This document shows, in pieces, positions 1-64,000 of a stretch of DNA of 64,000 nt; position 1 is the first letter of the stretch; each line of letters starts with the position of its first letter. The stretch lies in contig VHBC01000009.1 in the NCBI GenBank assembly GCA_016872115.1, positions 1 through 64,000 of the forward strand, given 5' to 3'. Both the position numbers and the translations under genes were made by a program. Source of the stretch: Sphingomonadales bacterium (GTDB lineage: Bacteria > Bacteroidota > Bacteroidia > Flavobacteriales_D > Crocinitomicaceae). The notes under the pieces are model-generated. The model saw only the letters and a list, made by a program, of their open reading frames with translations. It had not been told where the DNA came from and ran no database searches.

Positions 1-1579
1 CAGCAAATTCAGCGCAGCGCAACAATATTGTTGGGAATAGGGCCTGATTGACAACACTGCCAAAAGATGATTGAAGCGCAGCTGTCCAGAGAAAAGCACT
101 TGTGTTGGCCCTCATAAAAAGTGCTTGGCCAGATCTAAGGGTCAGTAGAGGTGTGGCGCTTGTTTGATTTTGATTATTTACGGTGTACGCTTTTTTAAGC
201 ATCTGTACATTCAGGCGTTCCTGCTTTTTTTCAAAAATACCAACAAAAAACGGATCGTTGTCATTGATTTCTTGTAAAGACAGTTGTTGGCTTTGTGGGG
301 CAGATAAAGTGGGCAGGCCGAGCCCTTCCAAAAGTGGGCGGTAGTCATTTGTGGCAATATTTTCTCCTGGAATTATTAAAATACGTTGGCCATTTTGTTG
401 TGCTTCTAGTAATTCGTCAGTGAGTCCACTGGTGATTTCATTTAGCCCATTGAGGACTATTAGGTCGCAATCTTGGAGCGCGCTGGCATTGACTTCGCTC
501 GCTGACACACGGTTAATTGTGTAATGCGGTTCAACGGCAAAGGCTCTGGCCACAGATGGACTTGATTGAGCATCTTCGATCAGATAAATCGTGGTTTCTT
601 TTGGTACTTCATAAGTAAAATACCAAGTATCGTCGAAATGTATTTGCGCATCGCTGAGCTGCACCAACCCTGTAACCAGGCCGCTGTTTGTTTCGGTATA
701 TGGAAAGCTAACAACTGAAGACTGGTTATCTTTAGGCTCTACAAAAACGGTTCGGCTGATGTTACCGATTTCAACTTTCAGCTCTAATCTTTTTTGTTTG
801 ATTTGACCGAAGTGGCGCACGCGAACTTGTAAGGTTTGTTCGGTCTTGATTTGTTGTGTTGGCTTGGCAAACCAAATACTATCAATGTAGGCGTTGTGAT
901 TTTGTTGTGCCTTTAATTGGTAAGCAAAAAAGGATTGGTTACCAGAGGGACTTTGAGCCCGGAGTTGGGCTTGACTTTTTTGAAAATCAGAAATGAAAAT
1001 TTGTTGAATTTTTCCGAGTTTTTCGTGTTGAATTTGATGTTGTTTGATGCTTTGTTGCTGCCAATCGAAAATGGTTTGGAGCGAACGCGGCAAGGCGTAT
1101 AATTCCAGTTGATCGATGTAATTAAGTGCAGCAGCCTTGCTCACAAAGCGTTGTTCTTCGTTTTGCAACAGATTGCTACAAATCAAAACACGCGTATCTG
1201 GTTGCAGTTTGGTAATGATTCTTTTGGCGAGTTCGCGGCCTTCTGAAAAAAGTGTGCCTTCTGTTCCGATGGCACTCATTGAAAACGAATTATCAAGATA
1301 AATTAGAACTGCGTTTTTACCATTTTTTTTCGAGGCATTGGTATTGCGCTCCGGCTGCGAAAATGCAAATACAATAGCACTAATAGCAAGCAACCTGCTG
1401 ATTAATACCAGCAGGTGCTTGAGTTTTCTTGTGCTTTGCTGCTCCTTTTCTAAAAACTGAATGAAGCGCAGCGATGAAAAATAAAGGGTTTTACGTTTTC
1501 TAAAATGAAAAAGATGAATCGCAATAGGAATAAGTAACAAGAAAAGGAACCACAGGCGTTCGGGATGTACAAATTCCAT
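1..1579 (-). CDS. BatA-like membrane protein with vWA domain, 3' end beyond window
   Basis: This gene reads leftwards off the window edge; about 526 residues are visible with no stop. The N-terminus has the pattern of the aerotolerance-regulator (BatA) N-terminal domain: a hydrophobic span near residues 8-22 followed by the motif FRKRKTLYFSSLRFI, and a second span near residues 57-72. A vWA-like segment follows, with a DNSFSM sequence near residues 97-102 that fits the MIDAS pattern DxSxS. The rest looks like an exported domain of unknown detail. The ATG at 1579 is 11 nt after the stop of the TPR gene, so gyrA, the TPR gene and this gene probably form one transcription unit. BatA-family proteins are linked to stress tolerance and envelope functions, but the exact role here is not known. 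Confidence 0.82.
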   Translation of the reverse strand, partial: MEFVHPERLWFLFLLLIPIAIHLFHFRKRKTLYFSSLRFIQFLEKEQQSTRKLKHLLVLISRLLAISAIVFAFSQPERNTNASKKNGKNAVLIYLDNSFSMSAIGTEGTLFSEGRELAKRIITKLQPDTRVLICSNLLQNEEQRFVSKAAALNYIDQLELYALPRSLQTIFDWQQQSIKQHQIQHEKLGKIQQIFISDFQKSQAQLRAQSPSGNQSFFAYQLKAQQNHNAYIDSIWFAKPTQQIKTEQTLQVRVRHFGQIKQKRLELKVEIGNISRTVFVEPKDNQSSVVSFPYTETNSGLVTGLVQLSDAQIHFDDTWYFTYEVPKETTIYLIEDAQSSPSVARAFAVEPHYTINRVSASEVNASALQDCDLIVLNGLNEITSGLTDELLEAQQNGQRILIIPGENIATNDYRPLLEGLGLPTLSAPQSQQLSLQEINDNDPFFVGIFEKKQERLNVQMLKKAYTVNNQNQTSATPLLTLRSGQALFMRANTSAFLWTAALQSSFGSVVNQALFPTILLRCAEFA

Positions 1580-1590
1580 ATTAAAAAGGC

Positions 1591-2712
1591 TTATCCTTTC
1601 AAGGCCTCAAGTCTTGTTTTGTATTCTTTGGCTTTTTCGATGTTCCCGAGTTTCATGTTGGTTTTGTACAGGATATCGAGAATGGCTTTGTCATCGGCGT
1701 TTTGGCTAGCATATTTTTCAAGTGGTTCGAGGGCTTGCTTGAATAAATCCATCGCTTCGGCTTCTAGTTTAGCTGCTTTGGGGTCTTTGTAGTCCAATTC
1801 TACACCGGCATTGCGTTTTTCAACAGCTAAATTGTATAGGTGAGCACCAAGTTGGTAAAGTGCTTCGTTGTATTTGGGATCAATTTCGATTGCTTTTTTA
1901 AGTGCAGCAGTGGCTTTATCATTCTCTTTTTTGTCCATGTAAGAGGTGCCCAAAACATAGTACAATTGTTTGTTGAGTGGATCGAGCGCCAGGGCTTTGT
2001 TGATGTAGTTCTCTGTGGCTGCGACATCGCCTTTTTGCAAATTGATATTCACCAAACTGATCAAAATATCGATGTTTCCCGGCATAACTTCGGAAATTCC
2101 GTTAGCAAAAGTGATCGCCTCGTCGTATTTTTTAGCGGCAAGTAAGTCTTCGACGGCGTAGTTTGCAGCTAATGAAGTATTGATTGCAGCATCTTTGAAG
2201 TCTTCACTGAGATAGCTTTTGATTTCATACGCTGTTAAAAAGGCATAGGCGGCATCAGCATATTTCTTATTGTTGTAGGCCACGATGCCTTGATTGAACA
2301 TGAAATCAGCGCGGGCATTGATAAAACTTTGCGCATCGGCAGTATATGCTTTCTTTGGATCGTCGAGTACTTTTTTAAAGGAAGCAACAGCAATTGTTTT
2401 GTTTGCAGCTGTAGCAGCATTATCTAGTGGTGTCCCGGCGGTCATGGATTCGATATTGCTCACTTCATTGAGGCAATAATAGATTTCTGCACGATAAAGA
2501 TGCATTTTGAGGTCTTCTGCGGTTTCGGCATTGACCGCAGCAAGGTCGATAAAGCTTTTGGCTTCAACAACAGTTTTTTTGTTTGCCGCGACTTCACCCA
2601 TAAGGTTGTATTTGCGCATCAATAAAATGGCGTCAGTAACGTTCTTTTTTTGTGCAAAGGTGGCCGCACTCAATACGATGCTTAGGCCTGCAAAAAGGAT
2701 TTGTTTTTTCAT
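1591..2712 (-). CDS. Exported tetratricopeptide-repeat protein
   Basis: A 373-residue protein with an N-terminal signal peptide (MKKQILFAGLSIVLSAATFAQ) typical of Bacteroidota exported proteins. The rest is almost entirely helical TPR-like repeats. The clearest consensus units lie near residues 220-310, for example ALALDPLNKQLYYVLGTSYM followed by AIEIDPKYNEALYQLGAHLY. The open frame extends upstream into gyrA, but the ATG at 2712 is chosen because it begins a clean signal peptide and lies 10 nt after the gyrA stop. TPR proteins are protein-interaction scaffolds; no catalytic motif is visible and the partner is unknown. It is probably co-transcribed with gyrA and the downstream BatA-like gene. 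Confidence 0.85.
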   Translation of the reverse strand: MKKQILFAGLSIVLSAATFAQKKNVTDAILLMRKYNLMGEVAANKKTVVEAKSFIDLAAVNAETAEDLKMHLYRAEIYYCLNEVSNIESMTAGTPLDNAATAANKTIAVASFKKVLDDPKKAYTADAQSFINARADFMFNQGIVAYNNKKYADAAYAFLTAYEIKSYLSEDFKDAAINTSLAANYAVEDLLAAKKYDEAITFANGISEVMPGNIDILISLVNINLQKGDVAATENYINKALALDPLNKQLYYVLGTSYMDKKENDKATAALKKAIEIDPKYNEALYQLGAHLYNLAVEKRNAGVELDYKDPKAAKLEAEAMDLFKQALEPLEKYASQNADDKAILDILYKTNMKLGNIEKAKEYKTRLEALKG

Positions 2713-2722
2713 GTTCAATAGT

Positions 2723-5260
2723 TTATTCGCTTTGGGCTTCGTTGTTTTCAATTTCCGTGCCATTTTCTGCTTCGTCTTCATTTTCGATATCATCTTCGTC
2801 TTCGGAACGTGGCACGCGTGCAATGGCAGCTATTTCCGCATTGCCTTTGAGGTTGATGAGTTTGACCCCTTGGGCTGCGCGGCCCATTGTGCGAATGGTG
2901 TCTATGTGCATGCGGATGGTGACGCCCGATTTGGTGATGATCATGAGGTCGTCTTCGTCGAATACGTTTTGGATCGACAAGAGTTTGCCTGTTTTGTCGG
3001 TAATATTAAGTGTTTTGACACCCTTACCGCCGCGGTTGGTGATGCGGTAAACAGGTTCTTTGTCTTCGGGGTCGTTGAGGAAGGTGCGTTTGCCGTAGCC
3101 TTTTTCCGATACCACAAGTATGGTAGAGAAGATGTCCTCGACGCAGATCATGCCAATGACACAATCGGTAGGCGAGGTGAGGCTTACACCGCGTACGCCT
3201 GAGGCATTGCGGCCCATCGGACGAACGGTGGCTTCGTTGAAACGAATGGCGCGGCCTTCGCTGGTTGCCAATACGATTTCGTTACTGCCGTTGGTGAGTT
3301 TGGCCTCGAGGAGTTCGTCGTTGTCACGGATACCAATGGCATTGATGCCGTTTGAGCGCGGACGTGAGTACGCTTCGAGTGAAGTTTTCTTGATGACACC
3401 TTGTTTGGTGCACATCACTATAAAGTTGTTTTCAACGTAGTCTTTGTCGGTTAGGTCAAGTACTTTGACATATGCCTTTACTTTGTCGTCTCCAGGAATA
3501 TTGATGAGGTTCTGAATAGCGCGACCCTTGGACGTTTTGTTGCCTTCTGGTACTTCATAGACACGCATCCAGAAACAGCGTCCTTTTTCAGTGAAAATCA
3601 AAAGGTAGTTGTGGTTGGTGGCTACAAATAAATGTTCTAGGAAGTCTTGGTCTCGGGTTGCCGAACCTTTGGAGCCCATTCCGCCGCGGTTTTGTACTTT
3701 GTACTCGGCCAAGTTGGTGCGTTTGATATAGCCGGCATGCGAGATGGTTATTACCACTTCTTCGTCGGCAATAAGGTCTTCCATGCGCATTTCGCTTGCG
3801 CTGTATTCAATAGAGGAACGGCGTTCGTCTCCGTATTTGTCGCGCACTTCAATGAGTTCATCTTTGATGATTTGCATGCGACGCTCTTCTTTGTCGAGGA
3901 TGTCTTTTAGGTCGGCGATGAGTTTCATGAGTTCATCGAACTCGGCGCGCAGTTTATCTTGTTCGAGGCCAGTGAGTTGACGCAGGCGCATGTCGACGAT
4001 GGCGCGGGTTTGGATTTCAGATAAGCCAAAGCGCGCAGCAAGTCTGTCGCGGGCGTCGTCTGGACTGGCCGAGGATTTAATGATTTCAATGACTTCGTCG
4101 ATGTTGTCAGAAGCTATAATAAGGCCTTCGAGGATGTGCGCGCGCTCTTCGGCTTTGCGCAAATCAAAACGGGTTCGGCGGATCACAACTTCGTGACGGA
4201 ATTCAACGAATTCTTGAATGAGGTCACGGACATTAAGCAAGCGCGGACGACCGTCTACCAAACAAATGTTGTTGACAGAAAACGAGGTCTGAAGCTGCGT
4301 AAATTTGTAGAGTTTGTTGAGTACAACATTGGCAATTGCATCGCGCTTGATTTCAAAGACAATGCGCATCCCGTTTCGGTCAGATTCGTCGCGGATGTCT
4401 GAAATACCCTCAATTTTCTTGTCATTGACCAACTCGGCGATCTTTTTGATCATTTCGGCTTTGTTGACTTGATAAGGGATTTCGGTTACAATAATTTGTT
4501 CGCGGCCGTTTTCTTCTTCGATTTCAGCTTTTCCGCGAATGACCACGCGGCCACGACCAGTTAAGAAAGCGTCTCGGACGCCTTCGTAGCCATAAATGAT
4601 GCCGCCAGTAGGGAAGTCTGGTGCTTTGATGTATTGAAGGAGTTCTTCTGGCGTGATATCGTTGTTGTCGATATAAGCAATGGTGCCGTCTACGACCTCA
4701 GTGAGGTTGTGTGGAGCCATGTTGGTGGCCATACCGACGGCAATACCTGCAGCTCCATTTACAAGTAGGTTGGGGATTTTGGTTGGTAAAACACTTGGTT
4801 CTTGAAGTGAGTCGTCGAAGTTTGGACGAAAGTCGACAGTTTCTTTTTCGAGGTCGTCGAGCATTTCTTCGGCGATCTTGCGCAAGCGCGCTTCGGTGTA
4901 ACGCATGGCAGCTGGGCTGTCGCCATCTACCGAGCCAAAGTTTCCTTGACCGTCGACGAGTGGGTAGCGCAAAGACCAAGGCTGGGCCATCCGGACCATG
5001 GTGTCGTAGACGGAGCTGTCGCCGTGTGGGTGGTACTTTCCGAGAACTTCACCGACAATTCTTGCAGACTTCTTGTAAGGACGGTTAGAAAATACACCGA
5101 GGTCTTGCATGCCGTAGAGCACCCTGCGGTGTACTGGTTTGAATCCGTCGCGTACATCGGGTAGTGCGCGCGATACAATTACAGACATCGAATAATCGAT
5201 GTATGCGGATTTCATTTCGTCTTCAATGTTGATCTGAATGATTTTTTCGCCTTCAGCCAT
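2723..5260 (-). CDS. gyrA: DNA gyrase subunit A
   Basis: The protein of 845 residues is the breakage-reunion subunit of gyrase, which with GyrB introduces negative supercoils into DNA using ATP. The catalytic tyrosine is Tyr121 in the motif [10 protein letters not shown]. The quinolone-resistance region reads [12 protein letters not shown], so the positions matching E. coli Ser83 and Asp87 are Ser82 and Asp86, which are the susceptible-type residues. The C-terminal beta-pinwheel domain carries a GyrA-box-like sequence QNRGGMG, a variant of QRRGGKG, and a second NRGGKG. The last 30 or so residues are a highly acidic tail rich in Glu, Asp and Asn. GyrA rather than ParC is favoured by length and by the GyrA-box-like motif. 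It probably heads a unit with the TPR gene. Confidence 0.97.
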
Positions 5261-5299
5261 ATTTTTGTGTTAGTCTATGCGTTAATTTATTTCGTGTCT

Positions 5300-5307
5300 C
5301 AAAATTA
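5300..5307 (-). promoter_or_regulatory. Candidate -7 box for gyrA
   Basis: On the minus strand this reads TAATTTTG, a full match to the Bacteroidota -7 consensus TAnnTTTG. It would start transcription near 5294 and give gyrA a leader of about 35 nt. I see no TTTG/TTG element at the usual 17-23 nt spacing upstream, so the call rests on the -7 box alone. Confidence 0.4.
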
Positions 5308-5388
5308 ATAAAATGCCAGCCCTTACGCCTCACATCACTTAATTTTTACTAACAAAATGAACCTATAAATTGTGAATAAAAACGAACG

Positions 5389-5414
5389 TTGTGCGCAGAT
5401 AAAAGTTATATTTG
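5389..5414 (+). promoter_or_regulatory. Candidate promoter for clpC
   Basis: TATATTTG at 5407-5414 matches the Bacteroidota -7 consensus TAnnTTTG. A TTG at 5389-5391 could be the -33 element, but the spacer is only 15 nt, shorter than the usual 17-23. Predicted initiation is near 5419, giving a leader of about 15 nt before the ATG at 5434. Confidence 0.42.
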
Positions 5415-5433
5415 TCACAAGCAATATCAAATC

Positions 5434-7968
5434 ATGGAAGCTAAATTTTCTCCACGTGTCAAAGACATGATCAGCTATAGTAGAGATGAAGCAGTTCGCC
5501 TCTCCAACGAGTTTGTTGGTGCAGAGCATTTGTTACTTGGTCTCATTCGCCTCAACGAAGGTACTGCTATTCGTATTCTCCAAGAATTTAAATTAGACTT
5601 AACGGCCCTAAAAGATGAACTCGAAAAAATGCTCTCTAAAACAGCTGTTCGTGAATTGGTTAATTTGAACTTACCGTTGCTCAAACAGGCAGAAAACATT
5701 ATCAAACAATCCTATCTAGAAGCCAAAGAATTCAAACAAAGCATTATTGGTACCGAACACTTGCTGCTGACCATTTTACGCTACGAAGACAGCGTAGCTT
5801 GTCAAATATTAAATAAATACGGCGTTATGTACGAAAACGCCCGCGACGAATACGAACTTATGCTCCAAGACAAACAACAACCAAGTGCTGAGTTTCCTGG
5901 CTCAGGCCAAGAAGAAAACGAAGAGAATTTCTCGCAAGCCCAGCGCAAAAGCGCCGATCCCAAATCCAAAACCCCGGTTCTAGATAATTTTGGTCGCGAT
6001 CTCACCAAAATGGCCGAACTAGGCCGCTTAGATCCAATTGTGGGCCGCGAAAAAGAAATAGAACGCGTGAGCCAAATTTTATCGCGTCGCAAAAAGAACA
6101 ATCCCATTTTAATCGGTGAACCAGGCGTGGGTAAATCTGCTATTGCAGAAGGCCTCGCGCTGCGCATTGTACAAAGAAAAGTATCTCGTATCTTATTCAA
6201 CAAACGCATTGTTTCCCTAGATCTCGCTTCTTTGGTCGCTGGCACCAAATACCGAGGGCAATTCGAGGAGCGCATGAAAGCCGTCATGCAAGAAATAGAG
6301 AAAAACCCGGATATCATTCTCTTCATCGATGAAATCCACACCATCATCGGTGCGGGCGGTGCAAGTGGTTCGCTCGATGCATCCAATATGTTCAAACCCG
6401 CTTTGGCAAGAGGCGAGATGCAAGCCATCGGCGCTACAACCTTAGATGAATACCGTCAATACATCGAAAAAGACGGCGCCCTTGAGCGTCGTTTTCAGAA
6501 GGTTATTATAGAGCCAACCAGTATCGATGAAACCATTCAAATCCTCAACAACATCAAAGAGCGCTACGAAGATCACCACAGCGTGCGCTACACCGACGAA
6601 GCCATTGCTGCCTGCGTTAAACTCACCGAACGCTACATCACCGATCGCCACTTGCCAGATAAAGCCATAGACGCGCTCGATGAAGTCGGTTCAAGGGTAC
6701 ACATTATCAATTTAAACGTTCCCAAAGAAATCACCGACATCGAGGGTCAAATAGAGGCGCTCAAAGGCCAAAAGGCCGAGGTTATTCGCTCTCAGCAATA
6801 TGAAAAAGCGGCTGAGTTGCGCGATGCCGAACGCAAGTACCAAGAAGAACTCGAAGCGGCCAAAACCAAATGGGAAGAAGAAGCCAAGAACAACCGGGTG
6901 GTGGTTACCGAAGAAAATGTGGCCGAAGTGGTTTCCATGATGAGTGGTGTTCCGGTTACCAAAATTTCAGAATCTGAACTCGGTAAACTCGTCAAAATGG
7001 CCGAAACCATCAAGGGCAAAGTGATTGGTCAACACGAAGCCGTTACCAAAGTGGTGCGTGCCATTCAGCGCAACCGTGCCGGACTCAAAGATCCCAACAA
7101 ACCAATTGGTTCTTTCTTCTTTTTAGGCCCAACAGGTGTCGGTAAAACCCAACTTGCCAAAATTCTCGCTAAAAACTTATTTGATTCAGACGATGCGCTC
7201 ATTAGGGTAGATATGTCCGAATACATGGAGAAATTTTCTATTTCTCGACTCGTTGGTGCGCCTCCAGGATACGTCGGTTACGAAGAAGGAGGGCAACTCA
7301 CAGAAAAAGTGCGTCGCAAGCCATATGCCATCGTTTTGCTCGATGAAATCGAAAAAGCGCATCCTGATGTTTTCAATTTGCTGCTTCAAGTACTCGACGA
7401 CGGCCACATGACCGATGGTTTGGGTCGAAAAATCGATTTCAAAAACACCATCTTGATCATGACCTCCAACATTGGCGCGCGCCAATTGGCCGACTTCGGA
7501 ACTGGTGTCGGTTTTGGTACAAAAGCGCAGCAAGATGCGCAAGAGCAGAATGCACTCTCGGTGGTGCAAAATGCCCTCAGAAAAGCCTTTTCTCCTGAGT
7601 TTTTGAACCGTGTCGATGACATGATTATGTTTAAGTCCCTCAAGCGCGAAGACATTCACCTAATTATCGACATCGAACTCGAAAAATTACTGTTGCGCAT
7701 TGGTAATCTAGGTTACCACGTCAGCTGTACAGACGCCGCCAAAGATTTCATTGCCGAGCGTGGTTACGACGAAAAATTTGGTGCGCGTCCCCTCAAAAGA
7801 GCCATCCAAAAATACATCGAAGATCCGCTTGCCGAAGAAATCATCAATGCCAATCTGCAAGAAGGCGACACTATTGTACTCGATTTTGAAAGTGGGCAAG
7901 ACGCACTGAAATTAAGCATCGAAAAAGCGAAACCGAGTAAAAAGAAGGCGGATCCAAAAGCTGAATAG
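5434..7968 (+). CDS. clpC: ATP-dependent Clp protease ATPase subunit ClpC
   Basis: This Hsp100 AAA+ unfoldase of 844 residues feeds substrates to the ClpP protease. The order of domains is: a double Clp-N repeat (about 1-150), AAA+ domain 1 with Walker A GEPGVGKSA near residue 228 and Walker B ILFIDEIH, a coiled middle segment containing a UVR-like motif (YEKAAELRDAE, about residues 450-460) that marks ClpC rather than ClpA or ClpB, and AAA+ domain 2 with Walker A GPTGVGKTQ near residue 565 followed by the D2-small domain. The ATG at 5434 is chosen over the upstream TTG at 5389 because the Clp-N domain begins at MEAKFSPRVKDM. It probably forms a two-gene unit with the small gene 2 nt downstream. 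Confidence 0.96.
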   Translation: MEAKFSPRVKDMISYSRDEAVRLSNEFVGAEHLLLGLIRLNEGTAIRILQEFKLDLTALKDELEKMLSKTAVRELVNLNLPLLKQAENIIKQSYLEAKEFKQSIIGTEHLLLTILRYEDSVACQILNKYGVMYENARDEYELMLQDKQQPSAEFPGSGQEENEENFSQAQRKSADPKSKTPVLDNFGRDLTKMAELGRLDPIVGREKEIERVSQILSRRKKNNPILIGEPGVGKSAIAEGLALRIVQRKVSRILFNKRIVSLDLASLVAGTKYRGQFEERMKAVMQEIEKNPDIILFIDEIHTIIGAGGASGSLDASNMFKPALARGEMQAIGATTLDEYRQYIEKDGALERRFQKVIIEPTSIDETIQILNNIKERYEDHHSVRYTDEAIAACVKLTERYITDRHLPDKAIDALDEVGSRVHIINLNVPKEITDIEGQIEALKGQKAEVIRSQQYEKAAELRDAERKYQEELEAAKTKWEEEAKNNRVVVTEENVAEVVSMMSGVPVTKISESELGKLVKMAETIKGKVIGQHEAVTKVVRAIQRNRAGLKDPNKPIGSFFFLGPTGVGKTQLAKILAKNLFDSDDALIRVDMSEYMEKFSISRLVGAPPGYVGYEEGGQLTEKVRRKPYAIVLLDEIEKAHPDVFNLLLQVLDDGHMTDGLGRKIDFKNTILIMTSNIGARQLADFGTGVGFGTKAQQDAQEQNALSVVQNALRKAFSPEFLNRVDDMIMFKSLKREDIHLIIDIELEKLLLRIGNLGYHVSCTDAAKDFIAERGYDEKFGARPLKRAIQKYIEDPLAEEIINANLQEGDTIVLDFESGQDALKLSIEKAKPSKKKADPKAE

Positions 7969-7970
7969 TT

Positions 7971-8489
7971 TTGGAAATAAGTGAAATCGAAGCGCTGATT
8001 TTAGCACATGCTAAAAAGCCTCATTTCACGGCTTTTCATCAATTTTTCTTGGAAAATCCAGATGTAATTCCCCTCTTGATTGCACTCGCACTTTCAGACA
8101 AAAAACATCCGTTACCAGCTTATAGCGCCTGGCTTTTGGTGCATATCGCGAAGACGAAGCCACAATTGCTCTATAAATTTCAAAATCAATTAGAGGAGGG
8201 CTTGTTGCAAACCACCAAGCACGACATCCAGCGCAGTTTGCTTGTGGTTTTACTTAGCTTCCCGCAGCATCAAAAAAACGCAGGGGCGTTGTTGGATTTA
8301 TACTTTCAGATTTTTCAAAATGAAAATGTCAAAGTTGCAAACCGGGTATACGCCTTATATCATTTAAAAAGGATGCGCAAGAAATATCCGGAAATTGATA
8401 TGGAAGTAAAGGCGCAAATTGACCTTATTGAAGCCTACAGTGAAATGAAACCAGCACTAAAGGTTGGAATACGTAATTACTTGAAATAG
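7971..8489 (+). CDS. Small helical-repeat (HEAT-like) protein, TTG start
   Basis: A 172-residue soluble protein predicted to be all helical, with HEAT-like helices such as PAYSAWLLVHIAKTKPQLL and RVYALYHLKRM. I cannot name its function. Similar short proteins in Bacteroidota are sometimes labelled as adenylosuccinate-lyase-like, which I would not trust. Translation must start at the TTG at 7971, because the first in-frame ATG comes more than 100 codons later. The start lies 2 nt after the clpC stop, so it is likely translated from the clpC message. A role linked to ClpC is possible but is inference from position only. Confidence 0.7.
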   Translation: MEISEIEALILAHAKKPHFTAFHQFFLENPDVIPLLIALALSDKKHPLPAYSAWLLVHIAKTKPQLLYKFQNQLEEGLLQTTKHDIQRSLLVVLLSFPQHQKNAGALLDLYFQIFQNENVKVANRVYALYHLKRMRKKYPEIDMEVKAQIDLIEAYSEMKPALKVGIRNYLK

Positions 8490-8500
8490 ATTATTTTAAT

Positions 8501-9226
8501 CTAGATCTTCTCAACTACTTCTTCGTAGGGAACCCGAATACGTTCACCCCAAATTCCGGGTTCGGTACCCAGCCCAACAGCGACCACCATATTGATTTGT
8601 GCCCGGTAAGGAAGTTTCAGGTAACTCTTGAGTCTTTTGGCGTCGAATCCTTCTAGTGGACAACTATGAAAACCTTCGGCAGCCACAGAAAGCATAAAAG
8701 TCTGGGCCGCTAATGCACAAGATTTGTGTGTCACTACAGAAACTGCCGATGCACCGCCGGCGCGGTAAAAAGGCTTAAACAAACCACCAACAAAGCTGAT
8801 TGTCAGGCGAAGGGCAGCTATAACTCTCAATGGATCGGCTGCATAAAGCAAAGGCATTACCTTGCCGTAGTATTGCAGCATCATTTTCTGGGCTTTGGTA
8901 GGTTCGCCATTTATTTCCTTTCTCACTTGACTTAAGTGCCAATTCTGACGTGCTCTCCATTGGTCTGGCCGCGTCACAAAGACCACCAATTCTTGGGCGG
9001 TGCGTGCTGCAGATTGGCCAAGGCACAATGTGGCAACTTTTTGTTTTTCGCTAGCCGAATGGATCCAATGGAAACTCCAAAGCTGCATGTTACTGGAGTT
9101 AGGGGAGAGGATGGCCCGTTGTAGACTGCGCTCAATCACTTCGGCAGGTACCGGTACATTGGGGTCAAATTTGCGGTTACTGCGTCGAAATTCAATAATT
9201 TGTTGAAATTGTTCTTGAAGGCTCAT
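8501..9226 (-). CDS. Nitroreductase-family flavoprotein
   Basis: This 241-residue protein has the nitroreductase fold signature: an N-terminal RRSNRKFDP segment (FMN-binding arginines, about residues 14-22), the motif AILSPNSSNMQLWSFHWI near residues 37-54, and a C-terminal VAVGLGTEPG motif. Enzymes of this family bind FMN and reduce nitro compounds, quinones or flavins with NAD(P)H; the natural substrate cannot be told from sequence. The stop of the clpC-linked gene lies 11 nt away on the other strand, so the two units converge. The TraB/GumN gene begins upstream and ends 2 nt before this start, suggesting co-transcription. Confidence 0.88.
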   Translation of the reverse strand: MSLQEQFQQIIEFRRSNRKFDPNVPVPAEVIERSLQRAILSPNSSNMQLWSFHWIHSASEKQKVATLCLGQSAARTAQELVVFVTRPDQWRARQNWHLSQVRKEINGEPTKAQKMMLQYYGKVMPLLYAADPLRVIAALRLTISFVGGLFKPFYRAGGASAVSVVTHKSCALAAQTFMLSVAAEGFHSCPLEGFDAKRLKSYLKLPYRAQINMVVAVGLGTEPGIWGERIRVPYEEVVEKI

Positions 9227-9228
9227 GT

Positions 9229-10071
9229 TTATTTTTGTTTGATGGCGCTTACGGTGTAGCCTTGTTGTTTCAATAGTTCAAGCACGCCATTTGGACCGCC
9301 CAAGTGACCAGCTCCAACGGCAAAAAACGTACTTTCTTTTTGCATTTGCGCTGCCATTGGCGCTATCCAACTTTTGTTTCTGTTGACCAACAGTAGTTCA
9401 TTAAATTCAGGATATGCAGCCGTCTCGGCGTTCATCAGTACTTGAAGTGCTTCGAGGTCTTCCTTTAAATAACAGGCAAGTAAGGTATCGAAGTTTTTAA
9501 GTTCGCTGTCGAGGTCTGCTTGGAGCATTTCTACTTGCGTTTGCATGGGCAGTTGGTCAAAGAGACTCAATTGAAATTGAATTGTTTCAAGCCCCATGGT
9601 GTTTTTATTCTTTTTCTTGGCCATTTTGTTGAATTCCATTTCGTACGAAGCCAGGTTGGTCATGCTTTCTTGGATGAGGATACTCGAAAAAAACATGGGC
9701 TTTAGTTTACTGCTGCGTTCAAATTTTGAAGCGCTCCATTTGAGGGAATCTAAACAATACATTTTGAGTTTGATATAATCTTGCTCGGGCATGTAATCCT
9801 GAAGGGTCTTGCCTTCCGGAAGCAGAACTTGTTGGGCCAAAGCTATTTTTTCGGCAGCGCCCATATTGAGGTCAACTTCCATAGCAAGGGTGGCCGAAGC
9901 ATCAAAAGCGCGTTTTAGACTATTACTGAGCTCAAATTGATCTTTGGGTAACATGTGAATGGTGCCGTACAAGTAGGATTTTTGAGTGAGTCCATTTCCA
10001 GAGATCTCAAAAAGCAGTTGCGCTTTTGTAAATGGACTAAAAAGTAAAAAAGCGAAGAGGAGTTTTTTCAT
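9229..10071 (-). CDS. TraB/GumN-family protein, exported
   Basis: A 280-residue protein with signal peptide MKKLLFAFLLFSPFTKAQ. It carries the hallmark TraB/GumN motifs: SYLYGTIHML near residues 32-41 (the GTxH motif), a conserved LAMEVDL segment near residues 62-68, and FFAVGAGHLGG near the C-terminus. The family has been linked by homology to metal-dependent peptidases (Tiki-like), but bacterial members are mostly uncharacterised. It is the first gene of a minus-strand pair with the nitroreductase and diverges from grpE. Just before its ATG is TAATTTTA, one base off the -7 consensus and 4 nt from the start. Confidence 0.85.
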   Translation of the reverse strand: MKKLLFAFLLFSPFTKAQLLFEISGNGLTQKSYLYGTIHMLPKDQFELSNSLKRAFDASATLAMEVDLNMGAAEKIALAQQVLLPEGKTLQDYMPEQDYIKLKMYCLDSLKWSASKFERSSKLKPMFFSSILIQESMTNLASYEMEFNKMAKKKNKNTMGLETIQFQLSLFDQLPMQTQVEMLQADLDSELKNFDTLLACYLKEDLEALQVLMNAETAAYPEFNELLLVNRNKSWIAPMAAQMQKESTFFAVGAGHLGGPNGVLELLKQQGYTVSAIKQK

Positions 10072-10119
10072 GTGCTAAAATTACACAATCTTTGGCCAAG
10101 AAATAAAAAACTGCTTTTT

Positions 10120-10134
10120 TGACACAATATGTCA
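10120..10134. promoter_or_regulatory. Inverted repeat TGACA-N5-TGTCA in divergent grpE region
   Basis: A perfect 5-bp inverted repeat with a 5-nt spacer lies between the divergent TraB/GumN and grpE genes. A dimeric regulator could bind it, but no CIRCE element or other known heat-shock operator is present and the repeat is short enough to be chance. Confidence 0.25.
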
Positions 10135-10179
10135 GTTATTGTCTGCCAGCTTGTCCTAAAATAGCGGCTTGGTCTATTA

Positions 10180-10210
10180 TTTGTCAGGCAGAAAGCAACG
10201 AATAAATTTG
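10180..10210 (+). promoter_or_regulatory. Bacteroidota promoter of grpE-dnaJ
   Basis: TTTG at 10180-10183 and TAAATTTG at 10203-10210 are separated by exactly 19 nt, a textbook match to the Bacteroidota housekeeping promoter (TTTG, 17-23 nt, TAnnTTTG). The start codon of grpE is at 10216, only 5 nt past the -7 box, so the predicted transcription start falls at or next to the ATG. Confidence 0.72.
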
Positions 10211-10215
10211 TAATT

Positions 10216-10743
10216 ATGTCAGTCGATAACGAGCTACCTAACGAAGAACCAAACCTAGGTCAAGAAATGAATGAGGATCAAGTAACTCAAGAAAACCAAG
10301 AAAACAATGGCGATGAATTGGTCGATGAATACAGAGATAAATTTGTACTTCTTTCCGCTGACTTTGAAAACTACCGCCGTCGTACCAACCTAGAAAAGTT
10401 AGATCTTATTGTCTCTGCCAACGGAAGTTTGCTCAAAGATTTGCTGCCCGTGCTCGATGATTTCCAACGTGCCATAGCCAACAATGAGCAGCTCGACGAT
10501 GTAGCCGCTTTGCGTGAAGGCTTCAAGCTAATTCAAGCAAAATTCAAACAAATATTGCTTTCAAAAGGCCTCAAAGAAATGGAAGCTAAAGACCAACTTT
10601 TTGATGCCGATTTGCACGAGGCTATTGCGAATATTCCTGCGCCAGAGGACGCTCTAAAAGGTAAAGTAATTGATGAGGTAGAAAAGGGCTATTACCTCAA
10701 TGACAGAGTGTTGCGTTTTGCAAAAGTTGTTGTTGGACAATAA
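10216..10743 (+). CDS. grpE: Nucleotide exchange factor GrpE
   Basis: A 175-residue GrpE, which releases ADP from DnaK so that the Hsp70 cycle continues. The first 40 residues are acidic and low in complexity; a long coiled coil follows (about 40-110), containing YRDKFVLLSADFENYRRRT, then the beta-sheet domain that contacts DnaK (LHEAIANIPAPED, KGYYLNDRVLRFAKVVVG). It is followed after 7 nt by dnaJ, as is common; dnaK itself is not in the window. Transcription probably starts directly at the start codon, judged by the promoter at 10180-10210. Confidence 0.96.
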   Translation: MSVDNELPNEEPNLGQEMNEDQVTQENQENNGDELVDEYRDKFVLLSADFENYRRRTNLEKLDLIVSANGSLLKDLLPVLDDFQRAIANNEQLDDVAALREGFKLIQAKFKQILLSKGLKEMEAKDQLFDADLHEAIANIPAPEDALKGKVIDEVEKGYYLNDRVLRFAKVVVGQ

Positions 10744-10750
10744 ATAAAAC

Positions 10751-11860
10751 ATGAGTAACAAGCGCGATTACTACGAAGTGTTGGGCGTTAGCAAAAATGC
10801 TGATGAGTCCGAAATCAAAAGGGCCTACCGAAAATTGGCCCTAAAATACCATCCTGACAAAAATCCCGGTGACGCAAGTGCAGAAGAAAAATTCAAAGAG
10901 GCAGCCGAGGCTTATGAAGTCCTTAGCAATCCAGAGAAAAAAGCACAATACGACCGCTTTGGTCACGCCGGAATGGGTGGTGCCGGTGGTTTTGGCGGCG
11001 GCATGAACATGGACGACATCTTCTCTCAATTCGGAGATATTTTCGGTGGCGCATTTGGCGGAAGTTTTGGCGGCAGCCGAGGCGGCTCACGCGTTGTAAA
11101 GGGTACCAACCTTCGGGTCAAGATGAAACTCACCCTGGACGAAATTTCGGGCGGTGTCAAAAAGAAAATCAAAGTCAACAAATTGGTACAAGCCGATGGC
11201 GTTACTTTCAAAAGTTGCCCAACCTGTCAAGGTACTGGCCGTATAACTCGCGTAGCACAAACCTTTTTGGGTGCCATGCAAACACAATCAGCGTGTCATG
11301 TCTGTCAGGGTGCGGGTAAAAGCATTGATAAAAAGCCTGCCGACGCCGATGCACAAGGATTGCGCAAACAAGAAGAAATCATCGAAATTGAAATTCCAGC
11401 TGGCGTCGAAGATGGTATGCAATTGAGCGTTCGCGGAAAAGGAAACGCTGGGCCTTTCAATGGTGCCCCAGGCGATCTAATTGTAGTCATTGAGGAGGTC
11501 GCACACGACGAACTACGTCGCGAGGGTGAAAATTTGCATTACGATGCCTTCTTGCACTTCACTGATGCCGTATTGGGCGCTTCCATTGAGGTGCCAACAG
11601 TTGGCGGCAAAGTAAAGATAAAAGTAGACGCCGGAACTCAAAGCGGAAAGGTCTTGCGCCTGCGCGGCAAAGGTCTGCCAAGTGTACAACGCTATGGCAC
11701 TGGGGATCTTTTTGTTCATTTGCACGTTTACACCCCAACAAACGTTAGTAAAGAAGAAAAAGTGATACTCGAAAAACTCCGCGATTCCGAAAATTTTGAT
11801 CCTTACAAAGCGCAAAAAGACAAAAGCTTCTTTAGCCGCATGCGCGACATCTTCAGCTAA
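10751..11860 (+). CDS. dnaJ: Chaperone DnaJ with reduced zinc-binding domain
   Basis: The Hsp40 co-chaperone of 369 residues delivers substrates to DnaK and stimulates its ATPase. It has a J domain with HPD at residues 34-36, a Gly/Phe-rich linker (about 77-115), a cysteine-rich region and a two-part C-terminal substrate domain. Only two CxxCxGxG motifs are present (CPTCQGTG near 156 and CHVCQGAG near 183) where E. coli DnaJ has four, so at most one zinc ion can be held by these motifs. This reduced form is also familiar from other Flavobacteriia. Its stop overlaps the start of the CPBP gene by 1 nt. Confidence 0.95.
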
Positions 11861-12762
11861 TGAAATTCCTAGAGCTTGTCAAAGAGGGGCGCAATTCAGC
11901 AGGCCTTTATTTAGGCGGATTTGCCCTAATTGTACTGCTTTACATTTTGGGTAATCTCTTTTTACTACTCGATTTAAAATTCAATTTTCCCGGACTGCAA
12001 TTTGATCCTGAAGATCCTTCGTTTATAGTCACATACGGTTCATTGCGTTTGCTTATCGGTATGCTCCTTCCATTTTTACTTGTTTTTGTTGGCTTGGTAT
12101 TGTATTTAATTTACGCACACAAAAGACGTCTAATAAGGATTTTTACATCGACTCCCCAATTTCGTTGGAAACGCTTTTTTGGGTTTTGTACTTTTTTGCT
12201 CATTTTTTTCGGTGTATTCACCTTTCTCGAAGTTTTTATCTCTGGGGCAACAGATCAATTTACTTGGAATTTTAATTCGGCGTCTTTTTGGCCTTTATTT
12301 ATTGTTGCGCTGTTAATGGTTCCCTTTCAGGCAGCCGCCGAAGAATTGATTTTTAGAATTTATGCCCTTCAAGGACTATATTTAAGGACCAGCAGCGCTT
12401 GGTTAAGTATTTTACTTAGCTCAATGATGTTTGCGTTTATGCATGTTTCTAACCCGGAAGTAAACACACTTGGACCTGGTATTCTTATTTACTACTTCAT
12501 TGCTGGGGTGTTTTTGGCCCTCATCAGTATCCAAGACGACGGTACCGAACTTGCGCTGGCCTTTCATGTATTCAATAACCTTTTTGGCGTATTGGTACTC
12601 ACGAGCGGTTGGCATGTTTTTCAGACTGAAGCACTATTTATAGACGAACGCCCATCTGGCAATTTATTGCTACATCTAGGTACTGGCTTACTTACTTTTT
12701 CATTTTTATATTTTCTTTTAGCTAAAAAATTAGGCTGGAAACCGCTCATGTCGTTGCGCTAG
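11860..12762 (+). CDS. CPBP-family intramembrane glutamic endopeptidase (intact motifs)
   Basis: A 300-residue polytopic membrane protein with about seven or eight predicted spans. The CPBP (Rce1-like/Abi) motifs are complete: EELIFR near residues 165-170, a membrane-embedded histidine in FAFMHVSN, and HVFNN, which gives HxxxN. Such proteins act as membrane proteases or maturation factors, often for prenylated or short peptides; the substrate here is unknown. The ATG overlaps the dnaJ stop by 1 nt, so translation is probably coupled. The NatA-like ABC gene follows 25 nt later. Confidence 0.86.
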   Translation: MKFLELVKEGRNSAGLYLGGFALIVLLYILGNLFLLLDLKFNFPGLQFDPEDPSFIVTYGSLRLLIGMLLPFLLVFVGLVLYLIYAHKRRLIRIFTSTPQFRWKRFFGFCTFLLIFFGVFTFLEVFISGATDQFTWNFNSASFWPLFIVALLMVPFQAAAEELIFRIYALQGLYLRTSSAWLSILLSSMMFAFMHVSNPEVNTLGPGILIYYFIAGVFLALISIQDDGTELALAFHVFNNLFGVLVLTSGWHVFQTEALFIDERPSGNLLLHLGTGLLTFSFLYFLLAKKLGWKPLMSLR

Positions 12763-12787
12763 TTCGGATTTTTCTTAGCTTTAAGTC

Positions 12788-13714
12788 ATGATTCAAATCG
12801 CTGAAGTTAGTAAATCTTATAACCGTAAGTTGGTTCTTGATGCGGTGAGCATGGAGGTCAATAAAGGTCATATTTTTGGCCTATTGGGTCCTAATGGCGC
12901 GGGCAAAACCACACTTATTCGCATTTTAAATCAAATACTTTATCCGGATGGTGGACAGATTTACTTTGAGGGTAAGCTATTAGAACCAGTCCATCTTCGG
13001 CAAATTGGTTACTTACCCGAAGAGCGTGGTTTGTACAAAACCATGACAGTGCGTGCGCATTTACTCTTCCTTGCCCAACTTAGAGGTCTCAGCAAGACGG
13101 AAGCAACTAAAAATGTCGACCACTGGTTGCAGCATTTCGATATCCAAGGCTGGCAGCTCAAACGCATTTCAATGCTTTCAAAGGGCATGGCGCAAAAAGT
13201 ACAATTTATTGCCGCTTTGGTGCATCAGCCCAAATTACTGATCCTAGATGAACCCTTATCTGGTTTCGATCCGCTAAATGTAGAACTCATCATGAACGAA
13301 ATCAAGGCGCTCAAGGAACAGGGCACCACCATTATTTTGTCCACCCACAACATGAAAAGCGTCGACGAGGTCTGCGATTACGCCGCCCTCTTACACAATG
13401 GCAAGGTGTTGGCCCAAGATGCTGTTCAGCAGTTACGACGCGCGCATTCTAAAGGGCTGATTGAAGTTCGGTTTAAGGGAAATATGCTCAGTTTTGCCAA
13501 CGCTCTTTGGACCGACTTCACACTCCTCAGCCAAAAAGAACTCGAAGAAGGCTTTTTTGAATGCACCCTTCAAAGCAGAGGCGGGCGCAAGCTCAATGAC
13601 CTCATGCGCAGCTTGCAAGAACACGTTCAAGTTGAGCATTTGTCTCAGATACAACCTTCAATGCAAGAAGTTTTTATTGATTTGATTTCTCAAAAAGCAG
13701 CCCAAAATGTCTAA
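12788..13714 (+). CDS. ABC transporter ATPase, NatA/ABC-2 exporter type
   Basis: This 308-residue ATPase has Walker A GPNGAGKTTL near residue 34, a signature loop of form LSKGMAQKVQ rather than LSGGQ, Walker B LLILDEPLSGFDP and a switch histidine in LSTHNM. The C-terminal 90 residues form the extra domain typical of NatA and related ABC-2 exporters. It overlaps the permease gene by 8 nt, and the two form an exporter whose substrate cannot be read from sequence. The box TAGCTTTA, one base off the -7 consensus, ends 4 nt before the ATG. Confidence 0.92.
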   Translation: MIQIAEVSKSYNRKLVLDAVSMEVNKGHIFGLLGPNGAGKTTLIRILNQILYPDGGQIYFEGKLLEPVHLRQIGYLPEERGLYKTMTVRAHLLFLAQLRGLSKTEATKNVDHWLQHFDIQGWQLKRISMLSKGMAQKVQFIAALVHQPKLLILDEPLSGFDPLNVELIMNEIKALKEQGTTIILSTHNMKSVDEVCDYAALLHNGKVLAQDAVQQLRRAHSKGLIEVRFKGNMLSFANALWTDFTLLSQKELEEGFFECTLQSRGGRKLNDLMRSLQEHVQVEHLSQIQPSMQEVFIDLISQKAAQNV

Positions 13715-14948
13715 TTTATTCCTACTTACCAAAAGAGAAATCCAAGAAAGACTCAGTCAAAGGGGTTTTTGGTATATGCTTGTTTTGGGCCCAGTTGTGG
13801 TGCTCTTATTATTGATAGGTCTGCTCAAAGCAGCAGACCAAGGTAAGCAAGAGTTGAACGTCTTAATTGCCGACCCAGGTCAAATCATGTCTCATCGCCT
13901 CATGGCCCAAGAAGAGCAACAAATCCACTATTTTTTTATCGATGATTACCTTGAGCTTTCCGAATTCGAGAAAGGGAAAGCATACCAAGAATTTGATGTT
14001 TTGTTAGAGCTCAACGAAAAAGTGCTCAACAATAAAAAATGTTTTGTTTTTTTTCGAGACCAACTCGGCCTCGATGCCCGAATGCAACTTAAATTTCAGG
14101 TAGAGCGCCGCATGGAGGAACTTATTGCTGCCCAACACTCCAACCTTACCGAACAAGCTTTTAGACAAATCAAACAAGGTTTTATTTTCGATTTTCGGGA
14201 TTTACAAGATCCTAAAAATGAATCCAAAGAAGCCAATGCATGGGCCGGATTCATACTCGGCGCTTTTGTACTTTTTTTCGTGGCGCTTTATAGCATGACC
14301 ATCTTTCGCGCTACAGTCCGAGAGAAAAGCAACCGCATTGTAGAAGTTTTATTGGCAAGTGTGAAGCCAAGTCAACTGATGCTTAGTAAAATTCTTGGCA
14401 TTGGCTTTATAGCGGTGCTTCAGCTGTTGGGCTGGATTTTATTACTCGGCTTTGGGTTTTGGTTACTTCAAGAGACTATTTTTCTCGACATCTTTGACCC
14501 AAGCAATTGGGGTCAAGATGCACCAGAGCGTTTGAATCCGTTGTCTGCTTTGGTTTTTGAACAGCTACCCTTCGCATCTTTGATTGTACATTTTTTACTC
14601 TTTTTTGTAGCGAGCTTTTTATTTTATGGTGCTTTGTTTGCAGTCTTGGGCGCGCGCAGTAGTGCCGAGGCTGATGGTCAGCAGTTTTTATTTCCCTTGC
14701 TGTTTTTAGTCAGTTTTGGCCTCTTCTCGGGGATATACGCAATCTATTTCCCGTCGAGTACCCTTACCGAAATACTCGGTTTTTTACCATTTAGTTCGCC
14801 GGTTTTGGTACTCATAGCATTGGCAAAAGGCCTAGGAATTGCTGCATATACCAATGTATTATTAAGTTTGATTATCTTGCTGGTTTGCGCATTTTCACTA
14901 TTGGGCCTTGGGGCTGGTTGGTACCGCAAATCCATTCTTAAATTCTGA
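13707..14948 (+). CDS. ABC-2 type transporter permease, NatB-like
   Basis: A 413-residue membrane protein with one N-terminal span (about 20-40), a soluble external domain of about 150 residues, and five or six further spans after residue 175. The motif REKSNRIVEVLLASVKPSQLMLSKILG near residues 205-230 is characteristic of NatB/ABC-2 exporters. It pairs with the upstream ATPase, whose reading frame it overlaps by 8 nt. Sodium export is known for B. subtilis NatAB, but that specificity should not be assumed here. Confidence 0.9.
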   Translation: MSNLFLLTKREIQERLSQRGFWYMLVLGPVVVLLLLIGLLKAADQGKQELNVLIADPGQIMSHRLMAQEEQQIHYFFIDDYLELSEFEKGKAYQEFDVLLELNEKVLNNKKCFVFFRDQLGLDARMQLKFQVERRMEELIAAQHSNLTEQAFRQIKQGFIFDFRDLQDPKNESKEANAWAGFILGAFVLFFVALYSMTIFRATVREKSNRIVEVLLASVKPSQLMLSKILGIGFIAVLQLLGWILLLGFGFWLLQETIFLDIFDPSNWGQDAPERLNPLSALVFEQLPFASLIVHFLLFFVASFLFYGALFAVLGARSSAEADGQQFLFPLLFLVSFGLFSGIYAIYFPSSTLTEILGFLPFSSPVLVLIALAKGLGIAAYTNVLLSLIILLVCAFSLLGLGAGWYRKSILKF

Positions 14949-14951
14949 AAG

Positions 14952-15836
14952 ATGCGCCGGGCGGTAATCGATTTGGGCACCAATACCTTTAATTTGCTCA
15001 TCGCTGAAATGCCAACACGCGGTATACTTTTTCAGACCAAAGAAGGCGTTGCACTTGGTATGGACGGCATCAATGAAAATCGAATTGGCGAAGCCGCTAT
15101 GGCACGTGCTTTTGCAGCCCTCCAACATTTCAAGCAATTATGCGTCCAATGGGAGGTCGATGTTATACGCGCTATAGGCACATCCGCACTGCGAGATGCC
15201 ACGAATTCAGGTGAGTTCGTCATGAAGGTTGCTAAAGAATTAAATATTGAAATTGAAGTTATTTCTGGCCTGCAAGAAGCACAATTAATTTATAACGGGG
15301 TACAACTGACCCATGAATTTACAACGCCGGCCTTAATTATGGATATTGGCGGTGGCTCAACAGAATTCATCGCTGCCGATGCAAATGGCCCTTTTTTAGC
15401 ACAGTCATTCGATATTGGCGTTTCGCGCTTGTTTCAAAGCTTTACTTACCAAGATCCAATGAGTGCCTCAGATATCGAACAAGTCGAAGCGTATCTCGAA
15501 GCGTGTTGCACTGCATTTTTCAAACAGCAGCTTCCAAATACCTTAATTGGTGCCTCTGGAAGCTTTGAAACCTTTTACGAACTCATCGAAGAAAAGGTAT
15601 TTCAAACAGATGGTCAGGCCATAGAAGTCGATAGACAACGATTTGAACATATGCTCGATCGCATTATTGCTTCTACGCAAGCCGACCGCGACCGAAATGC
15701 GCATATCATACCAATTCGCAAGCGCATGGCTCCGCTCGCTGCTATTAAAACACGATGGGTTCTGCGTCGCGCAAAAATTGAACGCATTTTTGTTTCACCT
15801 TACTCTTTGAAAGAAGGCGTTTTATTTGGTCTATGA
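14952..15836 (+). CDS. Ppx/GppA-family phosphatase
   Basis: A 294-residue member of the actin-like ASKHA superfamily. Phosphate-binding loop 1 is VIDLGTNTFNLLI near the N-terminus and loop 2 is IMDIGGGSTEFI near residue 132. Family members hydrolyse inorganic polyphosphate or pppGpp. This protein has only the catalytic core and lacks the C-terminal domain of long Ppx enzymes, so which of the two substrates it uses is open. It begins 3 nt after the ABC permease stop and closes the grpE-led gene string; rluF converges on it 11 nt downstream. Confidence 0.9.
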   Translation: MRRAVIDLGTNTFNLLIAEMPTRGILFQTKEGVALGMDGINENRIGEAAMARAFAALQHFKQLCVQWEVDVIRAIGTSALRDATNSGEFVMKVAKELNIEIEVISGLQEAQLIYNGVQLTHEFTTPALIMDIGGGSTEFIAADANGPFLAQSFDIGVSRLFQSFTYQDPMSASDIEQVEAYLEACCTAFFKQQLPNTLIGASGSFETFYELIEEKVFQTDGQAIEVDRQRFEHMLDRIIASTQADRDRNAHIIPIRKRMAPLAAIKTRWVLRRAKIERIFVSPYSLKEGVLFGL

Positions 15837-15847
15837 AATAATCTTAG

Positions 15848-16591
15848 TTAAAAATCGCTACCTTCAAACGTCTTCGAACTGTCAGAAACCATAGATTGGA
15901 TGACTAAAATTTCATCTTCATTGAGGTAGCGCCATTGGCCAACCGGAACATCAAGTTGGATATTCATGATGCGGGTGCGCTTGAGCTTGCTGACGCGGTA
16001 ATCTAAGTATTCACACATGCGGCGAATTTGCCGATTGAGGCCCTGCGTCAGGATGATTGTAAAGGTATGGCTACCTGTTTGCCTGACGACACACTTGCGG
16101 GTCCGCGTCCCTAAAATAGGAAGGCCATTGCTCATTTTTTGGATGAAATCTTTGGTAATTGGTTTGTTGACAGTTACCAAGTATTCTTTTTCGTGGTGAT
16201 TGCGCGCACGTAAAATTTTATTGACGATATCGCCATCGTTGGTAAGAAATATAAGCCCTTCGCTTGGTTTGTCTAGTCGACCAATCGGGAATATCCTTTT
16301 GGGATGATTGATAAAATCAATGATGTTGTCTTTTTCACGGATGTGGTCGGTGGTACAAACGATACCGACTGGTTTGTTAAAAGCAAGATATATGAATTCT
16401 TCTTGTGGCGTTCCAATTGGTTGGTCGTCAACGGTAATAACATCGCCTTTTTGCACTTTGGTGCCCATTTCTGGAACCTGACCATTGATGCGCACCCTGC
16501 CTTGTTCAATGAGTTTGTCCGCAGCTCTTCTCGAACAATAGCCTACTTCACTGAGGTATTTATTGATGCGTATACTGTCGCTTGCTTCCAT
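15848..16591 (-). CDS. rluF: 23S rRNA pseudouridine synthase, RluF type
   Basis: A 247-residue pseudouridine synthase of the RsuA/RluB/E/F family. An S4 RNA-binding domain occupies about residues 8-60 (SIRINKYLSEVGYCSRRAAD), followed by the catalytic domain with the active-site aspartate in IGRLDKPSEGLIFLTNDGD. RluF enzymes modify U2604 of 23S rRNA; RluF fits best by overall pattern, RluB less well. The ATG at 16591 is preferred to the TTG at 16600. A TACTTTTG box ends 6 nt before the ATG, so the gene may also be transcribed on its own even though the exporter permease lies just upstream. Confidence 0.85.
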   Translation of the reverse strand: MEASDSIRINKYLSEVGYCSRRAADKLIEQGRVRINGQVPEMGTKVQKGDVITVDDQPIGTPQEEFIYLAFNKPVGIVCTTDHIREKDNIIDFINHPKRIFPIGRLDKPSEGLIFLTNDGDIVNKILRARNHHEKEYLVTVNKPITKDFIQKMSNGLPILGTRTRKCVVRQTGSHTFTIILTQGLNRQIRRMCEYLDYRVSKLKRTRIMNIQLDVPVGQWRYLNEDEILVIQSMVSDSSKTFEGSDF

Positions 16592-16597
16592 TTTGTG

Positions 16598-16605
16598 CAA
16601 AAGTA
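16598..16605 (-). promoter_or_regulatory. -7-like box abutting rluF start
   Basis: The minus strand reads TACTTTTG, matching TAnnTTTG, and the ATG follows after 6 nt. No -33 element is visible at the usual distance, so this is a weak promoter call that would give a nearly leaderless message. Confidence 0.35.
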
Positions 16606-16625
16606 GCTAAATTCTATCAAGGACT

Positions 16626-17759
16626 TTAATTCCTAAATACAGAAGCGGGTTCTAATTTCGTAATCCTTCGAATTGCAAATAAAGTACCTGAAATACTGAT
16701 CACGGCCGTAATGACAAAGAAACCAAACTTAAGAGCCGGTGAAAAAGTAAATAAGGTACCGGCGTTGGCGATACCGTTTCTAAAGCCTTCGATGAGTGTG
16801 TAGCCAATCAGGAATCCGACGATGGCATATAGCGAGGCCTGCATCAGGATAAGTTTGCGGATGTAACTGTTTGTGGCGCCAATGGCTTTAAGTGTGCCGT
16901 AGTCTTTGATGCGGTCAATGGCCGCAGAGTAGAGCGTAAGACCAATGATGATGAAACCAGAAATAAGCGCAAAAATGATGAGCGTGCCAAACGAAAAGGC
17001 AATGCCGCTGGACTTGAGTACGGTAATGATGGTTTGATTTTTAAATGCTGTAGGCATCCAGGCTTTTACCCCCGGAATATTGGCATTTATGGCGCTGACT
17101 ACTTTCTGCATGTTTTTAGCGTCGTCTACTTCCACTAAAAAGGCCGAGGTTTTCGAATTAGCAACATTGCCTAAAAAGCGCGCGCGGTCGATGGTGGTGT
17201 AGGAAATAAGTCCCCCTCCAAAAGAGCGTGCTCCTTTGGTAAGGGCGGCAATGCGCACTTGTTTGTTGTTGAGCTCGAAGTAGTCACCTTTTTTTGGGTT
17301 GCCCAGCGCTTTGGCATCAAAATAATCTACAGAAACTGCTCCGTCCGAAATAAGGTCTTGGGGCCCTCCGTCTGTAAAAATACCTTGTTGGATGCCATTG
17401 AATTCTGGGAGTTCTACGCCGACAATACTGAGCCCCGCAGCTGTGCCGTCTGGAAAACGCGCTGCGCCACTGGCCAAAACAAACTGATGTGCCTTTTTAA
17501 TGTGTGGTAAACTCTCCATTTCATAGCCCAGACGAACATCTATTGGCGCAAGTGCATTGACATTTTCTGTTTTGTTGTCGGTGACCCAAATGTAGCCGTC
17601 GTTGACCCGAACAAAATAGCACATAGCGTTGGTTAGGAAGGTGAAAATACCCGTTTGTTGTCCAACCAAGAAGATTGAAATAATGACCCCAAACAAAGCA
17701 CCAACACTTTTGGGTTTGTCGAATCTGATAAATTTAAGAGCGGTTCGGAGTAACTGCAT
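16626..17759 (-). CDS. ABC exporter permease, DevC/MacB (FtsX-fold) type
   Basis: A 377-residue permease with one N-terminal span (about 20-40), a long periplasmic domain (about 45-255) and three C-terminal spans, the topology of type VII ABC (MacB/DevC/LolCE) permeases. The sequence ALKFIRFDKPKS before the first span and IKDYGTLKAIGATNSYIRKL between later spans are typical. It closes the set ATPase, adaptor, permease, all within 2 nt of each other, so the three make one tripartite machine with an outer-membrane partner elsewhere. The size and arrangement resemble cyanobacterial DevBCA more than the fused E. coli MacB. Confidence 0.88.
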   Translation of the reverse strand: MQLLRTALKFIRFDKPKSVGALFGVIISIFLVGQQTGIFTFLTNAMCYFVRVNDGYIWVTDNKTENVNALAPIDVRLGYEMESLPHIKKAHQFVLASGAARFPDGTAAGLSIVGVELPEFNGIQQGIFTDGGPQDLISDGAVSVDYFDAKALGNPKKGDYFELNNKQVRIAALTKGARSFGGGLISYTTIDRARFLGNVANSKTSAFLVEVDDAKNMQKVVSAINANIPGVKAWMPTAFKNQTIITVLKSSGIAFSFGTLIIFALISGFIIIGLTLYSAAIDRIKDYGTLKAIGATNSYIRKLILMQASLYAIVGFLIGYTLIEGFRNGIANAGTLFTFSPALKFGFFVITAVISISGTLFAIRRITKLEPASVFRN

Positions 17760-17761
17760 TT

Positions 17762-18694
17762 TTATTTGAGGCTAATAATGCATTCCACTCTACTGCCAAT
17801 CAGGACGGCTTCTGGTTTGTCAATGCGCACGCGCACCTCGCGTACCCTGCGGTCTTCGAGGTTATCTGCACGGTCATTAAAGATGGATTTTTTAGACAAG
17901 TAGGGAGCGCAATAAACAACAGTTCCGGTGCTTAAACGTTCTTTGGTCCCTTGGATGTTGATGGCCGCGCGCTGTCCGTTTTTAACTTTCATGGCGAATA
18001 ATTCATCGACTTCAGTTGTTGCGATGAGGTCACCTTTGGGTGCGAAATCGCCGAGTTTGTTTCCAATGGTAACGGTTTGGCCTTGTTTGACATCCCAATT
18101 GAGGACCATGCCATCGGCAGGAGCATAGATATTTTTTTTGTCAGATAGCTTCTTCGTGTAATTCAATTCCATTTTGGTTTCGCCAAGCGCCGCGTTTGCT
18201 TCAGCTAAGTCTGCTTTGGTGATGGCAAGTTCAGCTTTGAGGTTTTTGTAAATGTTTTCCGAATCAAAGGCGGCTTTTTGGGTTCCTGCCTGGGCATTGG
18301 CTAAGTTGCGGTCGCGGTTGCGTTCGGCTTCTGCAATTTCAATCTTGAGTTCGAGTGCGGCAATTTTAGCTTCTAAGCTTTTGCTACGCTGTTGTTTGGT
18401 GAGCAATTTGGCTTCGCTTTGCTGGAGCTGCGCGACGTCGAGCGACTGGTCTAAAGTAAGGAGCAAAGTCCCCTTTTTTACAAATTGACCTTCTTGGACA
18501 TGAATTTGTATGATTTTACCGGCGCTTTCAGAGCCAATTGGGCTAATTTTTGCTGCGGGTTCGATGCGGGCAACACCAATGATTTGATCAATGGCTTTGA
18601 CTTTGTATTTTTCGAGTTTAACGGGTGCTTCTTTACCTCCGCAAGAGATTAGCAAGAGGGTTAAAAGAACAAGGGAGCTTATTTTGAAATACAT
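17762..18694 (-). CDS. Periplasmic adaptor lipoprotein, HlyD/DevB/MacA type
   Basis: A 310-residue membrane-fusion protein. The N-terminus MYFKISSLVLLTLLLISC ends in a lipobox, so it is likely a lipoprotein anchored at Cys18. Two biotinyl-lipoyl-like half motifs flank a long coiled coil (about residues 90-190): GKIIQIHVQEGQFVKKGTLL and, after the hairpin, APADGMVLNWDVKQGQTV. Adaptor proteins of this type link an inner-membrane ABC pump to an outer-membrane channel. The stop of the upstream ATPase gene is 1 nt away and the permease starts 2 nt downstream. Confidence 0.9.
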   Translation of the reverse strand: MYFKISSLVLLTLLLISCGGKEAPVKLEKYKVKAIDQIIGVARIEPAAKISPIGSESAGKIIQIHVQEGQFVKKGTLLLTLDQSLDVAQLQQSEAKLLTKQQRSKSLEAKIAALELKIEIAEAERNRDRNLANAQAGTQKAAFDSENIYKNLKAELAITKADLAEANAALGETKMELNYTKKLSDKKNIYAPADGMVLNWDVKQGQTVTIGNKLGDFAPKGDLIATTEVDELFAMKVKNGQRAAINIQGTKERLSTGTVVYCAPYLSKKSIFNDRADNLEDRRVREVRVRIDKPEAVLIGSRVECIISLK

Positions 18695-18695
18695 A

Positions 18696-19406
18696 TCAAT
18701 GAATGGCTAATTTTTGAGTTAAATCGGATTTAGAAATTTCGGTGGCATGGCCTGCGTCTACTTCAATAATGCGGTCGGCATATTGCAACAACCTTGGGTC
18801 GTGGGTAACTACGCAAACCGCTTTACCGTTGCGCGCCAAGTTGACGAGTTCTTGCATTACGGTAGAAATAGAATTGGCGTCAAGCGCAGCGGTAGGTTCG
18901 TCGCAGAGCACAAGTTGCGGATCGGTAACGAGTGCGCGTGCAATAGCCACGCGTTGTTGTTGACCGCCAGAGAGTTGCTTGGGTAAGTTGTTTTTTCGAT
19001 CAGACATCCCAACAAGTTCTAAGGCTGCCAGTGCCTTTTGTTTGGCAGCTTGTCTGGAAAGTTTTTTCAGCTGCAGCGGCATCATGACGTTGTCGAGGGC
19101 ATTGAGCGGCGCTATCAGATTGAAACTCTGAAAAACAAAACCAATTGTATTCAAGCGCAAAGCGGCAAGCTCATTGGAAGAGAGCGAATTAATGAGCTGA
19201 TCTTTGACCCATAGCTGGCCATAGGATGGGTAAATCACGCAGCCCAATAAGGAGAGCAGGGTGGTTTTACCTGATCCAGATGGGCCAATAATAAGTAGCA
19301 ATTCACCCGATTGAATTTCTAAATCAATCGGCTGCAGCGCCACAATTGTTTGGTCTCCAACTTGATATTCCTTACCGACACCGGCTAATTTTGCAATAGG
19401 GTTCAT
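18696..19406 (-). CDS. ABC transporter ATPase, MacB/LolD/DevA type
   Basis: This 236-residue ATPase has Walker A GPSGSGKTTLL near residue 41, Q-loop VFQSFNLI, signature LSGGQQQRVAIARAL, Walker B LVLCDEPTAALD and the H-loop VVTHDPRLL. These features place it with the LolD/MacB/DevA ATPases that power lipoprotein, antibiotic or glycolipid export. Its start overlaps the stop of the aldehyde dehydrogenase gene by 4 nt, and the adaptor follows after 1 nt. Confidence 0.93.
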   Translation of the reverse strand: MNPIAKLAGVGKEYQVGDQTIVALQPIDLEIQSGELLLIIGPSGSGKTTLLSLLGCVIYPSYGQLWVKDQLINSLSSNELAALRLNTIGFVFQSFNLIAPLNALDNVMMPLQLKKLSRQAAKQKALAALELVGMSDRKNNLPKQLSGGQQQRVAIARALVTDPQLVLCDEPTAALDANSISTVMQELVNLARNGKAVCVVTHDPRLLQYADRIIEVDAGHATEISKSDLTQKLAIH

Positions 19407-20773
19407 GAAAAGCGAAGTAAGCGTTTGATCCAGGCCAGTTTACTTGAGGTATAAGGCGGATATTTCAAAGGTACTTCAAAAATGGTAGGCTTTTTGAAAA
19501 CCGATTTGAAATGTGAAAAAGTATCAAAACCTGCTTTGCCATGATAGCTTCCGGTACCGCTCTGCCCAACGCCACCAAAAGGTAAATTGGGGTTGGTAAT
19601 GTGCATAATGGCATCGTTGATGCACCCTCCTCCAAAAGAAAGCCGGTTTTCCCAAATTTTTTGTTCGCTTGGGTCATTGGAGAACAAATAGGCCGATAGC
19701 GGTTTTTCGTTGTTTTCGATGTGTTGTAAGACCGCTTCAAAATCTTGGTACTTAATAAGCGGAAGCAGCGGACCAAAAATTTCTTCTTGCATGACCAAAT
19801 CATCTAAATTGACATCGCGCAAAATTGTAGGCTCAATGGTTCGGTTATTTCGATCAACTTTGCCCCCAAAAAATATTTTTTCTTTTTCAATCAGGCGTTC
19901 TAATCGTTCTAAATGGCGCTCATTGATAATCTGTACGTAATTGTGCGCATCGAGCCGATAATCGTTGGCTTCAATTTGGCTTTTGAACAGTTCCAAACAG
20001 GTATCGTAAACAGAAGTGTGCACAAAAACGTAATCTGGCGCAATACATGTTTGGCCCGCATTGAGGAATTTGGCCCAAACCAAGCGTTTTACGGCTACAT
20101 TCAAATGGGCACTTGCTGTAATAATTGCGGGGCTCTTGCCTCCGAGTTCGAGTGTAACGGGTGTCAGTTGTTTGGCTGCGGCCTGATATACAATGCGCCC
20201 CACTGCAGGGCTACCCGTAAAGAAGATTTTGTCAAAGCGCTCAGCAAGCAATGCTTGCGTTTCTTCGATACCGCCTTGAACCACTGTAAATACTGCCGGA
20301 TCAAAATATTTAGCCACCAATTCAGCCATGCATTGTGCGCAATTAGTAGCTAATTCGGAAGGTTTCAAGATGACCGTATTGCCCGCAGCCAGTGCAGCAA
20401 TAGCCGGTGCCAAAGAAAGTTGGATAGGATAGTTCCATGCACCAATTACCAAACACTGCCCATAAGGTTCGGCGACTGTGTATGAACGACCTGGCAGATT
20501 CACCAAATTAGTTGTAACTCGGTTTGCGCGGGTCCATTTGGCTAAAGATCGCTGCGCTTCTTCGATATCCTTTATCAAAATAGCGACTTCAGTCAAAAAC
20601 GCTTCGTGTTCGGATTTGCCAAAATCAGCATGAACCGCTTTATAAAGCTGTTGCTCATTGTCTACGAGCATTTTTTTGAATTGCTTTAATAGAGCCTTTC
20701 TTTCATGCGTTGGTTTTGTGCGTTGACTGCGAAAATAGGCCTGCTGTGTTTGTATAATTTCTTGAAAGTGCAT
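19403..20773 (-). CDS. Class-3-like aldehyde dehydrogenase
   Basis: A 456-residue NAD(P)-dependent aldehyde dehydrogenase. The active-site cysteine is in NAGQTCIAPDY (about residue 240) and the general-base glutamate in LELGGKSP. The short N-terminus, the motif GAWNYPIQLSLAP and the hydrophobic basic tail TSSKLAWIKRLLRF match class-3 or fatty aldehyde dehydrogenases, which oxidise medium- and long-chain aldehydes at membranes. It overlaps the first exporter gene by 4 nt, so the enzyme and the exporter are made together. That coupling hints at a lipid-like cargo, but this is inference. Confidence 0.9.
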   Translation of the reverse strand: MHFQEIIQTQQAYFRSQRTKPTHERKALLKQFKKMLVDNEQQLYKAVHADFGKSEHEAFLTEVAILIKDIEEAQRSLAKWTRANRVTTNLVNLPGRSYTVAEPYGQCLVIGAWNYPIQLSLAPAIAALAAGNTVILKPSELATNCAQCMAELVAKYFDPAVFTVVQGGIEETQALLAERFDKIFFTGSPAVGRIVYQAAAKQLTPVTLELGGKSPAIITASAHLNVAVKRLVWAKFLNAGQTCIAPDYVFVHTSVYDTCLELFKSQIEANDYRLDAHNYVQIINERHLERLERLIEKEKIFFGGKVDRNNRTIEPTILRDVNLDDLVMQEEIFGPLLPLIKYQDFEAVLQHIENNEKPLSAYLFSNDPSEQKIWENRLSFGGGCINDAIMHITNPNLPFGGVGQSGTGSYHGKAGFDTFSHFKSVFKKPTIFEVPLKYPPYTSSKLAWIKRLLRFS

Positions 20774-20860
20774 GTGTAATGTGTGAATTTTGAATACTCG
20801 TTAGAACATTGGGTATAATAAAATGTTTGCATTTTCTTTATAAATGTACTGCAAACAAAC

Positions 20861-20888
20861 TACGTTTGATAGGGAAGAATTATCTTTG
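20861..20888 (+). promoter_or_regulatory. Tandem -7-like boxes upstream of VF530 gene
   Basis: Two full matches to TAnnTTTG lie 12 nt apart: TACGTTTG at 20861-20868 and TATCTTTG at 20881-20888. The TTTG of the first might serve as the -33 element of the second, but the spacing is short. They would drive the VF530 and DUF2721 genes, with start sites near 20873 and 20893. Confidence 0.42.
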
Positions 20889-20904
20889 ATATAAATCCAT
20901 ATCT

Positions 20905-20949
20905 ATGAAAACTACAAAAATCACCTATCATAAATTGCAAAAGCAATAA
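20905..20949 (+). CDS. Possible 14-residue leader ORF
   Basis: An ATG-started frame of 14 codons (MKTTKITYHKLQKQ) ends in TAA 4 nt before the VF530 start codon. The peptide is basic. It lies just downstream of the tandem -7-like boxes, so it would be within the leader of the message. It may be a real leader peptide, the decayed start of another gene, or chance; no homologue is known to me. Confidence 0.25.
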   Translation: MKTTKITYHKLQKQ

Positions 20950-20953
20950 CTTC

Positions 20954-21181
20954 ATGCAAGAACAACCCAATAATCCGTTGCATGGGGTTAAATTAGCTCA
21001 AATCTTAGAAGAACTGGTCGAAAATTACGGCTGGGAGCACATGGCTTTTAAGGTCAATATTAACTGTTTTAAACACGAACCGAGTATCAAATCAAGTTTG
21101 GTTTTTTTGCGACGTACGGCTTGGGCCCGTAACAAAGTAGAGGCTATGTATTTGGAAATGATACGAAAAATAAATGATTAA
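20954..21181 (+). CDS. VF530-family (DUF2132) DNA-binding protein
   Basis: A 75-residue protein that covers the full VF530 family pattern: NNPLHGVKLAQILEELVENYGW, then NINCFKHEPSIKSSLVFLRRT and AWARNKVEAMYL. The family is named after a Vibrio fischeri protein and is described as a small double-stranded DNA-binding helical fold; its cellular role is unclear. It overlaps the DUF2721 gene by 1 nt, so the two are probably translated together. Confidence 0.88.
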   Translation: MQEQPNNPLHGVKLAQILEELVENYGWEHMAFKVNINCFKHEPSIKSSLVFLRRTAWARNKVEAMYLEMIRKIND

Positions 21182-21573
21182 TGACTGAGCTCTCACTTAC
21201 CACCCCTGCGCTACTATTTTCATCAATTTCGTTGATCATGTTAGCCTATACCAATCGCTTTTTGGCTTATGCCAACATTATACGCAATCTACATAGTGCT
21301 TACAAAAAGGATCCAAGTCATGTGTTAATGGCTCAAATAGCAAACATAAGAAAGCGCTTGTACCTTACTCGGTCAATGCAAATCTTTGGTATTTCGAGTC
21401 TTTTGCTTTGTGTGCTGGCTATGTTCTTAATTTATATTCAACAACAAACATTCGCCGTCTTCACCTTCGGTATGGCACTTGTCTTATTAATTGTTTCATT
21501 GGCACTATTGATTTGGGAAATACAAATCTCTGTAAAGGCATTAGAATTGCACCTTCAAGACATCGAGAAGTAG
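21181..21573 (+). CDS. DUF2721-family membrane protein
   Basis: A 130-residue protein matching DUF2721: an N-terminal span with ALLFSSISLIMLAYTNRFL (about 10-28), a cytoplasmic loop with RKRLYLTRSMQI, and two further spans (about 66-85 and 90-110). The function of the family is unknown. The ATG overlaps the VF530 stop by 1 nt. Confidence 0.82.
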   Translation: MTELSLTTPALLFSSISLIMLAYTNRFLAYANIIRNLHSAYKKDPSHVLMAQIANIRKRLYLTRSMQIFGISSLLLCVLAMFLIYIQQQTFAVFTFGMALVLLIVSLALLIWEIQISVKALELHLQDIEK

Positions 21574-21630
21574 TTAAATTTCAAAATTCGTACTGAGCGC
21601 TAAACTTTCTCTACATACTGATGTTTATCT

Positions 21631-21642
21631 GACGTATACGTC
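21631..21642. promoter_or_regulatory. Perfect 12-bp palindrome before the vWA gene
   Basis: GACGTATACGTC is fully self-complementary and ends 2 nt before the ATG of the vWA gene at 21645. Its place suggests an operator, or an RNA fold that hides the start codon. No protein that binds it can be named. Confidence 0.4.
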
Positions 21643-21644
21643 TT

Positions 21645-22754
21645 ATGGTTCGCTCCACTTTTGTTTTTAAACCTTATGAAGCTCCGGATCAAACACCGTT
21701 TGAGCGTCTATTTGACGTCTTTAGCGAACTCATCACACATACCTCTGGCGACGTTGAAGAGGCCCTAGACTGGCTCAAAATTATCGACGAAGAATACAAA
21801 CTGAGTACCCCAGAATACACTTTAGACGACTTCGTTGAGGAACTCAAAAAACGCGGTTATCTCAAAGAAGAAATCCAACCAGATGGTAAGGGTCCGTTGG
21901 CCATTACGGCCAAAACCGAGCGCATATTGCGTAAAAATGCCATGGAACAAATTTTTGGTAACATCCGTAAGAGTGGTAGGGGTCAGCACAGTACCAAAAA
22001 GATCGGGCAAGGCGATGAAGCCACCGGCGAATACCGCGCTTTTCAATTTGGAGATGCTTTGGAGCGCATTGCTATGACAGAAAGTATTAAAAATGCCCAA
22101 ATTCAAAATGGTATTTCGGATTTCGTCCTCAATGAACAAGACCTTGTAGTAGAGGACACCCACCACAAATCTCAAATGAGTACGGTCCTGATGATTGACA
22201 TCAGTCATAGCATGATTCTCTACGGCGAAGACCGCATCACACCCGCCAAAAAAGTGGCGATGGCCCTGGCAGAATTCATTACCACAACTTATCCAAAAGA
22301 TACCATTGATGTGTTGGTTTTTGGCAACGATGCTTGGCCTATTCAAATCAAAGATTTACCGTATCTAAACGTTGGGCCTTATCACACCAATACCATTGCT
22401 GGTCTTGAACTAGCTATGGATATCTTGCGCAGAAAACGCAATACCAACAAGCAAATATTCATGATCACTGACGGCAAGCCGAGTTGTTTGCGTTTACCCG
22501 ATGGGCAATATTACAAGAATAGCAATGGGCTCGATCAATTTATTGTCGAAAAATGCTACAACATGGCTGCCCAGGCCCGCAAGCTGCACATACCAATCAC
22601 CACCTTTATGATTGCCCGAGATCCTTATTTGCAATCTTTTGTAGAAGAGTTTACCAAATCCAATAATGGAAAAGCATTTTTTACGGGGCTCAAAGGTCTT
22701 GGCGAAATGATCTTCCACGACTACCAATCGAATAGAAAAAAACGAATTCAATAA
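21645..22754 (+). CDS. vWA-domain protein, partner of AAA+ ATPase
   Basis: A 369-residue soluble protein. The N-terminal half is charged and unassigned; the vWA domain begins near residue 177 with the MIDAS sequence MIDISHSM (DxSxS) and continues with later MIDAS elements in HTNTIAGL and FMITDGKPS. vWA proteins next to MoxR or Mg-chelatase-like ATPases act as metal-dependent adaptors in chaperone-like pairs that insert cofactors or remodel complexes. The ATPase gene starts 4 nt after this stop, so the pair is surely co-expressed. The target is unknown. Confidence 0.87.
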   Translation: MVRSTFVFKPYEAPDQTPFERLFDVFSELITHTSGDVEEALDWLKIIDEEYKLSTPEYTLDDFVEELKKRGYLKEEIQPDGKGPLAITAKTERILRKNAMEQIFGNIRKSGRGQHSTKKIGQGDEATGEYRAFQFGDALERIAMTESIKNAQIQNGISDFVLNEQDLVVEDTHHKSQMSTVLMIDISHSMILYGEDRITPAKKVAMALAEFITTTYPKDTIDVLVFGNDAWPIQIKDLPYLNVGPYHTNTIAGLELAMDILRRKRNTNKQIFMITDGKPSCLRLPDGQYYKNSNGLDQFIVEKCYNMAAQARKLHIPITTFMIARDPYLQSFVEEFTKSNNGKAFFTGLKGLGEMIFHDYQSNRKKRIQ

Positions 22755-22758
22755 AGCA

Positions 22759-24219
22759 ATGCACGCAACCATCTCTACCTTAGGTCAGCTCAAAGCAGCT
22801 GGTTATGTCTCCAAAAGCATCAAAAATGAACTGCGCGATAACCTTATTGCAAAACTGCAGTCAGGTCAAGCCAGTTTCCCAAATATGCACGGCTATGAGC
22901 AAACTGTTATTCCACAGCTCGAGCGCGCTATTTTGTCTAAGCACAACATCAATTTACTCGGTTTACGCGGTCAGGGCAAAACCCGTATTGCTCGTTTACT
23001 TTTGAATTTACTAGACGAATACATTCCAGTGGTTTCGGGCAGTGAAATCAATGATGACCCACTGAACCCCTTGAGTCGGTTTGCCCGCGATTTGATAGCC
23101 CAACAAGGCGACCAAACACCAATTACCTGGTTGCATCGTTCGGAGCGTTTTTTTGAAAAACTTGCCACGCCCGACGTCACCATTGCAGATCTCATCGGTG
23201 ATATCGACCCAATCAAAGCGGCTACCCTTAAGTTGACCTACGCAGATGAACGCGTCTTGCATTACGGAATGATTCCGCGTGCCAATCGTTCTATCTTTGT
23301 CATCAATGAATTACCAGATTTACAGGCGCGCATTCAGGTGGCTTTATTCAATATTTTAGAGGAAGGAGATGTGCAAATTCGAGGATTTAAATTGCGTTTG
23401 CCCCTCGATTTACAATTTGTATTTACGGCCAACCCCGAAGACTATACCAACCGTGGCAGTATCATCACGCCACTCAAAGACCGCATTGGATCTCAGATTC
23501 TGACGCACTACGCCGCAGATATCAAAACAGCAAAAAAAATTACGTCACAAGAAGCCGAGCAACTCGAACAAAGAGCGGTTGAGGTGTATGTTCCTGAACT
23601 GGCCAAAGACATCTTAGAGCAAATCGCTTTTGAGGCGCGTCAGAGCCCCTATATTGATTATAAAAGTGGTGTGAGCGCCCGTATGAGTATCACCGCATTC
23701 GAAAATTTGGTCAGTACAGCTGAACGTAGGGCCATTCTCAACAATGAGAATCAAACAACGGTTCGATACAGCGACCTCATTGGTATGCTACCAGCTATTA
23801 CGGGTAAGATAGAGTTGGTTTATGAAGGAGAGCAGGAGGGAAGCGCGTTTGTGGCCAATCAGTTGATCGGCGAGGCAACCAAAACCTTGTTTTTAACTTA
23901 TTTTCCTAAAATTGAAAAGCTTAAAAAACAGGAGCAGTCTACACCGTATGACGCCATTATAGAATGGTTCAAGTCCGTAAATGCTTTTGAATTACCCGAC
24001 GAAGCAAGCAATCAAAACCACGATGCAGCTCTTTTGAGCATTGCGCCACTCATTTCTTTTTTGGAAACGTATCAGCCCAATTTGGAGCCCAAAGACTTGC
24101 CGTTTTTGATGGAATTTGTATTGTGGGCGCTTGTGGAATTTAAGCAGTTGTCTCAAACCAAAACAACGGGCGGCATCTCGTTTAATGATCTCTACAACGA
24201 ATTGCTCAAGGGAATATAA
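22759..24219 (+). CDS. MoxR/Mg-chelatase-like AAA+ ATPase
   Basis: A 486-residue AAA+ ATPase. Walker A is GLRGQGKTR near residue 72. Walker B reads IFVINELPDL, with Asn in place of the usual Asp before the catalytic Glu; I believe this is common in its subfamily. Sensor 1 is in FVFTANPEDYTNRGSI and an arginine-finger region in TPLKDRIGSQI. A helical C-terminal part (about 380-486) has no assigned role. It is often labelled as magnesium chelatase, yet no chlorophyll genes are here, so a general remodelling role with the neighbouring vWA protein is more likely. Confidence 0.87.
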   Translation: MHATISTLGQLKAAGYVSKSIKNELRDNLIAKLQSGQASFPNMHGYEQTVIPQLERAILSKHNINLLGLRGQGKTRIARLLLNLLDEYIPVVSGSEINDDPLNPLSRFARDLIAQQGDQTPITWLHRSERFFEKLATPDVTIADLIGDIDPIKAATLKLTYADERVLHYGMIPRANRSIFVINELPDLQARIQVALFNILEEGDVQIRGFKLRLPLDLQFVFTANPEDYTNRGSIITPLKDRIGSQILTHYAADIKTAKKITSQEAEQLEQRAVEVYVPELAKDILEQIAFEARQSPYIDYKSGVSARMSITAFENLVSTAERRAILNNENQTTVRYSDLIGMLPAITGKIELVYEGEQEGSAFVANQLIGEATKTLFLTYFPKIEKLKKQEQSTPYDAIIEWFKSVNAFELPDEASNQNHDAALLSIAPLISFLETYQPNLEPKDLPFLMEFVLWALVEFKQLSQTKTTGGISFNDLYNELLKGI

Positions 24220-24521
24220 GTTGATTGGACTCTTTTTTGGTGAAAAGCAGGGCCAATCTCGTGTTTTGGACGTTTCAATCACTGATTAGGAATCTCCATT
24301 TTTGGTTTTCAAACTCCAATTATTCACAACTGAATTCAACAGTTACAGGTACTTTGTAAAAGTGTAGTTTTTTTGTTTCAAGGCCTAAAAGGCATCGGGT
24401 TTATCTTATTTTTATTCGGTTTTAAAAGTTAATATCGATTGGCTCTAATTAGCCCTGCCTGTATACCCAATACAGTAAATGTAATCTGCTTTTCAAAACG
24501 GGTAAGGAACCTCAAAAAATA
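24220..24521. other. Non-coding stretch before tRNA terminator
   Basis: About 300 nt with no supported gene on either strand. It holds two small hairpins, GGCT-N6-AGCC at 24441-24454 and CTGTAT-N5-ATACAG at 24459-24475, neither followed by a T run. I see no clear small-RNA or riboswitch pattern. Confidence 0.5.
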
Positions 24522-24551
24522 AAAAACCCGGCACTTGTCTGCTGGGTTTTT
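24522..24551 (-). terminator. Rho-independent terminator after tRNA-Arg
   Basis: Arms AAAAACCCGGC (24522-24532) and GCTGGGTTTTT (24541-24551) pair over 11 positions, with one G-T pair, around an 8-nt loop. On the minus strand the hairpin starts 3 nt after the tRNA CCA end and finishes in a T run. It could also stop read-through from the plus strand. Confidence 0.85.
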
Positions 24552-24554
24552 ATC

Positions 24555-24631
24555 TGGTGACCCCGGAGGGATTCTAACCCACAACCGCTGGAGCCGAAAT
24601 CCAGTGCGCTATACAGTTGCGCCACGGAGCC
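24555..24631 (-). tRNA. tRNA-Arg (anticodon UCG)
   Basis: The minus strand folds into a full cloverleaf of 77 nt including an encoded CCA. The acceptor stem pairs GGCTCCG with CGGGGTC using two G-U pairs; the D stem is GCGC/GCGC; the anticodon stem CTGGA/TCCAG closes the loop TTTCGGC, giving anticodon UCG, which reads arginine CGA and related codons. Two positions are odd. The D loop reads AACTGTATA, so residue 19 is U instead of G, and the T loop reads TTAGAAT, so residue 56 is A instead of C. The two changes can still pair with each other. The T stem also has a U50-U64 mismatch. Confidence 0.93.
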
Positions 24632-24656
24632 ATTGTACACAAAAAAGGTACGGATA

Positions 24657-24664
24657 CAAATCTA
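24657..24664 (-). promoter_or_regulatory. Candidate -7 box for tRNA-Arg
   Basis: The minus strand reads TAGATTTG, matching TAnnTTTG, and lies 25 nt before the tRNA 5' end. No -33 TTG is visible at the normal spacing. Confidence 0.48.
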
Positions 24665-24714
24665 ATACTTTCAGCCGATAATTGCCTAAATTTACATAAT
24701 TAAAAACACTGACT

Positions 24715-27543
24715 ATGTTCAAAAATTTACTTGTTGTCCTTGCCACTCTAACTTGGAGCTCGTCATTTGCTCAAAACTGGCAGTCATTCACGGATTCCAT
24801 CCCAACCTTGTCCTCGCCGCGTGCATGTGATTTGAACAACGACGGCATCAAAGATGTGGTGTTTGGAGGTGGTACCGACGGAGTGTACAGCAATAATGGT
24901 ATCATGGCCTACAATGGCGCTAATAGCGCGTTGTTATGGAAGCGACCTGCGCGTAACGAAGTGTTTGGCAGTGCTATTTTCAAAGATATTACCAACGATG
25001 GCGTCCAAGATGTGTTTATAGTGGGTCGGCAGGCGCAATTGCTGGCTATAAATGGGTCAAATGGTCAACTCATTTGGGATTATTTTCCTTACAATGTCAA
25101 TCCTGCAGACAGCGGTTTGTATAATTTTTATAATCCGCAGTTTATTGCCGATGTGAGTGGTGACGGCGTACAAGATATTTTGGTGGCAAATGGTGGAGAC
25201 CACGCCGCTCCGGTTTGGGATACCACGCGCCCACCTGGGCATTTGATGGTCGTCAATAGCATGAATGGCCAACTTTTGGCTAAAGCCGTTGTGCCAGATA
25301 GCGCAGAAACTTATTGTTCTGCATTGGTAGCCGATGTACAGGGCAACGGTACCCAATGGGTTTTGTATGGAACTGGCGGCGAAACGCTGGGCGGTAGTTT
25401 TTGGGCTTGCCCACTGAGTGCTTTACTCAATAATACATTGGCGCCGTCAATTGTGCTCATGACCGACCCCCAGCTGGGTTTTGTGGCGCCCGCTTCTTTG
25501 ATTAAAAATGCGTCTGGACAGTATGACATCATTATTCAGTCTTATGGAGGCAAGGTTTCAAAAATCAAAGCGGCCAACTGGAGCACCGTTTGGAGCTACG
25601 ATTTACCCAATACGGAGTCTAGTGCCGAACCTGTGATCGGTAATTTTACAGGTAACTTTGCGCCCGACGTATTCTTGTCATTGGCAAAAGGAACCAGCTC
25701 CTCTTACACCGACTATTACCAAGTCTTGCTCGATGGTGAGTCCGGTCAAGAGGTGTTCAAAGACAGTATTGGCTTGCTGCAATTTGCCTCGGGTAATGCA
25801 ATTGACCTCAATAACGATGGCCGCGATGAAGCAATTCTCTCGGTTAATTACATGCAAAGTGGCGTATGGAAACACCGTTTGGAAGTCTTTGATTTTGTGG
25901 CACATACCATTCAACCCTTGGTTGGCCAGCAAACTGGTGTCAATATCGGATCTACCCCGCTTTTTACAAATCTGGATAATGACAACTTACTCGACCTCGT
26001 TTATGTCGTCAAGAAAGACAGCCTTAACCCAATGGGTTGGAAGGGCGTATATTTGAATAGAGTAGAACTCAGTTCAGTTTTTCCTAACGCTGGTTTGGCA
26101 TGGGGCTCTTATCTGAGTACCCAAAACAATGGCGTTTATTTTAACCAAACAACCAATTGTGGTCCTGGTAGCATTTTGTCGAATGTTGCCGTTACGCAAC
26201 CGTGGTGTAATGGCAGTTCTTCTGGAGCCATCATTCCAGTAGCTAGTCTAGGAACGGCTCCTTACACCTTTTTGTGGTCAAACGGAAGTACCGCCCCACA
26301 GCTTCAAAATGTTCCAGCAGGTACCTACACTTTACAGGTTACTGATAATGCAGGTTGCTATGAAATCTATACCACTACTTTGGTTGATCCATTTGTGATT
26401 ACCTTTGGAGGTGTGGTGGCGCCGACCTGCCCTGGAGGCAGCAATGGTCAGGCGGTGGTAAACAGTTCTGGTTGCCCTTGTATGTTCAATACCTGCCAGT
26501 TTCTATGGGACAACGGCGTGAGTGGTAAAACCAATTTGTCCGCTACAGAAGGCTGGAATACCGTCACTATAACCCACACAAATGGTTGTGTGGTGGTAGA
26601 TTCCGTTTTTGTGCCTTATGCTGCCCCAGTAGTTAATAGCGCAACCCTCCAAATGGTTACTTGTAATGGTGCGGCCAACGGCAGTATTGACTTGGATGTC
26701 AGTTTGGTATTTGCTCCTCAAACTTTTGATTGGAGCAATGGGGTTGGTCAAGCCTACAACGCCAATTTAAGTCCGGGTACTTATGATGTAACTGTTACCG
26801 ACGCACGCCCATGTACGGCAACGTATGCGTATGTCATTACCGAACCTGATTTACTTGTGTCGAATTACAACGTTCAGTCGGTCTCTTGTTCGGGTCTTAC
26901 AGACGGCCAAGTAAACGCAACTGCCACCGGAGGCAATGGTGGCTACACTTATCAAATAGGTTCGTTGGTCAATACTTCTGGTCAATTTAATAATTTGTCG
27001 GCAGGCACTTATGTTTTAATGGTAAATGATTCTCTGGGTTGTGTTGCCTCCAATCAATCCATTCAAATTGCCGAACCACTTGCCTTGACGCTAACCTTAA
27101 ATGCTACATTGGCTTCTGGAGCTGGTAGCCTAGACGGAACGGCCTCAGCCACAGTTAGTGGTGGTGTTTCGCCGTATCAATACGCATGGTCAGGACCAAA
27201 CACCCAGTCAGATAGTATGGCGGTTTACCTTGACGGTGGATGGTATACAGTGCTCGTAACTGACGCAAATGGGTGTAGTATTTCGGACAGCGTTTTTGTC
27301 GATGTATTGGGTTTGAATAACCCCACTGTAACAAACCTTGAAGTTTATCCCAATCCGAGTACTGGACTGTTTAAATTAAATCTAGCGGTAGTACAGCTCG
27401 AAGTATTCGATTTGCAAGGGCGTCATATCACTCATTTTAACGATGCACAAGAAATTGATTTAAGCCATTTGGCCTCAGGTACTTACCAGCTTGTATGTAC
27501 CATTGACAAGCGTACGCAAATATTACGGGTAGTGAAACAATAA
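24715..27543 (+). CDS. T9SS cargo protein with FG-GAP-like and SprB-type repeats
   Basis: A 942-residue secreted protein. After a signal peptide (about 1-20, ending SSFAQ), residues 25-450 hold FG-GAP/VCBS-like repeats with calcium-binding-type loops such as DLNNDGIKD, DVSGDGVQD and DLNNDGRDE, probably a beta-propeller. Residues 485-870 hold five SprB-type repeats, each with C-x-G-x-x-x-G near the start, WSNG or a variant, a PAGTY/SPGTY turn, and TDxxGC near the end. The last 70 residues are a T9SS type A sorting domain (VYPNPSTG, then LSHLASGTYQL). The protein is thus expected on the cell surface or released. Its ligand is unknown. The second repeat carries an unusual extra CPC-x4-C insertion. 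Confidence 0.9.
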   Translation: MFKNLLVVLATLTWSSSFAQNWQSFTDSIPTLSSPRACDLNNDGIKDVVFGGGTDGVYSNNGIMAYNGANSALLWKRPARNEVFGSAIFKDITNDGVQDVFIVGRQAQLLAINGSNGQLIWDYFPYNVNPADSGLYNFYNPQFIADVSGDGVQDILVANGGDHAAPVWDTTRPPGHLMVVNSMNGQLLAKAVVPDSAETYCSALVADVQGNGTQWVLYGTGGETLGGSFWACPLSALLNNTLAPSIVLMTDPQLGFVAPASLIKNASGQYDIIIQSYGGKVSKIKAANWSTVWSYDLPNTESSAEPVIGNFTGNFAPDVFLSLAKGTSSSYTDYYQVLLDGESGQEVFKDSIGLLQFASGNAIDLNNDGRDEAILSVNYMQSGVWKHRLEVFDFVAHTIQPLVGQQTGVNIGSTPLFTNLDNDNLLDLVYVVKKDSLNPMGWKGVYLNRVELSSVFPNAGLAWGSYLSTQNNGVYFNQTTNCGPGSILSNVAVTQPWCNGSSSGAIIPVASLGTAPYTFLWSNGSTAPQLQNVPAGTYTLQVTDNAGCYEIYTTTLVDPFVITFGGVVAPTCPGGSNGQAVVNSSGCPCMFNTCQFLWDNGVSGKTNLSATEGWNTVTITHTNGCVVVDSVFVPYAAPVVNSATLQMVTCNGAANGSIDLDVSLVFAPQTFDWSNGVGQAYNANLSPGTYDVTVTDARPCTATYAYVITEPDLLVSNYNVQSVSCSGLTDGQVNATATGGNGGYTYQIGSLVNTSGQFNNLSAGTYVLMVNDSLGCVASNQSIQIAEPLALTLTLNATLASGAGSLDGTASATVSGGVSPYQYAWSGPNTQSDSMAVYLDGGWYTVLVTDANGCSISDSVFVDVLGLNNPTVTNLEVYPNPSTGLFKLNLAVVQLEVFDLQGRHITHFNDAQEIDLSHLASGTYQLVCTIDKRTQILRVVKQ

Positions 27544-27593
27544 CTTTTTGATTTGCAATTTATTTGCTTATTTTAGAGCAAACTATTGCTTGT

Positions 27594-29210
27594 ATGAAAC
27601 TGTTCCAAGCCCTTATTTTTGAGGCTATTTTTGCCTTGATTTTTTCGAAGGGGTTTGCACAACCCTTCCAAAACGACTGGCAACAATCCTACCAAAAAGC
27701 ACGCGTTTTTATAGAAAATAAAGGACAATTTGATGCGTATCAAACACTTGAAACCGGCCCTATTGCTTACGCCATAGATTTTGGTTCAACGCGTATTTTT
27801 TTCGGAACCAAAGGTATTCGGTATTATTTTTGAGAGGCACGCCAAACCGCAAAAGAAACCCGCGATAGCCTTAGGGCGCTGTATGCAACTCAAGTCCCAA
27901 TTTACAAAGAAAAGGAACAAATAGTCGGTAAGTTCGCTTTTAAAACGGATGCCTTTTCTATTCAATTTACAGGTCAAAATGAGGGTGTTGTACTCATGGG
28001 TAAGGAAATACAAGCGGCATATTACTCTTATCCTGAGGCCAGCGCTTGTCGTGCTTATCAGCGCTTGGTTTATCAAAATATTTATCCGTTCATCGATTTA
28101 GAATATACCGTACATCCATTAGATGGCCTTAAATATGCTTTCATTGTGCATCCCGGAGCTAATCCTGCACAGATACAATTGAAATACGACCGCCCTGTCA
28201 GCATGGATTTGCATAAAGATATCCTGATCCCAACTGCTTTTGGCCCCGTTCGAGACCACGCGCCTTTTAGTTTTCAGGGCGACACGAGTAGGGTAGTGGC
28301 TTCATGTTTTACTTTAAATGGACCAACCGTTGGTTTCCAAATAGGCGCATACGACCATTCACAAACTTTAGTCATTGATCCCTGGACCCAAAGTCCCAAC
28401 TTTGCAACCAATTGGGATGTCGTATGGGAATGTGAGCGCGACGGTGCTGGCAATGCGTATGCACTCGGAGGCATCATGCCCATGCAAATTTTGAAGTACA
28501 GCGCTACTGGCACTTTGCTTTGGACTTACAGCACGCCCTTTGACACCTCCAATGTTTGGTTGGGCACTTTTGCTGTAGACAACGCAGGTAATTCTTATGT
28601 GACCGCTGGTTCAGTTGCTCAAATTCAAAAAATAAGCCCAGCAGGTGCTTTGTTGGTTAATAACCCGAGTCCTGGTGGCATTTTATCGAGTGCCGAATTC
28701 TGGACGATTGCCTTTAATTGCGATGAAACAGGATTGGTGATAGGAGGTACGGGAGGCGCGTTATTCCAACTCGATGCTGTAGTGTATAATGTCAATACCA
28801 CAACACTCAATATCAGTAACCAACAGTTTATTTCCAATGGCCCCACCACTAGTATTCCACCCAATTTGGAAGAGGTAAGGGCTATTACCTCCGCGCCCAA
28901 TGGAAAGTACTATTTCATGACCCACGACACAATTGGCTATCTCAGCGACAATTTTGGCGGCTGTCCGACGGGTTCAAGTTCTTTTTATAAAGGTCCACAT
29001 GGTGCAGGGTGGGGATACAAATGTGAAAATTTCCGCTACGACAACGCGGGTATCAATGCTTTGGCTACAACCGCCAATCATCTATATATGCACCGCGGCA
29101 ACGAAATTCAAAAACGCAGTTTGCAAGACGGGAGTTTGATACAGTCCAATGCCATTCCCGGTGGACAATTTGCAAGTGTATTTTTGGGCGGTAACCAAAC
29201 GCGGTCGTAA
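27594..29210 (+). pseudogene. Broken gliding-type surface protein gene (in-frame TGA, truncated 3' end)
   Basis: One reading frame runs through the whole span. The first 79 codons give a signal peptide and an RVFIENKGQFD motif typical of large gliding-associated surface proteins of Bacteroidota. A TGA at 27831-27833 then interrupts the frame after GIRYYF, and the same frame continues without another stop for 458 codons, including ILKYSATGTLLWTYSTPF and DNAGNSYVTAG beta-propeller repeats. It ends at 29208-29210 in mid-repeat, with no C-terminal sorting domain, although relatives have one. Neither other frame of the next 200 nt continues the protein. TGA works as a normal stop elsewhere in the window, so recoding is unlikely. 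A sequencing error at the TGA would still leave a truncated gene. Confidence 0.8.
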
Positions 29211-29424
29211 GCGTGCATTCACATCTAAAAGCTGAATCTGGGCTCGGTTTAATTGGCATGCGCATATGACTTTACGGTTTCTAGTTTCTCAAAAGCGCCA
29301 CAATTTCAGAGTGCCTTCGAGCTGCAATTTGGCTATCTGTTTGATTAGGGGAACTTATATTTTTTCTAATGATTCAGGCTCAACTAAAATTAAATTGATA
29401 AATTCGTGTACAAAAATTTACAAT

Positions 29425-29940
29425 ATGAAAAAGATTTTACTTGTTTTCGCTTTGTCAACTTCAGTTTTGGGTTTTGCTCAAAAAGGTAAAATGGGCGTAC
29501 AATTCAATGCAGGAGCACACCTACTCAGCGAAGCTGGTACAGGTCTATGCTTCAATACAGCACTAACCTACAACTTTGTACCAAGCTTTGGTCTTAAATT
29601 AGATGGCGGTTTAGACCTCGTTGGTAATGACAACCTCAACCGACTTGGTTTACAGCTCAACCTCAATGTGGTTGCTTTAGCCAATAAAGATGCCAAATTT
29701 GGTTTAGAACTGCACGGAGGGGCTGCCTTACTCAACAACGGAAATTTCTTATTTAATGATACTTATTTACTCCGCGGAGACGACATGGTTGCCATTATGG
29801 CAGGCATCACCCCAAGCTATCGCATTTCCGATCATGTGCGAATCTTACTAGATGCAACCTATATGCCCAAGCTTTATAAAATTGACGGCAGCATCACTAA
29901 ATACATGAACGCAACTGTAGGTGTTGCCTACAATTTCTAA
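29425..29940 (+). CDS. Small outer-membrane beta-barrel protein
   Basis: A 171-residue protein with signal peptide (MKKILLVFALSTSVLGFAQ) and alternating hydrophobic strands such as MGVQFNAGAHLL, LNRLGLQLNLNVVAL and YMNATVGVAYNF. The final aromatic Phe is typical of outer-membrane barrels, and the size fits an eight-stranded barrel. The frame extends upstream to 29266, but the ATG at 29425 begins the signal peptide and is chosen. A strong terminator follows at 29960. The function is unknown. Confidence 0.78.
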   Translation: MKKILLVFALSTSVLGFAQKGKMGVQFNAGAHLLSEAGTGLCFNTALTYNFVPSFGLKLDGGLDLVGNDNLNRLGLQLNLNVVALANKDAKFGLELHGGAALLNNGNFLFNDTYLLRGDDMVAIMAGITPSYRISDHVRILLDATYMPKLYKIDGSITKYMNATVGVAYNF

Positions 29941-29959
29941 AGCGTTTTCAACTCATTAT

Positions 29960-29991
29960 AAAAGGACGAATAAATTCGTCCTTTTTTTTTT
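29960..29991 (+). terminator. Strong, probably bidirectional terminator
   Basis: AAAAGGACGAA (29960-29970), a 4-nt TAAA loop and TTCGTCCTTTT (29975-29985) form a perfect 11-bp stem, with T continuing to 29991. It ends the outer-membrane gene on the plus strand. The minus-strand operon stops at 29996 and would meet the same hairpin with a shorter T run. Confidence 0.92.
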
Positions 29992-29995
29992 GACT

Positions 29996-30712
29996 TTAAG
30001 ATTCTTTATCCAAAATAGAATTGGCCTCCTTGGTTTTTTGCAGTGCTGTAAAATAAAGAACCAAACTGATTAATAGAAGCACATGCGAAAAATCATTGCG
30101 GTCAAACCATTGATGTAAGTTGATTTTTTTATTTTGAATCAAGCCACTTGGTAGTAATAAAAGCGCAGCAATCCATAAGAATCTGTACCCAGAATGGATT
30201 TGGCGTTGGTAGCGGATGCCAACTATGACCAGTGAAAAAATTAAGCCAATACCACTTATTAAAGTGGGGATAAATAATCCTTTGCTTTGGTCAAAGGATA
30301 AGTCAACTCTCCAAAAAACAAGCAATTCTAAAGTAAAACCAATACCAAGAAGGAGTAGCGCACTTTTTTCAAAGATTTCTTTTTGTTTGACATTTGGCCA
30401 TAAACTGAGCATGCCTTTTGTTAAAAAATAAGTGGCAACCATGCCAAGTAACCAAGATGGATATTTACCCCAAAGTCCCAAGTAATTGTACAAGAGATGA
30501 CCAAAGCCACCAAATAGAAAACTCCAGCCAAATACGAGGTAGAAACGTCTCCAATTGGAATAAAAGTCGTTTTGCGGGTAATTGGTTTTGATTTTAGCGG
30601 CTAAAAAGAGAGCCGTTGAAAAAAGAATGAGGTCGCCAATCAAGGCGTTTGGCTCGAGTAAATCAAGTCCGGCAAATTGCCACTCAATTTTAGGGTAATC
30701 TTGACCAATCAT
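29996..30712 (-). CDS. Polytopic membrane protein, possibly DUF6962
   Basis: A 238-residue protein with about seven predicted spans, starting with a short N-terminal tail and span LIGDLILFSTALFLAAKI (about 24-41). Histidines and acidic residues appear in FGHLLYNYLG and DRNDFSHVLLL. The pattern suggests the DUF6962 group, which is distantly like ceramidase/Per1 membrane hydrolases, but I cannot confirm this. It overlaps the SDR gene by 4 nt and is the last gene of the four-gene unit. Confidence 0.65.
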   Translation of the reverse strand: MIGQDYPKIEWQFAGLDLLEPNALIGDLILFSTALFLAAKIKTNYPQNDFYSNWRRFYLVFGWSFLFGGFGHLLYNYLGLWGKYPSWLLGMVATYFLTKGMLSLWPNVKQKEIFEKSALLLLGIGFTLELLVFWRVDLSFDQSKGLFIPTLISGIGLIFSLVIVGIRYQRQIHSGYRFLWIAALLLLPSGLIQNKKINLHQWFDRNDFSHVLLLISLVLYFTALQKTKEANSILDKES

Positions 30713-31527
30713 TTACTATTTGCTTCGAATTTGTGCAAGTTGGCTCTGAGGATACGCTCAACAAGTACCGGGGAAATGCGATTTAAAATACTATTGAGCT
30801 TACCAATAAGTGTTTGTGTTTTTTTATATTTTCTTCTTTCAAGTAATGCCAAACAATCTTGGGCTACTTGATCCATAGTTAAAACTTTACCTTTTTGGCG
30901 GCTTTCCAAAAGTTGTTTGCTGCCATCGGCTGCCACTACTTCTTTGTTGTGTACAATTTCTGTCATAGCTACTTGAAGCAAGCCAATGTGTATACTATTT
31001 TGAAATTCTTCTATGCGCAATGATTCTACAAAAGCGGTGAGGGCCATTTTTGATGCGCTATACGGACCTAACCCAGGCAAGCCATGTATACCCGCTAAAC
31101 TTGAAATAAAAACGATTTGCCCTTTGGATTGTCTTAATTGCGGCAAGGCATAATGTGTCGGATGCATGGTTCCAAAAACATTGCTCTTGAAAACTTGTTC
31201 TACAACGCTAGGGTGAAGATCTGCAACGTAGCCTCGACTAGAAATCCCTACGTTATTCACTAAAATATCAATTTGGTTAAATGATGCTATTGTGAACGCA
31301 ATGAGTGCTTTGGCTTGATCTGCATCGGCAACATCTCCACGAAAATAAACCACCTGTGCTTCGATTTGTTTCAATTCGTCTGCAACCTCCTTTAAACGCT
31401 GTTCATCGCGGCCGTTCAATACAACTCGGGCGCCTTCTTGAGCCAAAGCAAGCGCAATAGCGCGGCCTATACCGCGGCTCGAACCAGTAACAATAGCTAC
31501 TTTATTTAGGAAGCGTTTTTTTGCCAT
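30709..31527 (-). CDS. Short-chain dehydrogenase/reductase
   Basis: This 272-residue SDR has the Rossmann cofactor motif TGSSRGIG (about 14-21), an NNVG motif in place of NNAG, a catalytic serine in IVFISSLAG and the catalytic pair in YSASK. The C-terminal 60 residues contain a basic amphipathic stretch (LLERRKYKKTQ, then LNSILNRI) that may bind membranes, as seen in SDRs acting on lipids. Substrate is unknown. It overlaps its neighbours on both sides (22 nt with the CPBP gene, 4 nt with the membrane gene), showing tight co-translation. Confidence 0.9.
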   Translation of the reverse strand: MAKKRFLNKVAIVTGSSRGIGRAIALALAQEGARVVLNGRDEQRLKEVADELKQIEAQVVYFRGDVADADQAKALIAFTIASFNQIDILVNNVGISSRGYVADLHPSVVEQVFKSNVFGTMHPTHYALPQLRQSKGQIVFISSLAGIHGLPGLGPYSASKMALTAFVESLRIEEFQNSIHIGLLQVAMTEIVHNKEVVAADGSKQLLESRQKGKVLTMDQVAQDCLALLERRKYKKTQTLIGKLNSILNRISPVLVERILRANLHKFEANSK

Positions 31528-32267
31528 TTGCTGTAATGAATATCTGGGTGGTATTTAAGTGCTGTTAAGCTGTTGGTCCAGGCCATGATGACATGAACAA
31601 TAAATGCGATCCAAATATTGCCTGCCATTAGGGTAAGAATACAAAGTAAAAATCCAAGTGGAGCTGCTCCAATGGTTTCGTCGAGGCCTTTGGGAATGTG
31701 CGTTGCGGAATACAACGCAACATTGACGGCAATTGCTAACCAAATGCCATATGCTTCAACTAGAGGAAACAATAGAATGCCTCGAAAGAGCAATTCGTAT
31801 CCAAATAAATAAACAACCCAACCAAATAAATTCAGTCGAAAAGTCTTGGTATCCCAGAGGCGTGCCCGAATTTGTGGGTAATTGACTAAATTTTTTGGTT
31901 TTTTGGCCGAGAATGCAGCGAGTGGAATTAAGATTGCAGCAAGTGCAATACACAGCACCAAATTAAACAGCAGCGTATCTGCTCTGAAATTGAGCCCGTA
32001 ATAGGCAAGGTCACGATTGGGTTCAGTTGTCAACAAAAAGAGTAGTGGAAACAAACCCATACTCAAAAATCCGACCCATTTGGTCATGTAAATAAAGCGC
32101 AACCAAGCGGTATCGTGGTTGTATTTTGAAAAATAGTAGGCTTTGATTTTTTCGGATTTAGAAATAAACCAAAAAACGACAAACCCAATTAAAGCTAGGT
32201 AAATAGGAGCAATTCCGCCTGACAGACTTGGTATTTGGTCAAAAGGAAGTTTCAAATAGGTGAACAT
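31506..32267 (-). CDS. CPBP-like membrane protein with degenerate active-site motifs
   Basis: A 253-residue protein with about seven spans. The CPBP motif 1 reads GYELLFRG, so the first glutamate of the usual EExxxR pair is Tyr. Motif 2 keeps a histidine in YSATHIPKG. Motif 3 reads HVIMAW, lacking the Asn of HxxxN. The catalytic base is thus missing by comparison with Rce1. It may be a non-proteolytic subfamily or have another role. The other CPBP protein in the window, after dnaJ, has the full set. The gene starts 5 nt after the epimerase stop. Confidence 0.78.
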   Translation of the reverse strand: MFTYLKLPFDQIPSLSGGIAPIYLALIGFVVFWFISKSEKIKAYYFSKYNHDTAWLRFIYMTKWVGFLSMGLFPLLFLLTTEPNRDLAYYGLNFRADTLLFNLVLCIALAAILIPLAAFSAKKPKNLVNYPQIRARLWDTKTFRLNLFGWVVYLFGYELLFRGILLFPLVEAYGIWLAIAVNVALYSATHIPKGLDETIGAAPLGFLLCILTLMAGNIWIAFIVHVIMAWTNSLTALKYHPDIHYSKWQKNAS

Positions 32268-32272
32268 GTCGT

Positions 32273-33268
32273 TTATTTTGGTAGGTAGCCATTCGCTTTA
32301 TACCAAGAGATACAGTCGGAAATTGCAGTCTCAATTGGAGTGCTTGGTAGTAGCAGTTCGGTGCGGGCCTTTTGAGGATTATAAAATTGTTTAACACTTG
32401 CCATCTTGGCCATTGAATAACTCAATTTCGGAGTGCTTTTGGTAAGTCTAGCTAAAATAGAATTGAAAGCTCCAACTAATTTGATAAGAAACTCTGGAAA
32501 TTGTTTGACTTTAAAGGGTTGTTCAAATACGACTGCAGCTCTCTTGAAAATTTCTCTATAATAGAGGTTTTCATTACCCACAATATAACATTCCCCTTCT
32601 CTGCCCATATGTAAAGCATTGACTGTTGCCACGGCTACATCTTTGGAGTAAACAAAATTTTTGCCTCCGCCTGCATAGCCGGGTAGTTTGTTTTTATAGA
32701 GCTCCAAAAACATACGTCCGGAGGTGGGGCCCGAATCAAAAGGACCAATCATGTAGGTCGGATTAACTAATATGACTGGAAATTGTTCTTTTTGGTATTT
32801 ATCGAGCAAAAAACATTGCGCTTGGTATTTGCTGTCCATATAGTCCATTTTGAACTGATAACCAGTATAAGGTTGGTTTTCGTCACCTGGCGCTGTTTTA
32901 GTACCATGATTGAACGAATTGGCCGTGCCAATTTGCACCATTCGGTTAATTTGGTGTTTTTGTGCAGCAGCTGTTATGTTTTTGACGCCCTGTAGATTAA
33001 CAGCATAAAGACTTTCGAGTCTTCTTGGCCAGATAGTGGTGAGGGCGGCAATATTGATGACGTACTGACAGCCTGCAATGGCTTGGTCCAAAAATTGGGT
33101 ATCGAGGATATTTCCTTCTATAATTTCAATAGGTAAGTCGGCTAAAACATTGTGGCTTGATCCTGGTAAAATTTGTGCTCGAACTTGAAAGCCTTGAGAT
33201 AGCGCTTCTCTTGTTACACTTGCACCAAGCATGCCATTGGCGCCGGTAATAAAAACTATTTTTGACAT
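32273..33268 (-). CDS. NAD-dependent epimerase/dehydratase-like extended SDR
   Basis: A 331-residue extended SDR. The cofactor motif is FITGANGMLGASV at the N-terminus, followed by NIAALTT (the region after strand 4) and the catalytic YMDSK (YxxxK). It resembles dihydroflavonol-4-reductase/3-beta-HSD-like enzymes that act on sterols, isoprenoids or nucleotide sugars; the substrate is not evident. The frame extends upstream to 33367, into nuoN, but the ATG at 33268 begins the Rossmann fold. It is the first gene of the four-gene unit. Confidence 0.88.
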   Translation of the reverse strand: MSKIVFITGANGMLGASVTREALSQGFQVRAQILPGSSHNVLADLPIEIIEGNILDTQFLDQAIAGCQYVINIAALTTIWPRRLESLYAVNLQGVKNITAAAQKHQINRMVQIGTANSFNHGTKTAPGDENQPYTGYQFKMDYMDSKYQAQCFLLDKYQKEQFPVILVNPTYMIGPFDSGPTSGRMFLELYKNKLPGYAGGGKNFVYSKDVAVATVNALHMGREGECYIVGNENLYYREIFKRAAVVFEQPFKVKQFPEFLIKLVGAFNSILARLTKSTPKLSYSMAKMASVKQFYNPQKARTELLLPSTPIETAISDCISWYKANGYLPK

Positions 33269-33287
33269 GTATTCAATCAAATAAAAG

Positions 33288-33314
33288 CAAAGATAGTATT
33301 TAAATAAGGTACAA
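33288..33314 (-). promoter_or_regulatory. Candidate promoter of the epimerase operon
   Basis: The minus strand has TTG at 33314-33312, a 16-nt spacer and TATCTTTG at 33295-33288. The -33 element lies inside the last codons of nuoN. It would give a leader of about 13-15 nt and lets the epimerase unit be expressed apart from complex I. Confidence 0.48.
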
Positions 33315-34631
33315 TGCTGTAATACTTGATATCGTTGTGAGCAAAAGAACAATGGTTTGTTCGGCACTCAATGCTTTTTTGACTTGCACTTCGGGCTTTT
33401 TAAGTGCCAACATGAGCAGGCGCAAATACACAAAAGCACCAATTACAGATGCAATCAAGGCCAAAACAGCAGTGTAAGGAATGTGCGGTACGGCCGACCA
33501 TAGTAACGAAAATTTACCAAAAAATCCAGCCAGAGGTGGAATGCCAGCCAATGAGAATAAAGCCAATACCAAAGCTGCGCCAACAAGTGGGTTTTTCCAA
33601 GCAATACCTTCCCAATTAGACAGGTCATCTGAATTTTGATCGGCAAACTCATTGATGGTGACAAGTGGAATAGTTGCAAAAGCATATGCAGCAACAAACA
33701 AAAAGATATTGCTGTTATGTATATCAGCAAGCGCAAAGAGCATTAGGCCTGCGTTGGCAATAGAAGAATAGGCAATTAGTCTCTTAAAAGAAGTTTGTTT
33801 CCAGGCTGTGATGTATCCATAAAACATGGAAAGTACAATGAGAAGACTGATGAGGTCGATCCAGTAGAAATAGGAATCTCTGAAAATTTGCCCGAAGACG
33901 TTTACGATCGCGTAAATCCCAGTGATTTTGACAACAGTAGACATATACATCAGCACTGCATTCGAAGCACCTTGGTAGACATCGGGACCCCAAAAATGAA
34001 AAGGAACAGCTCCAATTTTAAAAGCGAATCCAGCGAGTAAAAAGAGACTGCCGATCATGGCCATTGGACTTTGCCAAATACCGATAGCAAGATTAGATTG
34101 AATTTCTACCAACTGAAAACTGCCTGTTGCGCCGTAAAGTAGTGCGATGCCAAATAACAAGATAGCAGAGGCAAAGGAACCCGTAAAAAAGTATTTTACA
34201 GCTGCTTCGGCTGAAAGTGCACTTCCTTTTTCAATACCAACTAATACGTATATCGGAATAGATAAAATTTCTAAACCAATAAAGAAAAGCATGAGGTCAT
34301 TGGGTTGCGCCATCATGATAGCACCACACAAAGAGAAAAGCACCAAACTGAGGTAGTCACCGGTGTGTTCGTTTTCTTGGCGGTAGCGTTGATAACCTCC
34401 CCATATAGCAAGAAGTGTAACAATACAAAGCAAAATTACCACGGCACTTTGAGTTGGAATGTAAGCCGTATAAGCCGCCAAAGGCGATGTGTATTGACCA
34501 CGGAAATAGGCAGCAAGTGCCGCTCCGGTAAGACCAAGACTCGAGATAACCAAAGCGCTAAGCGGTTGTCGGCGCATGCCTACAAATAAACCGAGTAGTC
34601 CACTGATAAAAAGAATGACAATACTATCCAT
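33300..34631 (-). CDS. nuoN: NADH-quinone oxidoreductase subunit N
   Basis: A 443-residue, mostly hydrophobic antiporter-like subunit of complex I with about 13 spans. The proton-translocation signature is present: a glutamate in FIGLEILSIPIYVL, a lysine in AAVKYFFTGSFASA and the KIGAVPFHFWGPDVYQGA motif. It is somewhat shorter than E. coli NuoN (485). It is the last gene of the nuo operon, 8 nt after nuoM. Confidence 0.95.
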   Translation of the reverse strand: MDSIVILFISGLLGLFVGMRRQPLSALVISSLGLTGAALAAYFRGQYTSPLAAYTAYIPTQSAVVILLCIVTLLAIWGGYQRYRQENEHTGDYLSLVLFSLCGAIMMAQPNDLMLFFIGLEILSIPIYVLVGIEKGSALSAEAAVKYFFTGSFASAILLFGIALLYGATGSFQLVEIQSNLAIGIWQSPMAMIGSLFLLAGFAFKIGAVPFHFWGPDVYQGASNAVLMYMSTVVKITGIYAIVNVFGQIFRDSYFYWIDLISLLIVLSMFYGYITAWKQTSFKRLIAYSSIANAGLMLFALADIHNSNIFLFVAAYAFATIPLVTINEFADQNSDDLSNWEGIAWKNPLVGAALVLALFSLAGIPPLAGFFGKFSLLWSAVPHIPYTAVLALIASVIGAFVYLRLLMLALKKPEVQVKKALSAEQTIVLLLTTISSITALYLI

Positions 34632-34639
34632 GATACAAA

Positions 34640-36040
34640 TTAAAGGGTAGGTTGAGAAAGACTATGTGCAACGAAATCTGTAAGGCATTGAGGTGACAAT
34701 CCTAGGTATATAGCTGCAATGGAAAGAATAGCGAAAACGGTGATTTCCGACCAATGAAGATCTTCAAAAGATGTTACTTTGGTTGGTCCAAACATTGGGG
34801 CTTGGTAGGCCTTGAGCATATAAACGGCACCTAAGATGAGCGTGGCACTGGCTAAAATACCCGTCAGGTTGTGCGCGGCAAAAAGATCTTTAATCAAGAA
34901 AAACTCGCCTATAAAGCCGGCTGTGAACGGAACAGATAATGAAACGAAGGTGAGGACCCCAAACCAAAAAGCAAAACGCGGTGCAACTTTGGCAATACCG
35001 CCCAAACCTGTTAATTCTGCGGTACCAATACGGTGCTCGATAATACCTGCAGCTAAAAACAGTCCAATAGAGACAATACTGTGATTGACAATTTGAACAA
35101 CAGCAATCTGATTGGTTTCGCCGTTTTGTAGCATGAGCGCAGCGGCAATAAGACCCAAGTGGCTCAAAGACGCGTAAGCAAACAAAGTCTTGAGGTTATT
35201 TTGGCGAATGGCTATTATTGCCCCATAAATGATTCCAATCAAGCCCAATACGATAACCGGCCAACGCCAAAAATCAGTAGCAATACCATTGAAAATGGGA
35301 AGTACCCATTTAAGTAAACCAAATAAGGCCATTTTTAGCATTATGGCCGAAAGCAACATGGTGCCAGCAACGGGCGCTTTGGTGTAAGTTTCAGCCTGCC
35401 AAGTATGAAAAGGAAAGAGCGGAATTTTAACGGCAAACGCCAGTAAAAAACCACCCATTAGCAAAGTACTTGTATTGCCGAGTGCATTTAGGTCGGCACT
35501 GAGTAAGCCTTCATAGGTTTGCTGATTGGTGGCATGCATCAGGCCAATAACAGCCAATAGCATGGCCAAAGAACCAAGTAAAGTATATAGGAAGAATTGT
35601 AATATTGCACGCGGCTTTTCAAAGTTACCAAACCAATACAAAATAAGGAAAATAGGCAAAAGCGTCAATTCCCAAAACAGATAAAATCCAAGGATTGTAT
35701 TGGTAGTGAAGATACCCAATAAGCCAAACTGCATAAGCAAAGCAAGCGCCGTAAAGCGTATGTCATGAACGAGTTCTCTTTTGAAATTGCTCAAAAAGAC
35801 CAAAAAGAAAACTGCATTCGTCAATAGCATCATGGTAAAACCAAGACTATCAATAGAAAAACGTACAAAGCGCAGCCCAAGGTCAATTAATATGGGTTCG
35901 TTTGACTTGAAATAACAAACGGTAACTGCACTTAAAGTCAGGGTGCTTATTGTGGAAATCAGGCCAAAAATACGCGTGAAATTACTTGGTATCCACCAAG
36001 CAATTAGGCTAAAAATGAGGGGTAAGAGAATTAGTGCCAA
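34640..36040 (-). CDS. nuoM: NADH-quinone oxidoreductase subunit M
   Basis: A 466-residue antiporter-like proton-pumping subunit. The conserved glutamate is in FYLFWELTLLPIF, and AVKIPLFPFHTWQAETYTKAP forms the central lysine/histidine helix. It is shorter than E. coli NuoM (509). It overlaps nuoL by 10 nt and precedes nuoN by 8 nt. Confidence 0.95.
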   Translation of the reverse strand: MALILLPLIFSLIAWWIPSNFTRIFGLISTISTLTLSAVTVCYFKSNEPILIDLGLRFVRFSIDSLGFTMMLLTNAVFFLVFLSNFKRELVHDIRFTALALLMQFGLLGIFTTNTILGFYLFWELTLLPIFLILYWFGNFEKPRAILQFFLYTLLGSLAMLLAVIGLMHATNQQTYEGLLSADLNALGNTSTLLMGGFLLAFAVKIPLFPFHTWQAETYTKAPVAGTMLLSAIMLKMALFGLLKWVLPIFNGIATDFWRWPVIVLGLIGIIYGAIIAIRQNNLKTLFAYASLSHLGLIAAALMLQNGETNQIAVVQIVNHSIVSIGLFLAAGIIEHRIGTAELTGLGGIAKVAPRFAFWFGVLTFVSLSVPFTAGFIGEFFLIKDLFAAHNLTGILASATLILGAVYMLKAYQAPMFGPTKVTSFEDLHWSEITVFAILSIAAIYLGLSPQCLTDFVAHSLSQPTL

Positions 36041-37959
36041 ACCGAAAGTTTTAGAATATAATATGCAACAAAAGTGATCAGACCAAAAACCATCCAGAAG
36101 AGATAGTTACTCAAGAAACCTGTTTGCCATTTGCGGCTGAGATTCGCTGTATTGAGCACGCCGTCAGCGAGCGCATAGACGCCGTTTCGGAGCATTTGAA
36201 TATCAATGACCTTCCCGGCAAAGTCGGAAAGTGCAAGTAATGGTTTGACAAAAATGCTGTTGTAGATTTCATCTACGTATAGCTTTTGTGCCGAAAGGCG
36301 TTCCCAGCCATTTTGCGCCTCATCAGCTTTCGCAATGTTGCCTTTTTTAGAATAGGTGAGGTATGCCCATGCGAATGCGCCAATTGCAATAGTACTGGCG
36401 AAAATCATAAGGGCCATAGACGTGGTAAACGGTAGGTGGGCGTTGTGTACTTGATCCAAGCCCATAGTTCCATGACTCAGGTAGTGGTCAAACCAATGTG
36501 CTGCATTCTTGAAAAACAGTCCAGGTAAATTGAGCAAGCCTCCAAAAACAGAAAGCACAGCCAATACAATTAGCGGTAGGGTCATAGAAGTACCGCTCTC
36601 ATGAACTTTGCTTTTTAGGGTGTCGCCACCACGGAACGTGCCATGAAAAGTTAGAAAATAAAGTCGGAACATATAAACGGCGGTCATGGTAACAGCAAGT
36701 ACCAAAACCACATAAATTGTTGGGTTGTGGTGAAGGGCTTGCGCCATGATTTCGTCTTTGGAGAAAAATCCAGATAAAAATGGAATTCCTGCAATGGCCA
36801 TAGTGCCAATCAAAAATGTAAAATGTGTAATGGGCATCAGTTTGGCCAAACCACCCATTTGGCGAATGTCCTGTTCTTCGTGCATTCCGTGAATAACTGA
36901 GCCAGAGCCCAAAAAGAGTAGGGCTTTGAAGAAGGCGTGGGTGGTCACGTGAAACAAAGCTACGCTGTACGCACCGAATCCGAGCGCTACAAACATGAGA
37001 CCCAGCTGAGAAACTGTAGAGTAGGCAAGCACTTTTTTAATGTCGTTTTGTCTGAGCGCCATAAAAGCGGCTAGGAGGGTGGTTGCCAAACCAATGTACA
37101 TGATGATATCTTTGGTAGCTGGGGCCAATTCGAAAAGGAAATTAGATCGAACTGTGAGGTAAATACCCGCGGTTACCATGGTTGCGGCGTGAATGAGTGC
37201 CGATACAGGTGTTGGCCCAGCCATAGCATCAGGGAGCCAAGTAAATAATGGAATTTGCGCACTTTTTCCGGTGGCGGCAATAAATAAACACAAGGTAATG
37301 AAGAAAAGTGCACTTCCTTGTAAAACAGCGTTGTCTTGTAGGGCTTTGCCAATTCGGAGAAATTCCAAAGTTTGAAATTGACCAATGAGCATAAAAAGAG
37401 CCAATAATAGACCGACATCGCCAATGCGGTTCATGATAAAAGCTTTGCGCCCGGCTAAACTGTTAGCTTCACCCTTTTGCGCATCGTTGTAATGGAAGCT
37501 GATCAAGAGATAAGAGCACATCCCGACGCCTTCCCAACCGAAAAAGAGTACAAAGTAGTTTGAACCCAAAACCAGTATGAGCATCGAGAAAATGAAAAGG
37601 TTCAAATAGGTAAAAAACTTGTGGTATCCTTCGTCGTGGCTCATGTAGCCCATTGAAAAAAGGTGGATTAAGGAACCTATTCCCGTAATTATGAGTGTCA
37701 TCCAAATAGAAAGAGCGTCAATCTGAAAAGAGGCATTGATGCGCAAGCCATCGAAATCTATTATATTGAACAGTTTCACAATTTGGGTGCCGTGCAATCC
37801 AGAAAAGAGGGTGGTGGCCAATAAAAATGCGATAAAAACCACACCTGTAGCAAGTCCGCCTACAAAAGCCTTTGGCAATTTTTTCCCAAACACGCCGTTA
37901 ATGGCGAAGCCAATGAGCGGCAGGGCAAGTATGAATAAAAGAGTCAGGTCTTTAGCCAT
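36031..37959 (-). CDS. nuoL: NADH-quinone oxidoreductase subunit L
   Basis: The largest antiporter-like subunit, 642 residues, at the distal end of the membrane arm. It shows the essential glutamate in VLFFGWEGVGMCSYLLI, KSAQIPLFTWLPDAMAGPTP, and a C-terminal lateral helix that lies along NuoM and NuoN. The last 100 residues include the soluble loop leading to this helix (EIYNSIFVKPLLALS). It starts 2 nt after nuoK. Confidence 0.96.
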   Translation of the reverse strand: MAKDLTLLFILALPLIGFAINGVFGKKLPKAFVGGLATGVVFIAFLLATTLFSGLHGTQIVKLFNIIDFDGLRINASFQIDALSIWMTLIITGIGSLIHLFSMGYMSHDEGYHKFFTYLNLFIFSMLILVLGSNYFVLFFGWEGVGMCSYLLISFHYNDAQKGEANSLAGRKAFIMNRIGDVGLLLALFMLIGQFQTLEFLRIGKALQDNAVLQGSALFFITLCLFIAATGKSAQIPLFTWLPDAMAGPTPVSALIHAATMVTAGIYLTVRSNFLFELAPATKDIIMYIGLATTLLAAFMALRQNDIKKVLAYSTVSQLGLMFVALGFGAYSVALFHVTTHAFFKALLFLGSGSVIHGMHEEQDIRQMGGLAKLMPITHFTFLIGTMAIAGIPFLSGFFSKDEIMAQALHHNPTIYVVLVLAVTMTAVYMFRLYFLTFHGTFRGGDTLKSKVHESGTSMTLPLIVLAVLSVFGGLLNLPGLFFKNAAHWFDHYLSHGTMGLDQVHNAHLPFTTSMALMIFASTIAIGAFAWAYLTYSKKGNIAKADEAQNGWERLSAQKLYVDEIYNSIFVKPLLALSDFAGKVIDIQMLRNGVYALADGVLNTANLSRKWQTGFLSNYLFWMVFGLITFVAYYILKLSVWH

Positions 37960-37961
37960 GA

Positions 37962-38285
37962 TTAGTTTTTAAGTTGGTTGTACATGTCAATATCGATAGA
38001 CTTGAGGTTGCGGTAAGCCATAATGATAATGGAGAGTCCGACAGTTGCCTCGGCGGCTGCTACCACCATGGTGAAAAAGACAAAAATTTGCGCATCGCCA
38101 TTACCGTAGTAGGTGGAAAAAGTTACGAGCATGAGATTGACTGCATTGAGCATCAATTCGATGCACATCAACAGAACGATCATATTTTTGCGCGTCATGG
38201 CGCCAATTGCGCCAATGGTGAAGAGGGCAAAAGACACAAATAAGTAGAAGTCGAGAGAAGTCCCGATGCTAGAGGCTGCTTGCAT
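37962..38285 (-). CDS. nuoK: NADH-quinone oxidoreductase subunit K
   Basis: A 107-residue three-span subunit with the two conserved membrane glutamates, in LLMCIELMLNAVNL and VAAAEATVGL. It forms part of the central polar axis through which proton pumping is driven. It starts 1 nt after nuoJ. Confidence 0.96.
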   Translation of the reverse strand: MQAASSIGTSLDFYLFVSFALFTIGAIGAMTRKNMIVLLMCIELMLNAVNLMLVTFSTYYGNGDAQIFVFFTMVVAAAEATVGLSIIIMAYRNLKSIDIDMYNQLKN

Positions 38286-38286
38286 G

Positions 38287-38799
38287 TTATTCGATGATTT
38301 GTTTTTCGCGTTTGGCTAAAAGGATGGCCCCAACCATTGCGGCAATAAATAAAATGGAGGTCAATTCAAATGCGACCACATATTTGGTAAAAAGTAAATT
38401 ACCTAGTTCTTTGACCAAACCAATTTGGTTGTCTTGATGGCGATAAGATTGACCTAAGATAAGCGTTTCTTTGAGCGCGGTGATGAGCACCAGAAATAAA
38501 GATCCACCTGCAATAAAAGCAGCGAATTGTGCTCCTATGGTGGTAGTGGGTTCTACTTCTTTGTTTAGGTTGAGCAACATCAATACAAAAAGGAATAAAA
38601 CCATAATGGCACCTGCATAGACAATCATATTGACTATTGCCAAAAATTGGGCATTCATCATGATGTACATCGATGTGATGAAAAAGAACGTTACCACGAG
38701 GTAAATGACGCTCCGGACAGGATGCTTACTAAGCACAACCATGAGGGCAGATGCAAGTGTAAGACTACCGAGAATAATGGAAATGATTTGCAAACTCAT
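38287..38799 (-). CDS. nuoJ: NADH-quinone oxidoreductase subunit J
   Basis: A 170-residue five-span subunit, with the conserved third-span sequence IVNMIVYAGAIMVLFLFVLM that contains the pi-bulge tyrosine. It overlaps nuoI by 4 nt. Confidence 0.94.
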   Translation of the reverse strand: MSLQIISIILGSLTLASALMVVLSKHPVRSVIYLVVTFFFITSMYIMMNAQFLAIVNMIVYAGAIMVLFLFVLMLLNLNKEVEPTTTIGAQFAAFIAGGSLFLVLITALKETLILGQSYRHQDNQIGLVKELGNLLFTKYVVAFELTSILFIAAMVGAILLAKREKQIIE

Positions 38800-39338
38800 A
38801 GTTGTGTACGTTTACCGGTGTGTTGTCTTTTTGTGATGTCGATGCGTTCATCTAAGGTTTCGACAAGTTTGTCTTTACCGTAAATAAAGTTATCGCGCTC
38901 GAAATAAGTCGGGACAAGTCTGTCTGTTAAGAAAATCGCTTCTTTAGGACACGCTTCTTCGCAGAGACCGCAGAAAATACAGCGCAACATATTGATTTCA
39001 TAGGTGGCTGCATATTTTTCTTCGCGGTACAGATGCTCTTCTCCACGCTTGCGTTCTTCGGAAGTCATGGTGATGGCTTCAGCAGGGCAGGCCACCGCAC
39101 AAAGTCCGCAAGCGGTGCAGTTTTCGCGACCTTGCTCGTCGCGCTTAAGCACGTGTTGCCCGCGGTAAACAGGAGCAAATTCGCGAATTTCTTCAGGGTA
39201 TTTGATGGTTTTACGCTTGCGTAGCATGTGGCGCAACGTAGTGATCATCCCGCTGATAATAGCGGGTAAGTAGGCTTTTTCCCAAAGGGTCATGGGTTTA
39301 TCAGAAACTACTTTTTTGCGATTGGTAAGACTTTCCAT
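38796..39338 (-). CDS. nuoI: NADH-quinone oxidoreductase subunit I
   Basis: A 180-residue ferredoxin-like subunit carrying two [4Fe-4S] clusters (N6a and N6b). The ligand sets are CTACGLCAVACP and CIFCGLCEEACP. It passes electrons towards NuoB and the quinone site. An amphipathic N-terminal helix (about 15-35) probably lies on the membrane. Confidence 0.96.
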   Translation of the reverse strand: MESLTNRKKVVSDKPMTLWEKAYLPAIISGMITTLRHMLRKRKTIKYPEEIREFAPVYRGQHVLKRDEQGRENCTACGLCAVACPAEAITMTSEERKRGEEHLYREEKYAATYEINMLRCIFCGLCEEACPKEAIFLTDRLVPTYFERDNFIYGKDKLVETLDERIDITKRQHTGKRTQL

Positions 39339-39351
39339 AAGGTGATATCAA

Positions 39352-40377
39352 TTAAAACCAGCCGTTTTTAAAGGCGATGACCAAACCAGTGATCAATAAA
39401 TTAATTAGCGCAAGTGGCAAGAGGGTTTTCCAGCCAAGGTGCATCAGTTGGTCGAAGCGAAAACGCGGGATAGTCCAGCGAATCCACATAATGACGAAAA
39501 TAAATAAGAAAATTTTGATGGCAAAAGCACCAATACCTAATATCGCCAAGGTGTTGCCGCTAAAATAGCTCATGCCCGGGAAATTATAACCGCCGAAGAA
39601 TAAAATAGCCATGATGGCAGACGAAACAAACATGGAGGTATACTCTGAAAACAGGTACAAACCAAGTTTCATGGAGCTGTATTCGGTGTGGTAACCACCA
39701 ACCAACTCAGATTCACATTCTGGAAGGTCGAAAGGTGCGCGGTTGAGTTCAGCTAAGGCACAAATAAAGAAAATTAAGAAGGCGACGGGTTGGTAGAGCA
39801 CATTCCAAACACCACTTTGCTGTGCAACGATATCGTTGAGACTCAAGGAGCCAGAAATTAAAACAATGGTGATGGCTGAGACACCCATGGCCAATTCGTA
39901 AGAAATCATTTGAGAACTTGCACGAATGGCTCCGTAGAGTGAATATTTATTATTGGAAGCCCAGCCACCGATCATGATGCCGTAGACGCCAACGGATAGT
40001 ACGCCAAAAACGTAAAGAATGCCGATGTTGATATCGGCCACCTGAAGACTGATGTCGCGGCCAAAAAGGTGAAGTTTGGGGCCCCATGGAACAACTGCAC
40101 TTGTGATGAGCGCCGTAAACATGGCGAGTCCTGGACCGATAATGAAGAGCCATTTGTCGGCTTTTGCCGGAATAAAATCTTCTTTTAAGAACATTTTGAC
40201 GCCGTCTGCAATTGGTTGAAGAATACCGAATGGTCCTGCACGGTCCGGGCCAACGCGGTCTTGGATCCAGGCGGCAAGTTTGCGCTCAAAATAGGTCATG
40301 TAGGCCGCTGCTCCGAGAGAAATCAGGAATAACAGAACAACAAGAATAGATTTTTCAATAAGCAATGCAGTATCCAT
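39352..40377 (-). CDS. nuoH: NADH-quinone oxidoreductase subunit H
   Basis: A 341-residue, eight-span subunit that forms the quinone tunnel with NuoB and NuoD. Conserved parts are YMTYFERKLAAWIQDRVGP, NRAPFDLPECESELVGGYHT (the quinone-site glutamate loop) and RWTIPRFRFDQLMHLGWK. It overlaps nuoG by 1 nt. Confidence 0.96.
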   Translation of the reverse strand: MDTALLIEKSILVVLLFLISLGAAAYMTYFERKLAAWIQDRVGPDRAGPFGILQPIADGVKMFLKEDFIPAKADKWLFIIGPGLAMFTALITSAVVPWGPKLHLFGRDISLQVADINIGILYVFGVLSVGVYGIMIGGWASNNKYSLYGAIRASSQMISYELAMGVSAITIVLISGSLSLNDIVAQQSGVWNVLYQPVAFLIFFICALAELNRAPFDLPECESELVGGYHTEYSSMKLGLYLFSEYTSMFVSSAIMAILFFGGYNFPGMSYFSGNTLAILGIGAFAIKIFLFIFVIMWIRWTIPRFRFDQLMHLGWKTLLPLALINLLITGLVIAFKNGWF

Positions 40378-41339
40378 TAGCCTAATAATTTGGGATTGTT
40401 ATCGTTTTTGGTAGCGTATTTACCCTGAGAAATCACTGAATGGCGGTCAATTTTACGTGGGCCAATGAGGTTCCATTTGCTCGGATCTTTTTTGTCGAAG
40501 CGGCAATTATTGCAAATCCAGGCGGTTTTGTCTTCGATGGTTTCGACTTCGCCATATTTGTCTTTTCGGGCAGTCACGCGGAAAATTTCATTGCCAAACA
40601 TCCAAACTACTGCTTTTCCGGAACATTTGTCGCAGGCACATTCTGCTTCGTAGGGTTTTAAAAACCAAACACGCGACTTGAAACGGAAGGTTTTGTCGGT
40701 AAGGGCACCTACCGGGCAAACATCGATCATGTTACCAGAAAAATCGTTTTCGATGGCGTTTTCGATGTAAGTTGAGATTTCAGCGTGTTCACCACGGTTT
40801 AATACGCCATGAACGCGTTTGTCGGTGAGTTGATTGGCAACCGCAACACAGCGATAACATAATATGCATCGGTTCATGTGTAATTTGATCTTATTGCCTA
40901 TATCGATAGGGTTAAAGGTTCTTCTTTCTTCGCGGTAACGTGTTTTGGCAGAGCCATGCTCATATCCTAAATCTTGTAAATGGCATTCACCTGCTTGGTC
41001 GCAAATTGGGCAATCTAAAGGGTGATTCACCAATAAAAACTCAACCACGCCGCCACGGTTGTTTTGAACGCGCTCAGAGGTTTTGTTCTTTACGATCATG
41101 CCCTCCATAACGGCAGTCGAGCAAGAGGCGACCAATTTGGGCATCGGGCGTGGATCTGCTGTAGAACCAGCAGCAACCTCAACAAGACAGGTACGGCATT
41201 TTCCACCTGTACCAGGAAGTTTGCTGTAATAGCACATGGCTGGTGGAACAAGGTCCCCACCGGCTTGGCGGGCAGCATTCAGGATGGTGGTGCCTGGTGC
41301 TACTTCAATTTCGACATCGTCTATTGTTACTTTTATCAT
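40377..41339 (-). CDS. nuoG: NADH-quinone oxidoreductase subunit G, short form
   Basis: Only 320 residues against about 900 in E. coli. The protein keeps the [2Fe-2S] domain (cysteines around GGKCRTCLVEV), the histidine-ligated [4Fe-4S] cluster N5 (HPLDCPICDQAGECHLQ) and the next cluster (CILCYRC ... DVCPVGAL). A further four-cysteine set follows, CACDKC and CNNC, near residues 225-285, perhaps an N7-like cluster or zinc site. The molybdopterin-like C-terminal domain is absent. This short form is, to my knowledge, common in Bacteroidota. The ATG at 41339 is preferred because it begins the ferredoxin fold; the frame opens at 41354. Confidence 0.92.
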   Translation of the reverse strand: MIKVTIDDVEIEVAPGTTILNAARQAGGDLVPPAMCYYSKLPGTGGKCRTCLVEVAAGSTADPRPMPKLVASCSTAVMEGMIVKNKTSERVQNNRGGVVEFLLVNHPLDCPICDQAGECHLQDLGYEHGSAKTRYREERRTFNPIDIGNKIKLHMNRCILCYRCVAVANQLTDKRVHGVLNRGEHAEISTYIENAIENDFSGNMIDVCPVGALTDKTFRFKSRVWFLKPYEAECACDKCSGKAVVWMFGNEIFRVTARKDKYGEVETIEDKTAWICNNCRFDKKDPSKWNLIGPRKIDRHSVISQGKYATKNDNNPKLLG

Positions 41340-41343
41340 AGGA

Positions 41344-42684
41344 CTAAGCTTCAAGCGGTGCTTGGATTAAACCATAATTTCTTGTTTGTGCTTCTTGTGG
41401 CGCTTTGACGTGCCATTCGAATTCGTCGCGGAAATGGCGAATTGCGGCTGCAACAGGCCAAGCTGCGGCATCGCCAAGAGGGCAAATGGTATTGCCTTCA
41501 ATTTTTTTGTTGATTTCTTCTAAAAGCGAAATATCTTCGAGTGTCCCTTGACCGTGTTCTAAGCGGTAAAGCACTTTTTCCATCCAGCCCGTTCCCTCAC
41601 GACAAGGTGAACACTGACCGCAAGATTCATGTGCATAAAAACGAGCAAAGTTCCAGGTATTGCGCACAATACATTGGTCTTCGTCAAAGACAATAAAACC
41701 ACCTGAACCGAGCATAGAACCCGTCGCAAAACCACCGTCGGCTAAACTTTCATAAGTCATGAGGCGGTCGGTGCCGGCCGCCGTTTTGGTCACTAAATAG
41801 TGCGGTAAAATAGGTACAGAAGATCCGCCAGGAACACATGCTTTGAGTTTTTTACCGTTTGGAATACCGCGGCAGTAATCGTCACCGTAAATGAATTCTT
41901 CTACTGAAAGCCCGAGATCGATTTCGTAAACGCCCGGACGCACGAGGTTTCCACTTGCCGAAATGAGTTTGGTTCCAGTAGAACGCTCAATGCCGATTGC
42001 GGCATATGCTTCACCACCTTCATTGACAATAGGCACAACGGCTGCAATAGATTCGACGTTATTGACCACCGTAGGATTACCCCACAATCCTTTAACAGCT
42101 GGGAAAGGTGGTTTCATGCGCGGGTTACCGCGCTTGCCTTCCAATGATTCGAGCAAAGCAGTTTCTTCACCACAGATGTAAGCGCCTCCACCGGGCGTAA
42201 CAACGAGGTCGAGGTCATAGCCCGAACCTAAAATATTTTTTCCTAGCATGCCATTTGCGTATGCTTCAGCAATTGCTTTTTCAAGAATGCGCAATATATA
42301 CATGAATTCTCCGCGAATGTAAATATAGGAACGGCGTGCACCGAGCGCATAGCTCGAGGTGATCATGCCTTCGATGAGCAAATGCGGAAGTTTTTCCATG
42401 AGGTAGCGGTCCTTGAAGGTGCCAGGCTCTGATTCATCCGCGTTGCACACAAGATGGCGCTCAATGCCTTCAGGTTTTGCCAAAAATGACCATTTCATGC
42501 CCGTCGGAAAACCCGCACCACCGCGGCCACGCAAACCTGATTTTTTGACTTCTTCCACGATTTCGTCGGGGCTCATGGTTTTTAGGGCTTTTTCAACGGA
42601 GGCATAGCCACCGTGTTTGCGATAGACGTCGTAAGCTGCAATGCCAGGTACTTCGGCGTGTTCGATCAATAGTTTTCTTGCCAT
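41344..42684 (-). CDS. nuoF: NADH-quinone oxidoreductase subunit F
   Basis: This 446-residue subunit oxidises NADH through FMN and holds the first [4Fe-4S] cluster (N3). The glycine-rich nucleotide site is GLRGRGGAGFPTGMKW, the FMN region GGGAYICGEETALLES, and the cluster ligands are ESCGQCSPCREG and NTICPLGDAA. It starts 3 nt after nuoE. Confidence 0.97.
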   Translation of the reverse strand: MARKLLIEHAEVPGIAAYDVYRKHGGYASVEKALKTMSPDEIVEEVKKSGLRGRGGAGFPTGMKWSFLAKPEGIERHLVCNADESEPGTFKDRYLMEKLPHLLIEGMITSSYALGARRSYIYIRGEFMYILRILEKAIAEAYANGMLGKNILGSGYDLDLVVTPGGGAYICGEETALLESLEGKRGNPRMKPPFPAVKGLWGNPTVVNNVESIAAVVPIVNEGGEAYAAIGIERSTGTKLISASGNLVRPGVYEIDLGLSVEEFIYGDDYCRGIPNGKKLKACVPGGSSVPILPHYLVTKTAAGTDRLMTYESLADGGFATGSMLGSGGFIVFDEDQCIVRNTWNFARFYAHESCGQCSPCREGTGWMEKVLYRLEHGQGTLEDISLLEEINKKIEGNTICPLGDAAAWPVAAAIRHFRDEFEWHVKAPQEAQTRNYGLIQAPLEA

Positions 42685-42687
42685 TGG

Positions 42688-43215
42688 TTATGATTTTGAA
42701 GCGGCGCGCATGGCGTCGAGCATTTCGTTCACTTTTTCTTTGGTAAGGCGCTCGTAAAACTGGTATTTACACATGAGCATAGGTCCGTAGCCACAGGCAC
42801 CCAAACATTCAACTGTTTTAAGCGTAAAAAGCCCATCTTTGGTTGTTTCACCCACTTTGATATTGAGTTTTTCTTCGATGTAGGCGATAAGGTCATCGGA
42901 GCCAACTAGTTGACAAGGCCCTGTGCGGCAAACCTCTAAAACGTTTTTACCCACAGGGTCGAGATGGAACATGGTATAAAACGTGGCGACTTCGTATACC
43001 TCGATTGGTTCGATTCCTAAAATCTGAGCAACGCGGTTCATGGCGCCTACACTTACCCATCCGAATTCATCTTGAACAAGATGCAAGATGCTGAGGATGG
43101 CACTTTTTTGTTTTCCTTCCGGGAAGAGGCCGATGACACGATTGATTTCGGTCATGGTGTGTGCACTGAAATCTATCGGTGCTTCGTAAACGGCTTGTGG
43201 GTGATCTACTTTCAT
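42688..43215 (-). CDS. nuoE: NADH-quinone oxidoreductase subunit E
   Basis: A 175-residue thioredoxin-like subunit that carries the N1a [2Fe-2S] cluster. Its four cysteines are in CRTGPCQL and VECLGACGYGP. It pairs with NuoF in the NADH-oxidising module. It starts 1 nt after nuoD. Confidence 0.96.
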   Translation of the reverse strand: MKVDHPQAVYEAPIDFSAHTMTEINRVIGLFPEGKQKSAILSILHLVQDEFGWVSVGAMNRVAQILGIEPIEVYEVATFYTMFHLDPVGKNVLEVCRTGPCQLVGSDDLIAYIEEKLNIKVGETTKDGLFTLKTVECLGACGYGPMLMCKYQFYERLTKEKVNEMLDAMRAASKS

Positions 43216-43216
43216 A

Positions 43217-44422
43217 TTAGGCGTCTAGTTCTCCGGCAATAACGTTGATGCTGCTGAGGGTCAGAACGGCGTCTGAAATCGGCATGCCTTTGATCATTTC
43301 TGGATATGCTTGGTAATAAATAAAACAAGGTCTTCTAAATTGGAGACGATACGGCGTGCGGCCACCGTCGGAAATTAGATAGTATCCGAGTTCACCGTTC
43401 CCTCCTTCAACAGCATGGTAGACTTCGCCAACTGGTAATTCTGTTTCTCCCATCACAATTTTAAAATGGTAGATAAGGGCTTCCATGTTGTTGTAGACAT
43501 CTGCTTTTGGAGGCAAGTAGAAGTCCGGTAGGTCTGCTTTGTAATCGCCTTCAGGTAAATTGTTATAGGCTTGCTCAATGATGCGTAAACTCTGACGAAT
43601 TTCTTCTTGACGTACCATAAAACGATCGTAGGTATCTCCGTTTACGCCTACAGGAACGATAAAGTCGAAGTCCTCATAAGATGAATAAGGACTCATGACG
43701 CGAACATCGTAGTCTACACCAGCAGCGCGGAGGTTTGGTCCAGAAAAAGAATAGGAGAGGGCACGCTCTGCGGAGATTGGTCCAGCGCCTTTGGTGCGGT
43801 CCATGAAGATGCGGTTGCGGGCAAGCATGCTGTCGAATTCTTCAAAAGCCTTTGGAAAGGTTTTAAGGAACGATTTTAATTTTTGATGAAATAACGGGTT
43901 AAAGTCGCGTTCAAAGCCACCGATTCGACCCACATTGGTTGTTAGGCGAGCACCACTTAGTTCTTCGTAGAGTTCATAAATCTTTTCCCGTTCGGAGAAA
44001 GGGTAAAAGAAAGAGGTGAGCGCACCGGCATCGACACCAATAACGGAATTGCAAATAAGGTGATCGGCAATGCGGGCTAATTCCATGATGATGACGCGCA
44101 TGTACTGCACGCGCTTCGGAATATCTACACCAATGAGTTTTTCGACAGTCATTTCCCAACCTATGTTGTTGATTGGAGACGAACAATAGTTCAGGCGATC
44201 GGTAATTGGTGTGATTTGGTTGTAAGGACGCCGCTCGGCTAATTTTTCAAAAGCACGGTGGATGTAACCAACGGTTTGCTCTGAAGAGATGATTTTTTCA
44301 CCGTCAACTTTGAGGATATTTTGAAAAATCCCATGCGTAGAGGGGTGGGTAGGCCCAAAGTTGATAGTGGCAATATTGGCCGGATCTGCATTTTGCAATG
44401 CGTCTTTTAGGTCTTGGCTCAT
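43217..44422 (-). CDS. nuoD: NADH-quinone oxidoreductase subunit D
   Basis: A 401-residue subunit related to the large subunit of NiFe hydrogenases. It forms the quinone-binding pocket with NuoB. The N-terminal loop NFGPTHPSTHG holds the quinone-site histidine. It is separate from nuoC, unlike the fused NuoCD of E. coli, and overlaps nuoC by 4 nt. Confidence 0.96.
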   Translation of the reverse strand: MSQDLKDALQNADPANIATINFGPTHPSTHGIFQNILKVDGEKIISSEQTVGYIHRAFEKLAERRPYNQITPITDRLNYCSSPINNIGWEMTVEKLIGVDIPKRVQYMRVIIMELARIADHLICNSVIGVDAGALTSFFYPFSEREKIYELYEELSGARLTTNVGRIGGFERDFNPLFHQKLKSFLKTFPKAFEEFDSMLARNRIFMDRTKGAGPISAERALSYSFSGPNLRAAGVDYDVRVMSPYSSYEDFDFIVPVGVNGDTYDRFMVRQEEIRQSLRIIEQAYNNLPEGDYKADLPDFYLPPKADVYNNMEALIYHFKIVMGETELPVGEVYHAVEGGNGELGYYLISDGGRTPYRLQFRRPCFIYYQAYPEMIKGMPISDAVLTLSSINVIAGELDA

Positions 44423-44940
44423 AGTTCGTTGTTGTTACGTCCAAAAAATCTGTCGTCTTTGTCTTCACGGGTAGCGTCTTCGAGCACGTATTCTTTGCGC
44501 ATTGGGAAGTAATCCATGTCATCCATATTGAGGATGCGACGTAGGTCCGGGTGACCGTCGAAAATGATACCGAAAAAGTCATAGGTTTCGCGTTCCATCC
44601 AGTTGGCGCCAGCAAAAAGGTTGGTGATGGTTGCAATGTGAAGGTCCTCTTTTGGAAGATAGCCTTTGATACGCAAGCGCACGTTGTTTTTCCAGGAATG
44701 CAATTGGTACACAACAGCAAATTCTCGGCCCGCAGCCTCTGGGTAATGAATACCGGCTATGTTGGTCAGGTAATTGACGCTTAAAGAAGGTTCTTGCTGA
44801 AGCCATGCAATGACGTCATGAATTTTTGCTGTTGAAATTTCGACATTGAGTATGCCAAAAGTTTCTTCGTGGGCAAGTACATCTGCACTAAAAGCCGCCT
44901 GAATGGCCGCTAAATAATCTTGGTTATTTTTCTTGTCCAT
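44419..44940 (-). CDS. nuoC: NADH-quinone oxidoreductase subunit C
   Basis: A 173-residue subunit of the 30-kDa family, with the signature ANWMERETYDFFGIIFDGHPDLRRIL split over the C-terminal half. It is part of the hydrophilic connecting module. The ATG at 44940 lies inside nuoB (17-nt overlap); a slightly longer start at 44952 cannot be excluded. Confidence 0.94.
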   Translation of the reverse strand: MDKKNNQDYLAAIQAAFSADVLAHEETFGILNVEISTAKIHDVIAWLQQEPSLSVNYLTNIAGIHYPEAAGREFAVVYQLHSWKNNVRLRIKGYLPKEDLHIATITNLFAGANWMERETYDFFGIIFDGHPDLRRILNMDDMDYFPMRKEYVLEDATREDKDDRFFGRNNNEL

Positions 44941-45478
44941 TGTCGATATCAATTTGGTAAGAACCGAGAAGGTGTTTGTATTCGTCAGAATAACGGCGTC
45001 TGTTGGATTCTTTTTTGACTAATTCATGAATATTCATGACGCCTTCAATGATTTGCTCCGGGCGTGGTGGGCAACCAGGAACATAGACATCGACTGGAAT
45101 AATGCGATCGATACCTTGCAAGACTGAATAGGTATCAAAAATACCCCCCGAACAAGCGCAAGCGCCCACAGATAAAACCCATTTGGGTTCGGCCATTTGC
45201 TCGTAAACTGTTTTAAGTACCGGCCCTAGTTTTTTAGAAATGGTGCCAGCAACGATGAGCAGGTCGGCCTGACGTGGCGTGAAAGACATGCGCTCCATGC
45301 CAAATCGGGATAAATCGTAAGCACTGCCCATGGTGGCCATGAATTCAATACCACAACAAGAGGTGGCAAACGGCAAAGGCCAAACAGAGTTGGCGCGGGC
45401 TAAAGCAATAGCTTTGTCAAGGGTAGTGAGCTGGTAGCCCTCTCCGTTGATGGTTTCGAGGTCTTCTATTTTTCCCAT
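44924..45478 (-). CDS. nuoB: NADH-quinone oxidoreductase subunit B
   Basis: A 184-residue subunit that binds cluster N2, the last iron-sulfur cluster before quinone. Ligand cysteines are in ATSCCGIEFMA (tandem cysteines), GACACSGG and VPGCPPRPEQI. It overlaps nuoA by 13 nt and nuoC by 17 nt. Confidence 0.96.
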   Translation of the reverse strand: MGKIEDLETINGEGYQLTTLDKAIALARANSVWPLPFATSCCGIEFMATMGSAYDLSRFGMERMSFTPRQADLLIVAGTISKKLGPVLKTVYEQMAEPKWVLSVGACACSGGIFDTYSVLQGIDRIIPVDVYVPGCPPRPEQIIEGVMNIHELVKKESNRRRYSDEYKHLLGSYQIDIDNGQEK

Positions 45479-45837
45479 TCTAATGCTCCTTTTTTATAGA
45501 TATAGTAAAAACCGGTCAAGAAAAAACCGACAAACATAATGACAGCTAATAAACCTTCTAATTTGAGGTCGTAAAAATTAACGGCGTAAGGATAGAAGAA
45601 TATCACTTCCACATCAAATAAAACAAAGAGAATCGCCGTCATGAAATAACGGATAGAAACAGGGAAACGCGCGTTTCCTTGCGCATCGATACCGCACTCA
45701 AAGTTATCGTCTTTTTTAGCCGAGCTGATTCTTGGAGTAAGTTTGTGTGTGACAAACAAAGTGAAAATTACAAAACCTGCTGCAACTGCAATTTGCATGA
45801 GGAGGGGCAGGTAGTTGGCACTAGAGGCTGTTTCCAT
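45466..45837 (-). CDS. nuoA: NADH-quinone oxidoreductase subunit A
   Basis: A 123-residue three-span subunit, first in the operon. Conserved features are the loop with FECGIDAQGNARFPVSIRYF and the span AILFVLFDVEVIFFYPYAV with membrane acidic residues. It is preceded by a good Bacteroidota promoter at 45890-45922. Confidence 0.95.
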   Translation of the reverse strand: METASSANYLPLLMQIAVAAGFVIFTLFVTHKLTPRISSAKKDDNFECGIDAQGNARFPVSIRYFMTAILFVLFDVEVIFFYPYAVNFYDLKLEGLLAVIMFVGFFLTGFYYIYKKGALEWEK

Positions 45838-45889
45838 TTGACTTTTTATTGAGTAACAATAGTTTCAAAACTTAGATTGTTTTGCGCCA

Positions 45890-45922
45890 CAAATTTACCT
45901 TTTAGTTTGGTACTGACACAAA
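45890..45922 (-). promoter_or_regulatory. Promoter of the nuoA-N operon
   Basis: On the minus strand TTTG (45922-45919) is followed by a 21-nt spacer and TAAATTTG (45897-45890), a good match to the Bacteroidota consensus. The predicted start near 45885 gives a leader of about 48 nt. The TTTG sits in the T run of the terminator of the gene upstream. Confidence 0.62.
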
Positions 45923-45924
45923 AA

Positions 45925-45948
45925 AAGCCGAGAAAATATTCCCGGCTT
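45925..45948 (-). terminator. Terminator of the outer-membrane gene 45970-46815
   Basis: AAGCCG (45925-45930) and CGGCTT (45943-45948) pair around a 12-nt loop, and the minus strand continues in a run of Ts. The stem is short but lies 21 nt after the gene stop, as expected. Confidence 0.68.
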
Positions 45949-45969
45949 CTAATTTAGAATGCTTATAGA

Positions 45970-46815
45970 TTACTTAAATTGAAAGCGCAATCCGAGATTT
46001 GAAAAATTCCCTGCGCTAAAGCTGGTGCCAAGACCGGCAATCTGATTGATATTGACGCCAGGTCTGAGTTCTGCGTAAAGGTGAATAGGCTTCCAGAATT
46101 CGCGTTTTTTGCCTACTTGAAAATCGATCCCTAGCGGAGTGTAGATACTCATGCCAAAGCCGCCTTTGTTTTCGAAGGATTCAGTTTCGAGGGTCCCTCC
46201 GTCGTAAAAGAGATCATTAAACATTCCGTATTCTAACCCGTTTCCGTACGGAGAAACCCTTTGGTGAACTGTTGTTGTGGAGTTGTAGCTCAAGCCAAAA
46301 TTTACACCTATTCCGCCGTAAAAACTCCAGCGCTTTTCTGCTTTGTATCGAAAAATCAAAGAAGCGTCTAGGCGCAATTGTTCTTGAGCAAATTGCGCGT
46401 TATAGCTATGCGTACTAAACGAGTCAATAAAGAACTGTTCACCAGTCTGAGAACTTGTTAGCGTATCCACTCGAAATGATTCGGTGTAAGAACCCCCAGT
46501 GGCGAGCGCATTATTTTGTTTGGTATGCATAATCCCAAAGCGTAAGGTAGCTTTTGGCAACTGTTTAAGTTCTAAACCAACACTTAAAGATTGAGATTGG
46601 CCGGGGATGTTTAATAAAAACTGAGGGTAACTCTGGTAGGCACTCAAATCTTGTGACAAAATACTGGAATTAGGCGCTAGGGTTTGAAGGTCCGCCAAAG
46701 AACTATTTGTTTGCCCAAAAAAGGCGCCAGACTGAAGATAGACTTCTTTGATTTGAACTTGTGCAAAAGCGCTTAAGCATATGAAACAAGAAAGTGTGAA
46801 GATGATTTTTTTCAT
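45970..46815 (-). CDS. Exported outer-membrane beta-barrel-like protein
   Basis: A 281-residue protein with signal peptide MKKIIFTLSCFICLSAFAQ and a series of amphipathic strands, such as WSFYGGIGVNFGLSYN and HLYAELRPGVNI, ending in LGLRFQFK. The pattern and the last aromatic residue point to an outer-membrane barrel. I recognise no family and cannot assign a function. It follows the aminopeptidase gene after 34 nt and ends at its own terminator. Confidence 0.7.
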   Translation of the reverse strand: MKKIIFTLSCFICLSAFAQVQIKEVYLQSGAFFGQTNSSLADLQTLAPNSSILSQDLSAYQSYPQFLLNIPGQSQSLSVGLELKQLPKATLRFGIMHTKQNNALATGGSYTESFRVDTLTSSQTGEQFFIDSFSTHSYNAQFAQEQLRLDASLIFRYKAEKRWSFYGGIGVNFGLSYNSTTTVHQRVSPYGNGLEYGMFNDLFYDGGTLETESFENKGGFGMSIYTPLGIDFQVGKKREFWKPIHLYAELRPGVNINQIAGLGTSFSAGNFSNLGLRFQFK

Positions 46816-46849
46816 GGTGTTTATTTTGTTCGTCTAAATGACGAAGTTG

Positions 46850-48811
46850 TCAATTTATTGTTACAAGCTTGGTGCTTTTAAAATCATTTGCACCTTTGAA
46901 TTGGAGAATATAGGTTCCATTCTTTAAATTCTCTAGGTTGATTTTATCTCCGGGTGCAATTGTACCATTTTGAATATGTTGACCATTCGCATGGTACAGA
47001 TCAAAAATGTAGTCTTCATTTTGATCCAATATTTGAATAGCGCCTGAAGTCGGGTTGGGGAATAAGGTAATATCGTGAGGTTGCTTTACAATAGTCTCGA
47101 TCAAACCAAGGGTTGGATCCATTGAAACGCCACCATTGCCGTTGATGACCCAGTTTCCAGGATCTATGCCAATGGTTCCAACCAATGTCCCAAAATTAAT
47201 AAGGTGGAATAATTCGGTATTGTTTGCGATCGAAAAACGCACAATAGTATCGGCTTGCCCTTGGCGCAGAATGCGCAAACTAATTTGGTTTGTAAATGTA
47301 GGCGTTACGTTCGGCATAGAAGAGGTATGCGAAATTTCAATGTAAAGATCGGTCCCTACCTGATTGTATTGAACTTGATAAGTTGGATAACCTTCGCCAA
47401 AATACCATTGCTCAAAAAAAGCATCGAGGTCGATATTGCAATAACTCGCTAAATGGTTTTTAAAATCAAGTCCGGTGGCTGTGCTATCGGCGAAAGTCGT
47501 TTGAAAATCTTGAAGTGCTGCAAAAAAGAGGCTGTCATTTTTGATGAGGTAGCGCAAAGTATGGATGATTCCTGCGCCTTTGTCATAAGACAAACGTCCG
47601 TTAAAAATGCGCGCCTCGTTGAGCGAATCCAATACCCAAACGCTTCCGCCAGGTTGTTGCATGACGCTCTGATGCACTTGCGTCATGTGGTTGATTTGTT
47701 CTCCTGGATAGAGCGCGGCAAGCATCAGGTATTCACCGTAAGAAGCAAATCCTTCATTGAGCCAGATGTCGCACCAAGAGGCGCAGGTGACGTTGTTGCC
47801 CCACCACTGGTGGGCCAATTCATGAGCAGTAAGTGTTTTTTCAAAGAAGCCTTGCGTGGTCATGGTTTGGTGTTCCATGCCTCCGCCAATTGGCGCCATG
47901 CAATGTCCATATTTTTCATCGGTAAAAGGATAGGGGCCGAATTGCGTTGCAAAAAGTTCGATAAAATCAGCAGTTTCATTGATTTCGTCTATGAAGTTGG
48001 GCAGGGTTTGCGGGTTGTCGTAGATGTAATTCTGAATTAATACTGGACCCGTGCTTCCTACAGGATTGGCATAGATGCTGTAATCGACATATTTGGCAAC
48101 AGCTACTGAAATGAGATAGTAGTCTATCGGATGGCGGTGTTTCCATTCGTAGCGGGTAAATCCGTTTCCAAGCGGCACAATGGCTTCTAGGATACCGTTG
48201 GAGCCGGCTTTACAGGTGTCGGGTACTGTAATGGCAACAGCGCAAGAATCGGCTTTATCGGTGAGACTTTGCTTTACGGCAAACCATTCGTAGGCAGAAA
48301 AGGGCTCAGACAAAGACCAAACAACCTTATTTCCCCAACTTGGGGAGCTTCCGGCAGTAAGACCGCTTCCGCCAAGAGGGTTGGTTTGCGCGGTTGGAGG
48401 TGTTCCGGCATAGCTCACTTTGATGACAAAATTTTGCTGGGTGTTTGCGTTTACTGGTACTCGCACTTTGTTTGATACCCGAGTATAGCCAACCGCGATG
48501 TTGTTTACTTTAATTTCGCTGATAATTAAGGATTCAAATAACTCAAATAAGGCCGAATCGAGGTCTATTTTCGCTTTTGCATGGATTTCGACGCTACCGT
48601 TTAAGTAAGTCGAAACATTATTCATCTCAAGGTCCAAATTATAAAAATGAACATCGTAAAGCTCTGTTTCAGCAATTTCTGCGACAGATAAAGAAGCACT
48701 TTTGAGGTGTAATGGTTTACTTGCTTTTCGTGCTGCACAAGAACCTGTGTTGTCTTGTGCGGATAAATAAAAAGTGAGAAGGAAGAAAACAGGAAAAAAA
48801 ACGTGTTTCAT
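46850..48811 (-). CDS. Secreted M1-family aminopeptidase with T9SS sorting domain
   Basis: A 653-residue zinc metallopeptidase. A signal peptide (ending near YLSAQ) is followed by the M1 N-terminal beta domain, then the catalytic domain with the zinc motif HELAHQWWG and the third ligand in NEGFASYGE. The substrate-binding motif is GGMEHQT, where classical aminopeptidase N has GAMEN. The last 75 residues form a T9SS type A sorting domain (TLFPNPTSG, then LKNGTYILQF). It is thus exported across the outer membrane and trims peptides outside the cell. The usual C-terminal helical domain of PepN is missing. Confidence 0.93.
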   Translation of the reverse strand: MKHVFFPVFFLLTFYLSAQDNTGSCAARKASKPLHLKSASLSVAEIAETELYDVHFYNLDLEMNNVSTYLNGSVEIHAKAKIDLDSALFELFESLIISEIKVNNIAVGYTRVSNKVRVPVNANTQQNFVIKVSYAGTPPTAQTNPLGGSGLTAGSSPSWGNKVVWSLSEPFSAYEWFAVKQSLTDKADSCAVAITVPDTCKAGSNGILEAIVPLGNGFTRYEWKHRHPIDYYLISVAVAKYVDYSIYANPVGSTGPVLIQNYIYDNPQTLPNFIDEINETADFIELFATQFGPYPFTDEKYGHCMAPIGGGMEHQTMTTQGFFEKTLTAHELAHQWWGNNVTCASWCDIWLNEGFASYGEYLMLAALYPGEQINHMTQVHQSVMQQPGGSVWVLDSLNEARIFNGRLSYDKGAGIIHTLRYLIKNDSLFFAALQDFQTTFADSTATGLDFKNHLASYCNIDLDAFFEQWYFGEGYPTYQVQYNQVGTDLYIEISHTSSMPNVTPTFTNQISLRILRQGQADTIVRFSIANNTELFHLINFGTLVGTIGIDPGNWVINGNGGVSMDPTLGLIETIVKQPHDITLFPNPTSGAIQILDQNEDYIFDLYHANGQHIQNGTIAPGDKINLENLKNGTYILQFKGANDFKSTKLVTIN

Positions 48812-48911
48812 AGCTTGATAAAGTTTGAACGAAATTAAACATTCTCAGGGAAGTTGCTTTTGATTTTCGCTTAAATTATATTGGGCGCGTTGCAAGCACA
48901 ACCTCAGCCAT

Positions 48912-49382
48912 TTATTTTGGATTACGCTCTTTTTCGTCAAGATGGCAGGGCTTTGCGTTTTTCAAACTCGATGCTTTTTTTTTGTAAAATAATTCGATGA
49001 AAGCGTCCTCATTTTCTGGTGAAATCAAAAGCTCGTCGTATTTATTGTAATGAACAACTAAGCATTTCCAAGCGGTGCTCATTTTCCAGCCTGCATATAA
49101 GCCATTTGCGGCTTCAACTTTGCGCAAGGAGGCGTATGGAATACGTTTTTTAAAGCATAAAGTCTGACACAATAAGTCTTCTTCTAAAAAAGTGTAGCGT
49201 GTAGACTTCGGTAAAATCCAGATTATAAAGAGACACAAGAAAACCCAAACGAGCCCAAGACCTATGAATGCTTCTGTTTTTCCTTCAGAGAAATAAATGA
49301 GCGTGCCCACGCCTGCGTACGTAATAAAAACGAATGCGCAAACGAGCCAGATAAAAGCGTCTGTTTTGGCTTTGAAAACCAT
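48912..49382 (-). CDS. Small membrane protein with bacterial PH-like (bPH_4) domain
   Basis: A 156-residue protein with two N-terminal spans (about 10-30 and 40-57) followed by a region that fits the bPH_4 pattern: IPYASLRKVEAANGLYAG, then CLVVHYNKYDELLISPENEDAFI. Such proteins are uncharacterised and are thought to sit in the inner membrane with the PH-like fold in the cytoplasm. It follows glyA after 12 nt. The basic C-terminal tail is unstructured. Confidence 0.68.
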   Translation of the reverse strand: MVFKAKTDAFIWLVCAFVFITYAGVGTLIYFSEGKTEAFIGLGLVWVFLCLFIIWILPKSTRYTFLEEDLLCQTLCFKKRIPYASLRKVEAANGLYAGWKMSTAWKCLVVHYNKYDELLISPENEDAFIELFYKKKASSLKNAKPCHLDEKERNPK

Positions 49383-49394
49383 TCAATACTTTGC

Positions 49395-50666
49395 TTACCA
49401 GGCGAAAAGCGGCTTACCGCTCATGAGGTTGTTAACATCTTTCTTAACATCGGCCAAAATTTGCTCATTCGTGGCATTCATCAGGACGCGGTCGATGAGT
49501 GCCACGATCTGAGGGATTTCAGTTTCGTTGACGCCTCTTGAGGTGAGCGCAGGCGTGCCAATGCGTATGCCAGAGGTGACAAATGGAGATTCGGTATCGA
49601 ACGGTACCATATTTTTGTTGACCGTGATGTCTGCAAGTACAAGTGCGTTTTCGGCATCTTTACCAGTAATACCTTTGTTGCGCAAATCCAGTAACATACT
49701 GTGGTTTTCGGTGCCACCTGATACAATGTTGTAGCCTAAACGAACTAATTCTTGCGCAAAAACAGCCGCATTTGTCTTGACTTGCGTCATGTATTTTTTG
49801 TAAGAAGGGTCGAGGGCTTCGCCAAACGCAACTGCTTTAGCCGCAATAACATGCTCTAGTGGCCCACCTTGAATACCAGGGAATACGGCTGCGTCTAACA
49901 AAGCACCCATAGATTTGAGGTTGCCGTTGTTCCAGCGCAAACCGAAAGGATTTTCAATGTTGTGACGCATCATGATGATGCCACCGCGCGGGCCACGCAG
50001 CGTTTTGTGAGTAGTAGATGTGACGATGTGGCAATGTTCGAGTGGGTCGTTGAGTAGACCTGCAGCAATAAGACCTGCAGGGTGGGAGATATCAGCAAGT
50101 ACCAATGCGCCAATTTCGTCGGCAACTTTGCGGATGCGTGCGTAATCCCAGTCTCTTGAATAAGCGGAAGCGCCACAAATGATCATTTTGGGGCGTTCTT
50201 TTTTCGCGGTTTCTTCCATGAGGTCGTAGTCTACCAAACCAGTTTCTTTATTGACGCCGTAGAAAAAGGGTTGGTAAAGTTTACCCGAAAAATTAACGGG
50301 TGAACCATGGGTGAGGTGCCCACCGTGTGAGAGGTCAAAACCTAAAATTTTATCGCCTGGTTGCAAGCAAGCTAAAAATACGGCTGCATTGGCTTGGGCA
50401 CCCGAGTGCGGCTGCACGTTAGCCCATGTTGCCCCGAACAACTGACAAAGTCTGTCTATGGCGAGTTGTTCTACTTTATCTACAACTTCGCAGCCGCCAT
50501 AATAGCGCTTTCCAGGAAGACCTTCGGCATATTTGTTGGTGAGTACAGAACCCATGGCTTGCATGACTTGGTCACTCACAAAGTTTTCAGAGGCAATGAG
50601 TTCGATGCCGTGAAGTTGTCTTTCTTTTTCTGCTTGAATCAGCTCAAAAATAGCTTGGTCTTTCAT
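49395..50666 (-). CDS. glyA: Serine hydroxymethyltransferase
   Basis: A 423-residue PLP enzyme that interconverts serine and glycine with tetrahydrofolate, the main source of one-carbon units. The PLP-binding lysine is in [15 protein letters not shown]. The N-terminal segment [15 protein letters not shown] and the [17 protein letters not shown] motif are typical. A GATATTTG sequence, one base off the -7 consensus, lies 17 nt before the ATG. Confidence 0.97.
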
Positions 50667-50700
50667 GTTGTTGTTTTAAAGTACAAATATCGGAAGAATG

Positions 50701-51474
50701 CTAAAATAAGCGCCTGATTTGGTAAAGAGAATGTGTAATTTTTGCTGCTGATGAATTAAAAATACCTTCTTGAGTCAGTGTATCCATTCGGACTTGCCCT
50801 GATGCATGTAAAATTTGGTCTTCTGGTCCAATAATGCCTACATGATGTATGCGCCCATCCGCATTTTTGAAAAAGGCGAGGTCTAGCATTTGGCGCTCTT
50901 CAAACGAGATCATTTGTCCGTGGGTAGCTTGTTGATATGCATCGCGTGGCAGATTGAATTGGAGCTGTCTGAATACATTTTGAACCAGTCCAGAACAATC
51001 GATACCAAAATGAGATTTCCCACCCCACAAATAGGGCGTATTGAGAAAAGATAATGCGTAGGACCAGCAATCAGAAGCCACTAACTCGTTTTGAATTTGG
51101 TAACAATAAGAACCAATTTCAAATTCGGCCTCAGTACCAACAAGAGCGCCGCCACTTAAAAGCTGTGGTCCCATTGGCCCTTGAATAAATAGGGTAGGGC
51201 TCATGGCATATCTAAATTGGTCGAGCCAGCGACGTAATTCTTTGTCCGTGAGCGGAAGGACTTGTTTGTGGTCAATAAAACCTTCGTAGCCATCGAGTAT
51301 ACTTCGGATCTTTAACCAAGGTTGGCTGTACTGAAGAATTTCGATGGGCTCTCCAAAAAGCAATTGGGTACATTGTTCTGAACTGTCTTTAGCTTCGGTT
51401 CTGACAGGTATGGCCGAAAGCGCACAAAAGGCATGGCGCTGTTGGGCTTCAATCCATTTGATTTTCTGACTCAT
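50701..51474 (-). CDS. NlpC/P60 (C40) cell-wall peptidase
   Basis: A 257-residue protein with an N-terminal SH3-like region (about 10-80, including PWLKIRSILDGYEGFI) and a C-terminal NlpC/P60 domain. The catalytic cysteine is in GIDCSGLVQNVF and the histidine in IHHVGIIG. Enzymes of this group cleave gamma-D-Glu to diamino acid bonds in peptidoglycan peptides. No signal peptide is visible, so it may act on imported muropeptides in the cytoplasm. The frame extends to 51546 but would overlap surE, and the ATG at 51474 fits a -7 box directly before it. Confidence 0.87.
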   Translation of the reverse strand: MSQKIKWIEAQQRHAFCALSAIPVRTEAKDSSEQCTQLLFGEPIEILQYSQPWLKIRSILDGYEGFIDHKQVLPLTDKELRRWLDQFRYAMSPTLFIQGPMGPQLLSGGALVGTEAEFEIGSYCYQIQNELVASDCWSYALSFLNTPYLWGGKSHFGIDCSGLVQNVFRQLQFNLPRDAYQQATHGQMISFEERQMLDLAFFKNADGRIHHVGIIGPEDQILHASGQVRMDTLTQEGIFNSSAAKITHSLYQIRRLF

Positions 51475-51479
51475 TGCTT

Positions 51480-51487
51480 CAAAATTA
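51480..51487 (-). promoter_or_regulatory. -7-like box abutting the NlpC/P60 start
   Basis: The minus strand reads TAATTTTG, matching TAnnTTTG, and the ATG follows after 5 nt, as at grpE. No -33 element is visible. Confidence 0.38.
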
Positions 51488-51522
51488 GCATTTTCAAGTC
51501 GATATTTGACTAATTTTATCGC

Positions 51523-52296
51523 ATGAATCAAGGACGCAAGCCCCAAATCCTCATCACCAACGACGACAGCATTAGCGCAGGCGGAATTGCGGCGCTCATA
51601 GAGGCGGCTCGCCCTTTTGGGGATTTATTAGTTGTGGCTCCCGATAAACCGCAATCAGGAATGGGACACGCCATCACCATTCACGACCCTATTCGCTTGG
51701 CCAAAAGCCACTTGTATTCAGGAGTGGAAGCTTATGCATGCAGTGGAACACCAGTGGATTGTGTCAAATTAGGCATCTATGAATTACTTGGTGCCAAACC
51801 AGATTTGATTCTATCCGGCATCAATCACGGTGAAAACTCATCAACGAATGTTTTGTACTCTGGCACCATGTCAGCAGCCATCGAAGGTGCCATGGAAGGA
51901 GTGGCTTCATTTGGGTTTTCTTTAGCTGATTTTTCGGCAAATGCTGACTTTTCTGCGGCTCAGTTTTATGTCAATTACCTACTAGAGCAGTATTTTCAAA
52001 AGGGTTTTGCGCCTTCCATCTGTTTAAATGTCAATGTGCCCAAATTGCCGTTATCCGAAATCAAAGGATTGCGTTTTTGTAAGCAAGCCCATGCCTATTG
52101 GGCCGACCGTTTTGAAAAACGAAGCGATCAATTTGGTAGAGACTACTTTTGGCTTACTGGAGAATTTGCAGACCTCGATCAACGTCCAGATACCGACTTG
52201 CACGCGCTAAAAGAGGGTTATGTAAGTGTCGTCCCCACCCAATACGACCTTACAGCCTATGCGCACCTTACTCAATTTAAATCTTGGGAATCATGA
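51523..52296 (+). CDS. surE: 5'/3'-nucleotidase SurE
   Basis: A 257-residue metal-dependent phosphatase that releases phosphate from nucleoside monophosphates. The metal site is formed by ILITNDDSISAGG at the N-terminus, a serine in PDKPQSGMG and an asparagine in LSGINHGENS. It starts a plus-strand set with a small membrane protein, lpxB and a SpoIID-like gene. Its stop overlaps the next ATG (ATGA). Confidence 0.95.
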   Translation: MNQGRKPQILITNDDSISAGGIAALIEAARPFGDLLVVAPDKPQSGMGHAITIHDPIRLAKSHLYSGVEAYACSGTPVDCVKLGIYELLGAKPDLILSGINHGENSSTNVLYSGTMSAAIEGAMEGVASFGFSLADFSANADFSAAQFYVNYLLEQYFQKGFAPSICLNVNVPKLPLSEIKGLRFCKQAHAYWADRFEKRSDQFGRDYFWLTGEFADLDQRPDTDLHALKEGYVSVVPTQYDLTAYAHLTQFKSWES

Positions 52297-52604
52297 AAAA
52301 AAATTTAAACGCTTCCTTCTTTACAGGTTTGGCAATTGGCGTCTTTTCTCCACTCGTCTTGCTTCCAATTATCGTCTTTATTCTCTCTCAATCATACGGC
52401 CAGAGCTTTGCTTATCTATGGAGTCAAACCTTGCGTTTTCCGGAGTTCATGAGCCGTTATTTATCTTTAGCTCTAATTGGGAATTTGGGTTGGTTTTATT
52501 TCTTTTTGAACCGTGAGCGCTATTTTCACACGCGTGGAATCATTTTTGGGATGTTGCTATATGCGCCATATATGATTTACGTCAATCTTGGACGCTTATT
52601 TTAA
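52293..52604 (+). CDS. Small two- or three-span membrane protein
   Basis: A 103-residue hydrophobic protein with spans near residues 10-30, 50-68 and 80-98. I recognise no motif. It sits between surE and lpxB, overlapping surE by 4 nt, and small membrane proteins at this site occur in other Bacteroidota. A role in lipid A supply is only a guess. Confidence 0.75.
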   Translation: MKKNLNASFFTGLAIGVFSPLVLLPIIVFILSQSYGQSFAYLWSQTLRFPEFMSRYLSLALIGNLGWFYFFLNRERYFHTRGIIFGMLLYAPYMIYVNLGRLF

Positions 52605-52613
52605 CGCGAAACC

Positions 52614-53729
52614 TTGGAAAAAAATAATCTTGTCTATTTTGTTTGCGGTGAGCCATCCGGAGACCTACACGCTGCCAATTTAGTTGCAGCATGGAAGCGC
52701 GTTAACCCGTCTTTGACTTTCAAAGCATGGGGTGGAAATCGCCTGTCCGCTGAAGGAGTTCATCTTGACGCCCACGTTAGCTCCATGAGTTTTATGGGTT
52801 TTTGGGAAGTCTTTAAAAATCTCCCGCTTATTCGCAAACAATTTAAACAACTCCAAAAAGAATTATTGGCACAAAAGCCAGCGCTTTTAATTTTGGTCGA
52901 TTACCCGGGTTTCAATTTGCGTATGGCCAAATGGGCTCATGATCACCAAATCAAAGTCCTGTATTATATTTCTCCGACCGTTTGGGCATGGAAACAAAAC
53001 CGCGTTTATACGATCCAGAAATATGTCGACCGTCTGTACTGCGTGTTGCCTTTCGAACCTGCCTTTTATGAGCGCTTTGGTATTCAAACCGCTTATTTTG
53101 GACACCCTTTATTGGATGAAGTCGAGCGGTATCGTCAAATGAGTCATTCACTTCCATGTTTTGAGAAACCCATTTTGGCCCTGTTGCCGGGTTCAAGACC
53201 GCAAGAAATACAAAAAAAATTACCACTAATGCTAGCAGCTGCAAGTGCCTTTCAGCATTCTCATCAAATTGCCATCGCATGTGCACCAAATCTTTCGCTT
53301 GCAACCTATCAATCTTATCTCAAAGATCAGGACGTATACTTGAGCACAGGACACACCTATGATTTACTGAGTAAAAGCGAACTCGCATTGGTTACCTCCG
53401 GAACAGCAACACTAGAAACGGCTCTATTCAAAGTGCCGCAAGTAGTGTGTTACAAAAGTTCAGCGCTTTCTATTTGGTTGGCTAAAAAATGGCTTCGAAT
53501 TAAATATATTTCGTTGGTAAATCTCATACTAGATCGGGCCGCTGTACCTGAACTCATTCAAGATGATTGCACTGTTGAACAAATGCAAAACGAATTGAAC
53601 CAATTGCTTATGGGTCAGCCCGGTCGACAGGCCCAACTTCAAAGTTATGAGCAACTTGGTGAGTTTTTGCAACAAACAGGAGCAAGCCAGCGTATTGCCC
53701 AATCAATGAATACTTTTTTGACTGCGTGA
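52614..53729 (+). CDS. lpxB: Lipid-A-disaccharide synthase, TTG start
   Basis: A 371-residue glycosyltransferase (GT19) that joins UDP-2,3-diacylglucosamine and lipid X to make the lipid A disaccharide. The N-terminal motif is VCGEPSGDLHAANL, followed by YYISPTVWAWKQNR and a C-terminal domain with LLPGSRPQEIQKKLP and VTSGTATLETAL. Translation must start at the TTG at 52614, because the first motif begins only about 10 residues later and no ATG or GTG precedes it. It is followed by a 4-nt overlap with the next gene. Confidence 0.95.
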   Translation: MEKNNLVYFVCGEPSGDLHAANLVAAWKRVNPSLTFKAWGGNRLSAEGVHLDAHVSSMSFMGFWEVFKNLPLIRKQFKQLQKELLAQKPALLILVDYPGFNLRMAKWAHDHQIKVLYYISPTVWAWKQNRVYTIQKYVDRLYCVLPFEPAFYERFGIQTAYFGHPLLDEVERYRQMSHSLPCFEKPILALLPGSRPQEIQKKLPLMLAAASAFQHSHQIAIACAPNLSLATYQSYLKDQDVYLSTGHTYDLLSKSELALVTSGTATLETALFKVPQVVCYKSSALSIWLAKKWLRIKYISLVNLILDRAAVPELIQDDCTVEQMQNELNQLLMGQPGRQAQLQSYEQLGEFLQQTGASQRIAQSMNTFLTA

Positions 53730-54871
53730 GACTCCTTTTTCTTTTCTACCTGCTCTTTTGTTTTCATACGCATTATTGCCAAACCATTCGGGTGCGCATT
53801 TATGATGGTATCAATGCCAAAGAACTTCAATGTGTCATTGGGAGTGGAAATTATTTATTAGCGGCTAACCAGCCAGATGGCAGCACCAAATATATCGCTC
53901 TGAACACACTTGCTCAGGGTCGTTTTAAAATTAGTGGTTCACAGCTACAATTTGTGCAAAATGGTAACCTCATTTTACAAGCCAGTCAATTTGAATTGAT
54001 ACAACAAAATAGGGAAGATTTCATCAACTGGTCTATTCCAGCAATTTCGACCAAAACAAGAGCTTATGAGGGTGATTTTGAACTTTCTTTGCGAAAGGGG
54101 CAAATCTGCTTGATCAACAGAATAGAACTTGAAACCTACCTCGAAGGGGTAGTGTCTTCTGAAGGTGGAAACGGTCATCAAAAAGCGTATTACCAAGCCC
54201 AGGCTATTATTTCCCGTACCTATGCGCTGTCAAATGCCGAACGTCACCAAAAAGATGGTTTTGCGCTTTGCGATCGGGTCCATTGCCAAGCATATTTGCA
54301 CAAAAGATCTGGGACCGCACTTATTGACTCGGCTGTATTCCAGACAAGCGCAATAGTCTTATTGGATGCCGATAATCAATATTTTCCCACTTTCTTTCAT
54401 GCCAATTGTGGGGGTCAAACATGTGCTCCGCAAGAGGTATGGAATGAGCAAATCACGGGTCTTCATTCCTTTAAAGACACTTTTTGTATTCACACCAAAC
54501 AAGCCACTTGGGTCAAGCGTATACCTATAGCTACTTGGACTTCCTATCTTGTTGAAAACTATGGGTTTCCACTGCAAGATTCAACAGCTTATGCCCTTAT
54601 GCAAAATTTTCAAAGTACAGATCGCTGCGCATTTTATTTACATCCGGTTTATGGCATTCCAATGCGCGACCTACGAGAGGCATTTAAACTCAAATCGAGT
54701 TATTTTGATGCTGAGGTTATTGGCCAAGAAATAGTGCTGCATGGAAGGGGATTTGGACACGGTGTTGGTTTATGCCAAGAAGGCGCCATGAATATGGCTA
54801 AACAAGGTTTTACCTACGACCAAATTTTGCGCTTTTATTATTCTGGTGCGCATTTATCAGTCTCACCTTGA
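53726..54871 (+). CDS. SpoIID/LytB-domain protein, GTG start
   Basis: A 381-residue exported protein with a signal peptide (residues 1-18, FYLLFCFHTHYCQ). The SpoIID/LytB domain covers about residues 120-375, with EGVVSSEGGNGHQKAYYQAQA, the FHANCGGQT segment, and the end motif GRGFGHGVGLCQEGAMNMA. In spore formers SpoIID is a lytic transglycosylase acting on peptidoglycan without stem peptides. This organism is not expected to sporulate, so a general wall-remodelling or amidase-enhancing role is likely. The GTG start overlaps the lpxB stop by 4 nt. Confidence 0.9.
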   Translation: MRLLFLFYLLFCFHTHYCQTIRVRIYDGINAKELQCVIGSGNYLLAANQPDGSTKYIALNTLAQGRFKISGSQLQFVQNGNLILQASQFELIQQNREDFINWSIPAISTKTRAYEGDFELSLRKGQICLINRIELETYLEGVVSSEGGNGHQKAYYQAQAIISRTYALSNAERHQKDGFALCDRVHCQAYLHKRSGTALIDSAVFQTSAIVLLDADNQYFPTFFHANCGGQTCAPQEVWNEQITGLHSFKDTFCIHTKQATWVKRIPIATWTSYLVENYGFPLQDSTAYALMQNFQSTDRCAFYLHPVYGIPMRDLREAFKLKSSYFDAEVIGQEIVLHGRGFGHGVGLCQEGAMNMAKQGFTYDQILRFYYSGAHLSVSP

Positions 54872-54880
54872 CAAATAGGC

Positions 54881-55165
54881 TTATTTCTTGGTAATTACAA
54901 AAATCTCCTCGTCATCTTTTTTGAAAAACTTTTGAGATCGCGCGTAGGCCTCTAGATGATCTTTGTGATGTAATTTGTAGAGTGTTTTTTTGGTTTGCCG
55001 CAATGCGCTGTCCATTTTAACATCTTGCACTTCAATTTGACTTAATTTTTGTTTTTGGCGCACAAGCGTAAAAACATCCCAGTCGTCGAGAAATAAAAAG
55101 TAGATACCAAACACAATAGAGGTCAGGACATATTTATTTTTAAGCCACGTTGGTATTCTTCGCAT
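54881..55165 (-). CDS. ftsB: FtsB/DivIC-like septum formation initiator
   Basis: A 94-residue bitopic protein: a short cytoplasmic start, one membrane span (about 12-28, VLTSIVFGIYFLFL) and a coiled coil (about 35-70), followed by EAYARSQKFFKKDDEEIFVI, which fits the FtsB/DivIC family end. These proteins link FtsL and FtsQ in the division complex. It is the last gene of the methylmalonyl-CoA mutase unit, 3 nt after the unknown exported gene. The gene name is by family pattern. Confidence 0.82.
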   Translation of the reverse strand: MRRIPTWLKNKYVLTSIVFGIYFLFLDDWDVFTLVRQKQKLSQIEVQDVKMDSALRQTKKTLYKLHHKDHLEAYARSQKFFKKDDEEIFVITKK

Positions 55166-55168
55166 AGA

Positions 55169-56308
55169 TTATTGCTCGGAAAAACTATTGTATTTTTTTT
55201 CGTAGAATGCAATCCATTCTTGGTCGTATTCGAACCATTTTTCAGCTTTTTTTAGCATTGGTCTGACATTAACCGTGCTGTTGTCTCTTTTAATGAGCGC
55301 TTGCGCACTCAAGATAAGACCTACTCTTAAGGCGTCCTTGTCGGCTTGGGTCCAAGACTCAAATTCTTTGTCTGTAAGATTGAGTAGGGCAGGAATTTCG
55401 GTCTTCCAAATAAGGTTGGCTGTTTTGGCATCGCGGTTGTTGTAACGAACGGCGGCTGAAATCAATTGAATGCCCATTGGGTTGCGTGTGATGGTGCTGT
55501 ATGACTCACAAGCATCTAAGATTTCCGCGAGTGTTTCGGCTGTTTTATCCTTGCTTTCATTGCTGTACACCACGGGATAGCCATCTTCTTCATCGAGGAC
55601 GTAACGCACGCCGTTGTTGAGTAATTCTAATTGAAAACCATTCAGCCACATTTTGTGAATAGGCATTTTAAATACGCCGTTTTCATCGCGCTCGATTGCT
55701 GTGGCACAAGCGGTAATTGCCTCCTCGAATGGATCTTTGATCATCGGGTCTTTGAGGTCTTTGCGATAAACACCATAAAGGCCTTTGGCGAGGAATATAT
55801 AAGGTGTTGGATCGTTGGCGTATTTTTCTTTGACTGTGTAGTCTCCAGAGCGCTTTACAAGCTTGATAAAGTTAGAATCTGCGTGCAACTGAGTAAGTTC
55901 ATCAAGGTTATTGGTTACGGTAATGAAATTATCGTTGTCTACGGAAAGGTCAAATTCTTCTTCCTCAATTTCACCATTTTTTAGTGTCTTTTTAACTGCA
56001 TAAGTAACATTTAAGGATACTGAATAATTACCAACTCGTTTGAAACTCAACTCGATGATATCGCTTTTTTCGTCACCTTTTACAAATTCCCAATCTTTAC
56101 CTTTGACTCCAGAAATGACCCATTCTGTGCCCACTTTTTTGGTGCCTGCTGGCGTAAAAACACTACGTAATTCAACAGAAGTATTCCCGCCCTTTTCATC
56201 GTCAAGGGTAATTACGCGCTTGGATTCGCGCATTTCTAGGTTGGGCTTTTGACCAAAAAGTTGTAAGCTGATTGCCAAGCTAAAAAGGGTAAGAAGGGCA
56301 AATTTCAT
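55169..56308 (-). CDS. Exported protein of unknown function
   Basis: A 379-residue protein with signal peptide MKFALLTLFSLAISLQLFGQ. Residues 25-125 look like a beta-sandwich (for example IIELSFKRVGNYSVSLNV), perhaps PKD-like. Residues 150-370 are largely helical and start with YIFLAKGLYGVYRKDLKD, which could be the start of a TPR-like array. I recognise no family. It lies 55 nt after the mutase large-subunit gene and 3 nt before the FtsB-like gene, hinting at an envelope role. Confidence 0.75.
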   Translation of the reverse strand: MKFALLTLFSLAISLQLFGQKPNLEMRESKRVITLDDEKGGNTSVELRSVFTPAGTKKVGTEWVISGVKGKDWEFVKGDEKSDIIELSFKRVGNYSVSLNVTYAVKKTLKNGEIEEEEFDLSVDNDNFITVTNNLDELTQLHADSNFIKLVKRSGDYTVKEKYANDPTPYIFLAKGLYGVYRKDLKDPMIKDPFEEAITACATAIERDENGVFKMPIHKMWLNGFQLELLNNGVRYVLDEEDGYPVVYSNESKDKTAETLAEILDACESYSTITRNPMGIQLISAAVRYNNRDAKTANLIWKTEIPALLNLTDKEFESWTQADKDALRVGLILSAQALIKRDNSTVNVRPMLKKAEKWFEYDQEWIAFYEKKYNSFSEQ

Positions 56309-56363
56309 AATTGTGGTTTTGACTGTTCTAAATAAAACGAATTCTCTTCGAAATTAATAAAAT

Positions 56364-58418
56364 TTATTGATGGCTCTTGATCAATAGTTGTAAGATTTCT
56401 TGGGCGGCCAATGCAATCTTTGTGCCAGGACCATAAATACCAAAAACACCAGCTTCAAATAAGTAGTTATAGTCTTGTTGCGGAATGACACCTCCTGCTA
56501 CCACCATGATATCTGAACGACCTGCTTTTTCTAGTGCTTCAATCACTGCAGGTACAAGTGTTTTGTGACCAGCTGCCAAGGAGGAAACACCGACAATATG
56601 CACGTCATTTTCGATAGCTTGTTTGGCTGCTTCTTCTGGGGTTTGAAAGAGGGGTCCGATATCTACATCGAAACCGATATCGGCAAAGGAGCTAGCGATA
56701 ACTTTGGCGCCACGGTCATGCCCATCTTGCCCCATTTTGGCAATCAAGATACGTGGTCTTCTGCCTTCGAGTTGCATAAATTCCTCTAGCAACAATTTGG
56801 CTCTTGAAAAATCTGGATCATTCATAATTTCTTTGGCATATACACCACTAATACTACGGATTTTGGCTTGATATCTTCCGAACTCGGATTCAAGTGCACT
56901 TGAAATTTCACCAAGTGTGCAACGGGCTTTGGCGCAGCGCACTGCAATTTCGAGTAAATTTTCATCGCTCTTTACCGCACTACTTAATTCTGAGAGTAGG
57001 CCTTGAACTTCTTGCTCATTACGCTTCGATTTAAGTAGATTTAGGCGCTCGATTTGTGCGTTGCGCACCTCAGTATTGTCCACCTCTCTTATTTCGATAT
57101 TGCTCTCCTCGGCCGTTTGATAGCGGTTAACCCCAACAATGGTGTCATGACCAGCATCTATCCTTGCTTGTTTTTTAGCGGCAGCCTCTTCGATGCGCAT
57201 TTTTGGCAAGCCAGTTTCTATCGCTTTGGCCATTCCGCCCAATTGTTCTATTTCTGTGATGAGCTCCCAAGCTTCTTCAATGAGTTCTTGGGTTCTTCTT
57301 TCCAAGGTAGCGCTACCTGCATATGGATCAATAAAACGCGTGATTCCTGTTTCTTTTTGAAGGTAAATTTGTGTATTCCGTGCAATTCTTGCAGAGAAAT
57401 CCGTAGGTAAAGCAATGGCTTCGTCTAGTGCATTTGTGTGTAAGGATTGCGTACCGCCGAGAGCAGCCGAAAGCGCCTCCAGACAAGTTCGGGCTACATT
57501 ATTAAACGGATCTTGTTCTGTTAAGGACCAACCCGATGTCTGACAATGGGTGCGCAAGGCGAGTGATTTATCTGATTTTGGATTGAAGTCCTTGACAAGT
57601 TTGGCCCATAACACTCGGCCAGCTCTGAGTTTGGCCACTTCAGTAAAATGATCCATGCCTATTGCCCAGAAAAAACTTAAGCGGGGTGCAAATTGATCGA
57701 TTTCTAAACCTGCATTGAGGCCTGTTCGAATGTATTCAAGACCGTCTGCAAGCGTATATGCCAATTCAATTGCTGCCGTGGCTCCAGCTTCGTGCATATG
57801 ATATCCGGAAATCGAAATTGAATTGAATTTGGGCATATGAGCCGATGTATATGCAAAAATATCCGCAATGATGCGCATGGACGGCCCAGGGGGATAAATA
57901 TAAGTATTGCGTACCATGAACTCTTTGAGAATGTCATTTTGAATGGTGCCGCTCAATTGTTCGGTAGGCACGCCTTGTTCGTTGGCACTCGCAATATAAA
58001 ACGCCATGATGGGTAAAACAGCACCGTTCATGGTCATCGAGACGGACATTTGATCGAGTGGAATTTGATCAAAAAGAATGTTCATGTCTTCAATGGAATC
58101 AATTGCGACACCGGCCTTACCTACATCTCCTAAAACGCGTTCATGATCTGAATCGTAACCGCGGTGAGTGGCTAAATCAAAAGCAACACTGAGACCTTTT
58201 TGTCCGGCGGCTAGATTTCTTCGATAAAAGGCATTGGAGGCTTCTGCAGTTGAAAAACCTGCATATTGCCGTATGGTCCAAGGTTTTACTAAATACATAG
58301 ACGCATACGGACCGCCTAAAAAAGGAGCAAGTCCTGAACGGTATTCAATAGTAGATTTTGGAATCCGTAAAGCGGACCAATCTAATTCATGGTAAGGTTG
58401 GAGAACGCTTTTAGTCAT
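56364..58418 (-). CDS. scpA: Methylmalonyl-CoA mutase large subunit
   Basis: A 684-residue B12-dependent mutase that converts methylmalonyl-CoA and succinyl-CoA. The TIM-barrel substrate domain begins with TVEYRSG-like sequence ([12 protein letters not shown]) and includes [19 protein letters not shown]. The C-terminal cobalamin-binding domain has [13 protein letters not shown], with the histidine that binds cobalt, and [12 protein letters not shown]. The frame opens at 58499 but the ATG at 58418 gives the normal start (MTKSVLQPY). It overlaps the small-subunit gene by 8 nt. Confidence 0.95.
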
Positions 58419-59616
58419 TCGAGGAGATTTTTTCGAAAATAATATATGGAAAACCGTATGCTTCAGGAATTTGACCCCAAGTGGCTTGTGGAGCAGCAAA
58501 CTCGTTCATGTAGCCGTTGATGCCAATTAAGGTGTCTTGACGTTGCGCAAAACGTTTTAAGCTCGTAGTACGTGCTTTTAAAATGTTATCTTGAATGCGT
58601 TGTGCAGCGGCTACTCGATTTGAATCGAGGTCGCAGAGTAAGTTCCAGCTTCTTTCAATGAGTAAGCTGCTCATTTTTTCAATGCTGTAGGCCCCACTCA
58701 ACGGTGCAGTCAAGGTGCCAAGGTGCGCTTCTTCTGCCAAAAGATTTCCAATATTGAGCGCCATGCGTCTGGAAAAATCACCGGAGCCCGTGGCGCTCAG
58801 TGCATCGTAAGGTTGAGTGCAAAGATAGTCGGTACCACCGAGCACCCCGCTTAAGCTTTCTGTAGAAAGTCTCAGTAAATTGGTATACGGATCAATAAGG
58901 CTTTTATTACTGAAACCAGTTTTGGAAATAATTTGTAAGTCTAATTTACAACCGTTCAATTGAGCAAGTTGGGCAACGAGCGTTCGAAAAGCCATTAACT
59001 TGGCAATTTCAAGTAAGAATTCAGATCCCACACCAAATTCAAAATAAATGGTTTGAGACAATGGCTCATTTTGGAGTTGTTGCTGAAGCTCGAAAAGTCC
59101 AACAGCTAATTGCGTAATACAATTGGCGCCTACTTGTTGTAAGTCAAAAGTGCTGTGATAATTTTGATGATCGCCATATGCGAACAAAGGCCTAACGTGC
59201 GCTACTGCTTGGGGATCAGCGGTTGCTTTGAAATGTTGAAAGGCGGCTTCGGTTCTAAAAACAATCAAACAAGATATGTAAGGTGTTTCTATTGCTTGGA
59301 GTAGGGTAGGCCAGTTTGTCGAATGATCGGTTTGGTCAATAAGAATTGCATCGGCACCTTGCATGAGTGCTTGTAAAAAATATTGATTGTTTTCTTTTTC
59401 ATTTGAAGCACTACCATACACGATCCGTTTCCAGTCGCTTGGCTGATCAATATTTGGTAATAAAGGCTCAGCATCTAGTGCTGTGAGTGAAAACTCCAGA
59501 TCTTCTGACTCATTCGAATAATTTAGTAAGTCTACATTTTCTTTGAGCTCCTTATGTAATTGGCGCTGCCAATCTTCAATAGAGTGTGGCGAAAATGGAA
59601 TGGTTACTTGCGTCAT
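58411..59616 (-). CDS. mutA: Methylmalonyl-CoA mutase small subunit, short form
   Basis: A 401-residue partner subunit with the same TIM-barrel fold as the large subunit but no cobalamin-binding histidine motif. Visible family features are [24 protein letters not shown] and [19 protein letters not shown] (spread over about 270-345). It ends soon after the barrel, while many homologues keep an additional degenerate B12 domain (450-640 residues). It supports the large subunit structurally and does not itself catalyse. The ATG at 59616 is preferred over an upstream frame opening at 59634. Confidence 0.9.
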
Positions 59617-59631
59617 AAAAATTGCTGTCCT

Positions 59632-59639
59632 CAAATATA
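59632..59639 (-). promoter_or_regulatory. Candidate -7 box for the mutA unit
   Basis: The minus strand reads TATATTTG, matching TAnnTTTG, 15 nt before the ATG. No -33 element at normal spacing. Confidence 0.42.
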
Positions 59640-59693
59640 CTGAATCCTTTGTTTATTGCAGTATTTACGTAGCATGAACTCATAAGCGTCAGC

Positions 59694-59701
59694 TAATTTT
59701 G
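59694..59701 (+). promoter_or_regulatory. -7-like box abutting the gene at 59706
   Basis: TAATTTTG matches TAnnTTTG and the ATG follows after 4 nt. No -33 element is seen. It belongs to the set of possible leaderless starts. Confidence 0.38.
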
Positions 59702-59705
59702 ATTC

Positions 59706-60479
59706 ATGATTTCACGCCTATTCTATGTTTTCATCACAATCATTTTTACCCAACCCTTTTGCGCTCAATCCATTTGGTCCACCTCAAAATTAGGATCCTC
59801 ATTTGGTTTGTTGGCGCTCGATCAAAATCAGCAAAGTATCAATCCAGCTGCTTTCGCTGTCCAACAACCCAAGTCAATTACCTTTCAACTTGATTTTCCC
59901 GTAGCGCTTTCCGATGTAATGTCCATGCAGTTTCAGGCCAACTATAAATGGCAAAAAAGCTATATTTTTCATGAATTACGCGGTGTTTTTCATTCCGCCC
60001 AAACCCGCTATCATTTGACCAATGCTTTTGCACTTCCGCTCAGTGCACAACTTCAATTCGGAATTGCGCTTGAAGGTCGTCTTTTCATTCAGCCCAACTA
60101 TTATGGAAATTTCTTTAAGCTTAGTTCTAGGATGGGCTTATCCTATCAATTCAATCCGCAACATTATTTGTCTGTAGTGCTTGAGGACATCGCTAAGTCG
60201 CAAATTCAAACCCTCCGTTTAGAACATTTGTGGTGCATTAGCAAGCAGCTACAATTTGCACAAGGCTTAGGTTGGAATGCTGCACAGCGGCCTGTCATAT
60301 ATCTTAGTTTGGTTCAATACTTTGGTGCCTATCGGATTCATTTTGCAGTGAATTTACCAACGAATCATCTTCAATTAGGTTATACACATCGCCTAACAAA
60401 AAATTGGAACTATCAACTAACGCAATCATGGCAAGTTGGTATTGGTTATTTAATTCAACTCAATTTCACGCGAAAATGA
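59706..60479 (+). CDS. Outer-membrane protein, PorQ/PorP-like
   Basis: A 257-residue protein with signal peptide (about 1-20, FTQPFCAQS). After it come the motif SINPAAFAV, as in PorP/SprF and PorQ-type barrels that begin with NPA near the N-terminus, and many amphipathic strands up to QVGIGYLIQLNF. An outer-membrane barrel is likely; the family call is weak. It overlaps the next gene by 4 nt, so the two products may act together in the envelope. Confidence 0.66.
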   Translation: MISRLFYVFITIIFTQPFCAQSIWSTSKLGSSFGLLALDQNQQSINPAAFAVQQPKSITFQLDFPVALSDVMSMQFQANYKWQKSYIFHELRGVFHSAQTRYHLTNAFALPLSAQLQFGIALEGRLFIQPNYYGNFFKLSSRMGLSYQFNPQHYLSVVLEDIAKSQIQTLRLEHLWCISKQLQFAQGLGWNAAQRPVIYLSLVQYFGAYRIHFAVNLPTNHLQLGYTHRLTKNWNYQLTQSWQVGIGYLIQLNFTRK

Positions 60480-62383
60480 GTCGTTGCCTTTGTTTAATTA
60501 TTTTTTTGAATGCAAGTATTGCGTTTGCTCAATTGACGCCACAACAATGTATCATTGAAAACAATCAAATTGTATTGGCCCCTCAGGAGCTTGAAGTTCT
60601 ATATTCCTATGGACTCATAGATAGTTTAGAAATGCAACAATTAAAAGTTTTCTATTTTGCCGGTGGCCAAATTTTTAATTTATATCAATTGCAAGGCTTG
60701 CTCAGCAAAACAGACCCCGTCAAACTACAAGCGCTTTTGCCTTTTTTATTGTTACCGGCTCCTAAATTAAGTACAGCGCTTGCACATTTTGATGTCTCAA
60801 CCCTGCAATTCAAAGCCGAATTAAGGGTCTTGCCCCCAAGTTTTCAAAACCAGCAACAGCACTGGTCGGTTTCTCAAGACACCAATTATTTGGGCTCGCC
60901 TTTCTCCTGCGATTGGCGCTGTCAATTGTCCGTATCCAACTGGCGCTTTGGAAGTCATATTGCCAAAGATGCCGGTGAGCCTTTTTGGCACCAAGGTAAA
61001 AATGGGGGTTTTGATTTTCTAAGCGCTTTTGCAGCTTGGAAAAACCCTAATAACCTTCGGGTCTTGAGTAAAATGCTATTGGGTTCTTACCAATTACAAT
61101 GGGGGCAAGGTCTGCAGTTATGGACCTCCCGAGGTTTGGGCAAAAGTATAGATTTACTTCAATTGGTAAGGAATCCACAAGGTTTACAGCCTTATCAGAG
61201 CAATGACGAACAGCGCTTTTTGCAAGGGGCTGCCATACAACTTCATAAAGCGCCATATGAATTGTTGCTTTTCGGATCTTATAAATTCACTGACGCCAAA
61301 TCGCCAATTGATTCAAATCAAGTAGAGTTTAACTTTTCTTATACCTCAGGTTATCATCGCACGGCTATGGAAATTGCCCGCCGTCGCTTGCTTCAAGAAC
61401 AGCTCCTTGGAATAGCATTCAGCAAAAGCGGTTCGGTGTTTCGGTCTGGAATCATGTTGCTCTATCAACAGGCCCGGCTGCGTTTATCAATAGCCGATAC
61501 CTTAGACAGCGCTTTTCAAATGATGTCCGCTCAGCTTTTAAGTACAGGCCTTTATGCGCGCGGAACTTGGCGGCAATTCTATTTTTATGGAGAGGCAGTG
61601 CTATGTAGTCATCAGCAATTTAACTTAAAGCAACAGAGTGCAATAAACTTGGCGCTGGTTTATTTTTGTGACCCAAAAATTGAAATTGGGATACACCTTA
61701 GAAACTACGGATCAAGCTATAAAGCATTCTATGCCAATCCAATTGGTAATAGTAGTTTGGGCGTCAATGAGCGCGGACTCATCATGCAGTATAAATGCCA
61801 ACTACGGCGCTATACAGTTTTGAGGTTGTTAAGTGAATGGACTACACAGCCATTTATCAATTATAACTCTAAATTCCCTGTTACCAAACACGAAATCCGT
61901 TTGCAATACGCGCACCAATCTAGTCGTAAAAATAGCTTTGATTGTCAGGTGGCCCGACGATCCTTAAACGCTTTGTCGTCTATTTGGCAAGCGCAATTCA
62001 ACCTTACACTTCTGCCATTGAAAGGCCAAGAATTGGATTTAACAGCGCAACTAAATTTCAATGATATAGCCAAAGAGGTGTCGCTAATGATGGCATTGGG
62101 TTGGCGCTATTCTCCCATGAACAAAGCCCTTCGCTGGGAATTAAAGTACGGTTTGTATCAAAATAACTTGAACGGGTCAACAATGCTGACGCATTTTTAT
62201 TTACTTGGAGTGGGTTCCCAAACATTTGCTTTAAATGGTGTTGGTGCCTTTGCATTGGCAGCCTTACGTTGGACTATAAATACCCATTGGCAAGTGCAGT
62301 TACATGGTATTTACAGCACAACATACACTATACCGAATAGGCAAAAGATTCAAATTGGTGCATTATTTCGCTATCAATTTTAA
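60476..62383 (+). CDS. Helix-hairpin-helix plus beta-barrel envelope protein
   Basis: A 635-residue protein with signal peptide MSRCLCLIIFLNASIAFAQ. Residues 25-95 resemble ComEA-like helix-hairpin-helix pairs (FYFAGGQIFNLYQLQGL). The rest is a long series of amphipathic strands, with the family motif SYQLQWGQGLQLWTSRGLGKS and QSNDEQRFLQGAAI, ending in LFRYQF. The combination matches a Bacteroidota family annotated only as helix-hairpin-helix domain protein. Its role is unknown; a DNA-related role at the outer membrane is possible. The frame opens at 60404, but the ATG at 60476 overlaps the upstream stop (ATGA) and begins the signal peptide. Confidence 0.8.
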   Translation: MSRCLCLIIFLNASIAFAQLTPQQCIIENNQIVLAPQELEVLYSYGLIDSLEMQQLKVFYFAGGQIFNLYQLQGLLSKTDPVKLQALLPFLLLPAPKLSTALAHFDVSTLQFKAELRVLPPSFQNQQQHWSVSQDTNYLGSPFSCDWRCQLSVSNWRFGSHIAKDAGEPFWHQGKNGGFDFLSAFAAWKNPNNLRVLSKMLLGSYQLQWGQGLQLWTSRGLGKSIDLLQLVRNPQGLQPYQSNDEQRFLQGAAIQLHKAPYELLLFGSYKFTDAKSPIDSNQVEFNFSYTSGYHRTAMEIARRRLLQEQLLGIAFSKSGSVFRSGIMLLYQQARLRLSIADTLDSAFQMMSAQLLSTGLYARGTWRQFYFYGEAVLCSHQQFNLKQQSAINLALVYFCDPKIEIGIHLRNYGSSYKAFYANPIGNSSLGVNERGLIMQYKCQLRRYTVLRLLSEWTTQPFINYNSKFPVTKHEIRLQYAHQSSRKNSFDCQVARRSLNALSSIWQAQFNLTLLPLKGQELDLTAQLNFNDIAKEVSLMMALGWRYSPMNKALRWELKYGLYQNNLNGSTMLTHFYLLGVGSQTFALNGVGAFALAALRWTINTHWQVQLHGIYSTTYTIPNRQKIQIGALFRYQF

Positions 62384-62481
62384 TTTTTTTTCAAAAAAAT
62401 GTACCAAAACAAAAAATGTTGCGTTATCCCGTAAAGAGGACTGCAAGCCTCTTATGCTAAACTCCTTAAAACCAAAAGACT

Positions 62482-63054
62482 ATGCCTCTCCAACTCTCCC
62501 TTCAGCAGCAGTCTTTTCTTCATGAAGAAGAAAAGACTCAAATTAAACGTGCCCAACAAGATCCACGTTTTTTTGCGCCGCTATACGAGCGCTACCACGA
62601 TGCTATTTTTCGTTACGTCTACCGAAGGGTAGACGAGGAAGAACAAGCGTATGATATTACGTCAAGCGTTTTTGTTAAGGCTCTTCAGGCTTTACACAAA
62701 TACGAATACCGCGGCTTGCCATTTTCCGCTTGGTTGTTTCGCATTGCCAAAAGCGAACTCTATCAGTCTTTTCGCGACCAAAAAGCAAAACGAACTGTAA
62801 GTATAGACAAGGTCGTGCTCAAGCAAGTTATTGAAGAGTGGACCGAAGACTATACCGAACATGATAAAGCTCGCCTTTTGTTGGCTTTAAAAGACCTCAA
62901 AGAACAACAACTCCAGCTTGTTGAAATGCGTTTTTTTGAGAAAAGGTCTTTCAAGGAAATTGGTGAAATCTGTGGTTTGTCTGAAAACAATGCCAAAGTC
63001 AAAACTTTTCGTGCGGTACTTAAACTCAAAGACATTTTCCATCAAAAAGAATAA
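62482..63054 (+). CDS. ECF-type RNA polymerase sigma factor
   Basis: A 190-residue sigma factor with only regions 2 and 4. Region 2 covers about residues 30-95 (FAPLYERYHDAIFRYVYRR, then LPFSAWLFRIAKSELYQ) and region 4 about 125-185, with the helix-turn-helix KEIGEICGLSENNAKVKTFRA. The DNA sequence it recognises is not known. The gene is followed 2 nt later by a 55-residue single-span protein, a possible anti-sigma factor. A hairpin AAGAGG-N8-CCTCTT lies at 62434-62453 in the leader. Confidence 0.93.
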   Translation: MPLQLSLQQQSFLHEEEKTQIKRAQQDPRFFAPLYERYHDAIFRYVYRRVDEEEQAYDITSSVFVKALQALHKYEYRGLPFSAWLFRIAKSELYQSFRDQKAKRTVSIDKVVLKQVIEEWTEDYTEHDKARLLLALKDLKEQQLQLVEMRFFEKRSFKEIGEICGLSENNAKVKTFRAVLKLKDIFHQKE

Positions 63055-63056
63055 AT

Positions 63057-63224
63057 ATGATACAAATTCTACTCGATCGCAAAGAGCCATCTGCTAAAGA
63101 AGTCCGCGCGCATCAAAATTTCGAAGAAATTTTAGCAGCACACCGTTACCAGCAGCAAGTCAATAACCCCTGGCGCTATTGGTTATATGCCACAATTGGT
63201 TGCTTTTTGCTCTTTCTTGTCTAG
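63057..63224 (+). CDS. 55-residue single-span membrane protein, candidate anti-sigma factor
   Basis: An ATG-started frame begins 2 nt after the sigma-factor stop. The product has about 40 polar, helical residues (LDRKEPSAKEVRAHQNFEEI, then LAAHRYQQQVNN) followed by one membrane span at residues 42-55 (WLYATIGCFLLFLV), so it ends in the membrane with its head in the cytoplasm. Tight spacing shows co-expression with the sigma factor. Anti-sigma factors often have this topology, but this one is far shorter than known ECF anti-sigma factors. The assignment is inference. Confidence 0.68.
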   Translation: MIQILLDRKEPSAKEVRAHQNFEEILAAHRYQQQVNNPWRYWLYATIGCFLLFLV

Positions 63225-63247
63225 ATCGCTGCACTTAAAATAGTTTG

Positions 63248-63255
63248 TACATTTG
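63248..63255 (+). promoter_or_regulatory. -7-like box abutting pyrD
   Basis: TACATTTG matches TAnnTTTG and ends 3 nt before the pyrD ATG at 63259. No -33 element is visible at normal spacing; transcription may also come from the sigma-factor unit. Confidence 0.36.
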
Positions 63256-63258
63256 TGT

Positions 63259-64000
63259 ATGTACAAGCTCATTCGCTCGATCCTCTTTTTATTTGATGCC
63301 GAAAAAGTGCATTATTTAGTAATGCGCCTGTTGCGTTTCATTCATTCGTTTGGTCTACTTCGCACGTTTTTTAGATCCATATATGTTGAATCTAACTCCA
63401 AATTACAAACTGAATTTCTTGGCCTAAAGTTTCCAAACCCAGTTGGTTTGGCAGCTGGCTTCGATAAAAATGCACAAAATATTGATGCGCTTGCAGACTG
63501 TGGTTTTGGCTTCATTGAAATTGGAACTGTTACGCCAAAAGCGCAGCCAGGTAACGATAAACCGCGCTTATTTAGGCTTAAAGCCGACGAGGCAATTTTA
63601 AACCGTATGGGTTTCAACAACGAGGGTATGGAAGCAGCTGTCAAAGCTTTGAAAAAGCGCAAAAACAAACACATCCTTATTGGCGGCAACATTGGCAAAA
63701 ATAAATGGACACCCAATGAGGAAGCCACTTCAGATTACCTCCAATGTTTCGAAGCGCTATTCGATTTTGTCGATTATTTTGTTGTCAATGTTTCCTCCCC
63801 AAATACGCCAAATTTAAGGGCATTACAAGAGAAAGAACCTCTGCAAGCACTTTTGCAAACTTTGCAAAATGCCAATAAAGCAAAGTCCAAACCTAAACCC
63901 ATCTTGCTCAAAATAGCACCTGATCTCAGCGAAACTCAAATTGATGAAATCATTGAAATTGTAGGCTTAACAAATATTTCCGGGCTCATCGTTGCCAACA
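63259..64000 (+). CDS. pyrD: Dihydroorotate dehydrogenase (quinone), 3' end beyond window
   Basis: The first 247 residues of a class-2 dihydroorotate dehydrogenase, which oxidises dihydroorotate to orotate in pyrimidine synthesis and passes electrons to membrane quinone. The N-terminal helices (about 1-40) that anchor class-2 enzymes to the membrane are present. The barrel then shows [38 protein letters not shown] and the catalytic serine region [13 protein letters not shown]. It continues past the window end. Confidence 0.96.

Follow-up and report, generated by a model that had tools for sequence, protein, structure and literature searches.

The gene at 24555..24631 on the minus strand of the window, by which we mean the whole 64,000-nucleotide stretch analysed here, very probably encodes a functional elongator tRNA-Arg(UCG) in which the outermost contact between the D and T loops is predicted to be a Watson-Crick U19-A56 pair that replaces G19-C56. 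The G19-C56 pair is usually treated as fixed tRNA architecture, on which the elbow binders, among them the ribosome and RNase P, are described to stack. U19-A56 is not an isolated oddity of this gene, and the exchange is recurrent in arginine tRNAs. Our best reading of the window tRNA is that its elbow pair would be Watson-Crick and isosteric, and that the tRNA family to which it belongs appears to tolerate exchange at this place.

The gene was identified using ARAGORN, which called tRNA-Arg(tcg) as the sole tRNA of the 64,000-nt window, and using the Rfam tRNA model RF00005, which matched over its full length (1-71) with 56.5 bits, where the gathering score is 29, as well as through orthologues in the genus. 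The genome has 34 matches to RF00005 with scores of 49.4-74.8 bits, and the window tRNA falls inside this range. The mature tRNA body lies at 24558-24631 (minus strand) and is followed, after the discriminator, by an encoded CCA (24555-24557, minus strand); the genus relatives compared have no CCA after the discriminator, and that of the window is probably incidental. The D loop, as read on the minus strand, is AACTGTATA (A14 A15 C16 U17 G18 U19 A20 U20a A21; also written AACUGUAUA), and the T loop is UUAGAAU. Position 19, which is G in nearly all tRNAs, is U (24613, minus strand), and its partner, position 56, which is C in nearly all tRNAs, is A (24575, minus strand), and the two positions covary in relatives. 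The replacement of G19-C56 by U19-A56 given in the preliminary description is confirmed by direct reading of the sequence, and the canonical G19 and C56 are both lacking. The tRNA retains A14, G18, A20, U54, U55, G57, A58 and the discriminator A73, and it has the features of a bacterial tRNA-Arg, with C35 and G36 in the anticodon UCG (24595..24597, minus strand; called by ARAGORN), A20 (24612, minus strand) and A73, where A20 is described, in the parts available of PMC9976931 and PMC8975779, as the base on which arginine identity mainly depends in bacterial tRNA-Arg. Its stem flaw is in the T stem, where U50 faces U64 (24581 and 24567, minus strand); this mismatch is real, as had been reported, and common to nine of 63 orthologous genes in the genus.

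We examined the tRNA set of the genome and found arginine tRNAs with the anticodons UCU, CCU, ACG and UCG. A D loop with GG goes together with C56 in 31 of the 33 distinct tRNAs, the arginine tRNAs UCU and CCU included, and the only departures are the ACG (A19-U56) and UCG (U19-A56) tRNAs, so one cell uses three elbow pairs. With inosine at its first position, the ACG anticodon would cover CGU, CGC and CGA. The possibility of a sole CGA reader, raised in the preliminary description, is thus not borne out, since this second tRNA exists, although for CGG the UCG tRNA does appear to be the sole reader in this assembly. This codon is usually read by a CCG tRNA (PMC3711424, in the part available), and no CCG anticodon was found among the tRNAs of the genome, so the UCG tRNA should read CGG in addition to CGA. 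CGG is rare but used, with 39 occurrences in 17,765 codons from 48 mechanical ORFs of the window.

Using BLAST with the window gene we obtained matches in 71 of 86 genomes of the genus, in 113 rows, and read 66 of these places, while the 47 lower-identity rows left out may include further UCG genes. The places read comprised 63 tRNA-Arg(UCG) genes from 62 genomes and three tRNA-Arg(ACG) genes. All 63 UCG genes have A20, with U19-A56 in 57 and A19-U56 in six, and neither G-C nor a mismatch at 19/56 was found among them; the three ACG genes are all A19-U56. At positions 50-64 of the T stem, 36 of the UCG genes have G·U, 18 have C-G and nine, including that of the window, have U·U. The gene is thus kept in at least 62 genus genomes with A20 and a canonical cloverleaf, which forms part of the case for its function, and with T-stem changes that are compensated, which is not the behaviour of a pseudo-tRNA. 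An initial possibility that U19-A56 was unique to this genome was rejected, as it is present across the family and in named genomes.

In the family we searched with a pattern that left positions 19, 34 and 56 open, which gave 193 matches in 109 of 120 genomes. The 150 matches listed, from 87 genomes and with none from the window's own genus, are all Arg(NCG) and consist of 100 A-U, 49 U-A and one A·C, with no G19-C56 among them. A Watson-Crick combination at 19/56 was observed in 149 of these 150, compared with a maximum of 105 in 10,000 shuffles of the position 56 column, a contrast that is inflated by relatedness, which the shuffles ignore, with the 150 rows representing 43 distinct 47-mers. 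Both A-U and U-A occur within a single genus: this holds for UCG in the window's own genus and five of those listed, and for ACG in four listed genera. When the states were placed on an ArgRS tree of 28 genomes, at least six changes were needed for UCG and at least six for ACG, with a G-C and an A·C state among those of ACG. The tree covers a single gene and is resolved only in part, 9 of its 25 inner branches being starred; G155, whose locus had no ArgRS frame carrying the class I motif, and G187, which gave no ArgRS match, were left out. In one genome (G111) the UCG state changed inside a well supported group of its own genus mates, and two genomes that are paired at 100/98 (G098 and G117) have different ACG states.

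Likewise, comparison of 79 distinct arginine tRNA bodies (73-base; loci L001-L174) revealed three pairs that differ solely at positions 19 and 56. The window gene is paired with L068 (from genome G138), L054 with L066, and L058 with L064, both of which belong to the window's genus; when the G138 locus was read a second time (L575) it again gave the twin of the window gene. Together these comparisons indicate that the 19-56 pair, as reconstructed from the sequences, has flipped between A-U and U-A repeatedly in the family, and the in-step swaps suggest that pairing itself, and not particular letters, has been kept. Stepwise change at 19 and 56 in relatives, a comparison that the preliminary description had proposed, was seen in part. 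The sole intermediate seen is A19·C56 in an ACG arginine tRNA (L574, genome G097), while no A·A or U·U was present among the rows listed or read. This gene is also the only mismatch among the family rows listed, and its combination is a natural intermediate between A-U and G-C.

Across 75 genomes of the order, G-C, A-U and U-A copies coexist, and one genome (G209) has A-U in its UCG and G-C in its ACG tRNA. In the class and phylum, among the matches listed and as judged by eye, G-C is dominant and A-U is common in some families. In the patterns used, G18 and G22 set the frame of the loop, and it is this loop type that was sampled. Within the phylum, A or U at 19 with A20 and any base at 56 gave 54 genes in 47 of 247 genomes, and all 54 have an arginine anticodon and the complementary base at 56 (52 A-U and 2 U-A), whereas A or U at both 19 and 56 without A20 gave no match in 296 genomes. 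G19 matches without A20 were plentiful (222 in 61 genomes), and among those listed all have C56 by eye. Five apparent A19 and C56 rows (GATTAG/GACTAG) proved to be G18G19 tRNAs of another loop length that were out of register, and are not mismatches. The Watson-Crick nature of the 19-56 pair is read through covariation only, with complementary bases in 149/150 listed family, 63/63 genus UCG and 54/54 phylum genes, and this, along with twins that differ only there, strongly supports the earlier proposal of compensatory change as opposed to decay.

We also scanned named genomes for U19-A56 with A20 and detected at least 119 stretches. ARAGORN analysis of 80 such loci returned 79 arginine tRNAs (27 CCG, 27 UCG, 15 CCU, 9 ACG and 1 UCU) and one that was uncalled, but as this wide scan required A20 the proportion is biased towards arginine and controls without A20 were run. 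Eight genomes of other groups were picked for carrying U19-A56; all their matches in which 19 and 56 are each A or U were arginine tRNAs, and in the Acidobacteria MAG G660 an A-U UCG tRNA, a U-A CCU tRNA and G-C UCU and CCG tRNAs occur together. In the phylum of one Oscillospiraceae genome, 1 of 199 genomes matched and this was the seed itself, so the trait is rare in that phylum.

In the viral contigs sampled, U19-A56 is almost an arginine trait and A19-U56 is not exclusive to arginine. With A20, all 100 U19-A56 matches are arginine tRNAs, and without A20 there were eight matches (2 arginine, 4 Ile, 1 Gly and 1 Pro), giving arginine in 102 of 108. For A19-U56 with A20 there were at least 124 matches in 120 loci, of which 120 are arginine, two Pro, one Ala and one uncalled. 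A19-U56 without A20 gave 67 matches, at least one of them apparently out of register with a short D loop, and none is arginine; 65 of them were called as tRNAs for other amino acids, most often Gly, Pro, Met, Ala, Ile, Val and Thr, and together with the three non-arginine calls that have A20 this makes 68 ARAGORN calls of non-arginine A19-U56 tRNAs. Strict arginine exclusivity is therefore weakened by the controls without A20. The link between U19-A56 and A20 could in part, though at most in part, be a matter of register, since A56 could pair with either of two neighbouring U bases where U19 is followed by U20, but has no such choice where U19 is followed by A20. However, this explanation predicts U19-A56 in C20 tRNAs, of which only two were seen, both arginine.

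One ArgRS gene was found in the genome (L228, 739-2682). In the parts available of PMC9976931 and PMC8975779, the D-loop base A20 is what ArgRS recognises, and the former defines bacterial tRNA-Arg by A20 with A or G at 73. The sources, as far as available, also describe synthetases that are concerned with this part of the elbow, as E. coli leucine identity depends on G18G19 and G19-C56 (PMC9976931) and in the T. thermophilus ValRS complex G19, A20 and C56 are in the contact region (PMC5766645). The occurrence of three elbow pairs under one ArgRS agrees with an ArgRS that does not test the pair, but is no proof of this. We considered the A20-pocket motif as a cause of the flips and rejected it, because the E. 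coli FGDYQ is xGDxT in 28 of the 28 ArgRS read from relatives, whatever the state of the tRNA. In the loci compared (L216-L242), the ArgRS frames of the family are about 630-660 codons long, against 598-599 in two outgroups, and TIGR00456 matches most of the family members in two blocks.

In the explanation that we favour, the cell would need a stacked Watson-Crick pair at the elbow with a flat outer face, as the canonical elbow is described in the available part of PMC4810234, and both U-A and A-U would supply this geometry. The tRNA-Arg family would be free to swap the pair because ArgRS reads the adjoining A20 and not the pair itself, and ArgRS would evidently charge G-C, A-U and U-A elbows in one cell, while tRNA-Arg(UCG) would be needed because it is apparently the sole CGG reader in the assembly. 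Against a strict need for pairing stands the one A19·C56 gene of G097. That the tRNA is decaying or takes no part in translation, or that the assembly is wrong here, appears highly improbable. Decay would account for the U50-U64 mismatch and could be afforded with a second tRNA (ACG) able to read CGA, but the 63 genes from 62 genus genomes are all matched at 19/56 and all have A20, and the gene is the sole CGG reader found in the assembly. The preliminary description had tied a pseudo-tRNA to the existence of a second normal tRNA together with a low covariance score or no expression, and while the ACG tRNA does exist, it is itself A19-U56 and the score of the window tRNA is not low but within the range of the other tRNAs of the genome. 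A pseudogene is thus contradicted by both genus conservation and covariance score, and an assembly error by identical or near-identical genes in many other assemblies.

Two further alternatives concern how the flips came about and bear on the history of the pair. The absence of G-C among the 150 listed family genes, despite repeated interchange of A-U and U-A, hints at selection, and it is possible, if on balance unlikely, that G19-C56 is selected against in the CGN-reading tRNA-Arg of this family, where the pair moves between A-U and U-A with no return to G-C; the candidates would be a hypothetical anti-determinant against a wrong partner, or a nuclease or toxin that reads the elbow. A return to G-C would need single transitions through an A-C or G-U mismatch, compared with two transversions from A-U to U-A, and one A-C gene exists; furthermore, G-C is retained in the arginine tRNAs of this genome that have the anticodons UCU and CCU. 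However, genomes of the order, class and phylum outside the family hold G-C copies of the same isoacceptors, and a founder effect at the family root with a low rate of change could explain the missing G-C. It is rather unlikely that the flips were spread by recombination, through gene conversion or transfer of arginine tRNA alleles, and not by independent double mutations. Transfer could also give the UCG bodies that are identical except at 19/56 in different genera, but each background shows the same variants of the T stem and the anticodon stem, so the flips follow local sequence, and within a genome UCG and ACG are often in different states. Even if transferred, the two states had to arise as matched pairs. 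A broader picture, which we offer as a conjecture with a limited chance of being right, is that across bacteria and phages tRNA-Arg would be the one family with a freely exchangeable 19-56 pair (G-C, A-U and, nearly only here, U-A), with one ArgRS serving up to three elbow types per cell, and that the CGN readers of the Crocinitomicaceae would have been selected against G19-C56, the pair acting as an isoacceptor-specific identity or escape signal.

We compared the window tRNA with known systems, each through the parts available of the papers concerned. As in the canonical elbow (PMC4810234 and PMC9023262), 19 and 56 are predicted Watson-Crick partners and G18, U54, U55 and A58 are kept, which would allow the D and T loops to stack on each other in the usual way; the canonical pair is however G19-C56, as opposed to U-A in the window tRNA and A-U in relatives, and the G18G19/U54-Psi55-C56 contacts are conserved in all eukaryotic tRNAs analysed in PMC9023262. 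With bacterial tRNA-Arg (PMC9976931 and PMC8975779) it has A20, C35, A73 and an arginine anticodon in common, but differs in the exchange of the neighbouring 19-56 pair, and the ArgRS of relatives has xGDxT where that of E. coli has FGDYQ. Natural departures from G19-C56 also include tRNA-Pyl and type II mitochondrial tRNAs, described without the G18G19/TPsiC contact in the available part of PMC7609411, but these lose or rebuild the contact between D and T loops, whereas the window tRNA keeps the loop lengths and G18/U55 and swaps the pair only. No description of an A19-U56/U19-A56 exchange in arginine tRNAs was found in the literature searched, outside which most subscription papers fall, and tRNA compilations may hold such sequences without comment. 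A pair that flips repeatedly, and twins that differ at two bases, offer natural controls with which elbow geometry can be separated from base identity, and the arginine bias raises a question about ArgRS and about the enzymes that act at U54/U55 beside the changed base 56.

In the flanks of the window gene, a box with the sequence TAGATTTG at 24657-24664 (minus strand), whose start is 33 bases before the tRNA, fits TAnnTTTG, the Bacteroidota -7 box consensus, and a terminator-like hairpin, AAAAACCC...GGGTTTTTT, with a CCC/GGG stem and a T run, lies directly 3' of the tRNA (24521..24551, minus strand). A -7-like box and terminator of its own had been ascribed to the gene, and while both are readable in the sequence, a generic signal scan of the window reported neither, so the signs of expression come from reading the sequence. 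A TAnnTTTG-type box occurs up to 60 bases upstream in 17 of the 29 genus loci with enough flank, and at least eight of the other 29 genus loci compared have, by eye, a hairpin much like this one after the gene. Directly upstream of tRNA-Arg(UCG), 10 of the 29 genus loci with enough flank have a tRNA-like stretch of 55-60 bases that has up to five mismatches to the first 17 bases of the tRNA and then continues as other sequence, with a short hairpin in some. It lies at 1445-1500 in L047 and 1383-1500 in L051, and at the same place in L040, L041, L044, L049, L054, L057, L062 and L064, and is exact over the first 17 bases in L047, L049 and L051, the last having a 59-base unit in tandem with two perfect copies abutting the tRNA. 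The window is without this stretch, for which slippage, an integration scar and a tRNA-derived element are candidate causes. The opposite strand carries a 942-aa frame (24715-27543, plus strand) that starts 84 bases beyond the tRNA and has, by eye, the look of a repeat-bearing surface protein.
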